Positions 1-64,000 of a stretch of 64,000 nt of DNA are shown one piece after another (position 1 is the first letter of the stretch; every line of letters starts with the position of its first letter). The notes beneath the pieces are model-generated. The model had not been told where the DNA came from. It searched no databases and was given only the letters and a program-made list of their open reading frames with translations. This DNA is from Leucosporidium creatinivorum. Taxonomy: Eukaryota > Basidiomycota > Microbotryomycetes > Leucosporidiales > Leucosporidiaceae. The position numbers and the translations under genes are program-made. Location: assembly GCA_001600635.1 (NCBI GenBank), contig BCKL01000018.1, positions 179,974 through 243,973 on the forward strand. The letters run 5' to 3'.

Positions 1-154
1 AGCCGAGCTGAGTCGATGAGGCGAGATGAAGGAGGAGGGAGAGCTGCCTCGTTTCGAATTCGAGGAGGCGATGGCTGCGAGGGTCTGTGCCGACCGAATT
101 CTATTGGGGTGCAAGAAGCATGCAAAGCCATCAATTACTAGCGACAAGATAGTA

Positions 155-1561
155 CTATGGATCAGTATCCATATCATCCTCCGACTTCTTGCTCCTCGCT
201 CCCGCTCCTCGCCTTCGCACAGCCTCTCCTTTCCCGGGCTCGTCCACCAGCAACTTCTCCTCTGCCTCCTCGTCCTTGTCGCCGTCGTTCGTCTCCCGCT
301 TCAGTCCGTCGCTCGCAGATCCCTTGGCGCCGTCGTCCAGCGATCCACTGCCCGTGACGTGCATCGACTGCACCCTTCGGCGATGAGTTGGCTGAGCTCC
401 GAGGGTCGAGGAAGAGGCAGAGCTGGTTCGGCGAGGGTTGAAGTAGCCGCAGCGGGGGCATTGGTATTCTTCAGAGTAGGGAATCAGCTTCCGGAACTGA
501 GCAGAGGGGTACAGAGACTCACGAATGGTGTCAAACTCCTCCTTCACGACGAGGCCATTGTGGGCGAAGCACTTGCCGCAAATGAGGGCGTATTTGCTGT
601 TGGGCGTCTCGTCTGCCGATACACCGAGTAGCGCATCTGCGACCTTGTCCATGATCGTGCGAGGTTGAGGAGTAGAAGGAGCGGGAGGAAGGAGAGGGAG
701 GTTGGCTTGAGGAGTGCCGGGAGGAGGAATCTGACCGGGGCGGATGGGCGTGCCGGCAGGGAAGACGACAGCGCCTTTAACGGGAGTTTGCGGAGCGTTG
801 GGCGCGGGCTTGGCTGGCACAGCAGCTCCTGGTCGTCCATTCGGTCCACCGCGAGTTTCGGCCTGGGTTTCGGCGAGGTCAGCTTAGCTTGTAGGAAGGC
901 GCGAAAGGGACGCGTAGTGACGCACATTCTTCTTGACGACCTCGTCGTACTTTTCCAGCAAGTTGCGCGTAGAGTAGTAGCCCGTCTTGCGCTTAAGCTC
1001 CTCGACCTTCTCGCGCTGCTCCTTCTTGAGCTGGCGCAGCGTCGTCTCTACAAAGAGTGAGGTCAGCGACGGGCTGCAGCCGTCATCAACAACCTCTACT
1101 CACCCTCCTTGTCCTGCTTGCGGTGATACCACCACCTCAGAAATCGCCTCGTGAAGATGATGCTGCTCGGGCAACGGGCTTATCAGCTTCGTTCCCCTCG
1201 CTTTTGCCACTACGAAACTCACATGACTGGTCCAGCGACCACCGGCAACCCTCCTACAGCCTTCTCCACGCCATGCTGCTTGCCCGCGAGCACAAACCAC
1301 CAGACTGCGAGGTAAACGAACCAAGCTCCAAGGCCGTAGGTGATGAACAGGGCGTTGGCGCGCCTCTCTCGTAAGCGAATGGAGAGCAAATGCGCTTCTC
1401 GCTGCTTGATGCGGCCCTCGAGAGCCGAGAGGATCGTCTCGTAGTCCGGCTCAGGCGCCTGAGCGAGATGAGTGAACGTCAGAGGCGGTTTGCAGCGCTG
1501 TAAAGCGATAGGGAAGACGTACACGTCGGTAGAGTGGTTGTACCCACGAGAGAAAGCCCAT
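155..1561 (-). CDS. LNP1: Lunapark ER-junction protein
   Basis: Membrane protein that sits at three-way junctions of tubular ER and counterbalances Sey1/atlastin fusion. I read five exons: a 6-codon first exon (MGFLSW, start at 1561) followed by an in-phase intron, a membrane exon with two adjacent hydrophobic stretches (ALFITYGLGAWFVYLAVWWF), a basic coiled-coil exon (LRQLKKEQREKVEELK), then a proline-rich linker leading to the Lunapark zinc ribbon: C-x2-C in LICGKCFAHNGL and C-x2-C in YQCPRCGYFN. The tail is acidic and low complexity. About 380 residues, normal for fungal Lnp1. The assignment rests on the four-Cys ribbon plus the N-terminal membrane hairpin, and I am confident of it. The exact first exon is less sure because it is so short. 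Its functional partner SEY1 is at the far end of the window. Confidence 0.9.
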
Positions 1562-2433
1562 CCTGGTGCTATCGCGGTGCAGAAGGCGAGTCGTGTTAGC
1601 GGACGAGTGACTTGGCGAAGGGAGAGATGCGAAACGGCTGCGAAGCGACAAGTCGTCGGGTCGTCCAAGCTCGCGGGTTGGTTCTGGCCTCGTAGTGCAG
1701 TAAATTGAACCTGGTGGTAACTCTGCACACCTCCCAGCGCTCACCTACAGCGTTCCTACTCGCTCTCGGACCAGCGCTCGGTCAACATGCTCGACACCGC
1801 GGCGCTCTCGACACTGGGCAGCTCAAGTCGCGTGTGGGACAAGGTCAGACTGTTTTGAAGCTCTGCTGATGCTGGCCAGGTCGTCTCAGCTCGCCGGGGT
1901 TCTTTCTCGGCGATCGACGCTTCCTGCGCAGGCTGCTTTCGGTCGCTCCAGCTCTGCAGGCTGTCAAGCAGCTCCGCACTCGCTGCAGACCATTGAAGTA
2001 TCTCACAGCTACCACCTCCTGCTCAGGCAGCTCCTGCCGACCAACAAGGATCGCTACAGAGACGTCTTCTCGGCGTAGACCTCCTCTCTTCGGCGACCTC
2101 TCCTCGTCCCGGTCCAGCTTCAGCAGCGCTGACCTTACAGCTTTAAACCTGTGCTCTCGCGCGGCAAGCAAAGCGGGTTTTATCCACCACCCCCCGAAGC
2201 TCAGCGCCGTCATTCTCCCCCGCAAAGCCTACCTCTAGGGCTGTCAAGTTTGCCTTTCTGCTTCTTTCCCTTCGCCGTGTCTTCTTCGCATTCGCTCTCG
2301 TAAGTCCAGACAGCGCGTGCTGCTCTACAGCGCCGTGCAAAGCTCACCTCCTCCCCCTCGCAGCCTTCGCGCCAGACGCCAACGTTCTTTCCCACTCTTC
2401 AACGCTCAATCTCTCAGCCCACGACACAGCACC
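1562..2433. other. Unresolved leader region / possible small gene
   Basis: 872 bases between LNP1 and the sulfotransferase gene. The plus strand carries intron-like signals: an acceptor with branch site near 2119-2138 (cgctgaccttacag) and a donor gtaagt near 2300. An ATG at 1869 opens a mitochondrial-presequence-like reading frame (MLARSSQLAGVLSRRS) which, if the 2080-2138 intron is removed, stays open and after a second intron runs in frame into the sulfotransferase start. A different frame at about 2150-2300 also looks like a mitochondrial presequence followed by a hydrophobic stretch (RRVFFAFAL). I cannot decide between a spliced 5' leader, an N-terminal extension of the next gene, or a separate small mitochondrial protein. 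Confidence 0.3.
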
Positions 2434-3839
2434 ATGACTCTCCCACAAGCTCCTACTACTGTAATTCTCTGGGTGCATCCCAGGTAAGCAGCTCTGCTGC
2501 AAGAATGAGCTGGATAGAGGCCGGCGAAAGCGGACGCCGAAATCGAGGTTTCGTGGGTTGGCCAGGGAGGTACGAAGGGGGAAAAGTTGGCGATGGGAAG
2601 GAGGACTTGGATCTTGATGGATGCAGAGACGAGTCGACAGCTTCTCGGGAGCGATGGAGCAGAAAAATGTAGGCTCCCTCTACCGAGCGCCGAAGCTGAC
2701 CTCTCTTCGCTCTTCTTGCACCTCCTTCTTGACAGGTCATGCTCTACCATGTTCGAGCAATCAGTACTGCAGCGTCCTGAAGAGTTCAAGGTGCGCTCCC
2801 AGGCCTCCTCGAAACAAGTGGCGTGATGGCTGACCTTTCGCACGACACTCCCTCCCTTCCCGCCGCTCGCAGGTGCTGCATGAGCCTATGGGAGACGCCT
2901 ACTACTTTGGGTCGGAGAAGGTATCGAATCGTTTTGACGACGCCAAGTGCGCAACAGATTACCCTCACTTCGCCGACTCGACGTTCAAGAAGGTCAGTCT
3001 CGCGCGACCGCCGAAGCTGGTTTCGGTCACTGGGGCTGCAGTATTGACCTCTACTGCTGTAGACATGGGACAACATCATCGCGCACAACAGCCCTTCAGA
3101 TCCGCCTCGCACCTTCTCAAAAGACATGGCTCAGTACATCTTTGCGCCGACCTACTCCTCCGTCACCTCGGTCCCTTCCTTCTCGTCCACTCCCTCCTCA
3201 GACGGCAATCCCACCCTCATCCCAACCTCGACTCTCCTGAACCCGTCAACAGTCCACACCTTCCTCATCAGAACCCCCTCGAAGGCGATTCCCTCATATT
3301 ACCGACTCTGCTACCCCGGCGCTCCCACCGACTTCGACTACTTTGACCCTGAAGAGGCTGGATACCGGGAAGTTAGGGCGCTGTTCGACTTCATCAAGAA
3401 GGAGAAGGGAAGGGCGCCGTTGGTGCTCGACAGCGAGGACCTGCTCAAGAACCCGGAGGAGGTGATGAAGCTTTGGTGCAAGGAGGTTGGCGTGGAGTTT
3501 GACAAGGGCATGCTGCAGTGGGATGAAGGAGTGCAGGAGCACTTTGCTAGTAAGTATCTTGCTCGACCTCCCTCTCGTCTCCGCCGAGCTTCTCGTTCCC
3601 ATCCCCTCTCCTTCGATCGCTGACCTCCCTCTCCACCATCAGAGTGGCCCGGATGGCACGAGTCCGCTCAAGCTTCCACCGGCGTTGGCAAGGGGCTGAA
3701 GGACCACCACATCACTCCCTCCAACCATGGCAGCGGCGCCAACACCCCCAAGCCCGAACACCCTCAAATCGTCAAGGATGCCATCGAGGCCAACGTCGCC
3801 GACTACGAGTACCTCAAGCAGTTTGTGACGAAGCCGTGA
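2434..3839 (+). CDS. P-loop sulfotransferase-family protein
   Basis: Member of the fungal P-loop family related to sulfotransferases. The N-terminal nucleotide-binding signature is PRSCSTMFEQ, followed by VLHEPMGDAYYFG, which is the usual order in the family; a later segment VHTFLIRTPSKAIPSYYR corresponds to the second co-substrate-binding region. Exon 1 (2434 to about 2482) ends inside the Arg codon of the PR motif, and an unusually long first intron of about 250 nt reaches to about 2735 before the SCSTMFEQ exon. Three further introns follow. The protein is about 300 residues and ends FVTKP. No substrate can be deduced; fungal members are largely uncharacterised. The start MTLPQAPTT is chosen because it is short and leads straight into the core fold, but an upstream in-frame extension is possible (see the preceding region). 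Confidence 0.8.
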
Positions 3840-3965
3840 GGAGCATGAGCTGTACTGCGGATTAGAGCCGAAGGAGTAGAAGCTTCGCCGAAGCGCTCGG
3901 GGCGAAATCGGGACAAGTGTAGCAGCTGTAGAGTCTACCAATATCTAGCGTTGTAACATATCTAA

Positions 3966-5841
3966 CTACTCAGATCTATACCACGCCACGACGCCCACGA
4001 CCATCGCGAGTAGTCCCCCGAGCACCCATCCCCTCGCCCAACCCCACAGCTGCACTCCCCAAACACTCCACAGTCCCTCTCCCAAGCCCATCTCCCACCT
4101 CGGCTTCTCCCCTCTACTAATCTGCGCCAACAGGAGCGTATGGAAGATGGTACTCCATCCTGGCATCCATAGCGGGAGGGGAAGCCAGGTCAAGAGACTT
4201 GGGACCTTGTGGCGGTAGAGCGGGGCGCGGGCAAGGTGTGTTGGTGTTGTGGGGTCGAGGAGGAGAAGTGGGAGTTGAGGCGAGGAGCAGGCGGGTCGAC
4301 CGAGGCCGATGAGGTCCGTAGCGGGTGGGATGGAAGGCGACGAGGAGGAAGGCGAGAGAGCGTCGGCCATTGAAGGACGGGTACGGAACCCGCCGGTGAG
4401 GAGGATGAGAGGCGGTGAAGATGGTAGGGACGAGGCAGGGAGAGTCTGAAGGAGAGAGCGAGCGCGATTGGCGAAGGAAAGGAAGAAGGCCTCGCGCGCC
4501 ATTGTCGACGGCTTCGGCTTGCTCGACGAAGCGCCGTTGGCGGCGGGGGACATGGCTGCTTGAGTCTCGTGGTCTTCTTGGAGCATTTCTGTGGGCGCGT
4601 GAGAGGGTCAGCTTTGTGCCAAAGCGTCAGAGCGAAGGGAAAGGATCGACTCACTCGGGCTCTCGTAGGTTCCACCGCTGATCTCGATGAAGTCGAGCCC
4701 TCCTTCTTCGGCCAGCCAACGCACATTGTCCAGCGCATCCTCTTCCGTCAATCCACCTTTCTGCGAATGGAATGGACAAAGGAAGGAGAGCGAGGAGCAG
4801 CGCCGAGGTCAGCTACCGAACCTCAACTGTCTTCTTTAGCCTCAGCTCACGACATAATCCGAGCTGTTGAGCTTCACTCCCACGCAGAAACCCGACTCCA
4901 GCGGGAACTCATTCCTGATAGACCTCAAGATCTCCAGGAGCAGCCTCATCCTCTTTCTCGGCGTTCCTCCCCATTCGTCTGTCCTCAGATTGACCTGTTC
5001 CCGAGCATCGTGTCAGCTGACTTGGCTCGCGATTGATACAGAAGGAGTCATACATACGTCAGGACTTAACCACTGAGCAATGAGGTACCCATGACTCGCG
5101 TGAATCTGCACTCCTTCCCACCCCGTCTCCTTCGCGACCCTCGCGCCCTGCACAAACCCCTCGACGACCTCCCAAATCTCCTCCTCGGTCATCGCCTCAG
5201 GTGTACCCCACACCAACTCTCCGATTACCTTCCCGAGCCATCCTTGCCCTGCTCGCATACAGACGGCGGAAGGAGCTTTCGACCGCTGGAGAAGGGGTCG
5301 GCCCGAGCAGCGGAGGGATTGACGGCCCGAGTGGCAAAGTTGGATTATTGAGGGTGGTCTTGTAGTAGGGTTGGAGCCGTGCGAAGCGGCGGACCAACGG
5401 GTAAATGCTTGTAGCGAGGCGGAGTAGGAGGGAGAGGAAGGGAAAGGGACTCGGACGTCGACAGGGCTGCCGAGATGGGTGTGGGAGATCATGACGTTTC
5501 CTGTAGAGCGTCAGATACATCAGCTGTGCTCCACCGGGGTCTGTAGCTGGACAGCCAGCCAGTGAGAGAGCAGCGCGCACCTGTAATGACCAATCCCCAG
5601 CCTCCCTTCGCCCATTCTTCGTACAGCTTGAAGTCCCTCTCACTAGGATCTCCTTCGAGCGTGCCCAGCACCTCCTCCATTGCCGCCTGAGAGCCGACAG
5701 AGCGGTTAGCTTTCACGAGAGAGACGCGCTGAAGCGGAGGGAATCGCGCACCTTGACGAGCCTGTTGGGCAGTACAAGACCGCATGGTAGAGTCACAGGC
5801 CGAGCGAGAAGCGCTGCCTGCTCTGCGTCGGTGAGTGACAT
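3966..5841 (-). CDS. NADH:flavin oxidoreductase (Old Yellow Enzyme family)
   Basis: FMN-dependent TIM-barrel ene-reductase. Start at 5841 (MSLTDAEQAALL), then LPCGLVLPNRLVK, which is the family's N-terminal phosphate-binding strand, followed after an intron by AAMEEVLGT. Further motifs are IIQLCHSGRQS, IHASHGYLIAQWLSPDVN (the His pair that binds the substrate carbonyl), DEWGGTPRKR (family consensus DEYGGSxxNR) and ILLTGGFRT near the C terminus, where FMN phosphate is held. It then extends into a hydrophobic tail with two or three likely membrane spans (WLPLPLWMPGW; GGLLAMVVGVVAW), ending YRSE. That tail is unusual for soluble OYE proteins and suggests membrane anchoring. At least seven exons, about 440-460 residues. 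Physiological substrate unknown. Confidence 0.85.
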
Positions 5842-6167
5842 GGCTGAACGTGGTCGAAGCTCAAGCCTTGCTCGGCTTTCGCGCTTCGAGTTCGCCGTTT
5901 CGCAGTCGGTCAGGAATTTGGGTAGATATGTACTGCAAACACAACGAACGAGGGAAAATACTGCAAAGAAAGAGCGAGAGCGAGTCCGGCTCGTGAGACT
6001 GCTCGGTGATGCTGAGAAAGGGAGAGGTGGTCGGCGCCGAGCTGGCGAACGCGGAGGGGTAGACTACGAGCGAGGGGTGATCATGCGGTGCGAGAGAGTA
6101 GAATGGGTATACGGTCGAGCGGGGTATGCGGGTAACGAGGTGAAAGCAAGCGGTGAGGTAGACTCGG
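5842..6167. other. Intergenic, MAP kinase 3' flank
   Basis: Holds the 5' flank of the oxidoreductase and the 3' flank of the MAP kinase, both on minus. Open reading frames crossing it are extensions of flanking exons and not convincing. I see no RNA gene or repeat. Confidence 0.5.
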
Positions 6168-8279
<2,112 letters not shown>

Positions 8280-8870
8280 GGCTGTAGCGAAGAGGGTACA
8301 GAGAAGAGGACTGCGAAGGGTAACGAAGAGTGTGAAGGAGATCCTGCTCCTTGGTTGAAATCGAACTTGGGGCGAAATTGGAGGAGCACAAAGGAGCGAG
8401 AGGCGGGTGAGGAGGACAAGGCCGACGCTCGAGCGCTCGGGCCCCTTCTCAAGCTCGACCCTCGCCCTTCGGTACGGTCTGCCTACCTTCTCTCCCTTGT
8501 CTCTCTACGAACAAGCTTCTCCTTATCCTCTCCCTTTCTCCGTCATATCGAGAAGCGAATAGCAAAAGGCGCCTCGACGTGCTCGGCGATCCCCCTTTAT
8601 CTCGGCCTTCACCTAGTAGCTCGTCCTGATGGCGTGCAGGAAGCTGCCGGCTCTTAGGGAACAGCTTCCGATGTATCCCGAGGATGCTTTGCTCCTGGTC
8701 AGTCTCAAGCGACTTGCGAGCGGGGCCTCTTCCTTCATCGCCGAGCCTCCTTCGCCGAGCGTCGAATTCAGCTTTCAAGCGGGCTTCGAAGAGAGACGAG
8801 ATGTCGCAATGTTGCTCTCCACCTCATCTGGATACTGCACAGAGAGCTCTAGAACCGTCCCGTCTACTCT
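8280..8870. other. Intergenic, MAP kinase promoter side
   Basis: About 590 bases upstream of the MAP kinase and downstream of the methyltransferase, both on minus. Reading frames here are Ser/Arg-rich on both strands with no recognisable domain. A 5' UTR intron of the kinase could lie here. Nothing else is supportable. Confidence 0.4.
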
Positions 8871-9950
8871 CTACTCATACGCCGACCAGTGCTCCTCGCT
8901 CCTCCACACTCGCAGTCGGACCCGCTCCAGCACGATCTCGAAGCCATCTCCCTCGGCTCCTCCGACATTCCCTCGACCCTCAGCCGGTCCCCAAACTTTC
9001 GGCGACGGGTCCCAGCGACTCCAACCCCAGCTCGGCTTGACCTGCGGTTCGGCGAAGGGGGGTGGGGTGAATTAAGGTCAGCTAGGATGCTCTGAGCTCA
9101 GATCAAATGAGCGAGGACTGCTCACATCAGGCTTCTTGTGAGGCGCCGTGACGATCAGCCACTTGGCGCGCTTGCTCAGCTCGGTGAGCAACGCCCAGAG
9201 CTCCGAGGGCGACTCAACGAGATGCAGGGCAAAGGAGATGATGACGATATCGTAGGGCTCTTGGTCTGCTCCTTCCACTGCTGGATCGTCCGTACTGCTC
9301 GACGGCGGTGGTGGGAGCTTGCCAGCTGCGACGTCGGCGAAGGAAAGCTCGAGGCAAGGCAGTCCCGTCCGAGCGAGGTAGGCGGGTGAGGTGAAAGGGT
9401 CGGCGGCGGTGATGGTGAGAGATGGAGGAGGGACACCGGCGAATGCTGAAGGCCGGTTTGGCCGAACTACCGGGCGAGCGACGGGGCGAGCGACGGGCTG
9501 TCGTAGAGGGAGCGCCGAGGGAGAGGTCGACGCGGGTTCGGTCGAGGGAGCTGGTGGTGGTGATGGTGCAGGTGGGGCGACCGAGCTAGGCCATCGACTA
9601 GCTTTCCAATTGAGGAAGGCCTGTGGTGCAGAGCGTCAGCGAAAGCTTCGCGCCGAGGAAAGGGGAAGGCTGACCTCGGTCGCTTCTCCACTCCCAGCAG
9701 CGAGGTCGAGCACTCGGATACTAGTAGGCTTCTCCTGGGTAACATAGCGATCCATGAACTCGTTCAGGACCTTTTTGAGCCCGTTGAAATGGGGATTCCT
9801 GTAGCTCTCCGAGACCTTTTCGTAGTAGCCCGCGACGCCGTGTCTGGTGTAGAGGTGAGGGTGTCAGCTCAGCCTAGAGCAGTAGAAAGACGTCTGAGCT
9901 ACTCACGTGTCATAATTGTTGCGCATCGAGTGCGAGAGGTTGCCTGACAT
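8871..9950 (-). CDS. SAM-dependent methyltransferase (class I fold)
   Basis: Starts MSGNLSHSMRNNYD at 9950. After an intron comes HGVAGYYEKVSESYRNPH, then RVLDLAAGSGEAT, the glycine-rich SAM-binding motif I, and a later YDIVIISFALHLVES, motif IV-like with the substrate-facing region. The last exon, after an intron with a clear CTGAC branch point, reads VKPSWGWSRWDPSPKVWG and ends WSAYE. A proline/alanine-rich insert separates motif I from the next strand. About 290 residues. Similar fungal proteins are annotated as generic methyltransferases; the substrate is not deducible. It is transcribed divergently from the PITH gene across 261 bases. Confidence 0.8.
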
Positions 9951-10211
9951 TGCGAATGAGGCGCGAGTGAGCGAAAAGCTTGCTGTTGAGAATGGGGCGA
10001 GTGTCGAAAGCGAGGCGATGAGGGAGCAGAAGCAGGTGTAGACGTTGTAGCACGATAGGTTGCGAGGCGAGCAAAGCGAGAGAGACGAAGGAGGGACAGC
10101 GGCGAGAGCTAGAAAGTGGTGCCCTTCGTTCTGAGCTCTTGATCTCTTCCACGTCTCGTTGTAGTTCTCTCGTCGCTCTCTCGTCGCCCTAGGTACTCGA
10201 AACAGCTCAAC

Positions 10212-11079
10212 ATGGCCCAACACCCTACTGGCTGCCAATGCGGCGACGAGGACGCCCATGTTCTGCTCGACGGGACGCAGGACTTCCTCTACTCTCGCGT
10301 AGACCGCGACAAGGTCACGGTGCTCAACTCGGAGGGAGATGGCAAGATTGTCATTCGGCCGTGGGATCAGAGGGAGCAGGAGGAAGAGGTAAGCGCCGAG
10401 TTCTGAGCCGAAGCTGACGTCGCTGACCTCCCTTCGTCCGCTGCAGTGGCTCGAGAGTGATGCAGACGAGCAGTTGATTCTGCAGGTTCCTTTCACCGGT
10501 TCTATCAAGCGTACATGCTTTCACCGAGGTCCATCTTCCGCTTGCTCACCCTCCTTCCCCTCGCAGTGCGCTCCATCCTGGTCAAGAGCGGTCCAGGAGG
10601 CTACACGCCCGACAAAATGCAGGTCTTCGCCAACCAGACTCTCGACTTTGATCAGGCGACCAGTTTTGACGTAACCCAGAGCTTTGACGTCGCCGAGACG
10701 AGGGGCGTGGTCGAGTATGCCGTCAGGCAAGTCCGAGCTTCGTGTAAACCGGCTCTGTTGCTCGCTGACCTTTGATCGGCTACCTAGACCATCCAAGTTC
10801 CCCTCAGTACACTCCCTCACCCTCTTCTTTCCCTCCAACCATGGCGAGGACACGACTCGGCTGCTCTTTGTCGGCTTCAAGGGCGAGTACTCGCCAATGA
10901 CCGTCAGTCTTTCCCTCTCTTTGGTGAATACAAAGCTGACGTCCTTCTGCTACAGCGCGACCCCATCATTACCGTCTACGAGGCACAAGCCAACCCGGCC
11001 GACCACCCCAAGATTCCCGGGCTTGATCAAACAAACCATGCTCGCCTCGGGTAGTCTCCTTCTCGCCTCTTGTACATAG
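10212..11079 (+). CDS. PITH-domain protein
   Basis: The PITH domain was first seen as the C-terminal, proteasome-interacting part of thioredoxin-like TXNL1; stand-alone PITH proteins (human PITHD1) also exist. The protein starts MAQHPTGCQCGDED and shows the domain order expected: LYSRVDRDKVTVLN, WLESDADEQLILQVPF, LRSILVKSGPGGYTPDKMQV, LDFDQATSFDVTQSFDV, then LTLFFPSNHGEDTTRLLFVG and FKGEYSPM. No thioredoxin domain precedes it, so this is the stand-alone form. Five exons, about 200 residues, ending LLLASCT at 11079. The length and motifs fit the family completely. Role: probably proteasome or ubiquitin related, by family knowledge only. Confidence 0.92.
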
Positions 11080-11176
11080 CAGTCTGCAAATCGTTCGCAT
11101 CCTTTCAAAAGCTTATAAAGTGATACCCAGAGACTGCGAATGATTTGCACTTCTTATACTGCTTACTACCTCGACT

Positions 11177-13420
11177 TCACTCGAGGCCGTGAAGCTTCTT
11201 CGTCGCTGGATCTGACCAGTAGGTGCCATGGGGGAACACGAACTCAGCTTTGGAAGACTCGTGCATACCCATAGAGTAGCCCTCATCCGGGTTGAGTGGG
11301 ACCTGCGATCGAGGAGGGTCAGCAAAGCGGTCCTAAGACTTGCCGAGCTCGCCGAAGACGGCTGGAGGGCTCACATTGTAGTGCCCTTGCATGTTGACAC
11401 TCGCCGGATGCGTAAAGTGGGGGTGTAGGTGGTCCACCCACTCGAGAACGTTAACATCGATGTTTCCAGACACGCAGAGGTAGTCGATAAGCGAAACTGA
11501 GGTGAGAGAGCCAAGAATGAGCTTCTGACGCCTGCAAACGGCCAGGATGATCCGAGACTCACGGTGGATGACGTATTCACACAATCCTACACCTCCAGCA
11601 TGAGGGCACTGCACGAAAGTCGGCGAAAGTCAGCCAAAGCCGTAGCCAACCGCCAGCGCCGAGCTGCGAAAGACTCACCACTGGGACACCGAACTTGGCC
11701 GCCATTAGCATGACGCCGAGGATCTCGTTGATGCCTGCGAGACGGCATGAGTCGATTTGGCACACATCGATGGCGTTGGCCTGCAGAAGCTGCTTGAAGA
11801 CCATGCGGTTGTGGGCGTGCTCTCCGGTGGCTGGCAACGTGGTAGAGAACGTCAGCTTCCGCAAATAAAGGGACATGATACCTTTAGAGAGGTTCAAGGT
11901 ATAGAGAGGACGCCCAGAAGACTCACCAACGCCGACGCCGTGAGGGCTGAGTTGACGACGGATCTCAGCGTGTCCGAGGATGTCATCCTGCAATGGCAGA
12001 GGCAAACGAAGGTCAGCTAAGCGAATCAATTTCCTTTGCAGAGCACGAAGACGACGCACAGGGGCGGTAGGCTCTTCAATAAACCAAGGCTTGAACTCGG
12101 CGAGCTGCTTGACGTAGTCGACAGCCTGCTGGACGTCCCAGACCTGTTGAGAGGAGCACAGTCAGCTATGATTACTTTCAAGGAGGAGCTAGAACGCACC
12201 TGGTTGGCGTCAATCATCAACACGGAGCCGGTAGGTCCAGCGTTCTTGCCGACGAGGGTCTCGGGGGCGGGCGTAGGGCGTCCGGCGCACTCCTTGGGGT
12301 CGTCGATGATGGATCGAACAAGAGCAAGACGACGACGATCGTCCTCAACGCCTCCGCCGACCTTGACCTTGAAGTGGTTGAACCTGCGCCGGGGGAGATG
12401 GGTTAGCGAGCGCCGAGACGAGCGGAGAGGAAGACGAACCCTTGTGCGATGGCTTCACGAGTGAGGCGAGCGACCTTCTCATCGGGGTAGCCGAACCATC
12501 CCTGTTGCATATCAAGAGGAAGTCAGCTTCCCGCTCTCGCACTCGCCGAGTCTCGCAACTCACCACCGAAGTCGTATAACTAGGGTAACCCTCCTTCTTG
12601 ACGCGCTCCAACCTCTCCTTCTTGCCGACCTGTTTCTTCTTGAGCAGCTCGAGAGCCTCGGCGGGCGAGATGGCGTCGGTGATGTAGCGGAAGGCGACCG
12701 ATCGGACAAACTCCTCGGGCGTAAAGTCGGCGATGAGCTGCCAGAGTGGCTTACGCTCGTGACGGGCGTACACTGTGAGGTGGTAGAAAGCGGTAGAGGA
12801 TGTAGCGAAGGAAGAGTAGGTCGAGGAAGAAGGAAGATACAGGGAATAGTCAGTTCCGAGTCGGCGCCGAGAAGGAGACCGAGAAAGAAGCTCACTATCC
12901 CACAGAGCGTTAACTACAGCACCCGTAGCAATATGGATAACTCCCTTCTCGGGTCCAATCCACCTGAGCTGAGGATCCGCAAGCAGGTAATTCCAAGCCG
13001 CTCCCATATCGGCAAACAGCTCCTCCGTCTTGCGCCCCACGAGGCGTTCGGCAACCTTTTCGACAGCGGCACAGACAATATCGTTACCGCGGCCGATGGT
13101 GAAGGTCATTCTGTCGACGTGACGGAAAGTCAGCGGGGCAGGAAGGGCGGAGAGAGGAGAGAGAAGGAGCTGACCCGTAGCCAATGTCCTTGCCATCAGT
13201 GAGAAGGGTCACATATGCAGAAGAGTAGTCGCACGACTTGTTCACTGCAGCCAGAGATGTGGTGGATCAGCTCCGTGCCCCTCTGCTGCTAAACGGCGAG
13301 AAGAAGCGTGGTCGTGGCCCCGCCTGAGCCGCTGGGGAACTTACTGGCATCAGTTCCGTCTCCGGTGAGGGAGGTAGGGAACCTCAGATCTTCAATCTTG
13401 AAGCTGGTGATGGTGGTCAT
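11177..13420 (-). CDS. Sugar-acid dehydratase, enolase superfamily (L-galactonate/L-fuconate type)
   Basis: Mandelate-racemase-like member of the enolase superfamily that dehydrates a sugar acid to a 2-keto-3-deoxy acid. The start is MTTITSFKIEDLRFPTS at 13420. The capping domain has MTFTIGRGNDIVC and LRWIGPEKGVIH. Barrel signatures: FNHFKVKVGGG (catalytic KxK), LMIDANQVWDV (first metal ligand), WFIEEPTAPDD (second), ATGEHAHNR (third) and CPHAGGVGLCEYVIH (catalytic His). About ten exons, roughly 450 residues, ends KKLHGLE at 11177. Close relatives are fungal L-galactonate dehydratase (LGD1/GaaB) and animal L-fuconate dehydratase (ENOSF1); I cannot separate these by eye. A DapA-type aldolase, the next enzyme type in the galacturonate route, lies 2.6 kb away. 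Confidence 0.88.
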
Positions 13421-13986
13421 GTTGGTTCTGCGGGCAGGGGAAGAGCGAGGGTCAGCGCTGACCGAGGAGAAACCGGTCTGTGGTGCTGCCGGGAGTCTTC
13501 AGCTGCTGTAGATGTGCAGCTGCGGTAGCTGGAGCACCCATCGAGCGCAAGTGGACGTCGTCGACGCCTGCAGACGACTCAGAACAGCGACAACGACGAG
13601 CACGATGGCGAGGAGCTGCTCTGCTCGAAGGGCTGACCTGCTCTCCCTTCTCTAGCTACTTCTGTTGATGTATAAGAGAGCTCACCGAGAGTTGCGATTG
13701 GTTCGAAGTGATGGGCAGGAAGGAGACCCTCCAGCGGCGGCGGCAGTCGGCTAGCAGAGCGCTCTACGGCCTACCGGGCCGCTTTACAGGAGGTGCGGGC
13801 TCACCGGCGAAAAGAGCGGGCTGCAGCGAAGCAGAGGAGGAGCAGAGGCAATGCGATGAGAAGCAAAGCCAAATGATGTGTGTAGTAGATCAGGACAGGC
13901 TTCGGCGTCGGGTTCCAGAGTTCGGCGCAGGTTCAACTCGCCGAAAGTCTCGCTGCAGAGGTCTTCGACCAGCGCAAGTTACACAA
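13421..13986. other. Intergenic, dehydratase promoter side
   Basis: 566 bases between the dehydratase start and the end of BCD1. A long plus-strand frame from 13708 continues antisense across BCD1 and is a shadow of its low-complexity coding sequence. Nothing else supportable. Confidence 0.4.
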
Positions 13987-15596
13987 TCAATCACTGTCAT
14001 ATCCTACCAGCCCTCCAAGTCCCATCACCTCCTGCATAACGTTCTCCGAGAGCTCTGGCGCCTCCCCCTCAGCCTCCAACTCCAACCTCGGCCTCTTCTC
14101 CTCTGGCATCTCCATCTCAGCCTCGCCCTCATCCTCTCCCTGGTCCTCTGGAGCAAACACAGCAGCCACCGCCCTCTTCCCCCACCCGCTATCCGCCGTC
14201 CTCTCCATTACGGGCACTTCCTCCTGCCTCCCTCCGGCCCCTCCCTCTCTCCCACCACCTCTGCCCCCCCTCCCTCCTCTCCCAGCACCACGTCCTCCTC
14301 CTCGTCCCCTCCCCCTCCCTCTCTCCCAGCTCCCACCACCCCTCTGCCCCTCCTCCTGCAAAGGCTTCAACTCCCTCGGTTTCTCCACCACCTCCAAACG
14401 ACCCATCAACCTCGCTCTTAAGAACGCCTCGCGGCTCCACAGCTCGAAAGAGGGGTACTCGAGGAGTGTGCAATGCTTGAGAGCGACGCGCAGGGGGAGG
14501 GAAGGGTGCATGAGGTAGTATTGGCGCGGTGGGGGTTTGGAGGCGGGAGTGGAGGGGGGAAGAGCGGAGGAGCCGGGGACAATCAGGTTGGGGTTGATGG
14601 AGTCTGAGGAGTTGGAGGGAAGGGCGGAAGGAGGGGCGGTGTAGACGGCGAGGAGGAGGAGGAAGGGAGGTTCGGTCTCTTCGTCCTCTTCGGCGTCGGA
14701 GGGCTCATCGTCTGCTTGAGGCGGTGGTGGTACTGGTGTTGCTGCTGAGGAGGCATCTACTGATGCATCGATCGCGGTGACCTCCCCTCCCACCTCGTTG
14801 AAGGTAGCTCCCTCGCCCTCAACCTTGGCCGATCGGCTCGGCGCAGCCTGCTCCTCCTCATCAGGCTTCCACGCAGCGAGCCACTTATTCTCCATCTCCG
14901 TCCACTTCTTCTCCTCTTCTGTAACTTCCTTTCCTTTGCCCTTTTTGTCCCTCACGGACATGGCGGCCTTGAGAACGGTATAGAGGGAGGAGGAGGAGGG
15001 TTGAGGGGGAGTGATAAAGGTGAGGGGAGCGGGGGCGGGCTTGAGGTAAGGGTAGGGCTGGAAGGTGCACTCGGTGGTCCATTCGAGTCGGTTTTGTCTG
15101 TTTGCACAAGCTCCAAGTCAGCGCCGAGCGAAGAGAACCGAAGCGGCGAAACGTACTTTTGATCCCACCGAGACATATTCCGGACTCGCCTGCTCATCCC
15201 TCGCGGCAGGAGTACGAGCTCCACACCCTCACCCCTCGCATCCCTGACCAACTTGTCCTCCTTCTCCGTCTTCTCATCCAACCTGCTCGCCCCCTCCTCC
15301 ACCCTCCTCGACGTCGGGATCAACTTGTCTCCCACCAACTGCCTTCCCACCTCCTCGGCCTTCCTCCCTACTCCCGAGATGTAGCTCTGGTCCCTCATGA
15401 GCGGTCCCCAGCCGAGTTGGTTGGCCTGCAGAGGGAGCGCCCAGACGGGAGGAGCGATTCCCGTGCAGTTGGAAGCGAGTTTGTGTTGCTTGGAGCAGGC
15501 GAGGGAGCATGAGGGGAAGGCGCAGGCAGGACAGGTATACCGAGCTGCTTGGGAACAGCCCTGACAGAGCCCTAGCCGAGAAGTTGAAGCTTCCAT
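13987..15596 (-). CDS. BCD1: Box C/D snoRNP assembly protein (HIT zinc finger)
   Basis: BCD1 (human ZNHIT6) stabilises and assembles box C/D snoRNPs in the nucleus. The N-terminal HIT finger begins LCQGCSQAARYTCPACAF and continues PSCSLACSKQH, with paired Cys and a terminal Cys/His set. The middle contains RGMSRRVRNMSRWDQK, then after a single intron (about 15090-15155) RLEWTTECTF and YYLMHPSLPLRVALKHCTL, ending the conserved BCD1 core with LMGRLEVVEK. The C-terminal third is a species-specific low-complexity tail: an RG/GGR-rich run (GRGRGRGGGRGAGRGGRGG) typical of RNA-binding proteins, followed by an acidic stretch. Two exons, about 500 residues. It is transcribed divergently from the aldolase gene. 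Confidence 0.87.
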
Positions 15597-16005
15597 TGCG
15601 AGGTTTGCGGTGTTGCTGCTGAGGCGGAGGTCCTGCAGTCGGGTAGCCGGGCTGAGGTGTAAAACGAATTCCTACGTTTTGTTCTGTAGCTGTCGAGGTG
15701 TAAGAATGCGAGGTAATAGTCGAAAGCTGAGCCTGCCCCGACTTTCGCACTTCGCTCTTTCGCGGCGACCCCCTGTCAGCTCGCCAGTACAACCGGCTGA
15801 GCTCCGAGGGGGTTGCAAAGTATGTTCCAGAGCACATGCAGCTGCTCTGCTCCTCGCTAAGCTTGTCTCTGAGGCCGTAGACTTGCCGCGCCCAATGAGG
15901 AGCCGAAGTGTAACGGCCCGCTCTTCGCGCTTGGTCTCTAAGTCGCTGCTTGTCTTCCTGCCACATCCTGCTCTAATCCTCAAGTCGTCCCGTCCAGCTT
16001 CTGCA
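15597..16005. other. Divergent promoter region BCD1 / aldolase
   Basis: 409 bases between two divergent starts. I see no recognisable gene or repeat; a cluster of short CG-rich words and no clear TATA box. Confidence 0.4.
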
Positions 16006-17479
16006 ATGCCTCACGGTAGGCTACAGCTTGATCGTCTCCTCCGCGCGTGGCCCCAGTTGCTGACTTGCTCTCCGCTGCTCTGCAACAGCCACCTCCCAAG
16101 TCAACGGCCATGGCCAAACCCTCCTCCCCATCGGCGTCTACGCTCCTCTCAACGCCTTCTTTGATCCTACTACCGAAGACCTGAACTTGGAGACGTTCAA
16201 GAAGCACGCTCTCCGGATCGCTCAAGCCGGCGGTCAGTCTTGCGGGCTCAAACGGACGTGTACCAGCAGCAGCTGACCCTAGGCTACATCTCCAGTATCC
16301 CTCGTCGTCAACGGCTCGATGGGAGAAGCTCACCACCTCACTCGCGAGGAGAGGAAGCTCCTCATCCAAGCGGCCCGTCAAGTGCTGGACGAGAACCAGC
16401 TGACCGACATTCAGCTCATTGCTGGAACGGGAGGCAACTCGACGAGGGAGACTATCGAGTTGACCAAGGATGCTGCTGAGGCGGGAGCCGTGTCGGCTAT
16501 GGTCATTGCCCCTGGTGAGCTGCGCCGAGATTCGAGTCGAGCCGAAGGATGCTCGGTGAAGCCGAGGGAGATTCTGGCGTAGAGTCTAACTCTTTCCGTC
16601 AAACCAACAGGCTACTTCGCTGGCGCGCTCGGATCCAAGGCGCTCAAGGCCTTCTTCGTCGACGTCGCCGCCGCTGCTCCGATTCCCGTCAGTCCTTGTC
16701 ACGCCGACTATGCTCGCTTCGGCCAGCCGATCTGACGTCTGTCTGCTCTACAGCTCATCATCTACAACTTCCCCGGCGCCGCCTCGGGCCTCGACCTCTC
16801 GAGTGACCTCATCGCCGAGAGTACGTCCCATCTCCCTCCCTCCCTCCCTCCCTCGCCTCGCTTGCTGACTCCTCTCCCCACCCTCCCCGCTCCTATAGTC
16901 GCAGCCGCCGCACCCAACATCATCGGCGTCAAGCTCACCTGCGGCTCGGTCGGCAAGCTCACTCGCCTCGTCTCGCTGCGCAAGGACTTTGCCGTCCTCG
17001 GCGGTTTCGTCGACTTCCTGGGCCCTTCGCTGCTGATGAAGAGCGCGGGAGGTATCACTGGACTTGCTAATGTCGCTCCTGTGAGTCTCCATCGCCATCT
17101 CTCTCCGTATTCAAGCTCGACTCGAGCGCTCTGCGATGGCGCGCCGCTCTCTCCCAACTCCCACTGACCCACCCCCTCATCACCCTCTCTCACGCCCACA
17201 CAGAAATCCTGCCTCAAGCTCTACAATCTCACCCTCTCCGGCCTCTCGGGCAACCTCAAAGACCTCGCCGCCGCCTCCACTCTCCAAGAGCTAGTCTCTT
17301 CGGGCGACTGGGCTCTCCAAAAGGGCGGCATCTCGGGCACCAAATACGCCTTGCAGCAGGTCGCTGGGTACGGAGGAAAGCCCCGTAGGCCGATTTTGGA
17401 GTACGAGGAGAATGGTGGGGATGGCAAGGGGTTGATGGAGGAGTTGAAGGCTTTGGTCGAGTATGAGAAGAGCCTTTAG
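16006..17479 (+). CDS. DapA-family aldolase (2-keto-3-deoxy sugar-acid / HOGA-like)
   Basis: Pyruvate-dependent class I aldolase of the dihydrodipicolinate synthase fold. Motifs: LLPIGVYAPLNAFFDPTTED at strand 1, VNGSMGEAHHLTREER (equivalent of GTTGE), LIAGTGGNSTRE, IYNFPGAASGLDLS (catalytic Tyr in YNxPG) and IIGVKLTCGSVGK, whose Lys is the Schiff-base residue. Exon 1 is tiny (MPH plus one base at 16006-16015). Six introns, about 330 residues, ends YEKSL. The YNFPG..GLDLSSD and GVKLTC.SV.K.TRL segments match fungal L-threo-3-deoxyhexulosonate aldolases (LGA1/GaaC) better than lysine-pathway DapA, and fungi do not make lysine through diaminopimelate. The neighbouring sugar-acid dehydratase supports a sugar-acid catabolic role. 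Confidence 0.85.
16832..16855 (+). repeat. CCCT microsatellite in intron
   Basis: About six tandem copies of a four-base unit (ccct) inside an intron of the aldolase gene, just after the donor at about 16821. Pyrimidine-rich; probably variable between strains. Confidence 0.8.
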
Positions 17480-17700
17480 AGGGTGCGGGCGTGGTAGATG
17501 CATACGTGTGGGGTCAAATCGGTTCAGTGTATAATTTGGAATGGGTCTTCGTCTCTGTCTCTTGCTCGCCGGGTCGAGAGTCGAGCCGAAGCGAACGCCG
17601 AGATCTGCTCTCCCAGCTCTCAAGCTCTTCATCTCCACCCTCAGCCTGGGAGGCGTTCCAAATCACTCCTATTCACACTTCCTATCCCCCTCTCCCCTCC

Positions 17701-19398
17701 TCAATTCTTCAACGCAATCCAATCCTTCCCCAACGACTCCCCCGCTCCCATCTCGACCAAGCCCTTCCTCTCCGCCGCCCTCGCATACTCCCTAAACCCT
17801 CCCCACTTATTCAATGCGTACCTGCCCTTCTTATCCTTGCTCAACAATCCCCCAATGTGCGAGCGGAGAGGCCGAGCGAACCCCGCTGCTTGCTGCTGGT
17901 GCAAGAGTTTGGTGAGGGGGTGGAAGATCCAGGGACTGTCCTTTGCGGGTTGGGAGGGCTCGGAGGAGGGAGAGGGAGGGGTGGGAGCGTGGAGGGGAGG
18001 CGGAGTGGGAGCGGGAGCGGGAGGAGGACGGGGAGAGGGAATGCCGAGGGGACGGGCTTTGGCGAAGGTCGTTGGGTGGGTCCTCTGCGGGAATTTGTAG
18101 GTGAGGTCAGCTACTGTAGAGCTATTGGAGGTCGACTCACCATCGCTCGAGGAGCAGGAGCAGGAGCGGCAGTCTGCTCAGCTTGTGACTGGGCGAGCAT
18201 CGCGAGCGGGTCGCCCCAGCCGGCAGTGGGTTCTGCGCCACAGAGAGCGAGTTAGCGTTGAGAGAGAGAGAGTTGTAAAAATGTATTGAACAGCGCTCAC
18301 CAGACTGAGCGGGCTGTGCGGAAGAAGGCGGAGTCCATTCCGACGACTGATCCGAGTCGGCCGAGGAGGGGACTTGGCCGATGGCGGCCTCGAGGGTGGC
18401 TTGAGTGCGTTCTGCAGACAAGCTTGGATAAGAACGCTTATTAACAGCTCGGTAGAATGAATTGACGCACGAGAAGAAACCGGCGGCGTCGCATCTCCGC
18501 CCTCCCTCGCCTCGAGCACATCGCCGAAGCTGACGACCCCGACTCCCATCTCACGCGCCGTAGTCTCCGCTCGTTCGTCGAGCCTCAGCAGGCCCACCTT
18601 GTGACCATTCGTACCCTGGGCGAGCTTCTTCAGCGCCGACTCGAGCTTGCTATCGCGCGAAGAGCTCTCGGCGGTGAACGAGCCGACGATGAGGTAGTCG
18701 CTGCTGGCGAGGTGGACGGGCAGGTGGGCTGTCGGTGCGGGGAGTGAGAAGCCAGTCAGCACTGAGCTGCCATCTGGTAGGCGACAGCCGCCGAACTCAC
18801 TACAGATAGCCTCCGCAGCCGCGCCCTCCCTGGCTCCGACGTCGACGAAGGCCGAAGCGAACCCCTCGGTCGTATTGAAGCTCTGCACAAACATCCTCGC
18901 CTTCTCTTCTCCCATCTCGTATCCCAGGCGCTCTTCGGAGCTGTTCCATAGCAAGAATCAGCTCCTCACCCAGTCTCGAGCCCCGTCCTCGCCTCGCTCG
19001 CGCTCACCCGAAGAGCAAGACCAGGCCTTGACTCGCTCTTCCCTCCGTCTCCGAGACGAAGCGCAAGATCTGATCGTGCAGTGTGAGCGAAGCGAGCGTC
19101 CCTCCCAGCTTACCGCTGGAGGTGAACGAGGCGTTGAACTGAGAGAAGAGCGAGACGGGGTCAGCGATCGGAGAGAGCGAGCCAGCAGCAGGAAGTCAGC
19201 AGTACAGACCTTGACTCTCTTGCCGTTGAGCAAGACTACGACACGAGCATCCTCACGAGTATTGATGGCGTGGTTGGCGCTCGCCGAGTGAGCCGGAGCA
19301 GCAGCGGTCGAAGGGACGCTGGGATCAGGTGTAGGGTGTTTGATGCTGGTAGCTGCCGAGATCGAGCTACTTGCTGAGCCCATCCTGCTCTGCGGCAT
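17701..19398 (-). CDS. Orphan protein, possible NYN-like core and winged-helix tail
   Basis: I do not recognise this gene. It is assembled from about six exons starting MPQSRMGSASSS (19398; an in-frame ATG at 19434 and one at 19383 are alternatives). Visible parts are an N-terminal strand RVVVLLNGKRVK, then GGTLASLTLHDQILRFV, LVLLFG, and SSDYLIVGSFTAESS with LESALKKLAQ and KVGLLRLDERAETTA; this alternation of hydrophobic strands and helices is compatible with an alpha/beta (NYN/PIN-like) domain, but I see no convincing acidic catalytic set. A Pro/Ser-rich linker follows. The C terminus (HPLTKLLHQQQAAGFARPLR, then LVEMGAGESLGKDWIALK) resembles a small winged-helix such as OST-HTH/LOTUS. Both domain suggestions are inference. 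Confidence 0.6.
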
Positions 19399-20277
19399 TG
19401 TCGTGAAGTCAAGACGAAGTTGCGGGAGGAGCAAGAGGAGCGAGCGCCAGAGTCGAGCTTGAAGAGCAGGCTGGCTTCGCTCGTTCTGTATTCCAGCTGA
19501 AGACTACATGCCAGTCGACAGCTCAGATCTACGCGTTTCTGTATCCCTCGTCGCCTCTGGCAGCTCGCAAAGCCTCTGAAACGCTTCGAACGGGCCCTTG
19601 CTCGGCGCTGGCTGTTACAGGTTTCTGTTCGTCTCTTCTGCCTTGGCAGACGTCGCCGACAGGATTCTTGTATAGTTGAACAGATCTGCTTTCTCTCGTC
19701 TTCAGCCTCTTCCCATTGTCTTGCTCCGGTTTCAGACACGAGCACCGCCCAATTTCCCCCTTTCCTGAGTCGAGGTCGGATCGGAGCCCGCAGCTTCTGT
19801 TCTGTAGCGGACTGTCGAGTCAGAAGCGAATTCTCGAGTCATGATGAGATACACGAAATCTACCAGTGACACGTTGGCAAGCAGAAATGCAGACCGAACT
19901 GCTCGGCGTTGGTCAGGGGAAGGGCCGTGAAGGCTCGGGAAAGACAGTGTCAAGCTCGGGAACTTGGGGAATCGCTGTACGAGTTGTTACGCTGATCCCA
20001 AGTACGATCAGGGTTCTCTACCTACCGAGAACTTCCCAACTGCTCGCTAGTGACGCTCAGGCGGTTCGCGCTAGAGTCGAGGGGGACCCGGACGAAGAGC
20101 GCGAGCAGGGTTCGTCTCTCTCCTTCCCGCCAGTTTTTTCGACTCTCCTCTTGTAGATCAGCAGGCAACAGCGTACACCTCGCACTCGCCTACACACCTA
20201 CAGGTTCCCTACCTCAACAACCCTACCCCGCGCCTACGCTTTCGCCGCCGAGCTCTCCATTTACGTCAACAGGCCGA
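19399..20277. other. Intergenic, divergent promoter region
   Basis: 879 bases between the orphan gene (minus) and the first GT62 gene (plus). The GT62 frame is open upstream to 20050, but that stretch is Arg/Ser-rich and precedes the membrane anchor, so I treat it as non-coding. No RNA gene or repeat seen. Confidence 0.4.
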
Positions 20278-21994
20278 ATGAGCCACCTTTGGAGCAGCGT
20301 CTGGGACGACAAAGCACCAGGATACGAGCCCTTGCGACGGGACTCGCTTCCCGATTCGCCCGACCTTCGCCAGCAACTTACTAGGCAGCACAAGAACCGA
20401 AGAACGCTCGTCTATCTTCTCGCTGCGGTCGTGTGCGCTTTCGCCATCGTTGGCGCGGGGAGTTCAATGCTGGCGCTCTCGGGACAGCTCAAACTCGTAC
20501 CACACTACACCAAAGCTCAGCTCCTCGATGCTGGCTGGCTACGACCGCCATTGTCGCTCGAGGAATGGGCCCCCGCTTCCAACGCCGTCGACGAACAACC
20601 GCTGGGCCGTCTCTCAACACACGACTTTACCCTTCCACCAACGACGAGCACAACCTCATTGAATCTCCTCATCCTCACTCCCCTTCACAACGCCGCCGAC
20701 CGCCTTCCCAGCTACTTCAGCAAGCTCGACGCCTTCACCCATCCCCGAATGAACACCTCGCTCGGCTTCATCGTCTCCGATTCGACCGACGACACGGGTG
20801 ATGTGTTGCGTAGGATGGTAGATGAGAGGAAGGAGAGCTACAGGGAGGTCACGCTGCTGCAGAAGGACTTCAACATCGAGAACCCGGGAGGGAAGAGTCG
20901 CCATCAGCTTTGGGCTCAAGGACAGCGTCGGTGAGTGCTCGGTCTGCGCCTGTTTCATCACCGAGCACATCTGACGATCCTTTGCGCCTACAACAGAACG
21001 GTCATGGCCAAAGCTCGCACCACCCTCCTCATGTCGACCCTTCGCGCCGAAATCGATTGGGTGCTGTGGTTGGACAGCGACGTAGAGGAGGTTTCGTCGA
21101 GCCTGTTTGAGGATCTCCTTCTCTACGGCAACACTGGAGTCACTCGCGCTGGCTCGGAGACCCTCGTCGAGGCCGACGAGACTTTGAGCGACGTCGTAGC
21201 GGCCAACGTGTTCACCAGGAAGCAGGACGGCACACTCAAGGCCTACGATCTCAACAAGTGAGTTTCCCTCCTCCTTTGACGGAAGCGTCTGCTGACTCTT
21301 CGTCCTCTTCGCAGCTGGGCTGAGAACCCTACCTCCCTTCGGCGCCAAGACGACCTTTCGGACGACACTCTCCTCGTCGAGGGCAACAAGCGTACGCCTT
21401 GACAATTTCTGCAAATTCCGAATGCTCGCTGACTCGCTGTCCACCAGAGCTCGACATGCATCGCGACCGACTCGTTGACCTTCGCATCCCGCCGAGCGGC
21501 AGCACGAGTCCCATTTCTCCACCTTCCTCGTTCGCATGGCTGAGAGAAGAAGGATGGGAGAAGAGCGACATTTACGACCCCAAAAGCCCGGCGTACGTCG
21601 GCTGGAGAGTCGATATTGATGGAGTTGGAGGGGTCGCGACGCTCGTGAGGGCGGACGCTCATCGGTGAGTCGTCTTCTGATACGCTTCGAGAATGAGAGA
21701 GCGAGGAGCTGAACTCTTCTCTACCCTGAACAGACTCGGCGCCGTCTTCCCCAGCTGGCTCGAACGCCATGAGCTGGAAACGGAGGGCTTTGGAGGTGAG
21801 CTCGGCTCTGGCGTCTCCGACTTGCGCTCTGCTGAAGCTAACTCACACCTCTCGCCCAATAGTGATGGCCAAGAAAGTGGGCGCCAAGGTCGTCGGTCTA
21901 CCAAATTACCTTGTCATCCACGGTACGGCCGTCGTCGTCTCGCCGCTGATCGCCGTGCTGACCTGCTCTCCTTCCGACAGCCAACAACGGCTAA
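20278..21994 (+). CDS. GT62 mannosyltransferase, Anp1/Mnn9 family
   Basis: Golgi type II membrane glycosyltransferase of the Anp1/Van1/Mnn9 family (mannan polymerase subunits in yeast). Start MSHLWSSVWDDK at 20278; a cytoplasmic tail of about 45 residues with KNRRT before a single transmembrane anchor (LVYLLAAVVCAFAIVGAGSS); then LNLLILTPLHNAADRLPSYF, the family's first conserved strand, GFIVSDSTDDT, WVLWLDSDVEEV (the DxD metal site) and VAANVF. Later RVDIDGVGGVATLVRADAHR and AVFPSW match the family C terminus. Six introns, about 445 residues, ends VIHANNG. A disrupted tandem copy follows 620 bases downstream. The start is chosen to give a normal tail plus anchor. Confidence 0.9.
20478..21050 (+). 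repeat. Near-identical tract shared with second GT62 copy
   Basis: From GQLKLVPHYTKAQ through intron 1 into exon 2, this stretch is nearly identical at nucleotide level, intron included, to about 22796-23365. Flanking exons of the two genes are clearly more diverged, which suggests gene conversion. Confidence 0.75.
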
Positions 21995-22613
21995 CTCTAC
22001 CCTCGCCCTCGCTTCATCCTGCCACCTATCAAGAAGTACAAAGTAATAAATCAGCAGTGTCTACAGTTCCTAATAGCGACCATGGTCAGTTTGCCGCTGG
22101 CCGTCCCCGAAAACGAGCGAGGTGCAGCCGGCTCGGCGTGCTCGACCTGGAGTCAGCTGACCTGCAACTGACCTTGAGGGCAGCTAATACGCTACGATCC
22201 GAACGTTGTAGCTTCTGGAGCTTGTCAAGGCCTGCAGAACTGCTCGATTCGGCTCGAGCTCGGCGGTGGTCGGCCGAGCAGCTCCACTGCCTCCCTTCTC
22301 AATTGGCAGGACCTCAGAGCCTCTTCCTGACCTGACCATCGCGGAAGATGCGCAGATGGTACTCATGGGATCTCCGTCCGCTGATTTGGAAGCTCCGCTG
22401 GCCCGCCAGAGGAGACAATGCTCGGCCCCCGTTGGCGCCGAGGCGGTCGCTTCTCGACTTTTTTGCCGTCCTTGTTTGCTTTCGTCTTTTCCTCGCACTA
22501 ATTGCTACTTCCTTTGCCGAAGAGCGAAGACCTACGGTCCACTAAGTCTCACTCGCTCAAATATCCGCCCTCTCCCAAAGACCCTCGCCGAGCTCGCCAA
22601 TTTCCAAGCCCGA
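21995..22613. other. Intergenic spacer between GT62 copies
   Basis: 619 bases. A canonical aataaa polyadenylation word lies about 50 bases after the first gene's stop, at about 22042-22047. No other gene-like signal; short reading frames are not convincing. Confidence 0.5.
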
Positions 22614-24313
22614 TGAGCGCTAGCGTTCGCAGCTCTTGGACCGGCAAAGCGACCGAGTACCTGCAAGTACGGAACGACATACCACTCGAGTCTCTGGAGC
22701 GCCCCATGCAGCAACGGCGTCCGCTCGCTTGGGCTCTCGGCGCTGGGCTTTGCGCTTTGGCCGTCGTCGGCGTGGTGAGCTCGACACTGGCGCTCTTGGG
22801 ACAGCTCAAACTCGTACCACACTACACCAAAGCTCAACTCTTGGATGCTGGCTGGCTACGACCGCCATTGTCGCTCGAGGAATGGGCCCCCGCTTCCAAC
22901 GCCGTCAACGAACCACCGCTGGGCCGTCTCTCAACACACGACTTTACCCTTCCACCAACGACGAGCACCACCTAATTGAATCTCCTCGTCCTCACTCCCC
23001 TTCACAACGCCGCCGACCGCCTTCCCAGCTACTTCAGCAAGCTCGACGCCTTTACCCATCCCCGAATGAACACCTCGCTCGCTCCATCGTCTCCGATTCG
23101 ACCGACGACACGGGCGATGTGTTGGGTAGGATGGTAGATGAGAGGAAGGAGAGCTACAGGGAGGTCACGCTGCTGCAGAAGGACTTCAACATCGAGAATC
23201 CGGGAGGGAAGAGTCGCCATCAGCTCCGGGCTCAGGGACAGCGTCGGTGAGCGCTCGGTCTGCTCCTCATTTCTCACCGAGCACATCTGACAATCTTTTG
23301 CGCCTACAACAGAACGGTCATGGCCAAAGCTCGCACCACCCTCCTCATGTCGACCCTTCGCGCCGAGGTGGACTGGGTGCTCTGGTTGGATGCCGACGTC
23401 ACAGAGGTCTCACCAAGTCTTTTTGAAGACCTTCTCTTCTACGGCAACACTGGAGCCATCGGATCCGGCTCAGAAATGGGCAACACCGCCAACGAAACCT
23501 GGGCCGACGTCGTCGCGGCCAACGTCTTCACGAGGAAGAAGAATGGTGTGGTACACGGCTACGACCTCAATAAGTGAGTTTCAATTTCACCTCTCACGAC
23601 CTCTGTAGTCGCGCTCGCTGACCAAGACCCTCCTGAAGCTGGGCCGAAAATGCCCACTCGCTTCGGCGCCAGAACGAGCTTGCGGAAGATACCCTGCTGG
23701 TAGAGGGTAGCTGGTGTGGGTCTCCATCTCAAGCTTCCGCTCGTCATCAGACACTGATGCCTCTAGCAAATAGGGAACAACATGCACCGCGACCATCTCG
23801 TTGACCTCCGAACGGCTCCAAACGTCACCGACTCGGTCACTCCTGCCTCATCTTTCGCGCAGCTGAGAGAAGATGGTTGGGAGAGAAATGATCTATACGA
23901 CCCCGGGAGCCCGGCATATGTCGGCAAGAGGGTGGATATTGACGGAGTGGGAGGAGTCGCGACTTTGGTGAGGGCCGACGCCCATCGGTGAGTCGTGTTG
24001 CTACAAGTCTCGGAGACAGAAGTCAGAAGATCTAACGATTTTGTGCACTTGCAGCCTCGGCGCCGTGTTCCCGAGCTGGCTCGAGCAGCACCAGCTTGAG
24101 ACCGAAGGCTTCGGCGGTAACTCTCGGCGGTTTCCCTCGCGTTCAAGACTCGTCATGGCTTACGCTCGCCCTCTCCCTTGACAGTACTGGCCAAACGGCT
24201 CGGCTCCAAGGTCGTGGGGTTGCCGAACTACTTGATCATCCACGGCGAGTAGCTTTCTCGCTCGGTGCCCCTCCTCGCGCTGACCCTGCTCTCGCATAGC
24301 TTTTGACGGCTAG
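22614..24313 (+). pseudogene. Second GT62 (Anp1/Mnn9-like) copy, disrupted
   Basis: Tandem paralogue of the preceding gene with its own cytoplasmic tail (MSASVRSSWTGKATEYLQ) and anchor (ALGAGLCALAVVGVVSSTLA). Exon 1 has two lesions: a TAA at about 22974-22976 where copy 1 has TCA, and a one-base deletion near 23083 (cgctcgctccatcg against cgctcggcttcatcg). All later exons are open and well conserved (WVLWLDADVTEV with a standard DxD, RVDIDGVGGVATLVRADAHR), and splice sites are kept. The last intron seems to use a GC-AG pair: the base after the final His codon is followed by gcgagt, and an acceptor at about 24299 gives a C terminus IIHAFDG. Both lesions fall in the tract nearly identical to copy 1. 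Sequencing errors cannot be excluded. Confidence 0.8.
22796..23365 (+). repeat. Conversion-like tract, partner of 20478-21050
   Basis: Partner copy of the near-identical tract in the first GT62 gene, including the intron at about 23250-23311. Confidence 0.75.
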
Positions 24314-24569
24314 CACGGCGCCTAAGCCATCTGCCTTGTACTCACAGTACGGCTCTAATCCCTCATGCTGGAATCCCCATGACTCCGGGAGCCCTACCAT
24401 CCCTTCGGGAACACGAGGCAGGCGAAGCAGCGGGGAGTTGACATCGCGCCCGAGAGAAGAAAGCCGTAGCGAGCTGCAGGCTTGCAGTACCATCCCCAAC
24501 ACCTCTCCTCTCGCTCGGAGAAACCTTATCGTCTTGTGGATAAAAGCAAGAACGAGCGAAACGACCTGC

Positions 24570-26213
24570 TCATTCAATCTCGACGATCCTCGGCCCTCCC
24601 TCCGCCGGTTTCTCCTCCCTTCTCCTCTCCTCCTTCAATCCCTCCCTGCGCACCCTCACGCTTTCCTTCCTCTCTTCGTCTTCCCTGCTCCTCCTCTCAG
24701 CCTCCAGTCCCAGCCTCCTGGCAACAGCGCCCAACAGCTCCGAATCAGCCGTCGATTTCGGATGTGCGAGGAAAGAGATGTAGAAAAGGAGCTTTTGAGC
24801 CGCTGGCGTGTAGTTGCGTGGTGGCGGAGTGGAGCTGGGGCGTTGCAGGAGGGGTGAGCACGGTGAGGTCGTCGCGGCGACGGGAAGAGAGGTGAGGAGG
24901 GAGTGCAGGTCGGAGAGGGCGGTGAGGGCGAGACATGAAGGGTGAGATGCGAGTGACGAGGCGGAAGAGGAGACTAAGGAGATCGCTTGTGGTCGTAGCA
25001 GTGTTTCCAGGTCGGAGAGCAGGAGCAAGTAGAGCGGCGGCGTGATCCTCTGGGCCGAGCGAGAGCGTCAGCAGTGTGGAAGACCCCGGAGCGAAGTAGA
25101 GACTCACATCCGCATCTTCCCTTGCTACCACATATTCCAGTGCAGACCCGACGTCTTCCAATACCAGTGTCGACTTCTCGACCAGAACGGGGAGCAGCTG
25201 AGCCAGCATTTCGGCCATCGTGTTCCGCTCGGTTGACGAAGGAGGGAGAGAAGCAAAAGACCTGAGGGAGAAGGTGCGGAGGGTATAGACGTAGGCGAAG
25301 CTGTTGCAGCGAGAAGCAGGGAGAGCAGAAGTCAGCGAGCCGAGCGAGCCGAAATGAACAGACGAGAACTCACAGCACGGCTACGATGTTGTAGACCAGC
25401 TTCTCCGGTACCACAACCTTTCCATCTGCATCCAACCGCATTGGAGGAAGCCTTGCAGCATCCACAAGCGGCGGTCGCTCGGCTTCCGCTCCCTCGACCT
25501 CGGCTTCCTCGTGATCTGAACGCGACTCGACAGGTTCCCACCAGGGCTTGTCCCCCTCAAACTCTTGAGAGACTAGTGCGTTGAGCTTGGTCGGGTCTGC
25601 GAGGGTGGAATCGAAGGCCTGGCGCTGAGAAGGGGAAAGGAGGGCGAGGAGAGCATCGGGCGAGAGGGAATCTGCACGAGATCAAGGGTGAGCGGCGCCG
25701 AGCAGAGGGGAAACTTCATTCCACCTACCGAGATCTACACCCTCCAATCGCCTTCTCAGCTCCTCCCCTTCCTCATCCCCATCGCTCTCCTCCTCACCTT
25801 CCTCCTCCTGCTGCAAGCTCTCCTGCTCAAATCTCCTCAGCATCTCTTCCATGCTCTTCTTTTCCTCCTCATTCTTCCCGCTTGTTTTGATATCGTCCAA
25901 CAAGCTCTTGCGGTCGAATGCTTCCGAGCAGCCAGAGTGAGTTGAGGAGCGGAAGCATGGCAGCGTGCAGTAGTGAAAGTTGCAGGAGGGGCAGGTGTAG
26001 CGTGAGAATTGTACTTTGCAGCTGTAGGTCGATGCTCAGAGTTGCGAGGGATGGTGACGAGCGAGAATGGGTAAAGGCGACGCAAGTCAGCTCTTGCTCT
26101 CAGGCTGTAGGGAGGCAGCAAACTCACCCTTGGCATACAGGCTGAGGTCCCGAGACGATGGGAGCTCGTCTTGCTCGCTTGTCCTGCGACGAGAGGAGGA
26201 TCTGAGGTTGCAT
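24570..26213 (-). CDS. HIT-finger protein, ZNHIT2 homologue
   Basis: ZNHIT2 binds the RuvBL1/2 AAA+ ATPases and R2TP and is linked to assembly of U5 snRNP and other complexes. Starts MQPQILLSSQDKRARRAP at 26213; the HIT finger spans an intron: PVCQGCKVQFSRYTCPSCNF then YCTLPCFRSSTHSGC, the full Cys/His set. A long acidic/Gln-rich region follows (EEEGEEESDGDEEG) with the typical LLDDIKTS... EMLRRFEQE and LALLSPSQRQAF segments. The middle contains WWEPVESRSD and KLVYNIVAVLFAYVYTLR, matching ZNHIT2's central region; the C terminus is EEKPAEGGPRIVEIE. About five exons, about 390-400 residues. Convergent with the second GT62 copy. Confidence 0.85.
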
Positions 26214-26651
26214 CGAGTGAGGAGCGGAGGGAAAGAGATGGCGCGCGAAGGGGAAAGTCAGTCGGAGGTAGTGAGCTGAGATGACAAGGTGAGAGGTCTA
26301 GACAAGATGTGTACTATGCTAGTATGTCACTGCGCTGTCACGAGCTCCCACAACCGCTGCATGTTGAGCCTGCCCCCTGCTCGGCGATGCCTTTCCCGCG
26401 CAATGGCAAGATCGAAGCAGCCTGTAGCGGCTCAAAGAAGGCTGTGGATTCTTCGCAGATGCTTCTGTATCTTTCACGCTAACCCCGTTCGAGGTAGAAG
26501 GCCTTGCAATGCACGAGAGACGCCGACCAACCCCTCGGCGTTCGCTCCGGCGCTCCCCTCTTCTCGCCGTCTGGAAGTCAGAGCACGACGATTCGATTTC
26601 CACGCCAGCTCATCTCGTACAAGCTTGACTATCTCATCCGCTGCTAGCCCT
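26214..26651. other. Intergenic
   Basis: 438 bases between ZNHIT2's start and the end of the orphan membrane gene, both on minus. No supported feature beyond flanking UTRs. Confidence 0.4.
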
Positions 26652-28033
26652 TCAAGCTCTCCCCCTCTCCTCCTTCTCCTCCTTCCACAGCAGCACGAGA
26701 TCGAGTATCTCCTCGTACAGCGCTTCTTCCAGCTCGGCGCACTGTGCGTCCGCGACATGGTAGCTCAGCTGGTAGGCCATGTACTCCCGAAGGCTCTGTG
26801 TCTCGTCGGCCTCGAGCGGTCTCCGTTCGAGCTTGAGATAGGCGACGGCGAGGCTTGGGTTGCCGAAGGGGTGCGGGAAGTGAAGGAAAGGATGGTTGGT
26901 AGCGAGGTAGGCTTGGTAGAGATGCTTCCACGAGGCGCATAGATGACGAATATCCTGCTGGAGTAGCTGCCACCACCTCAAGCGAGCCCTTCGGCGATGT
27001 CGAGCGCGATCCTCGTGCTCCGCAGCGTAAAAAGCGCCTTGGGCGATGAAGAAGAGATTGTCTAGTCGTGGCTTCCACTGCCTACTCTTTCGGATGGCGT
27101 TGAGCTCGCTCGGGCTCAGAGCGAAGACGACCTCCTCATCGAGTATCGAGCGAGCGAAGTCTCGGGCGGCGAACGCGATGTCGAGAGAGGCGTGGCGTCG
27201 TGTGTCGATGGGTAGGAAGTACAGCTTCTTTGTCTCGCTTACGAGAAGGTTGAGCGCCTCGGCTTTGACGGCGTGGAAGTGGACTGCGCTTCGTGCGCGC
27301 CGCGCTGAGTCCAGCGCGCGAGTGTGCTGTTCCGCGAGGGTCTTGATCAAGATCTCGTACTCGACGGCGAGTAAATAGAGTCTGTAGTAGACGGGCTTTT
27401 TTCTGCGAGAAATCACTCGCTCCCTGTGCAGTGAAGGGCGAGGTATTAGCTCGGCGCAGCTGTCCAAGGCCAAGAAATATATCGTGTAGGGCGTTTTTAC
27501 GTACAGAAGAGGCGAGCAGTAGATGGAAGATACAGTGTTGAACCCAAGACGCCAAGTTATGTATCCTAGTGTCCGCGAATCGTAAAGCGCGAGGCTGAAG
27601 GAAGTAAAGAGCGCTGCGCTCGGCAGCAATGTCCTCCAGGGAGCTACGGGGCGGAGTAGATCGCAGGCGAGGAGAAGCAGTGACATCCTCCATGGCGAGA
27701 CCAGCACGCTGTGTGGCGGCGAGAAGTCAGCTTGGTCGAGCTTCATTGCTCGGCGAGTTCGAGATGGGGAAAGGCCAGCTCACTCGCTAAAGTTTGGAGT
27801 CATCAGCGACACCAGTACCGAGGCGAGAAGGATCCTCCATGCGTAGACTCCGAGTCCTGTCGTGCTTAGTGATGCGTGAGGATCACCTAGCGAGTCGCTG
27901 CGCCAGGCGAGTGCTCACCAAGTCGAATCCAGGCGACCGCTAAACTCTTAGGTTGCTCTCGCATCCCCAGGGACCAGTTGTAGCCCACCTTGTAGTACCA
28001 GGTGCACACAAAGTCGGGAAAGTCGTACAGCAT
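26652..28033 (-). CDS. Orphan multi-pass membrane protein
   Basis: Not recognised. Four exons. The N terminus is MLYDFPDFVCTWYYKVGYNW at 28033, then LGLGVYAWRILLASVLVSLM and SPWRMSLLLLACDLLRP with LLPSAALFTSFSLALY and LGYITWRLGFNTVSSIY: three to five hydrophobic segments. The remaining 250 residues are soluble, basic and helical, with YYRLYLLAVEYEILIKTLAE, LDIAFAARDFARSILDEEVV and WWQLLQQDIRHLCASWKHLY, ending KEEKEERGRA. Codon use matches neighbours. All exon joins keep frame (the second junction makes an Asp codon), which supports a real gene. It is probably a lineage-specific membrane protein; no function can be offered. Confidence 0.65.
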
Positions 28034-29061
28034 CCTCGATTAGGGCGGAGTCGAGACTGGCGAGGGCGAGCAAAAGATGTGGAAGGAGGACAAGGGGGAT
28101 CTGAGCGGCTCGAGGGCGAGTGGGAGCTGGTAACAGGGGCTTTGTGTGATGTAGAGCTATGAGTACATATTTGTAGCTACTAGTGAGCAAGAGCGAGCTC
28201 TATATATCTGCATCTCTCCCTCTCGACTGACCCTCCCCCTCTCGGCTTTCGCAGGCGGAGCTCGTCTTTCGCATCTCTCGCTCGTACGAGGTGGTCAGTC
28301 GTGCTCTCGGGAAGCGAACAGCCAGAATTAAACCTTCTCAAGACTGCAGGCCTGCTCTGCGCCGCCCTCTGACAGCTTGCAGAGCTGGAAAGCAGCAAGC
28401 GCCGAGAGACTCCCAAAGGACGGGGTTCGTGCACCGAGCGAGGGAGGTAAACAAGGGGAGAGGATGGGGCTTCAGGGTATTAGACAGTGTAAAAGAGCAG
28501 CTCAAGGTTCGAAATAAGCTCAGCAGCACATCCGCTCGACGACCACTCAATCGACCTGACCTGAGCCGAGCTGCGAAGCGAGTCGCCTCTTGCTCTTCGA
28601 CCTCATTTTGCGCGTTTCGCTTCTCCTGGCTTCTCGACCAGTCGACACTATAGGGAGCTTCTGGGCTGAGCTTGATTTATTCGGCCCTTTCCGGACGTTG
28701 TGAGGGCATGGGAGGGTCGCTTGGTCTTCGCCGAGCTGCAACGCTGAAGCTGTATGGTCGAGACTGACATTGAGGCTTGCTCGGAGCGAGTGAGAGAGGT
28801 TCTTGTATCTTTGTTCACACTCAAAGGAACTCTCAACGCCTGCGCTACTCGACCTCGCCCGCCTGAGCTGCCAGCGCCGAGAGCAAGGGGAAGAGCCGAC
28901 TTGGCGAGTTCCAGTCTCCCAGCAGAGCTCAGATGAAGCGGAATGATCGCTCAATGCTACTTGAGAGGCCCTTCGGCGCGCTGTAGTGGTGTAGAGCTCG
29001 CTTCCACTTCTTCCGCTTTTCTTCCTTCAACCACTCACTGCTCGTCTCGGATCACACTACA
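28034..29061. other. Divergent intergenic region
   Basis: 1,028 bases upstream of both the orphan membrane gene (minus) and the first CHORD-like gene (plus). A TATA-like run tatatat at 28201-28207 sits about 170 bases upstream of the minus gene's ATG and could be its core promoter. I see no coding frame with family similarity. Confidence 0.4.
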
Positions 29062-29706
29062 ATGGCGACCATCGACCTCACCGGCTCTTCCTCGCCTCCT
29101 CGTGCACCTGCTCAGCAGCAGCTTCGCCTCAACAACAGCGGACCAGCTCGCGGTGCGGCTCCAGCTCAGTCGTCTAAAGCCAAGCTGCTCGACCGTATTG
29201 ACCAAGCAGACACGGAGGAGCTTCGTCGTATCCTGGCTACCTGTGTACAGCGCAGCTCGACCGCCGAGAAGCTCGCCAGCGCCATGCTCAAGCCCCAGCA
29301 AGGGGGCCGCGCGGGAGGACAAGCTCGACAAGCCAGGCGAGCTCGTGCCGAGAGCTGGGACATCTGCATGCACTGCGATCAGCCTTTCGATGAGGATGAG
29401 AACGACGAGGACTCGTGTGCTCAGCATCCCGGTGAGCCTCGCCGAGCCAGCCCCGTTGACGTCCGTTTGCTGACTCTGCTTGGCCTTTGCCTCATTCGCT
29501 CGACTACAGGAGAACTCAAATGGGACAACTTGAACGATCAATGGGCGGATTGGGACGAAGACTGCCACGGGATCATGGATTCGGAAGAGCAACGGCAGCA
29601 GTTCCCCGAGAACTTTGCCTACAGCTGCTGTGATGAAGATGGGACGGCCGAACCTTGCGAGGAGTGTCCACATGACGCCAGACCGGTGAAGAAGGCCCGC
29701 CGCTAG
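29062..29706 (+). CDS. CHORD-like Cys/His protein, copy a
   Basis: First of four related genes. Two exons (29062-29431, 29510-29706) with a phase-1 intron inside the HPG motif. About 190 residues. Low-complexity head (MATIDLTGSSSPP), then a helical domain LLDRIDQADTEELRRILATC-VQRSSTAEKLASAML, then a Cys/His module: CMHCDQPFDEDEND, CAQHPGELKW, DWDEDCHG, a second half NFAYSCCDEDG, PCEECPH, and a basic tail KKARR. The spacing C-x2-C, C-x2-H-PG, CC, C-x2-C-x-H recalls the CHORD zinc-binding domain; I infer zinc binding from this pattern. Similar Cys/His proteins of unknown function occur across fungi. The start at 29062 is the first ATG and aligns with copy d (MPTVIDLIESSP). Confidence 0.85.
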   Translation: MATIDLTGSSSPPRAPAQQQLRLNNSGPARGAAPAQSSKAKLLDRIDQADTEELRRILATCVQRSSTAEKLASAMLKPQQGGRAGGQARQARRARAESWDICMHCDQPFDEDENDEDSCAQHPGEPRRASPVDVRLLTLLGLCLIRSTTGELKWDNLNDQWADWDEDCHGIMDSEEQRQQFPENFAYSCCDEDGTAEPCEECPHDARPVKKARR

Positions 29707-30393
29707 CCTAAAGTGGGCTGGAAGCAATCACGAGGCTGCTATCTGAGCTCGGCGCTGACCTCGGTCGTCTTTCAGAGCCTCAACATTCAACCTGGGTACG
29801 CCGTGCGACCTGGAGATGAAATCTGATATCACTTGGACCCTTCGCTGACTCCCTTGTACTCCCAGACTTCCTCTTGGCGCTGGCGCCAGGCTCACCCCTT
29901 CCCCCTCCTTTCGCTTTCCCACTGCCGGCTCACTTTATCAACACGACCGGAGCTCCGCAACCCGCACTCATTCATCAGTCATTACTGAGGCCGCCAGCGG
30001 CGATCAGCATCGAGCAAGCCGTTGCCGTTTTTGCATCTGTCGGCGAAGGAGCTTGAGGGAGGCCGAGAAGCTGCTAATGCACTCTGAGGTTGACTTGCGG
30101 CTCAGGGGTAGCCCCAGGCTCCCAAAGCTGGTGTCTGTCGCGTTCCAAGAAGCTCACAAAGGCCAAGGGAGCCTGCCGAGGAAAGCAGGGGCATCTCGGA
30201 GAAGAGCATTCATCGCCGAAGAGGCTGCAAGCGACGAAGCCGTTCGCCGAGCACCAAGCCTGTAGCTTGAGATTGTGGTCCGCGAGTCAAGCTGCACTCG
30301 AATCGCGACCAGGCTCGTGTGGTCGAGCGAATCTCGCTTCATCCGACGCGTCGGTTTCTCTTACCTCGTCTCGCTGCTCTCACTCGCCTCGCC
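29707..30393. other. Intergenic between CHORD-like copies a and b
   Basis: 687 bases. A short frame at 29874-30056 carries a Pro-rich stretch and ISIEQAVAVFASV, faintly like the helical domain of the family, but too weak to call a relic. No other feature seen. Confidence 0.35.
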
Positions 30394-31062
30394 ATGGATC
30401 TAGCACAGTACTCTTTGCACACTGCTACTGTACACAAACCAATCGAGCCCCTCGACTGGTCTCCCTCTCCCTTCAACGCCTGGTCGCATCCACTTCCCAC
30501 TCCTCCTCCTGCGCCATCAGCTCCTCGTCCAGCCTCTCGCTCACCACTGGAGGAAGCCATCGACCGAGCAGATATCGACATGCTTAAGCGAGCTCTGCTC
30601 ACTTGCATCACGCAGAGCGCAAAGGCCGAACGGCTCAGCACGGCCCTCTTCCTCGACGCGCCTGAGGAAGCTGGCGGGAGGAAACGTCGACGGGACGCTT
30701 CAGAGGAGGAGCTGGTCAGCTGCAGACAGTGTGACAAGATCTATGATACGACTGAGGAGGTCGAGGACGAGCTCCCTTGCGCCCATCATCCTGGTGAGCT
30801 CGCTCGGCGTCTCTCTGGAGGTTAAGCAGGACTCTCTCGCTGACCTAGTGAGACTTGCTACAGATGAGCTCGAGATTGAGCTGGAATCTGATGCATGGAA
30901 CGACTGGGAAGAGGTCCACTGACCGAAGGACACTGAGGAGAATCGGATGGCGTATCCTGAGGGATTCTACTACACGTGCTGCGACAAGATCGGTAGCGCA
31001 CCTCCGTGCACACCTTGTGCACATGAAGCTCAACCGAAGAAGCACGCTCGCTCGGCATTAAT
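30394..31062 (+). pseudogene. CHORD-like Cys/His protein, copy b, interrupted by TGA
   Basis: Same two-domain plan and same intron position (30794-30863) as copy a. Exon 1: MDLAQYSLHTATVHKP, Pro-rich linker, helical domain LEEAIDRADIDMLKRALLTC-ITQSAKAERLSTALF, then CRQCDKIYDTTEEVED and CAHHP. Exon 2 reads DELEIELESDAWNDWEEVH and meets TGA at 30920-30922. The frame beyond the stop is still family-like: ENRMAYPEGFYYTCCDKIG, PPCTPCAH, PKKHARS. So either the gene is a recent pseudogene, a truncated protein lacking the second Cys/His half is made, or the TGA is read through. An intron with the same internal motif as that after copy c follows at about 31062. As written, the product is about 150 residues. 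Confidence 0.7.
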
Positions 31063-31734
31063 CGGTGAGCAGCGCCGCCGAGAGAGCCCTTCGGCGATGA
31101 GCTGACCCGTCGGTTGGGCACTCAGGTTCATCGGCTGTGGCTCCATATTGTGAGGCAAGATAACGCTCCTTTTTTTGGAGAGAAGCTACTGACCGCTCTC
31201 TGCTTCAGTCGCTCTTCCCCGTCGACCTACCTCTCTCACCAGTCCCGTTTTCAGCGGCTTCGGCGGCGCACGAGCCTTGCCAAGCTCTCTGCGGGCGTAC
31301 ATCAAGCCTTGAACTATCCAGTATTCGAAACCACTTCAAGCTGGAATGATTACGATGCACAATGCCCGAGGGAAGCGTAGCGAATCGCCGAGTGGTGATC
31401 GAAGGCCTCTGGGACTCCTCCAAGAGCACGTGTCGGCGCCAGAGGTCCTAGCCTTCCAAGCGACTCTTTCGACTTCCAGTACTCGCAATATCGGCGTGGT
31501 ATGGCCCTGCGCGAAGAGTCAGCGGCCCAGCTCGGCGCAGAGCTCGGCAGCGTTTAATGCAACCAGCACAGGACTACGAGCAGTCTTTCTGAGCAGCATC
31601 GTGCAATATGAGCGATCAGCCTCCGACTGGAGTTGTAGCCGAATCGACGGCCGACTGTTTTGGTGCACGTGAGCGACCAGCGCGGCGCGTTTGTCTCCCT
31701 TCGACATCTCCTCGCTATCCTCGCTCGCTACGGC
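31063..31734. other. Intergenic between CHORD-like copies b and c
   Basis: About 670 bases. Contains the putative last intron of copy b (about 31063-31125, ending gcactcag) and otherwise only short unsupported frames. Confidence 0.35.
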
Positions 31735-32412
31735 ATGTCGTTCAGCAACCTCGAGCAGTACTGGCCGCCATCTTCACCCTTCCCTGACCCCTCCGACCCC
31801 GCCATCTGGGCAAAAGGCATCGCTCTACTTCAGAACTCGCCGGCCCTTCCTCCGCCAGCCTTCGTCGCTGCCCTCACACTGGACCAAGCCATCGACAACG
31901 CCGACATCTTGCTACTCAGACGCACACTGCGCAACTGCATCAGTCAAAGCGACACGGCTGAACGAATCGCCGAGAAGCTGCTGCTGGAAACATCGGAACG
32001 CGTCGACCGAGAGCGCTCGCTGGAGGACAGGGAGGAGAATTTTGCCGTCTGCAAGCACTGCGATACAATGTTCGACATCAACGACAACCCCGTCGAAACG
32101 CCCCACTGCAAGTGTCACCCTGGTAAGCTCGGCGACCGCCGTTCGCCCCTTGTCTTCGCCCGAGACTGACTGACCTGGCATCGCGCGCCATGGACAGAAT
32201 CACCGAGCATGAATGATGACGCTGAAATCTGGGAATATTACGAGCCCTACTGGCGTGGCGACTACCCCTCCGACACGCCCGAGAACCGAGAGGCCTACCC
32301 TGAGGGCTTCTGGCACGAGTGCTGTGAGGGGAAGATGGGTGCTCCTCCGTGTACACCTTGCCCACACAAACCCAGGTCTAGGACGTCGAAGAAGAAGGCT
32401 CGCAATGCGTAG
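31735..32412 (+). CDS. CHORD-like Cys/His protein, copy c
   Basis: Intact copy. Two exons with the family's phase-1 intron after CKCHP (donor gtaagc at about 32123, acceptor at 32198). Start MSFSNLEQYWPPSSPFP; helical domain LDQAIDNADILLLRRTLRNC-ISQSDTAERIAEKLLL; Cys/His module CKHCDTMFDINDNPVE, CKCHP, then ENREAYPEGFWHECCEGKMG, PPCTPCPHKP and the basic tail TSKKKARNA. About 200 residues. Copies b and c share the YPEGF.(Y/H).CC...G.PPC core, which a and d keep less well (QQFPENFAYSCC; HPEAYTFPCC), so b and c look like the most recent duplicates. Downstream of its stop is an intron-like segment with the same internal motif as copy b's. Confidence 0.85.
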
Positions 32413-32978
32413 AACAGGTGAGTCGCGAGTCCGACCGTCCTTCGGCGATGAGTTGACTCTTGCTTCGCACTCGCAGAACACCTTTGACCAGCTCCATGCT
32501 GTAAGCAGAGAGCTCTTGGTCCCATACCTATCTATGCTGACCTTCCATGCGCCTACAGGCAACGCTCCTCGGTCGGCGTCAGCTCGGTCGGCTTCCTCCC
32601 CATCTCTCCCGGGCTCCCCTCGTGCTCACCTCCATATTGATTGTCCTTATAGCGCCGTGCACTCTTGCAACAAGCGAAGCAGGTCTTCTCATCATAACCC
32701 TCCTTCGCCTGAGTATCCTCGCAAGCAGCGAGCCTAGCTCGGCGTTCGCCACCGTCAGCGCTGAGGCGCCGCTGCTCTTTGTCCGCTCGCTTTGCCTGCC
32801 CTCTGCTCTCGTCCACGGTCCACCATAAAGCCCGGAGAGAACGAACGGGTTGCCAATGCAGAAAACGGAAGGAGAGAGGGGTGGAGTAGGGGGTAAAACG
32901 GAGGTGTAGAAGCGAAATCCCTCTTTTGGATATCACGGAGACTCGACTGGAGACGCGGACTGACTACTAGTAAGCAGA
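32413..32978. other. Convergent intergenic region, copy c / HSP90
   Basis: 566 bases between two 3' ends. A spliced 3' UTR of copy c may lie at about 32418-32480 (donor gtgagt, branch gttgac, acceptor cgcag). No gene recognised. Confidence 0.4.
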
Positions 32979-35900
32979 TTAATCGACCTCCTCCATGGAC
33001 GAGGCCGCAGCGGGCTCAAGGGGAGGGGGAGCATCATCCTCCTCGGCGATCTCGGCGGGCTCGTCGAGGTCGAGACTGAGTCCGAGCTGTTGAAAGATGA
33101 GCGACGAGGTCAGCGAAAGTTCGAGACGAGGCTTAGAAGCGACTCCGAGCTTACGGAGATCATGTTGTGGATGCGGCCGGCAAAGTCGACGGGGGTGTCG
33201 AGGGTGAAGCCCGAGGTGAGGAGGGCGGTCTCGTAGAGAAGGACGGTGAGGTCGCGGACAGTCTTGTCGGCGGCATCTTCCTGGACCTTGCGCTTAAGCT
33301 CCTTCATGATAGCGTTGTGGGGGTTAATCTCGAGGGTCTTCTTCGACTGCATGTCTGTGGGGCGAGAGAGAGAGTCAGCGATCGGCCGAGCGGAGAGATG
33401 CGCAAGCTAGTGGCGCACAGGAAGACATCGACGAGTCACGGAGAGCCTGAGCCTTCATGATGCGCTCCATGTTGGAGGACCATCCGAACTGTCCGGTGAC
33501 GAGAACGCAGGGCGAGTCGGCGATCCTGTTGGAGATGCTGACCTTCTCGACCTTGTCGCCGAGAATGTCCTTGATGGTGCGGGTGAGGTCCTCGAACTCG
33601 GTGGTCTCCTTCTCGCGCTCGGCCTTCTCCTCGTCGGTCTCCTCGAGCTCGAGTCCGTCCTTGGAAACGCAGACGAGCTTCTTCTCCTCGAACTCCTTGA
33701 GCTGGGTGGTGGCGTACTCGTCTGTGGCAGGGTGAGGGGTCAGCACGTCATCACTGAAGCGAAGAACAGCGGCGAGAACTTACCGATGGGGTCGACGAGG
33801 AGGAGGACCTCGAATCCCTTCTTCTTGAAGATCTCGAGGAAGGGCGAGTCGCGGACCTGGGAGAGCGATTCTCCGGTGAGGTAGTAGATGTTCTTCTGCT
33901 GCTCGGGCATGCGGGTGATGTAGTCCTTGAGCGAAGTCATCTCCTCTCCCGACTTGGTCGAGTGGAAGCGGAGGAACTCGGCGAGCTTGGAGCGGTTCTG
34001 GGCGTCCTCGTGGATACCGAGCTTGATGTTCTTTCCGAAGGCCTCGTAGAACTTGGCGAAGCTGTATCGAAAGGCTTGTCAGTGAGGTGCTCGTAGTGCT
34101 CGCCGAGAGAGACCCAAAACTCACTTCTCCTTGTCCTCGGCGATGTCGGAGAGCATCTCCATGGTCTTCTTGACGAGGTTCTTGCGGATGACCTTGAGAA
34201 TCTTGTTCTGCTGGAGAGTCTCACGCGAAATGTTGAGGGGAAGGTCCTCCGAGTCGACGATTCCCTTGACGAAGTTGAGGTACTCGGGGATGAGGTCCTC
34301 GCAGTCGTCCATGATGAACACGCGGCGAACGTAGAGCTTGATGTTGTTGCGCTTCTTCTTGGACTCGAAAAGGTCGAAGGGGGCACTGTTGGAGCGGAGA
34401 GACGAGATCAGCGAGGGCTCGGCGATGCCTAAGAGCTCGAAACTCACCGCTTGGGGATGAAGAGGATAGCCTTGAACTCGAGCTGTCCCTCAACCGAGAA
34501 GTGCTTGACGGCAAGGTGGTCCTCCCAGTCGTTGGTGAGCGACTTGTAGAAGGCTCCGTACTCCTCGCCGGTGATGTCGGTGGGGTTGCGAGTCCAGAGG
34601 GGCTTAGTCTTGTTGAGCTCGACCTGCTCGGTGACGTTCTCCTTGACCTTCTTGGTCTTCTTGGGCTTCTCATCATCATCGACCTCCTCGATCTTGGGCT
34701 GGTCGTCCTCGGTCTGTTGCGCGAGCGAGAGTCGAGGTCAGCGCCGAATCCTAAACTCGCTCGAATCTCCGACGACTCACCTTCTCCTCCTCGGCGTCCT
34801 CATCTTCGACCTCCTTCTCGACCTCCTTGGTGGTGACGAGCTGGATGGGGTAGGAGATGAACTCGGAGTGCTTCTTGACGATGTCCTTGATCTTCTTCTC
34901 CTCGAGGTACTCGAGCTGGTCCTCCTTGAGGTGGAGGGTCATCGAGGTACCGCGGCCGAGGGAGGGGTTGACGGTGTCGGGGGTGATGGTGAAGGTTCCA
35001 CCGGCGGCAGACTCCCAGATGTACTGCTCGTCGTCGTTGTGCTTGGTGACGACGCTGACCTTGTCGGCGACGAGGTAAGCGGAGTAGACTGTTTCGAAAG
35101 AGAGATCAGCGTTTGTTCGGTCCTCTGTGGCTCCATTGTACTCACATCCGACTCCGAACTGTCCAATCATGCTGAGAACGAGCGAGCGCGAGAGGGCGGA
35201 GGGTCAGCGTTTCCTCTCGGCGGTTCAGCGACAGCACGTCTACTCACGAGATGTCAGCTCCGGAGGAGAGAGCCTCCATGAAGGCCTTGGTTCCGGACTT
35301 GGCGATTGTTCCAAGGTTGTTGACGAGGTCGGCCTTGGTCACTGCGCGAGGAGGAAGCGAGAGGCGGAGCCGTCAGCCTCTGTACGAGCTGCAGCGCCGA
35401 GCTTTGCAAGTCTTCCCGTCGCTAGACCTGCAAGCTGAACTACTCACTTCCGATTCCGGAATCGCGGATGGTGAGGGTCTTGTTGGCGACATCGGGGGTG
35501 ATGCGGATGAAGAGCTCCTTCTCCGAGTCGAGCTGGGTAGGGTCGGTGAGAGCCGAGTAGCGGACCTTGTCGAGGGCATCGGAACAGTTGGAGATGAGCT
35601 CTCGGAGGAAGATCTGTAAGAGAGAGCGAGCAAAGCGTTAGCGTCCGACCTCCTTCGGCTGGCTTTCTTTCCTTGTCGCTGAGGATGTGTGCGGAGCTGC
35701 TGCCTAGTCGCCAGCAGCTTTAAAAAGTGACTTGAGTTCCGACTGACCTCCTTGTTCGAGTAGAAGGTGTCTGTGAGGAGAGGTAGCGAGGTTAGCACCG
35801 CTCCGCTGGGAGAAGCTGAAAGAACCTCAGCGCTGGCGACTCACTGATGATCAGGTCCAGGAGCTGGGCTGTAGTGAGGGAGCAAAGGGTGAGTATGTAC

Positions 35901-36053
35901 GTCTTACTGGTGTAGCTCTGTAGGCTGTAAGCTCACTGATCTCGGCCTGGAAGCCGACTGTTGAGAGAGAACGAGGTGGGTGGTCAGCGCGCGGTCTCTT
36001 GATGAGCTGCAGAGCAGGCGTTACTCACAGGTCTCGGGCTGAGGGGCAGACAT
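32979..36053 (-). CDS. HSP90: Cytosolic HSP90 chaperone
   Basis: Complete HSP90. The N-terminal GHKL ATPase domain shows [26 protein letters not shown] and [18 protein letters not shown]; an acidic linker ([13 protein letters not shown] ... [16 protein letters not shown]) follows; the middle domain has [42 protein letters not shown] (with [17 protein letters not shown]); the C-terminal domain ends MEEVD, the cytosolic TPR-docking signal. About 700 residues. The first four exons are micro-exons of 25, 21, 24 and 23 nt (36029-36053, 35937-35957, 35845-35868, 35748-35770) encoding only residues 1-31; these add up to an exact frame. About ten more introns follow. The gene is placed inside the cluster of CHORD-like Cys/His genes. 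Confidence 0.96.
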
Positions 36054-36806
36054 GTTGTAAGAAAGCTGCAGGGGAGCAAGCGCGGTGGGTGGAGAGACAG
36101 TGGCGATTTGGAGAGGGAGAGCGGAAGTCGAGAAAGAGGTGGAACAAGCTCGTTAGCAGCTGTACTGAGTTCTGTAGGAGGGGCTACAGGTGCAGCTATA
36201 GCTTGCTACAGCACTCACGGTGTGGGGTGGTGAGCGAGGTGTAAGACTCGGGTGAGAAGAAAGGCAAGTTGCGAGCGCGCTTTCCTCGACCCTCCACCTC
36301 TCGGATCTCGAACCTTCCTTGACCTCAGTCACGTCGGGTGGAGACCCTTTGCATCCTCTACAAGTAAAGAAAGGTACCATCGACTTTCCCCGTGTACTTT
36401 CTACGCTTCGAATTCGGAATGCGAGCACCTGCCCCTTTTCGCTCACCTCTGCCCGTTCGGAGGGGATTTATGTTGCAGAGAACGATCCAATGAAGCTGAT
36501 CGGATCGGTACGAAGCTCAGAGTATCTGAGCTATATGTACATCGAGTCAAGCTAGCTCAAGGCCCTCGGACTGAGCGAGGCAAGCTTGCGCCGAGAGGCA
36601 TACGAGGCGAGACGATGAGGTGCAGGTCCTGTGAGGTGTAAAAGGAATGCTCTGGAGGTCGAGAGTATAAGCGATGAGATGTCGACAGGTTGCAAAAGTT
36701 CTGGCTGCTCACAACTTCATCGACGAGACCTGCGAAGCCAAAGCCGAGGTCAGCTCTCGTGCGCGCAAGAGGTCAAGCAACGCGCTCCGGACTCACCTCA
36801 GCCCGC
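36054..36806. other. HSP90 upstream region
   Basis: 753 bases from the HSP90 start to the end of copy d. A partial heat-shock element lies at 36310-36317 (gaaccttc, a correctly spaced GAA/TTC pair with imperfect third units on both sides), about 260 bases upstream of the ATG. I found no perfect three-unit element. A 5' UTR intron is possible. No coding feature seen. Confidence 0.4.
36310..36317. promoter_or_regulatory. HSP90: Candidate partial heat-shock element
   Basis: GAAccTTC, two inverted HSF pentamer cores in correct spacing, upstream of HSP90. The flanking third units are off by one base or mismatched, so this is weak. Confidence 0.25.
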
Positions 36807-37449
36807 TCAGAGCTTCCTCCTCTTCTTCTTGTCCAGCGCCTTGTGCGGTACCTTCGTACATGGCTCCCAGAACGACTCGCCACAGCAGGGGAAGGTGTAG
36901 GCCTCGGGGTGCTGCTCTCGCATCGATTCTGTATCGCCGTCACAGGCAAACTCCCATCGGAACCAGATGGACATCTCCTCCATCGGTTCGGGCTCGTCTG
37001 CAGGTCAACGAGACGTGTCAGCGCACTCTGCGAAGTCCGAAGCTTCGGCGCCGAAGCTCACCGCTATGAGCCCAGCACTGAGGCTCCTCCGTCCCATTAT
37101 CATCCAGATCGAACGCCTGATCACATTGCTGGCAAAACGCCCAATTGCCCTCCAATCTCTCCTCCCTCCTCCTTTTGTTATTGGCGGTGAAGACGGCCTT
37201 GGTGAGCTTCTCTGCGACCTCGCTGAACTCAATGCACGATAGGAGAGCCTTCCGGAGCAAGTCAACATCCGCTACGTTGATGGCTTCTTGTAGAGCTGAT
37301 CCTTGGGGCGCTGCTCGGGGTGCTGGAAGAGCTGGCGCGGCGCGAGCGAGTGCAGCTGCTCGAGGTCCTGGGCCGGCGACGGAGAGGCGGTCCTGCTGGC
37401 GAGCGGGAGCAAGAGGGGACGATTCGATGAGGTCGATTACGGTCGGCAT
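36807..37449 (-). CDS. CHORD-like Cys/His protein, copy d
   Basis: Fourth copy, inverted relative to a-c and just upstream of HSP90 in the same orientation. Start MPTVIDLIESSPLAP at 37449, nearly the same N terminus as copy a. Helical domain LQEAINVADVDLLRKALLSC-IEFSEVAEKLTKAVF; Cys/His module CQQCDQAFDLDDNG, CWAHS, then after the family intron DEPEPMEEMSIWFRWEFACD, HPEAYTFPCCGESF and PCTKVPH; tail DKKKRKL. In place of C-x2-C-x-H the last motif is C-x3-x-H (PCTKVPH), so one presumed zinc ligand is lost, and HPG has become HSD. The intron begins with a perfect 18-base palindrome at 37041-37058. About 190 residues. Confidence 0.83.
37041..37058. repeat. Perfect 18-bp palindrome at a 5' splice site
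   Basis: agcttcggcgccgaagct reads the same on both strands and begins within the donor of copy d's intron (gtgagcttcgg on minus), so the pre-mRNA could fold a hairpin there. Confidence 0.85.
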
Positions 37450-37969
37450 GCTCAGACGAAGCTTTTAGCGAGATGTGGTCGGAGGGAGAGAGCGAAGTTC
37501 GGACGCGACGAAGCTCTTGCTCCTCCAGCTCACTCGTTCTGGAATCGACTGCAGCTTCGGGGGCAGCGATGGTGTATTGAGATGTGTGGTAACACCTCGA
37601 CGACGCACCCTCTCCCTATATCGCTCTTCAAGGGGCAGACGTCGCCAGCTCGGCCGAGGATTCGCTCGTCTTTCTCAGCTCAGTGCAGGTCAAGGCCTGC
37701 TCGGCAGCTGTACGACGGTTCGAACGAGTATCTTTCGGTGCCCCGGACGCTTTTCCTCAGCTTGCAAGCAAAGCACGGTGGCCCCCGCCGAGCGAGCTTC
37801 TCCGACCGGATCGTCTAATCGCGGCTAAACTGTACCACGACAGCAGTGGTTTTCCCCACTCTTCCTCCTTCCTCTGCACCTTTGCTCCCCATTCACCTCG
37901 TCGAACACCGAACGAACACAAGCCCAACACCCAAGCTCGCCGACTCTCCCCCTTCTCCCTCTCCCCACA
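37450..37969. other. Divergent intergenic region, copy d / TDA3-like gene
   Basis: 520 bases between divergent starts. The last 100 bases before 37970 are pyrimidine-rich and probably 5' UTR of the plus gene. No other feature. Confidence 0.4.
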
Positions 37970-39509
37970 ATGAGCTCCGCCAGCAACGACATTGTAATCC
38001 TCGGCTCAGGGATCATAGGGCTCTGCAGCGCATACCACCTTCTCAAATCGCCTGCTCTCCCCACCAATTCGACCGTCACCATCCTCGAGAACTCGAGCGA
38101 GGGCAACATCGCCCCGGGAGCTTCCTCCAAGGCAGGCGGCTTCATCGCAGGTGGCCGAGGAAGATGGTGCGGAGAGGCTAGTACCGACCTTGCTCGCTTG
38201 AGCTGGGAGTGTCATCTGGAGCTGGTCAACGAGCTGGGAGGTCGCGAGGCGTGGGGCTGGCGAGAGTGCGGAGCTGTCGGACTGAGGGTCGGTGGTGGGG
38301 GAGAGCAGAGTAGGAGTGCCTACAGGGAACTACCGAAGGGGAAGAAGGAGGTGGTAGAGCGGGATTGGCTCAATGGGGAGCGCGAGGACTTGACCAACGG
38401 AGAAGGAGGGGCAGCGGCTGCTATCGGTCAACTGTGAGTCGTTGCCTGTCGTTTTGGCCACAGAAGCTCATCATTGTTTCCCTGCAGTGACCCCGAGCAG
38501 TTCTGCCGAACGCTGCACGCCCACCTCTCCAGGGACAAGCGCTTCCGAACCATCTTCGCCGCGACTCAATTGCTCTCCCCCGCTACCGCCTCTTCCTCAA
38601 CTCCTCGGACTCTCACCTACATCCCTCTCGGCAAGAAAAGCACCGCCACCATCCCCTTCCATACCCTCATCGTCGCCGCCGGTCCCTGGTCCGCCGACGT
38701 CTGCTCACAACTCAAACTCCCGAAGCTTCACCTCGTCAACCTCCCCGGGACCTCGCTCCTCATCCGCCCTGCACTCCACACCGTCGGCCTCAAACCCAGC
38801 GAGCTCTTACCGTCAAGCGCCGTATTCGCTGGCATCGGCGACGCCGTCTCGGGGGTGCACGCTGCGACGAGCGGAACCGGGAAGCAGCTTTCTGAGGAGG
38901 AGGTCGCTATGGGATGCACAGCAGCTCCCGAGCTCTTCCCTCGGACGAACGGGCTCGTCTACATTGCTGGCGAGAACTCGACGCCGACGCTGCCTTCGGA
39001 CCTCCCTCAACGCCTGCCGAATCGCCTACCGGATAACGTCGAGCTGGTCAAGCAGCTGGTTGATCCATTGCTAGTTCAGCGTTTGATCGCTTCGGCCGCT
39101 GCGGTGTCGCCTGCTCTCGATTTGTCAAAGGGAGCCGTGGTTGAGAAGGAGCAGGTGAGCCGAGCTTTCGTTTCACATGCCCCAACGAGCTCTTCATAGC
39201 TCGGCGAACGATCGCTAACCCTTCTTTACCCCGCTCGTACAGTTCTGCTATCGCCCCAAGACCCACGACGGCGAGGCCATCATCGGGGAGCTCTCACCGG
39301 GCATCTTCGTCGCTACAGGACATGGTCCTTGGGTGAGTCTGTACGCTCTCGGAGCTGAGCTCGCCTTCTGACCTTTGATTTGACTGCAGGGCATCACTCT
39401 CGCACCTGGCACGGGCAAGATCGTCGCCGAGCTGGTGCTCTCGCCTGGCAAGCCTCTTAGCGCCGACATTTCGGGGCTTGGGCTGTCGAGGTTCGCATCG
39501 AAGCTGTAG
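37970..39509 (+). CDS. FAD-dependent oxidoreductase, DAO fold, TDA3-like
   Basis: Flavoprotein of the D-amino-acid-oxidase/glycine-oxidase fold, most like yeast Tda3, which is linked to late-endosome/Golgi trafficking but has no known substrate. Rossmann motif DIVILGSGIIGLCSAYHLL directly after the start MSSASN; PGASSKAGGFIAG and a substrate-side W..ECHLELVNELGG segment; LIVAAGPWSADVC before the substrate domain; the C-terminal FAD segment VATGHGPWGITLAPGTGKIVAELV. Four exons with introns at about 38434, 39155 and 39332. About 450 residues, ends SRFASKL, whose final three residues (SKL behind A, i.e. ..ASKL) form a peroxisomal targeting signal type 1. A peroxisomal location is therefore a good inference. 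Confidence 0.87.
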
Positions 39510-39752
39510 TCGTCACGACAATATTTGATGGCATCAGTGCTTTGCCCAGCTATAAGCTCAATACTCGCGAAGCCGTCTCTGAGTGGTTGAGTCTTAAAGG
39601 GATTCTCGGCGAACTGGTCGGACCGTCGTCAAGCCTACTCCCTCGCGCTCTCGCCTTCGCAACTCACGCGAGACCCATTCGGAGATCACTGAGCAATGCT
39701 TATGTATTGAACGACTCGAGAGAAGGGGAAGGAGAAGCTAGAAGAGGTGAGA

Positions 39753-42700
39753 TCAATAGTATCCTCCGTTTCCGCCGCCCTGCTGTCCTCCGTAGCCAGG
39801 GTTGTATCCCTGGTTCTGCTGCTGTCCGCCCCATTGAGGAGGAGGTCCAGGCGGCTGCTGGAAGCCTCCTTGGAAGCCGCCTTGCTGAGGAGGAGGCCCG
39901 GGAGGCTGGGAGAAGCCGCCCTCGAATCCCCCGCCGCCGTGGTGCTGACCGTGCTGAGGACCTCCAAATCCACCCTGCTGCTGATCGTATCCCGAGTTGA
40001 AACCTCCGCCGAATCCTCCAGAAGGGCCCTGGTCGTAGCTCTGCTGCTGACCGCCGAAGCCGCCGGGTCCTTGATCAAACTGCTGCGACTGCTGGTGGTG
40101 CTGAGGCTGTTGGTGGTGCTGGGGCTGCTGGTGGTGAGGAGCGCCGGGGAAGCCTCCACTGCTGCTGTTGTCGTCGCCGCGGTACGAGGTCTGCTGCGAG
40201 TAGTTGTCGTTGTCGGACTGGAGGAAGGACGAAGTCGATTGAGGGCCTGCGAAGCGAAGGGGTCAGCATGCGAAGGACTGCAGAGCAGCTTGGTACTCAC
40301 CCTGAGGTCCCTCGCGGCCGACGTAGTGCTGCGCTGAGCCGTAGGCGTTCTGCACCTGATGAGCGGCGTTGAAGACCGACGAGGCTCCGGGGACGTGCTG
40401 CTGAGCGAACGACGAGACCTTCTCGGGCGAGAGGATCGAGTTGTACTCTGTAGACTCGAGCATAGGTCAGCTCGCTCTCACGCTCAATCTCCCACCAGGC
40501 TCACGTCCTCCACAGCCGTGGCCGATCTGGTCCTTCTCGTGACCCTTCCTCTTGTTCTTGCCGTTGCGAACGCTGTCCTTGGTGAGGGCGTTGAGGATGT
40601 AGCGCTTGTCCTCGACCGTCTGTCCCTCGATCCAGCTCTTGAGGTAGGCGCCCATCTCGCGCTGGACGCTCGAGTTGTCGTTGTAAAAGTTGGGGTGGTG
40701 GAAGCACTCGAGGACCTCGTGGGCGACATTGTTGGCGTTGATCGAGGTGTCCTCCCAAGCCTTGACGATAGCCTTGACCGTGTGCGAGACGACGATCGTA
40801 GCGACTTTGCCTGCGAGAGAGGAGGACGGGTCAGCGGGATCTTCAATACCGAGCTTGGGCGGCGGAGACTGACCAGCGGGCTCGTTCAAGATGAGGACGA
40901 AGCTGTAGGAGAGTCGGTCAGCTATGTCCGAATGTAGAAGCCATTTGCAGAACGTACTGATCCTTGGAGAGGAAACTGTGAGTGGGGTCGGACGAGTGAG
41001 GGTTGTTGAAGACCTCCTGCGCAGCGATAAGAGGCGAGGGTAAGCTACAGCTCGCTGAAAATGATCGAGTATGAACGTACGTATTGGTCGTTGTTGGAAA
41101 TGACAGCCGAAGACCCCTCCTGAAGCGCGCCGGTAGCTTGAGTCACTGTGAGTTCGAGAGCGACGGTCAGCGACCATCTCGGCGAAAGCAATATAGTGAG
41201 ACGACGAAGCTGATCGGCTTGAGCAACGGCTCAATAGTGGTAAACACGAAGCGGTTGATAGAGTCGGTGAGCTTCTCGACGAGGCTGGAGAGTCCGGGGA
41301 TCTTGCTGATGCCGACCTCGATGCCCTTGACGACGTTATCGCGGAAGGTGAGGACTTGCCAGAGGGCGGCGTGAAGCTCTTGAGGTGACATCTCGCTGGG
41401 GTTGCCGGAAGCAGCGCGCGAGCGAATGCCTTCGACGTCCTGCATCTCCCGCGAGAGGTTGCCGCCCGTCTCGCCGGGGAGTTGGAAGAGCATGTCGCGG
41501 ATCGAGTCAGTGGCGCCGCGGTCGGTCGAGCGAGCTCCGTCCATGGCCTTGGCGAGGTCGGAAACGGAAGCCTCCGAGATGTGGTCGGAAGCCTCGCCGA
41601 GCAGCTGCGTCGGAGAGTTACGTCAGTCTCCATCTCGTTCTCGACAGCTTGCGTTGCAGCATACAGAATGAATGAAGTCGCTACCCCCGAAGGTACCGGT
41701 GACGAGAGGAGGGCACGGTCCAGCGGGGCTCTGGACGACGCAGGCATCGCCGACATGGCAGAAGACGTTGCTGTAGCCGAGGCGACGGAGGGACAGTTCG
41801 CACCAGTTGGAGTGGGCAGAGAAGTCTTCTACAGTGTGGAGGAGAGTTCCGAGGAGTCGGTAGGCCTCGTACAGATCGTTCTCGGATCCGCCGTTGCGAG
41901 CGCGGCGGCCGGCGTCGATGCACTGGTGAATGCGCTCGCGAACGAGACGGGCAGAGGTATCCCAGGTTCCGTTCTCGTTGGCGATGTAGTTCTGAGGTAA
42001 GATGCAAGGGATCAGTAAGTGCTTTCGAGCGATTAAGCCAGCCAACCCACCTTCATTCCGGTAGCGGGGTCAATCTCGAGCTCCCTAGGGTCGACAGGAG
42101 GGCGGAGACGAGGGTCGTACTTGCGAGCATCTCCTCCGGGCTGGTCGGAAGCGTATCCTTTGGGGTTGTCGATGTGCTCAGTGCAGAGGTAAACGCCGAG
42201 GCGCTCGTCGGTGACCTGCGCGAGGCGGGAGTTAGCTTGAGGTCCGATGAGCCTCAGAAAAGTGCGATTGCACCTCGAATTCTCCAGTGGCGTAACCGTG
42301 GGCGAGAAAACCCAGAGCCATGCAGAGGTTGATGACTGTGAGAAAGCGACCAGGGTCAGCTCGGTCGGCTTGACGGCCTACGCGCTGGGCATTGAGACTC
42401 ACTGGTCTGCTTGGTGCTGCGGATGAAAGAAACGTCAGCTCGAGACTCGTTCTGTATAGTCAATCACTAGCTTACAGCTTGCTCAAGCCAGCAATGTCCA
42501 TCGCTTGACCTGAGAGCGAACGCCGAGTTAGCTCCTCTGCTCCAGCTTCTGCCTCTCGTCCTCAACTGCCACCGAAGAGCTTCGATAGCTCTACTTACTG
42601 TAGTCGCGAAGCCAGTTTCCAAAGTAGACGCGCTTGACTGCTCGGCGGTGAGGGTCAGCGCTCCGGCTCCACATCGCCATCAGCTCGGCATAGTACGCAC

Positions 42701-43266
42701 TGTCGAGGCCGCCAAACTTGGAACCACGTCCGAGGATACCGCCAGACTTCTTGATGAGCTCGGCGAGGGTGTCCTCGATATCTGAGGGCGAGCAACGGGA
42801 GAGGCGGTGTCAGCTCATCGCTCAAATCGCCTCGCTCCGAGCCGCTGGGAGTGCTGCAGCCTCCCAGCAGTGCTCTTGAGCACTTTAAATAGCTGCTGGG
42901 CTCACCTCCATGACGGAAAGCTTTGCCCTCCCTTTGTACAGAGCAGCAATGACCGCCAAGCGAGGATGCAAGTCCGTCAGCTCCAGCGCTCCGGAAGTCT
43001 GCACGTCGACGAGAGCACGCACAGGAAGGAGAAGCTAGGAATGTTGCCTGCTCCAAAAGCCTGTAACGAGGGAGAATCAGCTCAGCTCGCCGAGGGATCC
43101 GAGCTAGCGGGAAGTGGGAGCTCACGTAGGCTCCAGGGAGAAAGCAGAGTGCGCCTGTGTAGCCGAGCAGCAGCGTCAGCGAAGCTGAAGAAGCTACAGA
43201 CCCCTGCCGCTACTCACAGGCAATGACCAGCAGCACCGGGAGCGAGAAGCCCATTCGATTCGACAT
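39753..43266 (-). CDS. Het-C family heterokaryon-incompatibility protein
   Basis: Het-C proteins take part in vegetative incompatibility in filamentous ascomycetes and are otherwise of unknown biochemical role. The N terminus has a signal peptide (GFSLPVLLVIACALCFLPG), then AFGAGNIPSFSFLEGKAFRHGD, the family signature, followed by GLDSAYYAELM, VYFGNWLRDYSQAMD and INLCMALGFLAHGYATGEFE. The central domain contains TLLHTVEDFSAHSNWCEL, a His-rich motif shared with phospholipase-C-like folds, and VTGTFGGSDFIHSLLGEA. The C-terminal 150 residues are Gly/Gln/His/Pro-rich with repeated QPQHHQQ and GGFQ units, prion-like in composition. About 16 exons, many under 60 nt at the 5' end. Roughly 800 residues, ending GGNGGYY. 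Start at 43266; MGFSL at codon 5 is an alternative. Confidence 0.9.
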
Positions 43267-43587
43267 GACGAGGAAGGGCTGAGCGAGAGCAAGTGAAGGC
43301 TAGCGCTTGAGGTAGTAGTGGGAGCTGTCGGGGGTGCTGCTGTAGAAATGTAGCGGCGAGTTCGAGCTGGGAAGAGAGCTCGAGGTGCGCTGTGGTGGGA
43401 GCGAGAAAGGGTGTGGGGCGGTGCTCGTCGCTCGAGACCTTCGTTCGCTGATCTTCTCTGCTTATGCTTAGTCTCCAGACAGGCTTTCGCTGGCAGTGAC
43501 GCTCTCAGTGGGTTGCAGAAGGTAAGCGCAGCGAATCCTTTCCATGTTATAGGCTATCCAAGCTGCGCCGAACTATCGACCGCCGAG
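43267..43587. other. Intergenic
   Basis: 321 bases, promoter side of Het-C and 3' flank of the next orphan. Nothing supportable. Confidence 0.4.
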
Positions 43588-44916
43588 CTATGCCTTCCTC
43601 GCCGAGCAATACCTCACTCCCTCCTCCCAAGCTGCAAGAAGGTGTCCAAAATGTACTTGGGCGTTGTTTCCTGCCCACGCGGGGAGTGTAAAGCCTCAGT
43701 CGACGCTCCAGACCGCCAACAACGAGCGCCGAGCCCAACTCACCAGCGTTGTACAGCCTCTCCTCCTGATATCCTACATTATACCACTGCATCATATCCC
43801 TCAAGGTAGACGCCACTCCCTGATCCTTCCTCGCGCTCCTGAACAGCATTCCAAGATCGAAAGGAGGGGGCTGAAGGTCGCCGAGGTTGAGCGCCGAGAT
43901 GGGGAGGTAGGTCGCATTGCCGACGACGGTGACGGGACGCTCTGGCGTCGAGTTGATCTGGTCGTAGAGTAGTTCGCACGCCTGCTCGAGCGAGAGCGTC
44001 TTGGAGGTACCGAAGGCGAAGACTTAGAGACGGAGCGAGGTCAGCACCGAGAAAGCTCGAGAGCTCGAGACGACTCACCGTCGCGCCTGTCGGGCACAAA
44101 GTCGCCGTTGTGGATGTGAAGGTACTCCTCGCTCTTAACGTGCTCGACGGTGATATCGCTCGTCGGCGTGCCCTTGGTCCAAGTCGCCCAGCCGATCTCG
44201 AGCAGTTTCTTCTTCTGCTCGGCGAGGGACGAGAGGTCGGCCTAGGTCCAATAAGTCGACGCGAGATATAGGAACGCTCACCCTCTTTCCCTTCTCATGC
44301 GTGACCACTGCAATCGCCGCCACTACTCCCTCGCCCTCTCCCTTCGCCGCCGCCCTCGCCTTCTTTAACGCCAAGGCCCTCTTCGCCGCCCTGCTTGCCC
44401 TCCTTTTGTTCTCGCAACTCAAGGTCCACACCTTCCCCTCGAGCTTCTTTCTGTTCTTGATTTCCACCATCGCGACGTTGGCGTAGTCGTACAGGGAGAG
44501 CGGCTGCAGCGGAAGGAGCGGTTGAGGAGCCGAGCTGATGGTCAAGGAAAGAAGAGAGAGGAGGTAGGAGCGGATTCGGAGCATGGTAGGAGTGTCGAGC
44601 AAAAGTTGACGGGTGCAGTCGCCGTACTTGCGAGTTCCTGTAGGTCAGTACGAAAGGGTTCAGGCCGTGTGACGAGCGGCGGTCGGGCGAGGCTCACCGA
44701 TGAAGAGCGTGTAGCCTTGTCCACTCTGCGAGGGAGTCAAGAGCTGTTTCTGAATGAGCTCTTTCAGCTGTAGCTTCCTGCACCGAGGTACGCCATCAGT
44801 GAAGCGCTGGAAGCGGCGAGCGGTCCCAAAGGGACTCACTGCTGGGCTTCGCCTGTAGGTGGTCCCCAGTGGAGCACAGTAGGGAGCTCATAGAACTCGT
44901 CCAAGATCTGTACCAT
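43588..44916 (-). CDS. Orphan protein, possibly secreted
   Basis: Not recognised. From ATG at 44916 I read MVQILDEFYELPTVLHWGPP, then KLQLKELIQKQLLTPSQSG, then TRKYGDCTRQ, joined by introns with good donors and a clear branch point (actgacctacag). The next exon contains MLRIRSYLLSLLSLTISSAP, which looks exactly like a signal peptide, so an alternative start is at 44584 with the upstream exons being 5' UTR or another isoform. The body has LYDYANVAMVEIKNRKKLEG, a Lys/Arg/Ala helix, ADLSSLAEQKKKLLEIGWAT, VFAFGTSKTLSLEQACELLY, RPVTVVGNATYLPISALN and GVASTLRDMMQWYNVGY, ending RYCSARKA. The YNVGYQEERLYNA segment suggests a structured C terminus. Family unknown. Confidence 0.55.
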
Positions 44917-45430
44917 GCTGCAGCGATGTCCGAGGTGATTGCAAAAGCGAGGTGACGGTCGGAGGTCAACAGACGCTCGGTTCGTTTCTCTCGAGCTCTA
45001 GGAGGTCGCGCCGCATTCTCACTCTTTCTTCGTGGTCGGCAAGAAGGTTGATGAGGAGCAGTTGTCACGGCGAGAATCCTTGAGTCCTCTCTGAGCAGCG
45101 TTAGCTCTCTGCAAGCCCTCGCCGAGGGGAGCCCTCTCGGCTCTCCAGTCGGCCGTCCCTCCGAGCTCGCACTCCTCTTCGAATGATGTTACATCTCCCG
45201 CTACTCAAGAGTGTGCTAAGCCTAGATGATATCCTACAAGATCTTCGCGCTGCCTGACGTCGGTGGTCAGGCTTCGGGCGGTTCGGAGGAAATGGGAAGT
45301 GAGAGGGAGAGAAAAGCGAACGACGAGGGTGTATGTAGGGCATTGTGGGTGGTTTGCGAAGATGCGAAGGGGAGAATATATGTTGTTGTAGTGTTGCGGA
45401 ATCCTTGTTGGTGGTACATGGCGCCTCGGC
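44917..45430. other. Intergenic
   Basis: 514 bases. An upstream exon of the preceding gene could sit near 44950-45190 on minus, but I see no convincing coding frame. No repeats. Confidence 0.35.
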
Positions 45431-48400
45431 TCAGCAGGCGATGGATGTCACGCCGCCGGCCTTCTTCTTCTTGCTCTTCTTCTTGGTGCCGCCGGTCGAG
45501 GAGAGGCCGGAGGATGATGAGAAGGAGGAAGGGGAGCCGCTGATGAGAGGCGAAGCGGCGGGAGAAAGCTCGTCGAGGAGGTGATGGTGGCTCTCCTTCT
45601 TCGGCGAGGAGGAAGTCGCTTCGAGACTGCTAGACGAGTGAGCGCCGTCAAAGTCGATGATGGGGATAGGACCGAGAGTCGAGGAGTGAGGCGAAGGGCG
45701 AGCGGTGTGAGAGAGGAGCAGGTCGGGGATGAGAGGTTTGGTAGTGGCCGAGGAGGACGGCCGGTCGAGCGAGAGCTCAAAGTCGTCAAAGTCGTCCTCA
45801 AAGGGCAGCCCCTCGTGCTCCGAGCCAGTGGGAACCATCGCCGGACTCTCCGCCGTCTCCTCGTGTAGGCCATCGAGACCCCACGCTCCGGCCTCTTCCT
45901 CCATATCGCATCCCTCGCTCCCCCTCTCGCTCGTCGCCGCCGTCGAATCGGTCCCCTCCTCCCGATACTCGGCGAAGACGGCGTCGTCCTCAAAGCTGAC
46001 GCTGCTGCAGCTGACATCCTCGACGCCCGTCACGCCCGAGCCCGCCCTCATCCTCGCCGCCGCGACGCCCGCTCCCGCCTGCGCGACCTGCCTTCCAACT
46101 CGACCGAGCCCTCCAAGTCCGGTCTTAACGCTGGTGATCCCAATCGCCAATCCCGCGTTGACGTGTGCAGCGTGAAGAGGGATCGCGTCCCTCCATCTCG
46201 TCGACCCAGACTTGCCCGGAACGCCGTTCGGGAAGCCAGCGGCTGATTGGGAAGGAGAAGAGGAGGGGTCGGGATACGAGTCGAGGATCGTTTGCATGGC
46301 GGATTTGATGGGTTGGTCGAGCGAGTGGGGCTCGAGAGGGGGTGGAGGAGGAGAGAGGGCGGCGGAGGAGGGCGACAGAGGAAGGGGAAGAGGTGAGGCA
46401 GGTCCAGGTCGGAGTTGGACCGAGGAGCGAACGGCGAGTTGGCGGAGGGAGGGGAGAAGATGGATGAGAGGAGTGTGTGGTAATGGGTGGGTGCTGGGGA
46501 GGGCGAAGAAGTCGAATTGTTGGGAGAGGTAGATGGAGCGAGGAAGGACTTGCGGCGAACGACTGAAGGTCTCAATCTCGGCTTGCGCAGAGTACCTGTG
46601 TAAGGTTACGGTCAGCTTCCCTGGCGTTGCTGCTTTGGACCACGTGAGACCACTCACCGGCCTACAGCCCTCACACTCTGTCTCTCGCCGAGCTCAACCA
46701 TCTCCCTAACCTCCCCCTCCCCATCTCTCCCAACCTCCCACTCCGCCTTAGCCGAGCACCCCACACTCCACTCCCTCTTCTCCTCGCCCGCCCCCGTTCC
46801 CACAACTCCGCCCCGACTCCTCATCAACTGACTCAATCCCGACACCGCGGTAGTCGCGATTCTTCCTACATCGCCCCTCGTCGCCGCTTCGACCGTAGTC
46901 GCCGGAGCAGGGGACGCTTGTAGTCGCTCGAGAATGGTGAGCGATGAGTGTGGGTAGAAGACAAGGAGATCTTGGAAGGTCGTTGCCGCCGAGGTCAAGG
47001 AGGAGGAAGAGGGAAGCGGGATCGGTTTGAAGGAAGGGGATCCGCGGTAGTTAGGGCGCGAAGGAGTGATGATGGGTGAAGTGAGGCGAGAAGAGGGGAC
47101 AGGGCGGAAGGAGCTGTTGAGCGAGTCTGCCTTGGAGACGAAGGTGATGCTCGGCGGAGTGACGGTAGGCTCGTGGTGCTGCTCGTCGCGCCGTACAACA
47201 GGGCGGATCCGGGCGATGGTGGAAAGGGCGACGGAGAGAGGTGCGAGATCAGTCGCGTTGACGACCTTGGCGCCGAAGTGGGTGTTGAGGTGAGGCTTGC
47301 CGCCGAAGGGTTCAATGGCGAAGAGGTCTGTTCGACAGTAGTCAATCAGCGACTGCTCCCTGTCAGCGACAAAGTGCTCCCGAACTCACGAGTCGTCCCC
47401 CTGCCCGTTCCCACGCCAACGAAACGCCCATCCTCGGCCCACTCGGCTCCCACAGCCCTCGCCGCCGTCAGTCCTCGATGCAGCCGATACCGATGCCACA
47501 CCTTGCCACTATTCGTATCTTCCTTCGTCGTAGCTGATACCCGAACAGCTGGCTTGAACTCAAAGATCTCGAACGAGTGGCCGTAGGTCGAGGAGGTGAG
47601 GATGGAGGAGGCGGAAGGCGAGAGTGAGAGGAGGGCGATGGGGTGCGAGTAAGGACGGAAGTGGGAAAGAGTTCTGAGAGCTGGTGCGGCGCCGTGCGAG
47701 GTCTTGCGAGGGCGAGATTTGGCGGAGGAAGATGAGGGAGGGGGAGGGGCGGAGGAGGAGAGAAGGTCGACGACGAGGATGGTACCGGCGGTAGGGGACG
47801 AGTCGGCCCCCTGGGACGAGAGTCGAGCCATGGAGACCTTGGGCGAGAGTGCTCCTCCGCTCGACACGGACCCCCGCCGCTCCCAGCCCGCGACCGAGGG
47901 CAGCGGCGCCGACTTGGAGAAGTTACGCCCATGGGGCACGTCTACACCCTCGAGCTGAGGCGACGGAGGAGCATTCCTCGTCTGCCAGTAGCTGAGTCCA
48001 ATGTCACTGATGACCTTGGCGCCCTTGAGCATTCCCTCTCCGACCCTCCTCGCCACCTCTCCTCCGACCTGGCCGGCCGATCTCCCCTCTCCCATCCCAC
48101 CGCCGCTTGTCCCGCTCTGCACATCATACCCTCCTTCCGCGCTTGCACGCGAGTCCGAGTCGAACATCCCTCGAAGGGCGAGGATGCCGGCTCCGGGCCT
48201 CGCAGGCTCGCGGTCGAACCTCGCCGCTCCATGGGAGGGGACGACCGCTCGCGTCGTAGCGTAGGCGAGAGCTCGTCCTCCACGGCCGAGATCCCATACT
48301 GGTGCACCATCGAATGGGCTGGGCGCGAGGTCTGTGATGGGCGAGAAGGGGAGAGGCTCGAAGGTTGTCGCCGAGAGGACGTGTAGAGCGAGGGGCGAGG

Positions 48401-49329
48401 AGGTGGCGAGAACGAGCTGGCGGGCGTTCGATTGAAGATGGTGAGGAGTCCCGGGGAAGGGGGTTGCGAGGGTGTGGACGATTTGATGGGAGCGAAGCGA
48501 GTAGAGGACGAGTTGAGCCTCGTTCGTAGCGCGAAGGTGAGTGGCGATGGCGATGAGAGGTCTCGACTCGGTCCAAGGGTCCTCCATCGTTTCGTCCGAG
48601 AGGGTAGGTAGGATGGTAGCTCCGACGACGGCTCCCAAGCCTCGAGGGAAGCGCGAAGCGAGGTCGGGCCGAAGCGACTCCTCGAGCGAGTCGAGCCGGA
48701 GGAGCTCGTACCATGAATCGAGGGTCGAGCAGTCCCAGATGGAAAATCCCGAAGGCTCGTAGGCTTGTAGGAGAACACGTCTGTTGCAAGCCAAATGCGT
48801 CAGCAAGGCCGAAGCGAACGAGCGTAGTCAGTACGCGTCGGCGACGGCGAAGCGGATCTGTAGCGAAAGGGCGCTCACCGAGGTGTATCCTCCCCGTTAT
48901 CACTATCCAACTTGTCCCAGCTGCTCCAACTTGCCCTCCCCTTCCCCTTGCGCTCCGCTGGCCCCGCATCACGCTCCTCCTCCGCCCCACCGTCCAACGC
49001 GCTCGAACATCCTTCTCCTTCCTCCTCCATCAGGCTCGACACTGCATGGGAAGGTACAGTAGCGGATGGTGTCCTAGTATGCGAAGGCGAAGCGGGCGCC
49101 GAGGAGGCGGTTGGAGGCCAACGAGGCAGGTGAGAGGCGAGGGATTCGAGTGTCGTGGGATCCCTGTGGAGGAGAGAAGCGGGATGGGTCCTATAGTCAG
49201 CTACATAATCCACTGCTGCAAGGAGACCACGCGTTTAGCTCACCTGAGAAGACGAGGGGAAGCGACCCGCCCCGAGCTGCCACTGTTGCTGCTGTCCCCC
49301 GTTCGAGACTGCGCTGAGTTGAAACCCAT
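45431..49329 (-). CDS. BCAS3-like WD40 protein
   Basis: Large protein related to BCAS3, a PROPPIN-like WD40 protein associated with phagophores in animals. Exon 1 is MGFNSAQSRTGDSSNSGSSG at 49329, followed by a short intron with branch site gctgactatag. The beta-propeller signature is RVLLQAYEPSGFSIWDC, LIAIATHLRATNEAQLVLYS-LRS, IVHTLATPFPGTPHHLQSNA and the BCAS3-type DIGLSYWQTRNAPP; a later HFRPYSHPIALLSLSPSASSILTSS is a second propeller repeat with GHSFEIFEF. The C-terminal 350 residues hold the region aligned to BCAS3's C-terminal domain (RSIYLSQQFDFFALP) and a long acidic/Ser-rich tail that ends in a Lys-rich run. About five exons, roughly 1,100 residues. Confidence 0.82.
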
Positions 49330-50043
49330 GCACTACAATCAAGGCTGTACGAGACTGCTCGTTACTGCTTTTGACGAGCGATTCCGAGCTGGAGAGGCCG
49401 AGCGAAGCTGACGATAGGGAAGAGCGGTTGGGGGCTATCGTGTGGGGGCTGGAGGGGGAAGCGGGAGAAGGAGGAGAGCAGAGCCCTCAAAGGCTGAGGG
49501 CTGTAGCCGTCTAGGTTTGCTGTTGGCTTGTAGAGGTGTTACGCGGTTGAGCTGTGGTTGAACAGGCGACGACGAGGTGATGGTAGGAGAGCGAGCCTGC
49601 CGATCCGCTCGCTCTCGGGTTTGACTCGCTCTCGTCGAATGTACAGGGTTACAGGGTCCAGGAGAGTGTAAGAGAGCAGCAATGACTACTATGGACAGCT
49701 GCTATGACTCTGCACCCTTTCGCCACCTCGACCAGCTGACCCCCTTGCGCCGCCCTCGCCAGCTCCAGCCCTGACCTCCGTTCTCGTTCTCGGAGCGTCA
49801 GAGGTCGTTCGTCTCCAGTTCGGAGGCTTGCAGCGTTCAATTCGGTGTATGCCATACCAAGCTGCGAGGTGATGTAGCGTTCCCTCACTGCCATTCCCGA
49901 CCGAGCTATCGCCGAACGTGACCGAGCTCGAGAGGCGGGCAAGTTCGCTCATCTCTCTGCAGCTCATCAGCTCATCTCTCACCTCTCTTCGAACAGAATT
50001 CAACAAGTATAACCGAACCAAGCTCATCATTCCACTCCAAGAT
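49330..50043. other. Intergenic, BCAS3-like promoter side
   Basis: 714 bases between the BCAS3-like start and the SART1 stop, both on minus. Frames here are Arg/Ser-rich and short. No supported feature. Confidence 0.4.
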
Positions 50044-52895
50044 CTACCTCTTCGCCGCCGGCGCCCCATTAGCCTCGCCCTGCGCCTTCCTCTTGACCTG
50101 CATCGGGATCGCAATCTTCTCCTGCTGCATCGGGCTCTCGTCCCTACTCCTACTCGACTCCTCAGGCGCGAATCCCCTCACGGGAGCGAACCCAGGTCGA
50201 GGAGCTGGTGAAGCCGAGGCCGAGCCCGAGCCGTCGACGGGGAGAGGGCGCATGGGAATGTCGTTGAAGACGGCGGAGGGGGGTGCGGAGTCGTTGGTGT
50301 TGGCGAGAGTGGAGGAGATGGAGGGCTTGGAGGAGGAGGCCTTGCCCTTGCCTTTGGGCTTGTTGAGGTTGGTGAGCATCTCGTCTTGGATGGGGGCGGA
50401 TCTGTAGCAGGAATCGAGGCGAGGGTAGCGGAGTCAGCAATCAATCCTATGGCTCTCTCGAGAGGAAGCGGCCTCGACTCACCCCTTGTTTCCGACCGAA
50501 AGCACCATCGTCGCCGAACCAGTCCTCTCTGCCCTCGCAGCGAACGCAGCAGCGGTGTTGAGCGGGGTGTCGCCCGAGGCCATGGCGCGAGCCTTCTGCT
50601 CAGCAGCGATCTTGGCCAACCGCTTCTCGGTCTTCTTGCTGCCAGATCCTTTGCCGTGGAACGAGTGCGAGAGTTGCTTCCAGGCCTGTGTAGCAGAGTG
50701 GGAAAGAGTCAGCGCCGTCGAAGCGGGGACGGAGAGAGAAGTGAGGAGAGGGAAGAGGTAAAACTCACCTCCTTCGGCGTCTGATCGCGCCCAAACTCGT
50801 CGTGGTAGGTCAAGTTGACGTTGGGCTTGTAGTTGTTGAACGCCTCCAATGTCGCCTGCGCGTCCCTCTGCTCCCTCATCCTATTCTCATACTCCCTCTG
50901 CTGCTGATCAATACTCGATCCAGCAGCCCTACTCCTCTGCTTCTCCTCCTCCCTCTCCCGATCCCTCTTCCTCTGCGCCGCCAACCAGGCCTCCCTCTCC
51001 TTCTGCACCCGATCGCGCTCCAGCTCCTCGGGCGTGCGAGCGACAATGAGCCCTTGATGACGGAGGAGGGAGAGCGTCGAAGCCATGCCTTTGGAGACGA
51101 GGACCGAGCCGGACGAGCCCCCGATTTCGTCGTCCTCGATCTTGGGCTTGATGTCGTCTGCTGCTGTTGTAGGGATGACCGAGTCGATCCCGCCCATCGC
51201 CATATCGTCGTCCGATTCCTCGCCGTCCTCGCGAGCGGCTCCCCATCCTGATCTGCCTCCGCTGGGCGCATCCTCGCCGAGCTCGAGGAGAGGGACGGCG
51301 TCCAATGGTACATCCTCCGGCTCGGCCTTGATGACGGGCATGACCGATTGGGCGCCTTCCTCCTTCTTGACGGCTAGCGCTCCGTTGGACCTCAACGCCG
51401 GAGGTGCCGCCGCTGCGAGGGTGATGTTGCGGACAAACTCGCTCGTATCGTCGAGAACGAGGACATCGTCGGCGTCTCCTCCTCCTGCGGGTCCCTCATC
51501 GTCGCTCTCCTCCTTGACTGCATCCAACTCCATCCCCTCGCCTGCCCCTCCAGCAGCAGCGAGCGCCTCCTTCCTCTTCTTCATCTCCAGAATCTTCTTC
51601 TTGCTCGCTTCCCTCCGACTCCTCGCTAGCGAAGCTTGGAGATCGTCATCGTCGATGAGGTTGGTCTCGTCGAGGTTGGTGTGGGTGAGGGTGGGAGCGG
51701 CGGAGGTGGAAGGGGAGTCGACGTCCATGGCGGTGGGGTCGACGTCGTCGGCGAGGGAGGAAGAGGCGACGCGAGTAGGGGCACGCTTCTTCTTCTTCTT
51801 GACCTTGAAGCCGACGTCGCCTTCTTGCAGGTAGTCGGTGTTAAAGGATTCTGCGATCGAGTGGTCAGTCGTGACTCGGCGGGGAAGCGAGTGAGTGCAG
51901 CAACGCACTGGTGTAGTCCATCGACAGCTTGACCCTCTCCTTCTCTTCCTGTTCCTCCTCCTTTCCCTTGCCCTTGCCCTTCCTCTCGCCCTTGGGCACC
52001 GTGGGCGCCGAGCCGAGCCTGAACCCGCTCTCCTCCTTGCCGAGAATTTCCTCGTCGTACTTGTTGAGCACGCCGCGAGCGGATCCGACCTTGGTGGGGT
52101 CAAACTCGTCGTCGTCGTATCCGGTATATTGGCCTGCGGTTCGACCCTTCTTCTTGAGAGCGAGAGCTTCGGCCGTTTTGGTGTTCTCCGAGATGTTGAG
52201 GTTGTGCAGCTCGTCGTCTGTGGTGGATCGAAGATCGGGTCAGCTAGACTCTTACAACTCGTGTAGCTCGAAGACTCACCCTCATCATCGAGCACGCGAC
52301 TGTCCTTGAGCGTGAGGACCGTCTCCTCGCCCTCCTCGAAGTCGTCCTCGCCATGAGCGACCTTGATGCCCTTGAGGTCCTCCTCGCCATACTTGGCCAA
52401 TCCCTCCTCTGCCGCCCTCTTCTCCATCTCATCCAGCTCTTTCGCCCGCTTCGCCGCCAGCTCCTTAGCCCTCTTCTTCTGCTTCTTGATCCAGGCTTTC
52501 GTGTCTGCTCCATCGTCTCCTCCTTCCTCCCTCTTGACGAGATCCTCTCCCTCCTCCGCCTCGCCTAACCCTACGCCGCCCAAGCGCCGAGCGCGCTCCT
52601 TGACGTTGCGAGCCTTGTCAATGCGCGCCTTGAGGGCCGCACTGTCGCGGTCGGCCGCTTCTTGGTCCTTGCGCTTCTGGAAGTTGTCGTGCGCTTGAGC
52701 ATCGGCATCCTTGGGTGCAGCGGTTTCCGAGAGAGGTTTGAGGCCGAGAGATACTCGGATCTTGCTGTTTGCGGGTGAGAGGGGAGAGGTGTGGGAGAGA
52801 GAATCGGTCAGCTGAAACAGTACAGCACGAGCTAGGAGGACATACTTGGTCTCTTCTAGTGAGATTGACTCTTTCCAAGTCGTGTTGCCCGACAT
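50044..52895 (-). CDS. SNU66: SART1/Snu66, U4/U6.U5 tri-snRNP protein
   Basis: Nuclear splicing factor that holds the tri-snRNP together. Starts MSGNTTWKESISLEETNKIR then VSLGLKPL, the conserved SART1 N-terminal block. The middle shows LAAKRAKELDEMEKRAAE, IKVAHGEDDF, VLTLKDSRVLDDE, LHNLNISENTK and YTGYDDDEFD, followed by KSFNTDYLQEGDVGFKVKKKK. Further on SEFVRNITL precedes an acidic stretch; GMASTLSLLRHQGLI begins the C-terminal domain with NVNLTYHDEFGRDQTPKEAWKQLSHSFHGKGSG, of which each piece is the SART1 hallmark. A proline/serine-rich tail ends GAPAAKR. About six exons, about 850 residues. Hub1 binding in Snu66 uses N-terminal HIND motifs; LGLKPLS lies in the equivalent place. Confidence 0.94.
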
Positions 52896-53031
52896 GGCGG
52901 CGGGAGAGAAGCGAGGCGACGACGAGTGAGGCGGGTAGTGACTTGAGCAGGCGATGAGGGAGGGATGTGAAGAGGTGCTGTCGAGCTGAAGCTGTAGCCT
53001 TGTAGCTACTAGTAACGAGTCGAGACGAAAG

Positions 53032-53594
53032 GTGCTCCTCGAGCTGGACGAGGTGGTGGGAGACCAACCGGTTCGAGTTGTCTCTTGCGCTCCTTGGCTC
53101 GTTCTCTCAATCCGATGCAGCTCAAATTCCGGAGCGACAGCAGCCTCTGCTACCTTACAAGACTACCCCACTGCTCTAGCTACTGCTTTACAAGCCCTGG
53201 AACTCGCTGGCCGCTCGAGCGCCGCTCAGTGGCCGCACTTCCTGGCTCACCTTGCTACTGGGAAGGCGGAGCTTAGGGTTTTCGATGGTTCGTGACTCAA
53301 AGAGGACGCTCGAGTACCAATAATGGAGCAGCTCTCGCGCTCGGCTTGCAGCTCGGAGAAGGAGTTCGCCGACGCTTCGAGGACGTTGATGGTGAGTCCC
53401 TCGGCTACACCTCCCGAGCGGAGCTTGTGTTGACCCTTCCCTTATCCCTACAGCTCGCGATCGCCTCTCGGAAGCGAACGCCGAAGCGATTGCCAAGACG
53501 ATCCGCGCCGAGAATGGTCTCAGAGCCGCTGTGGCCTTCATGTACGACATTCTCGAATCCTTGCTCCTCATACACATTAACGCTCTCGCTCTCC
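53032..53594 (+). CDS. Small unresolved gene-like region
   Basis: Plus-strand frame with coding-like composition: ATLQDYPTALATALQALELA, SAAQWPHFLAHLATGKAELR and later, after an intron with donor gtgagt near 53390 and acceptor at about 53452, RDRLSEANAEAIAKTIRAEN with GLRAAVAF. Exon joins are uncertain; one reading ends at a TAA just after an acceptor at about 53600. I considered small mitochondrial or KEOPS-type proteins but cannot support any. It is divergent from SART1. Treat the coordinates as a region, not an exact model. Confidence 0.3.
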
Positions 53595-53599
53595 CACAG

Positions 53600-54291
53600 C
53601 TAAGACCACGCCCACCTCGCCCATCGCTCCTCCACCCTTGCCGCCCGAGCAGCTGGCACTCCCCTGTACCCCCGAATCCTCTTTGCTCCCCACCAGCCGC
53701 ACTCGCTCGTCGTCGGGAAGTTGCAAGCAGCCGCAGAGGTCGTCGACTTTGCCCATTGAAGGCGCACACCATCCCGCTCAGCGATGACCGCGACGGGCTT
53801 GTCGGCGTTGTGTCTTGGGAGTCGTCTAAATGAAGGAGAGGTGGTCGGATAGCATAGCCTTTGATCTTTGTATGTGCTTTGCTTGTACTCAAAAGCGTTG
53901 CTCTGTAGCACTCGACCGGAGAAGCGGAGAAGGGAGAGCGAGAGGAGAAGCTCGGCGCTCGCGCTCGCCGAATCGAGAGAGTTGGCAAGCGACTATAGGG
54001 CTCGCGACCGACCGTTTCGAGATAAGCGGAAAGCGATAGCGTTCAACAACAGCAATAGTGGTACAGCTATGCAAAAGAACCTCCCTGCCCCTTCCTCCGG
54101 CCCTCCTCCCATTCACCACGCCCGAATTGCTAGCGAAGCTCCTCGGCTCAATCATCCACCTCCTTGCGCGTACATCCCAAAATGACTCTCTCTCTGCTGC
54201 CTCATCGTCTCCCTCCCCGGCATCTTCTGACTCGCTGATCCCACCTCGCTGCCTCTGCTCCGCCGAGCCGCTCTCAATGGCGCCGACGAAT
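53600..54291. other. Intergenic
   Basis: About 690 bases. A long minus frame (to 53889) continues past the stop of the next gene in a different frame and is Arg/Ser-rich; I regard it as a shadow. Nothing else seen. Confidence 0.35.
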
Positions 54292-55425
54292 CTACCGACC
54301 AGCTCGTCGTCGAAGGTTGGGATTGGGATGGGAGGATAAAGGTGCAGTCGAGCGAGATTGGAATGGAGGAGGTGACGACCGAGAGGAGAACTCGAACGAC
54401 TCGGCGAGCGGCGTTTCCAAGCCGTGCTGCTCCTCGCCCTCCTCGATTCGACCAAGCTTGTCGTCCGTCTTCTGGTCAGCGAGTCGGTCGAGGTCTTGCG
54501 CCAGCAGATCGACTCGTTCTCCGGAGCTGTCGGCGTTGCTGGCATCGTCGGACTCGGCGCTCGGCGGTGCTCGAGACTGACTGGCGAGGACGAAGGGGGT
54601 CTTGGGAGGGGCCTCGGGCGGACTGGAAGGAGAGGTAGATTGCGATGGAGGAGAGGATGACCTGGTTGTAGGAGATGGGGGATCGACTGCTGAAGAACGA
54701 GTGCCGAAGTCGGAGGCCGAAATGCGCTTCGATTCCGCTGGAGAGGGAGACAGGTCAGCGCACGTAGCAGCAGTAGTACCGGGTGAAACACTAACGGTAA
54801 AGCTGTTCGTAAGACATGTGCTTAGGCGCCTCCAGCGCTTTCAGCTCCTTGACGGCGGCGAGAACGGGCAGCCAAGACGCTGTGCATGGGCGAAGGTGTC
54901 AGCAGCCTGTCTGGCACACAGAAGCATCAGCTACTAACCTGTAAACGCGTCTCTCTCCCTCTCTATCCTGACGATGCACAAGCAGTCCAACCGACGCTTC
55001 CATCGCTCGCTGTCGTCGAGCGGGGGCACATCGCGCAAGAAAGCTTCTGCAGCATCTGCACCACCTAGGAAAGTAGAGATGTAGCCTAGTACAGCGATCT
55101 TGGCCCCGCTGAGATGGTGATTGAGGTAGTCAAGGCTGCTGTCGAGCCTTAGGTAGGCGTTTGCGCGCTGCTGTAGCGATTCGAGTGCCAGAGACGTCCA
55201 GTCCGAAGGCACGGATGTGCACGAGACCATCGTTTTGAAGTGGGCGTACTCCTTGATCAGCCTGCAGACCTTCTCCGACGGGGAGACAAAGGTGAGGCGG
55301 TCATTGCTCGAGGGCGCGGGGTCGACAGACTCGAAGAAGGGTCCTGTACGGAAGTCGTGTGAAGATGCAATCTGTTCTTGGGGGTCCGTCGTGAAGTAGA
55401 TGTCCAGAGACGAGGCGGGAGGCAT
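54292..55425 (-). CDS. Orphan protein with helical N-terminal domain
   Basis: Not recognised. Three exons. Start MPPASSLDIYFTTDPQEQIA at 55425 (an in-frame ATG at 55500 is possible but the 25 extra residues look like translated leader). The N-terminal 170 residues look globular and helical: EKVCRLIKEYAHFKTMV, DWTSLALESLQQRANAYLRL, SSLDYLNHHLSGAKIAVLGY, ISTFLGGADAAEAFLRDVPP and WKRRLDCLCIVRIERERDAF. Then SWLPVLAAVKELKALEAP and KHMSYEQLY lead into a Ser/Pro-rich disordered tail with an acidic helix (RVDLLAQDLDRLADQKTDDK). About 340 residues. Divergent from the next gene across 141 bases; that spacer holds an imperfect short tandem of agcttcga units at 55467-55498. Confidence 0.6.
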
Positions 55426-55466
55426 GCTGTAGTAGAGAGTGGAGAGAGGGGAACCGAGCAGCTTAG

Positions 55467-55498
55467 AGCTTCGAGCTTCGAGCTTCGAAGCTCGAAGC
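55467..55498 (+). repeat. Short tandem repeat agcttcga
   Basis: Four near-tandem copies of agcttcga/agcttcgaagctcga in the 141-base divergent promoter between the orphan and the coiled-coil gene. It contains the palindrome cttcgaag and could be a regulatory cluster. Confidence 0.6.
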
Positions 55499-55566
55499 AA
55501 CGAGCGAGATTTGGCGAGCTGCTTCTTGCTTTTAGCTCTCTCACTCGACTAACAAGCTACTCGACC

Positions 55567-56520
55567 ATGGCGTCGCTCTCGGCCCTCGCTGCCCGGCTCA
55601 ATAGCTGGTTCGACTCTGGATCTCAAGACCCGCTCGTCATTGAGAGTGAGTCGAGAGGGCGCTGAGCTTGCGATGCCTCGTTGCTGACCTTTGCTACACG
55701 AAAGCCGCGCAAAACAAGCTTGAAGAGTCTTCCAAGCAAGTCGATAAAGCTCGTCGAACAGAGGAGAGAGCAATTGCCAAACGCCGAGCCGTTGAGGAGC
55801 GTATCAACAAGATTGACCTGCCGCTCGAGTACAAGATTGACGGCACCGTCCAAGGCTACAAATACAAGAGTCTCCTGAAGGTACGTCCCTCTCAAGATTG
55901 CTGCGAAGGTCAAGGTTCTAATGTCCTCTTTCCACTACAGAGCCTTCCATCTCCGGCAAACCTGTCTCGGCTAAGGAGGTGACTCACCTCATGAACGTTC
56001 GCTCACACTCGGAAGTCGAGAGCGAGTACGCCGAGATGAATACTAGCAGGTGCCTCGCCGAAGAAGCCCGCCTTCAGAAGGCTCTCGATGAGCTCACGAG
56101 CGCCAATCTCTCTCTCTCTGGTCGAATGATCTATCGCCTCAGCGGAGCCGAGGTTCAAGAGCAGGTCAAGACTCTCCTCGAGGTTCACAGCAAGCTCAAT
56201 TTCACCTGGGGAGGGCTCCCCGGCACCGTCAAATCTTACGCCTGGCTTCTCCTTCTTGGCTCAATCTACATTTTTCTCGAGTACCAATTTCAGCAGCTCA
56301 AGAAGCGTGAGACGGCAGCGGACCAAACAGCCAAGGCCTACATCTTAATTTTCTTGTTTGCCAACATGATCGGATTCAGGTGAGATTCCTTCTGCGCCAA
56401 TATCTTCGCCGAGGACGAGCTAAACCATACCACTTCGTTAGCATTTTGCTCGGTTTCTATGCAGAGCACAGGGGCACGTTGTCTGGAGATGTCACGCTGG
56501 ATCTCCCCGCCCGCCGCTGA
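55567..56520 (+). CDS. Coiled-coil protein with two C-terminal membrane spans
   Basis: Four exons. Start MASLSALAARLNSWFDSGSQ at 55567; after an intron, a basic/acidic coiled coil (QNKLEESSKQVDKARRTEER, AIAKRRAVEERINKI), then DLPLEYKIDGTVQGYKYKSL. The third exon begins two bases after the first AG of cagag, giving PSISGKPVSAKEVTHLMNVR and a second coiled coil, then AWLLLLGSIYIFLEYQF and AYILIFLFANMIGFRSILLG as two membrane spans. It ends LDLPARR. The order coiled coil, conserved middle, WGGLPGTVKSY, membrane span is reminiscent of the mitochondrial She9/Mdm33 family, but the match is weak. An alternative last intron (donor gtcacg at about 56491, acceptor cctacag at 56538) would change the C terminus. 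Confidence 0.65.
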
Positions 56521-57663
56521 TGAAATGATGCTACAGCTTGCCCACGCCTCCGGCCGTTCAAAAAAGCTTTTCCTTTTCTGAGCCCAGAGAGGATGGCAGA
56601 GCAAGAGAGCAAAATGCTGATAGCAGCACTACTCGCGAAGAAGGCTGCCTTTGCGAGTGTATCAGCCACCCTCAAAGTCTTGACCCGACTCTTCTCTCTG
56701 TTGGTCCCTGTTCCACGCTCCCATCCAACACTCCACCTTGCTTCTACCTGCAGGCTACATCAGTGGGAGAGTCGAGATCCAGGGAGCCAAGTGTGTGCTG
56801 TTGACATGGTAGTGGAGGAGCAAGGCGTGGACGTTGTTGAAGACGAGCGGCAGTAGGAGGTGACAAGCGCCGAGATTAAGGAGAGGGCAAGTCGGCGATC
56901 GGGAGTGAAAGGGAGCCTGCTCGACGAGAAGTGGTCAGCTCTAACCTTCTCATCGCCCTCGCTGCACCAAAGCGAGCCCAGCAGCGAGCGTACGAGCGAA
57001 ACGAGCGACTCACCTTCTCGGCGCTCGTCTTCTGCCCAATCCGTCGGCTCCTCGGCGTTCCGTCGCCCTCGTCTCACGCCAGCGAGTCTTCCACCACTCG
57101 AACCCACTTCCTCGTTACCCCTCTCCCTCACTCCCAGGCTCCTGCTTCCCCTCGGTCGGCGCCCTCCTCCTCGATCCCCCACCCTCAAACACCGAGACCA
57201 ACTGCACTCGACCCCAACTTCCTAAACTCATTCAGACCACAGTACCCTTCCCACTCGCTCCCCCTGCTTGCCCTCCCTTTGTACCGCCCGTCCAGCTCTG
57301 CGCCGAGCACCCGACAGCGAAGGATGGAGGAGATGGGAGGGGAGGGCAGGGCCCAAGTTTGGAGAGAAGGTGCTGATGGATTTTGGAGAGAGAGGGGGGA
57401 GGAGTGAATGGGTGGCCGCGGCTGTGGCAGTCACTGATGTGTTGGTAGTCGGGAAGGGAGGGAGGTCGAAGAGGGGAGAAGGAGAGAAGGAGCGGAGGAG
57501 AGAGGGAGATGAGGAAAGGGCGAGTCGATGGAGATGCGGTGGGAGGTGGTGCTCGTCTGAAGGGGAGAGGGCTGATTTGATGTACGATTGGGCTTGGCGA
57601 GTTGAAAGTGAGAGGGAGTGCCGAAGGGGTGTGGGATCTGGACGGGAGGGAGAGTCGGCCGCG

Positions 57664-57955
57664 TCCTGTAGGAAGCTGCAGCAAGTTTGCTCGACTCTTC
57701 AGCGCTCACTTCACCTCCAGGCAGGCTACACAGCGGGCGGCCGAGCCTGACGGACGACTGACCTTCCTCTCACCACCAAACCGACGTCGTCGCCCATCTT
57801 CCCCGCGCGCGCGCTATCATCCAAAACTTCCCGCCCAGCCCGACTCGCCGCTCATTCCTCCAGCTTCGTCTCCTCCTCCACTCCAGCCGGAGCCGGCGCC
57901 CCATCGTCGACCTCAGATCCCTCGGCGTCGACATCCATGCCCACCTCCTGCTCTA
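57664..57955. repeat. Diverged tandem duplication, unit 1
   Basis: Partner of 58163-58450 about 500 bases away. Shared blocks: gcggccgagc..gacggacgact, cctcctccactccagccg and cggcgtcgacatccatgccc. On the minus strand each unit holds a donor (gtcagt here, gtgagt in unit 2) and an acceptor, so it looks like a duplicated exon-intron block. Confidence 0.6.
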
Positions 57956-58162
57956 CAACCGCTCCAGTACAAGCTGCGGCTCCCTCTGAGCCTCCTCAAG
58001 TACTCGACGCTACCTCCTCCTCCAGTCTTGTTGAAGGGAGAGAGGATAGGTTGGCGTGCGATGAGCGCTTAGTGGAAGGGGGAGGGGAGGGGAGGGAAGG
58101 AGGGGCGCGCCGAGGGAGCTGGCTGAGCGCGAGAGGGGAGAGGTGCCGCCGAGGTCGACCGA

Positions 58163-58450
58163 AGCCTGTAAGACGCTGTTAGAAAGTCGGCGGAACTCTT
58201 CAACACTCAGTCCGTCTCCGAAAAGCTCCACAGCGAGCGGCCGAGCGTCACGGACGACTCACCTTCCTTCAAGTCCCAACCTCGTCCCCTCGCAACCGCA
58301 ACCCTCAACTATACCGCCAATTCACTCCGCGCCCAAGCTCACACATCCATCTTCATCGCCTCCTCCACTCCAGCCGCAGCCGCCGCAGCCGCCTGCACCC
58401 CTCGTCACCCTCTCCCTCGGCGTCGACATCCATGCCCACCTCCTGCTCCT
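58163..58450. repeat. Diverged tandem duplication, unit 2
   Basis: Second unit. On minus it encodes QEVGMDVDAEGEGDEG where unit 1 encodes QEVGMDVDAEGSEVDDG, followed in both by an intron-like stretch of about 85 bases beginning at the shared block. Confidence 0.6.
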
Positions 58451-59546
58451 GCTCTTCCGCTGCAGCATCGCCAGCTCCAGCTCCAGCAGCGGCGGTGGCG
58501 GCTCCTTCTTCGCTTCCCACAGCAGTTGCCGCTCCCGCCGCCTTGGTCGAGCTGGACAATACCTCTCCTCCACCGCCGCCTCCGCCGAGGGAAGCGACGA
58601 GCGGCGAGATGAGGGCGTGGAGAGCAGCTCCTTCATTGCCGGTGCCGGACGGCGAGGTCGATGCGACCGTTACTGTTGCTGCTGTTGGAGTCTCCAAGGT
58701 CGTCGGTGCGGTGAGGAGCGCAGGAGAAGGCGCGAGCTGGGACGGTTCGGCGGAGCTGGAGGGTAAGGCGGCGAAGGAGGGAGGCTGAAGGGAAGTAGAG
58801 TCGGTCGAGGCGGGTGCTGCTGGCGGTGCGATAGAACTATCGACAATGGTGGGAGGGTCCTGCGCCACTGCTTCCGCTTGTCGGCAGCGGAAGCGGGAGG
58901 AGGGGCAAGGCGCTGAGGTATGCGGATGGAGGTTGGGGCGGTGCGGGAGGTGGTGGGATTGGTGGCGACGGTAGTGGTAGCATCGTGGGTGGTAGTCAGA
59001 GTAGAGTCGGCGTGGATGAAAGTCGAGGAAGCTGCGAGCGGAGCCCGGCGGGAAGGTCAGCGCCGAGCCAGCGAGCGTCGAGCAACCGGGAGAGGAACGT
59101 ACGAAGCTGATGCCACTGCTGTGGCTTGCGTACCACTCCCCTTGTCCTGAACCACCACTTCACCTCTACTCCCCTTCAGCAATCTCCCCGACTCGCTGAC
59201 CTCTCCGGTCTCCCCCAAGTTGCTGTCCGACCTGTTCCCACCAGCCGAGCGGCAGTGCTGTACCCGTCATCAAAGTCTTTCGTTCCTAGCTTCCTCTCGA
59301 CAGAACACCTGAAAGAAGGTGTGGAGAGCAGGGAAGCGAGGGGGGTTTGTCGGGCTGAAGAACAGCGGGAGGGTCAGCAGGACAGCGTGGGAGAGGAATG
59401 TGAAGCGTACAGAAGCATTTCAATCGTTCGTCTCGAGAATCATGAGAGGGACCAGAAGGGCGGGAATAGCGAGAGAGCAATAAGCGCGAGAGCGGCGGAG
59501 CTCTCCTTGAACTCCTACGCTTCACCTCGTTCTCTGCCCCTTCGAC

Positions 59547-62500
59547 ATGGATCAAAGCATCAATATCGCTACAGAAGCGCTCAAGAACCCTCCTGCAGAG
59601 CTACACGACGTGCTCGGCTCCAGCGACATTACCACCTCCCTCTCGACGGCCCAAGAGCCCGCCGTCGCTCCTGCTGCCTCTGCTGCAACTCAGCTCGTTA
59701 GCAGCAAAGCCGGAATGGACGCCAAGCTTCAGGTCGGTGAGCTACAGTCATACAGCTCAAGTTGAGCGACAAATGGGCGAGGGAGGGGTCGTCATCTCGA
59801 ATGGTGTCCGGAGCGGAGCATGAGCCAGAGGCAGCAGAAGCAGGAGTGTACAGCTACATATACGAGTAGGGCTACACAGCCCTCCTGTGCGCTAGTCTAC
59901 ATCTCCCTGCTGGCCAACTCGACGCGCACGGGGTTCAACGACACCTCGTCAGCTGCTCATCGCTCGCTGTCCCTCGAGGGGACTGCAGATGGGTGGGCGG
60001 TATGGAGGGATGTACAGGAGGCATCTGCTACTGCTTCTGCTCTGCCTACAGCTCATGCCGTCCTGGAGTTCCAAGCTAACGCGACCCTCCTTCCCCTCCG
60101 CCAGTCGACGAGAACCAAGAGTTCACGTGAGTACTCGCAATCCTCCTACACTTCTCGTCGATGTAGCTGATCGCCTCCCCGACCACTAGGACCGAGCTGA
60201 ACGGTCACATGAAGGATTGGGAGCTCGCCGAAGCGGGCTTCTCTTACGACGTCGTCGCCGTCTTTGGTTCCCAATCGACTGGAAAGAGTGAGTTTGCGAC
60301 GATTCGACTACAATTAATGACTCTAGACGATAGTTGACATCCCTGCCCTACAGGTACGCTTCTCAACCGACTGTTCGGCACCAAATTCGATGTCATGAAC
60401 GAGAACGAACGAAGGCAGACTACCAAGGGTCGGTCCAAGGTGCTCTAGTGCTCATTGGCGGTTGAGCTGACCTTTCCCACTCTCTCCATAGGCATCTGGA
60501 TGTCCAAGGGCGAAGACATGCCCGTGCTCGTTATGGACGTTGAGGGAACTGACGGTCGTGAGCGCGGCGAGGACCAGGTAAGCTCTCTTGTTCTTCGGCA
60601 GATGTCCTCGAAAGACCCTTTTGACCCTCTCCTGACACTTTCTCCTCGCCAGGACTTCGAGCGCAAGTCGGCCCTCTTCTCCATCGCCGTCGCCGAGGTC
60701 CTCATCGTCAACATTTGGGAGCACCAGGTCGGCCTCTACCAGGGAGCCAACATGGGTCTACTTAAGACCGTCTTCGAAGTCAACCTCGCTCTCTTCCTCG
60801 CTGCCAAGGAGAAGGGCAAGGTCGCTGGAACGTGAGTCGCGCCGAGCTCGATTCCTCTCCCTGTTCTCGCCAAGGCTGACCTTCGTCTCTCTTCGCATTC
60901 TGCCTCACAGATCCCAAGACAAGACCCTCCTCCTCTTCGTCATCCGCGACCACATCGGCGCCACCCCTCTCGCCAACTTGCAAAACACCCTCACAGCCGA
61001 CCTCAATCGCCTCTGGGACGGCCTCTCCAAGCCCGCCGGTCTCGAAGACTGCGTAATCACCACCTTCTTCGACCTCGCTTTCGTCACCCTCCCGCACAAG
61101 CTGTTGCAGCCGGAGAACTTTGAGTCGGAGATCAAGGGACTGAGAAAGAGGTTCACGGATCCCGAGCATGAAGGCTACGTCTTCCAGCCCAAGTATCACA
61201 AGAGGATTCCGGCCGATGGAATCTCGCAGTACATGAGCACCATATGGGTGCGTCGCTTTTGTTCTCCTCGTCCATTCGATACCCCTCCGTCGCTCCGAAG
61301 CTGACTTCGCTTCATCCCCTTCACTCTGCAGGACGCCGTCGTCACCAACAAGGACCTCGATCTCCCCACTCAGCAGGAGCTTCTCGCTCAGTTCCGATGT
61401 GACGAGATCGCCAACGTCGCCTTCACCGCTTTCGTCGAAGCCATCAAGCTCTTCGGCGGTTCGGCGGGAGTCGGCAAGCTGGTCAAGGGCTTGGGAGTGA
61501 GCATGGAGCAGGCGAGGAGTGCAGCTCTTGGTGAGTCGAGGCGTACTGTCTCCCTTCGACCTCGAAGTAGCTGACCCCCCTTCTCACTCCCTTTCGCAGT
61601 CTCCTTCGACACGGCCGCCTCGCGCTACCACTCTGGCGTCTACTCCCGCAAGCGCCTCGAGCTCCTCTCCAAGCTCAACTCGACCTTGTCCCCTCTCTTC
61701 CTCTCGCACCTCAAGAACCTGCACAAGCTCGTCCTCAAGGATTTCCGCCGCTCGATCCAGGAGGGCCTCAAAGCCGATGGATACGATTTTGCGCAGGTGG
61801 TGAGGGAGACGACGGAGAAGGCGGAGGAGGAGTTCAGGAAGGGTGCGAGAGAGGTGACGCTCGAGGAGACGGGATGGAGTAGCGAGGAGACGGAGGGGCA
61901 GTTGAGGGAGGATATGGTCGCTATTGCCGATCTGTTGAGGGTGGAGGAGACGAAGAAGATGATTGCGGTGATTGAGGTGCGTCGTCTTGTTCTCTTCCCA
62001 TCGCCCCTGGGCCGACATGCTGACCTTCTCCTCGCCACTCCACAGCGCAACATCAAGAAGCAAGTTTCCGAGACCGTCGAGCTGAGCTTGAACAAGCCTT
62101 CCGAGAAGATGTGGGACAAGATTCTCAGCACCTTCAAGGACGCCCTCGCCAAGGCCGAGGAGGCCTACACCCGCAAGGCGACCAGTCAGTCATATCCCTC
62201 CTCTGCCCTCCCCTCCCTCCGACGCTGACCCCTTCATCGCGTACACAGGCTTCAACTGCACCTCCACCGAGAACGAGGACGCCCTCACCTCCCTCCGTCG
62301 TCGTTCGTGGCTCGCCCTTCGCGCCAAGATCGACGAGCAGACGGCCGAGAGCATCATGCTCGTCAAGCTCAAGCTGCTGTTCGAGGATCAGTTCCGCTAT
62401 GATGATGAGGGTGTACCGAGGGTCTGGAAGCCCGAGGACGACATTGATGCCATCTTCAAGAGGGCAAAGGAGGCGGTGAGTGCTTCGAGCTCAATCCCTT

Positions 62501-63278
62501 CCCGAGCGAGGAGCTGACCATCGTTCTCTCTTCGACTCTTCGACAATCGCAGGTCCTCGCTCTTATTCCCCTCTACTCTCGCATCGCTCCCTCCGACCTC
62601 TCCAACGCCTTCACCCTCCCCTCCTCTACCACCGTCGACCCCACCTCCGCCGAAGACGGCGAATTCGACTTTGACTCCACCCTCATCATCCTCACCGACA
62701 CGAAAGCAGACGACCTCTCCTCGCGTTTCCGTCGCGAGGCCGATGCTTACTACCTCGAGGCCAAGAGGAGTATGGTCAGCTCCATCAGCCAGATTCCCGT
62801 CTGGATGTACGGCGTTCTCGTCCTGCTGGGGTGGAACGAGTTTATCGCGGTGATTAAGAGTCCGGTGTACTTTACTTTCCTGCTGCTCGTTAGCGCGGGA
62901 GCGTACGTCGTTTGGCATTTGAACATGGTCAGTCGGCGTTCAATTTCTGCCATCGAGTCGAGCTGACTTCGCTTCTCTCCCATAGACTGGACCCGTCCTC
63001 GCACTTGCCAAGGGAGTCACCAACGAGGTCATCCGTACCGTGAACGAGCAGCTCCACAGTACGCCGCACCTTTCGCCTCGCTGTTCGGCGCCGAGCTGAC
63101 TTCCTTCTCTCCTCCTCGGATAGACTACTTCAACTCGCAATCGGCCGACTCGCACGCCGCTCGTCAACACGCTCAGCGTGTACCAGTACCTGTCCGAGCT
63201 GCTACGCACCGGGACGAGGGGATCGAGCTGGACGAAAAGCGACCCATCGCCAGCAGCAAGAGCGAGAAGGTCGAATGA
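59547..63278 (+). CDS. SEY1: ER fusion dynamin-like GTPase Sey1
   Basis: Sey1/RHD3/atlastin-type GTPase that drives homotypic fusion of ER tubules. Start [20 protein letters not shown] at 59547; exon 1 ends in LQV and a 360-nt first intron precedes DENQEFTTELN. GTPase motifs: [20 protein letters not shown] (P-loop), RRQTTKGIWM (switch I), [15 protein letters not shown] (switch II, DxEG) and [10 protein letters not shown] (the RD motif that replaces NKxD). A long helical bundle follows ([39 protein letters not shown]). Near the C terminus two spans form the membrane hairpin ([36 protein letters not shown]), then an amphipathic tail [20 protein letters not shown]. About 12 exons, about 850 residues, matching fungal Sey1. 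Its antagonist LNP1 is at the other end of the window. Confidence 0.96.
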
Positions 63279-63595
63279 GGGAGGTGTATAAGGTTGGATC
63301 GCCTTCCTCTTGGGTCGTTATCGTTCGAAATGGACTCTTGCAAAGCATTAGATATGCCATTGACATGCAGCAGAGCCGGCGAGAGGAAGAGGAGGGCCTG
63401 AGCCGGGGAGAGCGTAAGTTGGCGAAGGCCGAGTAGGAGTAAGTAGCCACTACCGAACAGAGAAACTTCTCGTACTCGCCGCGTCTGCGATTGCCGAGGT
63501 TGCGAAGCCCGCCCAGGCCTTTTGACTTAGAAACGCGGCTCCGCCTCTTTCAGCTCTCTCCTCCATCCCCTCACCTCGTCACTTCACTTACAACA
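63279..63595. other. Intergenic, CHCHD2-type gene promoter
   Basis: 317 bases between the SEY1 stop and the next start. The last 60 bases are pyrimidine-rich and likely 5' UTR. No TATA box seen. Confidence 0.4.
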
Positions 63596-64000
63596 ATGGC
63601 CCGTCAATCTCGTGGACGTCCCGCTGCTCGCCCTTCGGCCCCTGCTCCTGCTAAGCAGCAGTCCCGTGGAGCTCACACTCAGTAAGCGCCCTTCTCCCAA
63701 CTTCTTCCGATCCTCCCAGCTCCAACGAAGCGGCTAACGCGCGCTCTGCCTGCAGGGCCGCTCCTCCCGCTCATGCTCCTGCACCTGGAGTCCCTGCCAC
63801 TGCCGCCCCTGCCGCTGGAGGAGGAGGAGGCATGTTCGCCAACGTACGCTTGCTTGCTTCTCCTTGCCGTTCCATTCGCTCTCGAGCTGACCCTGTTGCC
63901 TCTCCCTCGCCGCGCTTGATGCGATACAGATGGCTTCCACCGCTGCTGGAGTCGCTGTTGGATCCACCGTCGGTCACGGACTCAGTAGCATGCTCTTTGG
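63596..64000 (+). CDS. CHCHD2/Mix17-type mitochondrial protein (5' part)
   Basis: N-terminal part of a twin CX9C protein, cut by the window end. Start MARQSRGRPAARPSAPAPAK at 63596, an Arg/Ala/Pro-rich mitochondrial-targeting head; then QAAPPAHAPAPGVPATAAPA, a Gly run and MFANMASTAAGVAVGSTVGH, which is the hydrophobic Gly/Ala-rich motif diagnostic of CHCHD2/CHCHD10/yeast Mix17. Introns lie at about 63682-63756 and 63845-63929. The CHCH domain with its CX9C pairs would lie beyond 64000 and cannot be checked. Family role: intermembrane-space protein imported by Mia40, linked to respiration and cristae. Confidence 0.9.

What the first reader, a model, noticed from the sequence alone, without database searches (positions are those of the whole stretch)
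29062..37449. Four CHORD-like Cys/His genes surround the HSP90 gene
Copies a, b, c (plus) and d (minus) lie within 8.4 kb and enclose HSP90. Their Cys/His pattern (C-x2-C, C-x2-H-PG, CC, C-x2-C-x-H) resembles the CHORD domain. Known CHORD proteins (Rar1, CHORDC1/Chp1) are HSP90 co-chaperones, so a local expansion of CHORD-like genes around HSP90 could be a co-evolving chaperone module. The gene cluster is seen directly; the CHORD relation and the functional link are inference.
Basis: partly seen in the sequence, partly recalled or inferred. Interest (0 to 1): 0.85.

Follow-up and report, generated by a model that had tools for sequence, protein, structure and literature searches.

The report
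CHORD-like zinc gene cluster beside HSP90
A fungal genome carries a small cluster of old, diverged gene copies for a zinc-binding protein that looks like a distant cousin of CHORD, a domain known from HSP90 helper proteins, but the parts that grip HSP90 are missing, so sitting next to the HSP90 gene is probably coincidence.

Summary
The cluster is real. Four paralogues (a, b, c plus; d minus) flank HSP90 at the stated coordinates. A fifth copy (e) lies 37 kb from a, outside the window. Searches of the assembly found convincing zinc-domain matches nowhere else. Copies b and e are broken.

The CHORD relation is supported: all five copies have counterparts, in order, to the eight zinc ligands of Rar1 CHORDII. 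A ten-sequence family profile ranks CHORD-containing protein-1 first in PDB (E=0.00068). hhalign gives 96.4%, and 0 of 400 column shuffles reach its score. No member passes Pfam's CHORD cut-off.

The HSP90 link is not supported. The PxFHD/E loop and the FxxF segment that contact Hsp90 are missing in 5 of 5 copies, and an ordinary two-CHORD gene lies on another contig.

Relatives include proteins of two Agaricomycetes. Best reading: small, probably nuclear zinc adaptors with a CHORD-derived scaffold that lost, or never had, HSP90 binding. Structure models were too poor to confirm the fold; synteny and expression were untestable.

The parts
29062..29706 (+). copy a: exons 29062-29431 and 29510-29706; 188 aa; IDLT motif, helical module, CHORD-like zinc domain with all 8 ligand positions, KKARR tail
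   Evidence: gene model from splice sites shared with the other copies; genome search; match of the Pfam CHORD model at E=1.08, chance level by itself
30394..31104 (+). copy b: exons 30394-30793 and 30864-~31104 (3' end uncertain, a possible intron donor at 31065); in-frame TGA at 30920-30922; all 8 ligand positions still readable
   Evidence: stop also reported
31735..32412 (+). copy c: exons 31735-32122 and 32198-32412; 200 aa; all 8 ligand positions
32979..36053 (-). HSP90 (cytosolic type by its C-terminal MEEVD), many exons (not counted), tail-to-tail with c and downstream of d
   Evidence: Pfam PF00183 on two open frames; translation shows start MSAPQPE and end MEEVD
36807..37449 (-). copy d: exons 37449-37062 and 36997-36807; 192 aa; all 8 ligand positions; KKKRRKL tail
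29365..29673 (+). CHORD-like zinc domain of copy a, first cysteine to last histidine (C-x2-C-x13-C-x2-H-x40-CC-x8-C-x4-H), interrupted by the intron 29432-29509

Best explanation
The genes are an old local array of a basidiomycete family of small proteins: an N-terminal IDLT motif of the SUMO-interacting type (in a, d, e and the foreign relatives), a short helical module, one CHORD-type zinc domain and, in most, a basic stretch. Shown: the array, its confinement (as far as the searches reach) to one 45.7-kb stretch of one contig, eight conserved Cys/His positions, profile similarity to CHORD, absence of the Hsp90-contact loop and segment, and relatives in two Agaricomycetes. Inferred: the domain binds two zinc ions in the CHORD manner (C, C, C and the last H for one; H, C, C, C for the other). 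The acidic stretch in place of the Hsp90 loop, and the helical module, bind other partners. The proteins act as nuclear adaptors that dock on SUMO-modified complexes through IDLT. HSP90 lies inside the array because the family duplicated locally around an unrelated neighbour; copies diverge and decay (b and e broken).
For: The eight ligands of Rar1 CHORDII (C159, C164, C178, H218; H181, C196, C197, C213; passages of PMC2935968) have counterparts in a-e. PDB searches: profile A2 puts CHORD-containing protein-1 first at E=0.00068; profile A1 first at 0.018; copy a alone puts two CHORDs first at 0.21 and 0.3; P0001 puts a CHORD first at 0.43. hhalign: 96.4%, score 49.1 (95.6% with the untrimmed profile); 0 of 200 full and 0 of 200 Cys/His-fixed shuffles reach it (maxima 20.2 and 23.6), reversed profile 8.3. 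Pfam CHORD matches below cut-off in four of five foreign relatives and one of five copies. The PxFHD/E loop is absent and the CC..C loop is 7-9 residues instead of 15-18 in 5 of 5. An ordinary two-CHORD gene lies at C1:741.6-742.4 kb. IDLT-type start in a, d, e and P0001-P0005, not in b and c. VIDLT is the SIM of PIAS1 (passages of PMC4907222 and PMC3901395). Convincing zinc-domain matches only on C18.
Against: AlphaFold models are poor (mean pLDDT 63.9 and 63.4), so the fold is unproven. No member passes the Pfam CHORD cut-off, and several unrelated Pfam models score as well or better below theirs (HEAT_2 0.002 and DUF7093 0.018 in P0002; Kazal_C6 0.024 in P0004; DeaD_dimer 0.0044 in a; Alphavirus E3 0.018 in one copy). 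In the genome scan the CHORD model also gave sub-cut-off matches in 2 of 14 control genomes, so copy a's E=1.08 there means little. In PDB, unrelated chains score between the two CHORDs (0.015 and 0.14, against 0.34 for Rar1). The CHORD profile held only four sequences. SIM and nuclear location rest on short motifs, and b and c lack IDLT. No expression, interaction or synteny data. The organism was not identified.
Confidence: 0.6

Rival explanations
1. The cluster is a co-evolving HSP90 co-chaperone module: the CHORD-like proteins bind HSP90, and physical linkage reflects shared function or regulation.
For: CHORD relation; c and d directly flank HSP90; copies a and b and the five foreign relatives keep a histidine (DE-x-V/C-HG in a and the relatives) that might stand in for the nucleotide-touching His188.
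Against: The Hsp90-contact loop and FxxF segment are absent in 5 of 5 copies, and the extra histidine is lost in c, d and e. One near heat-shock element upstream of HSP90, none upstream of a-d (weak). An ordinary two-CHORD gene exists elsewhere. Of eight other open frames scanned, five gave Pfam matches (DAO oxidoreductase, Het-C, BCD1, SART-1, BCAS3), none of them chaperone families. Copy e lies 37 kb from a.
Confidence: 0.07
2. The zinc domain is not CHORD-derived. It is an independent zinc ribbon plus a CC-C-H cluster, and the likeness to CHORD is convergence on a Cys/His pattern.
For: Different spacing (C-x2-C instead of C-x4-C; 38-42 instead of 14 residues between H and CC). The low-confidence structure model matches zinc-ribbon and rubredoxin-like chains weakly. 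Below the Pfam cut-off, with unrelated models scoring as well.
Against: Order and number of all eight ligands agree. Shuffles that keep the Cys/His columns in place reach at most 23.6 against 49.1. CHORD-containing protein-1 comes first of 177,635 PDB sequences. Non-ligand residues agree in part too (F-D after C-x2-C, H-P-G, aromatic-x-CC).
Confidence: 0.18
3. The family descends from the CHORD domain of the Rex3/REXO1 exonuclease, having lost the nuclease, and works in RNA processing.
For: Rex3 has a helical KIX domain followed by a single CHORD, as here in order (passages of PMC12129344).
Against: No nuclease domain in any copy. The helical module spans about 40-45 residues, about half a KIX domain (KIX length recalled). 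No Rex3 with a CHORD-like stretch was found in this genome to compare, but that search was weak.
Confidence: 0.12

Closest known systems
CHORD domain (PF04968) of Rar1, CHORDC1/Chp1 and melusin
   Same: Eight ligand positions in the same order; C-x12-15-C-x2-H(-P-G in a, e and most relatives); W/Y/F-x-CC in most; C-x4-H (C-x3-H in e); profile match to CHORD-containing protein-1
   Different: C-x2-C instead of C-x4-C; 38-42 residues instead of 14 between H and CC; CC-x7-9-C instead of CC-x15-18-C; Hsp90-contact loop and FxxF segment missing; a single domain per copy; below the Pfam cut-off
Rex3/REXO1 CHORD (PMC12129344, passages)
   Same: Single CHORD-type domain after a helical module
   Different: No DEDDh nuclease; helical module shorter than KIX (KIX length recalled)
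Uncharacterised Agaricomycete proteins PENSPDRAFT_689669 (Peniophora, P0002) and C0995_008010 (Termitomyces, P0005), with unnamed P0001, P0003 and P0004
   Same: Same architecture: (V/I)IDLT start, helical module, same zinc domain; insertions right after the H-P-G or H-R-G of P0001, P0003 and P0004 look like the same intron read through (inference)
   Different: They keep the histidine of DE-x-(V/C)HGPMD, which c, d and e have lost; Termitomyces carries two units in one predicted protein; their position relative to HSP90 is unknown
Btk-type zinc finger (PF00779)
   Same: Weak Pfam match to the CC...C half of P0003 (E=0.31) and to one copy (E=0.7); the title of a 2018 paper in the reference list of PMC12129344 links Btk fingers to CHORD (paper not held)
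   Different: Only half of the domain; far below cut-off

Membership tests
CHORD domain | Eight zinc ligands in the order C, C, C, H, C, C, C, H | tested here: met
   positions present in 5 of 5 copies, P0002 and P0004 and in P0001 and P0003 by alignment; P0005's gene model lacks the last His; zinc binding itself untested
CHORD domain | Canonical spacing (C-x4-C, H-x14-CC, CC-x15-18-C in the three CHORDs compared) | tested here: not met
   C-x2-C, H-x38-42-CC, CC-x7-9-C in 5 of 5
CHORD domain | Score above Pfam PF04968 cut-off (24.6 bits) | tested here: not met
   best 15.6 bits, P0003; copy a 15.0 bits in the genome scan
CHORD domain | Profile similarity beyond Cys/His content | tested here: met
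   0 of 400 shuffles reach the score; CHORD-containing protein-1 first in PDB, E=0.00068
CHORD domain | CHORD fold | tested here: inconclusive
   models of mean pLDDT 63-64; only weak matches
CHORD-type HSP90 co-chaperone | Hsp90 contact residues (PxFHD/E loop; FxxF segment between CC and C) | tested here: not met
   absent in 5 of 5 copies, present in the genome's own CHORD1, in 2yrt and in Rar1 (contacts from passages of PMC2935968)
CHORD-type HSP90 co-chaperone | Physical binding to HSP90; co-expression | not testable with these tools
   needs experiment
Rex3/REXO1 | C-terminal DEDDh nuclease in the same protein | tested here: not met
   no RNase_T match in the copies at E up to 10
SUMO-interacting protein | Functional SIM | not testable with these tools
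   IDLT-type motif present in a, d, e and P0001-P0005, absent in b and c; binding untested

The most novel reading that the evidence does not exclude
The family is a CHORD lineage that rebuilt its Hsp90 interface. The long acidic insert with its DE-x-(V/C)-HG motif replaces the PxFHD loop, the array around HSP90 is a linked set of client- or compartment-specific (nuclear, SUMO-directed) HSP90 adaptors, and the linkage is kept by selection.
Probability: 0.06. Interest if true: 0.75.

Novelty: new variant of a known kind. Interest (0 to 1): 0.36.

Why it matters
It adds a fungal family, without a Pfam match above cut-off and called hypothetical where a source names it, to the likely relatives of the CHORD domain. 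It would separate two properties usually taken together: the two-zinc scaffold, whose ligands are kept, and the Hsp90-binding surface, which is absent. That would make it a natural test of which parts of a CHORD are needed for Hsp90 binding. It also shows that a tempting neighbourhood inference (CHORD-like genes around HSP90) is probably a coincidence.

Tried and rejected
Structure prediction: two jobs (P0002-led and copy-a-led alignments) gave mean pLDDT about 64. Foldseek and VIA returned only weak matches (zinc-ribbon, rubredoxin-like, PHD, ribosomal and other chains) and listed no CHORD chain. I draw nothing from that absence.

Heat-shock elements: no perfect three-unit site and no four-unit site with up to 2 mismatches in the window (shuffle means 0.25 and 2.05). 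With one mismatch, 9 three-unit sites in the window against 7.7 in shuffles, one upstream of HSP90 and none upstream of a-d. Weak.

Rex3 origin: PF15870 gave nothing, and its controls did not ring either. Three RNase_T loci show no CHORD pattern. Not decided.

Cut8 (nuclear proteasome tether) as the helical module: one match, E=0.07, in P0005 only. Noted, not claimed. HEAT_2 and DeaD_dimer matches to the helical part are also below cut-off.

Protein searches: copy a alone, 612 candidates, none at E up to 10; profile A1 found P0001, with only the best 7995 candidates scored; P0001's zinc part found P0002-P0005. NCBIfam on four proteins gave nothing above cut-off. A scan of viral contigs found no relative.

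Literature, by listing (titles and abstract starts): CHORD domain/HSP90/fungi, CHORD/Btk/zinc finger/fungal, CHORD-containing/Hsp90/basidiomycete, CHORD/zinc/hypothetical proteins/Agaricomycetes (no paper) and CHORD domain/Rhodotorula (no paper). No listed paper was recognisably about this family. A term search of a fungal Hsp90 network review (PMC8599792) finds no 'CHORD' in its main text. A bacterial promoter scan is irrelevant to a fungus. The organism was not identified; 'Sporidiobolales' was not checked. A dN/dS test was planned but not run.
Full report
What is there. The window is contig C18:179974-243973 of a 27.7-Mb, 63-contig assembly. Copies a, b, c (plus) and d (minus) are modelled as two-exon genes at the given coordinates, with HSP90 between c and d on the minus strand. 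The intron falls at the same place in all: one base into the codon after C-x2-H-P (H-S in d). Because the donor begins with G|GTGAG or G|GTAAG, reading through it shows 'HPG' or 'HSG' where the spliced b, c and d have HPD, HPE and HSD. Copy b carries an in-frame TGA at 30920-30922. A fifth copy, e, lies at C18:171744-172376, about 8 kb left of the window and 37 kb from a, with a frame break in its helical part. Searches of the assembly with a, c, e and two foreign relatives (P0001, P0004) give convincing zinc-domain matches only at these five places. Matches on other contigs are weak (best E=0.0216 on C5) and lie in the N-terminal or helical part, or in P0001's linker up to the first cysteines. 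Such searches are exon by exon and give lower bounds. The copies are 26-40% identical pairwise. In an eight-row tree, rooted at the midpoint for drawing only, b, c and d are split from a, e and three foreign relatives (95/94); branches are long and e's place is unsure.

What family. No Pfam model is matched above cut-off by the five copies or the five foreign relatives, and no NCBIfam model by the four proteins scanned. Copy a alone found no homologue. The alignment search found P0001, and P0001 found P0002 (Peniophora), P0003, P0004 and P0005 (Termitomyces, two units in one predicted protein). All five start with an (I/V)IDLT motif; so do a (TIDLT), d (VIDLI) and e (IIDLT), while b and c do not. 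VIDLT is the SUMO-interacting motif of PIAS1 (passages of PMC4907222 and PMC3901395). A helical module follows (three helices in both models; it holds the best-predicted ten-residue blocks), then the zinc domain. In a, b, c, d and P0004 there is a basic stretch near the end, and in P0005 one in its second half. That the window's own organism is a basidiomycete is inference from these relatives.

CHORD test. Passages of PMC2935968 give the zinc ligands of Rar1 CHORDII: C159, C164, C178 and H218 for one zinc; H181, C196, C197 and C213 for the other. Numbering the 2xcm stretch from 159 puts each of the 20 residues checked at its named place. The family has counterparts for all eight in 5 of 5 copies: C-x2-C-x13-15-C-x2-H-x38-42-CC-x7-9-C-x3-4-H, against C-x4-C-x13-C-x2-H-x14-CC-x15-18-C-x4-H in the three CHORDs compared. 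The ten-sequence profile ranks CHORD-containing protein-1 (2yrt) first in PDB at E=0.00068; an unrelated metal regulator is second and third (0.015, 0.14) and Rar1 fourth at 0.34. hhalign against four CHORD sequences gives 96.4% and score 49.1, and in global mode the alignment spans both halves. Of 200 column shuffles and 200 that keep the Cys/His columns fixed, none reaches it (maxima 20.2 and 23.6). Pfam CHORD appears below its cut-off in four of the five foreign relatives and one of five copies. In the genome its only matches at E up to 10 are the true two-CHORD gene and copy a (E=1.08), but 2 of 14 control genomes also gave sub-cut-off matches, so that match alone means little. Against: no score passes the curated cut-off; unrelated Pfam models score as well or better below theirs (HEAT_2 0.002, DeaD_dimer 0.0044, DUF7093 0.018, Alphavirus E3 0.018, Kazal_C6 0.024); the spacing differs; and the structure models are too poor to show the fold. 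I therefore call it CHORD-related, not a CHORD.

HSP90 test. Rar1 contacts Hsp90 and its ADP with A185, F187, H188, D189, R190, R192, W194, E203, F204, D205, F207 and M208. The F-H-D/E loop is absent and the F-x2-F segment is missing in 5 of 5 copies, while both are present in the genome's own CHORD1, in 2yrt and in Rar1. Only the aromatic two residues before CC survives, as W in e, Y in a and b, F in d (H in c). A histidine in a different place is kept in the five relatives, a and b but lost in c, d and e. Upstream of HSP90 there is one near heat-shock element, and upstream of a-d none; the count in the whole window (9) is at shuffle level (7.7). Of eight other open frames in the window scanned, five gave Pfam matches and none is a chaperone family; not every gene of the window was annotated.

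Conclusion. The most likely reading is an old, locally duplicated fungal family of small, probably nuclear zinc adaptors with a CHORD-derived scaffold, with HSP90 as a bystander. SUMO docking and nuclear location are inference from motifs.

Noticed in passing
window 30920-30922: In-frame TGA in copy b with the frame intact on both sides: young pseudogene or sequence error.
   Followed up: partly
G000 C18:171744-172376 (L014): Fifth family copy outside the window, with a single frame break in the helical part.
   Followed up: partly
window 31065-31125 and 32418-32476: Copies b and c share a further intron-like stretch (GTGAG...CAG, both with CCTTCGGCGATGAG inside) at or after the end of the coding frame; e may have one too (seen by eye).
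   Followed up: no
G000 C1:741651-742360 (L022): The genome's ordinary two-CHORD gene has introns one to three codons after each HPG/HAG, in phases 1 and 0: near the array's intron position but not the same.
   Followed up: partly
window 40467-41828: Open frame matching the end of Het-C, a heterokaryon incompatibility protein family.
   Followed up: no
P0005 (Termitomyces): Two family units in one predicted protein, so tandem copies may exist in mushrooms as well.
   Followed up: no
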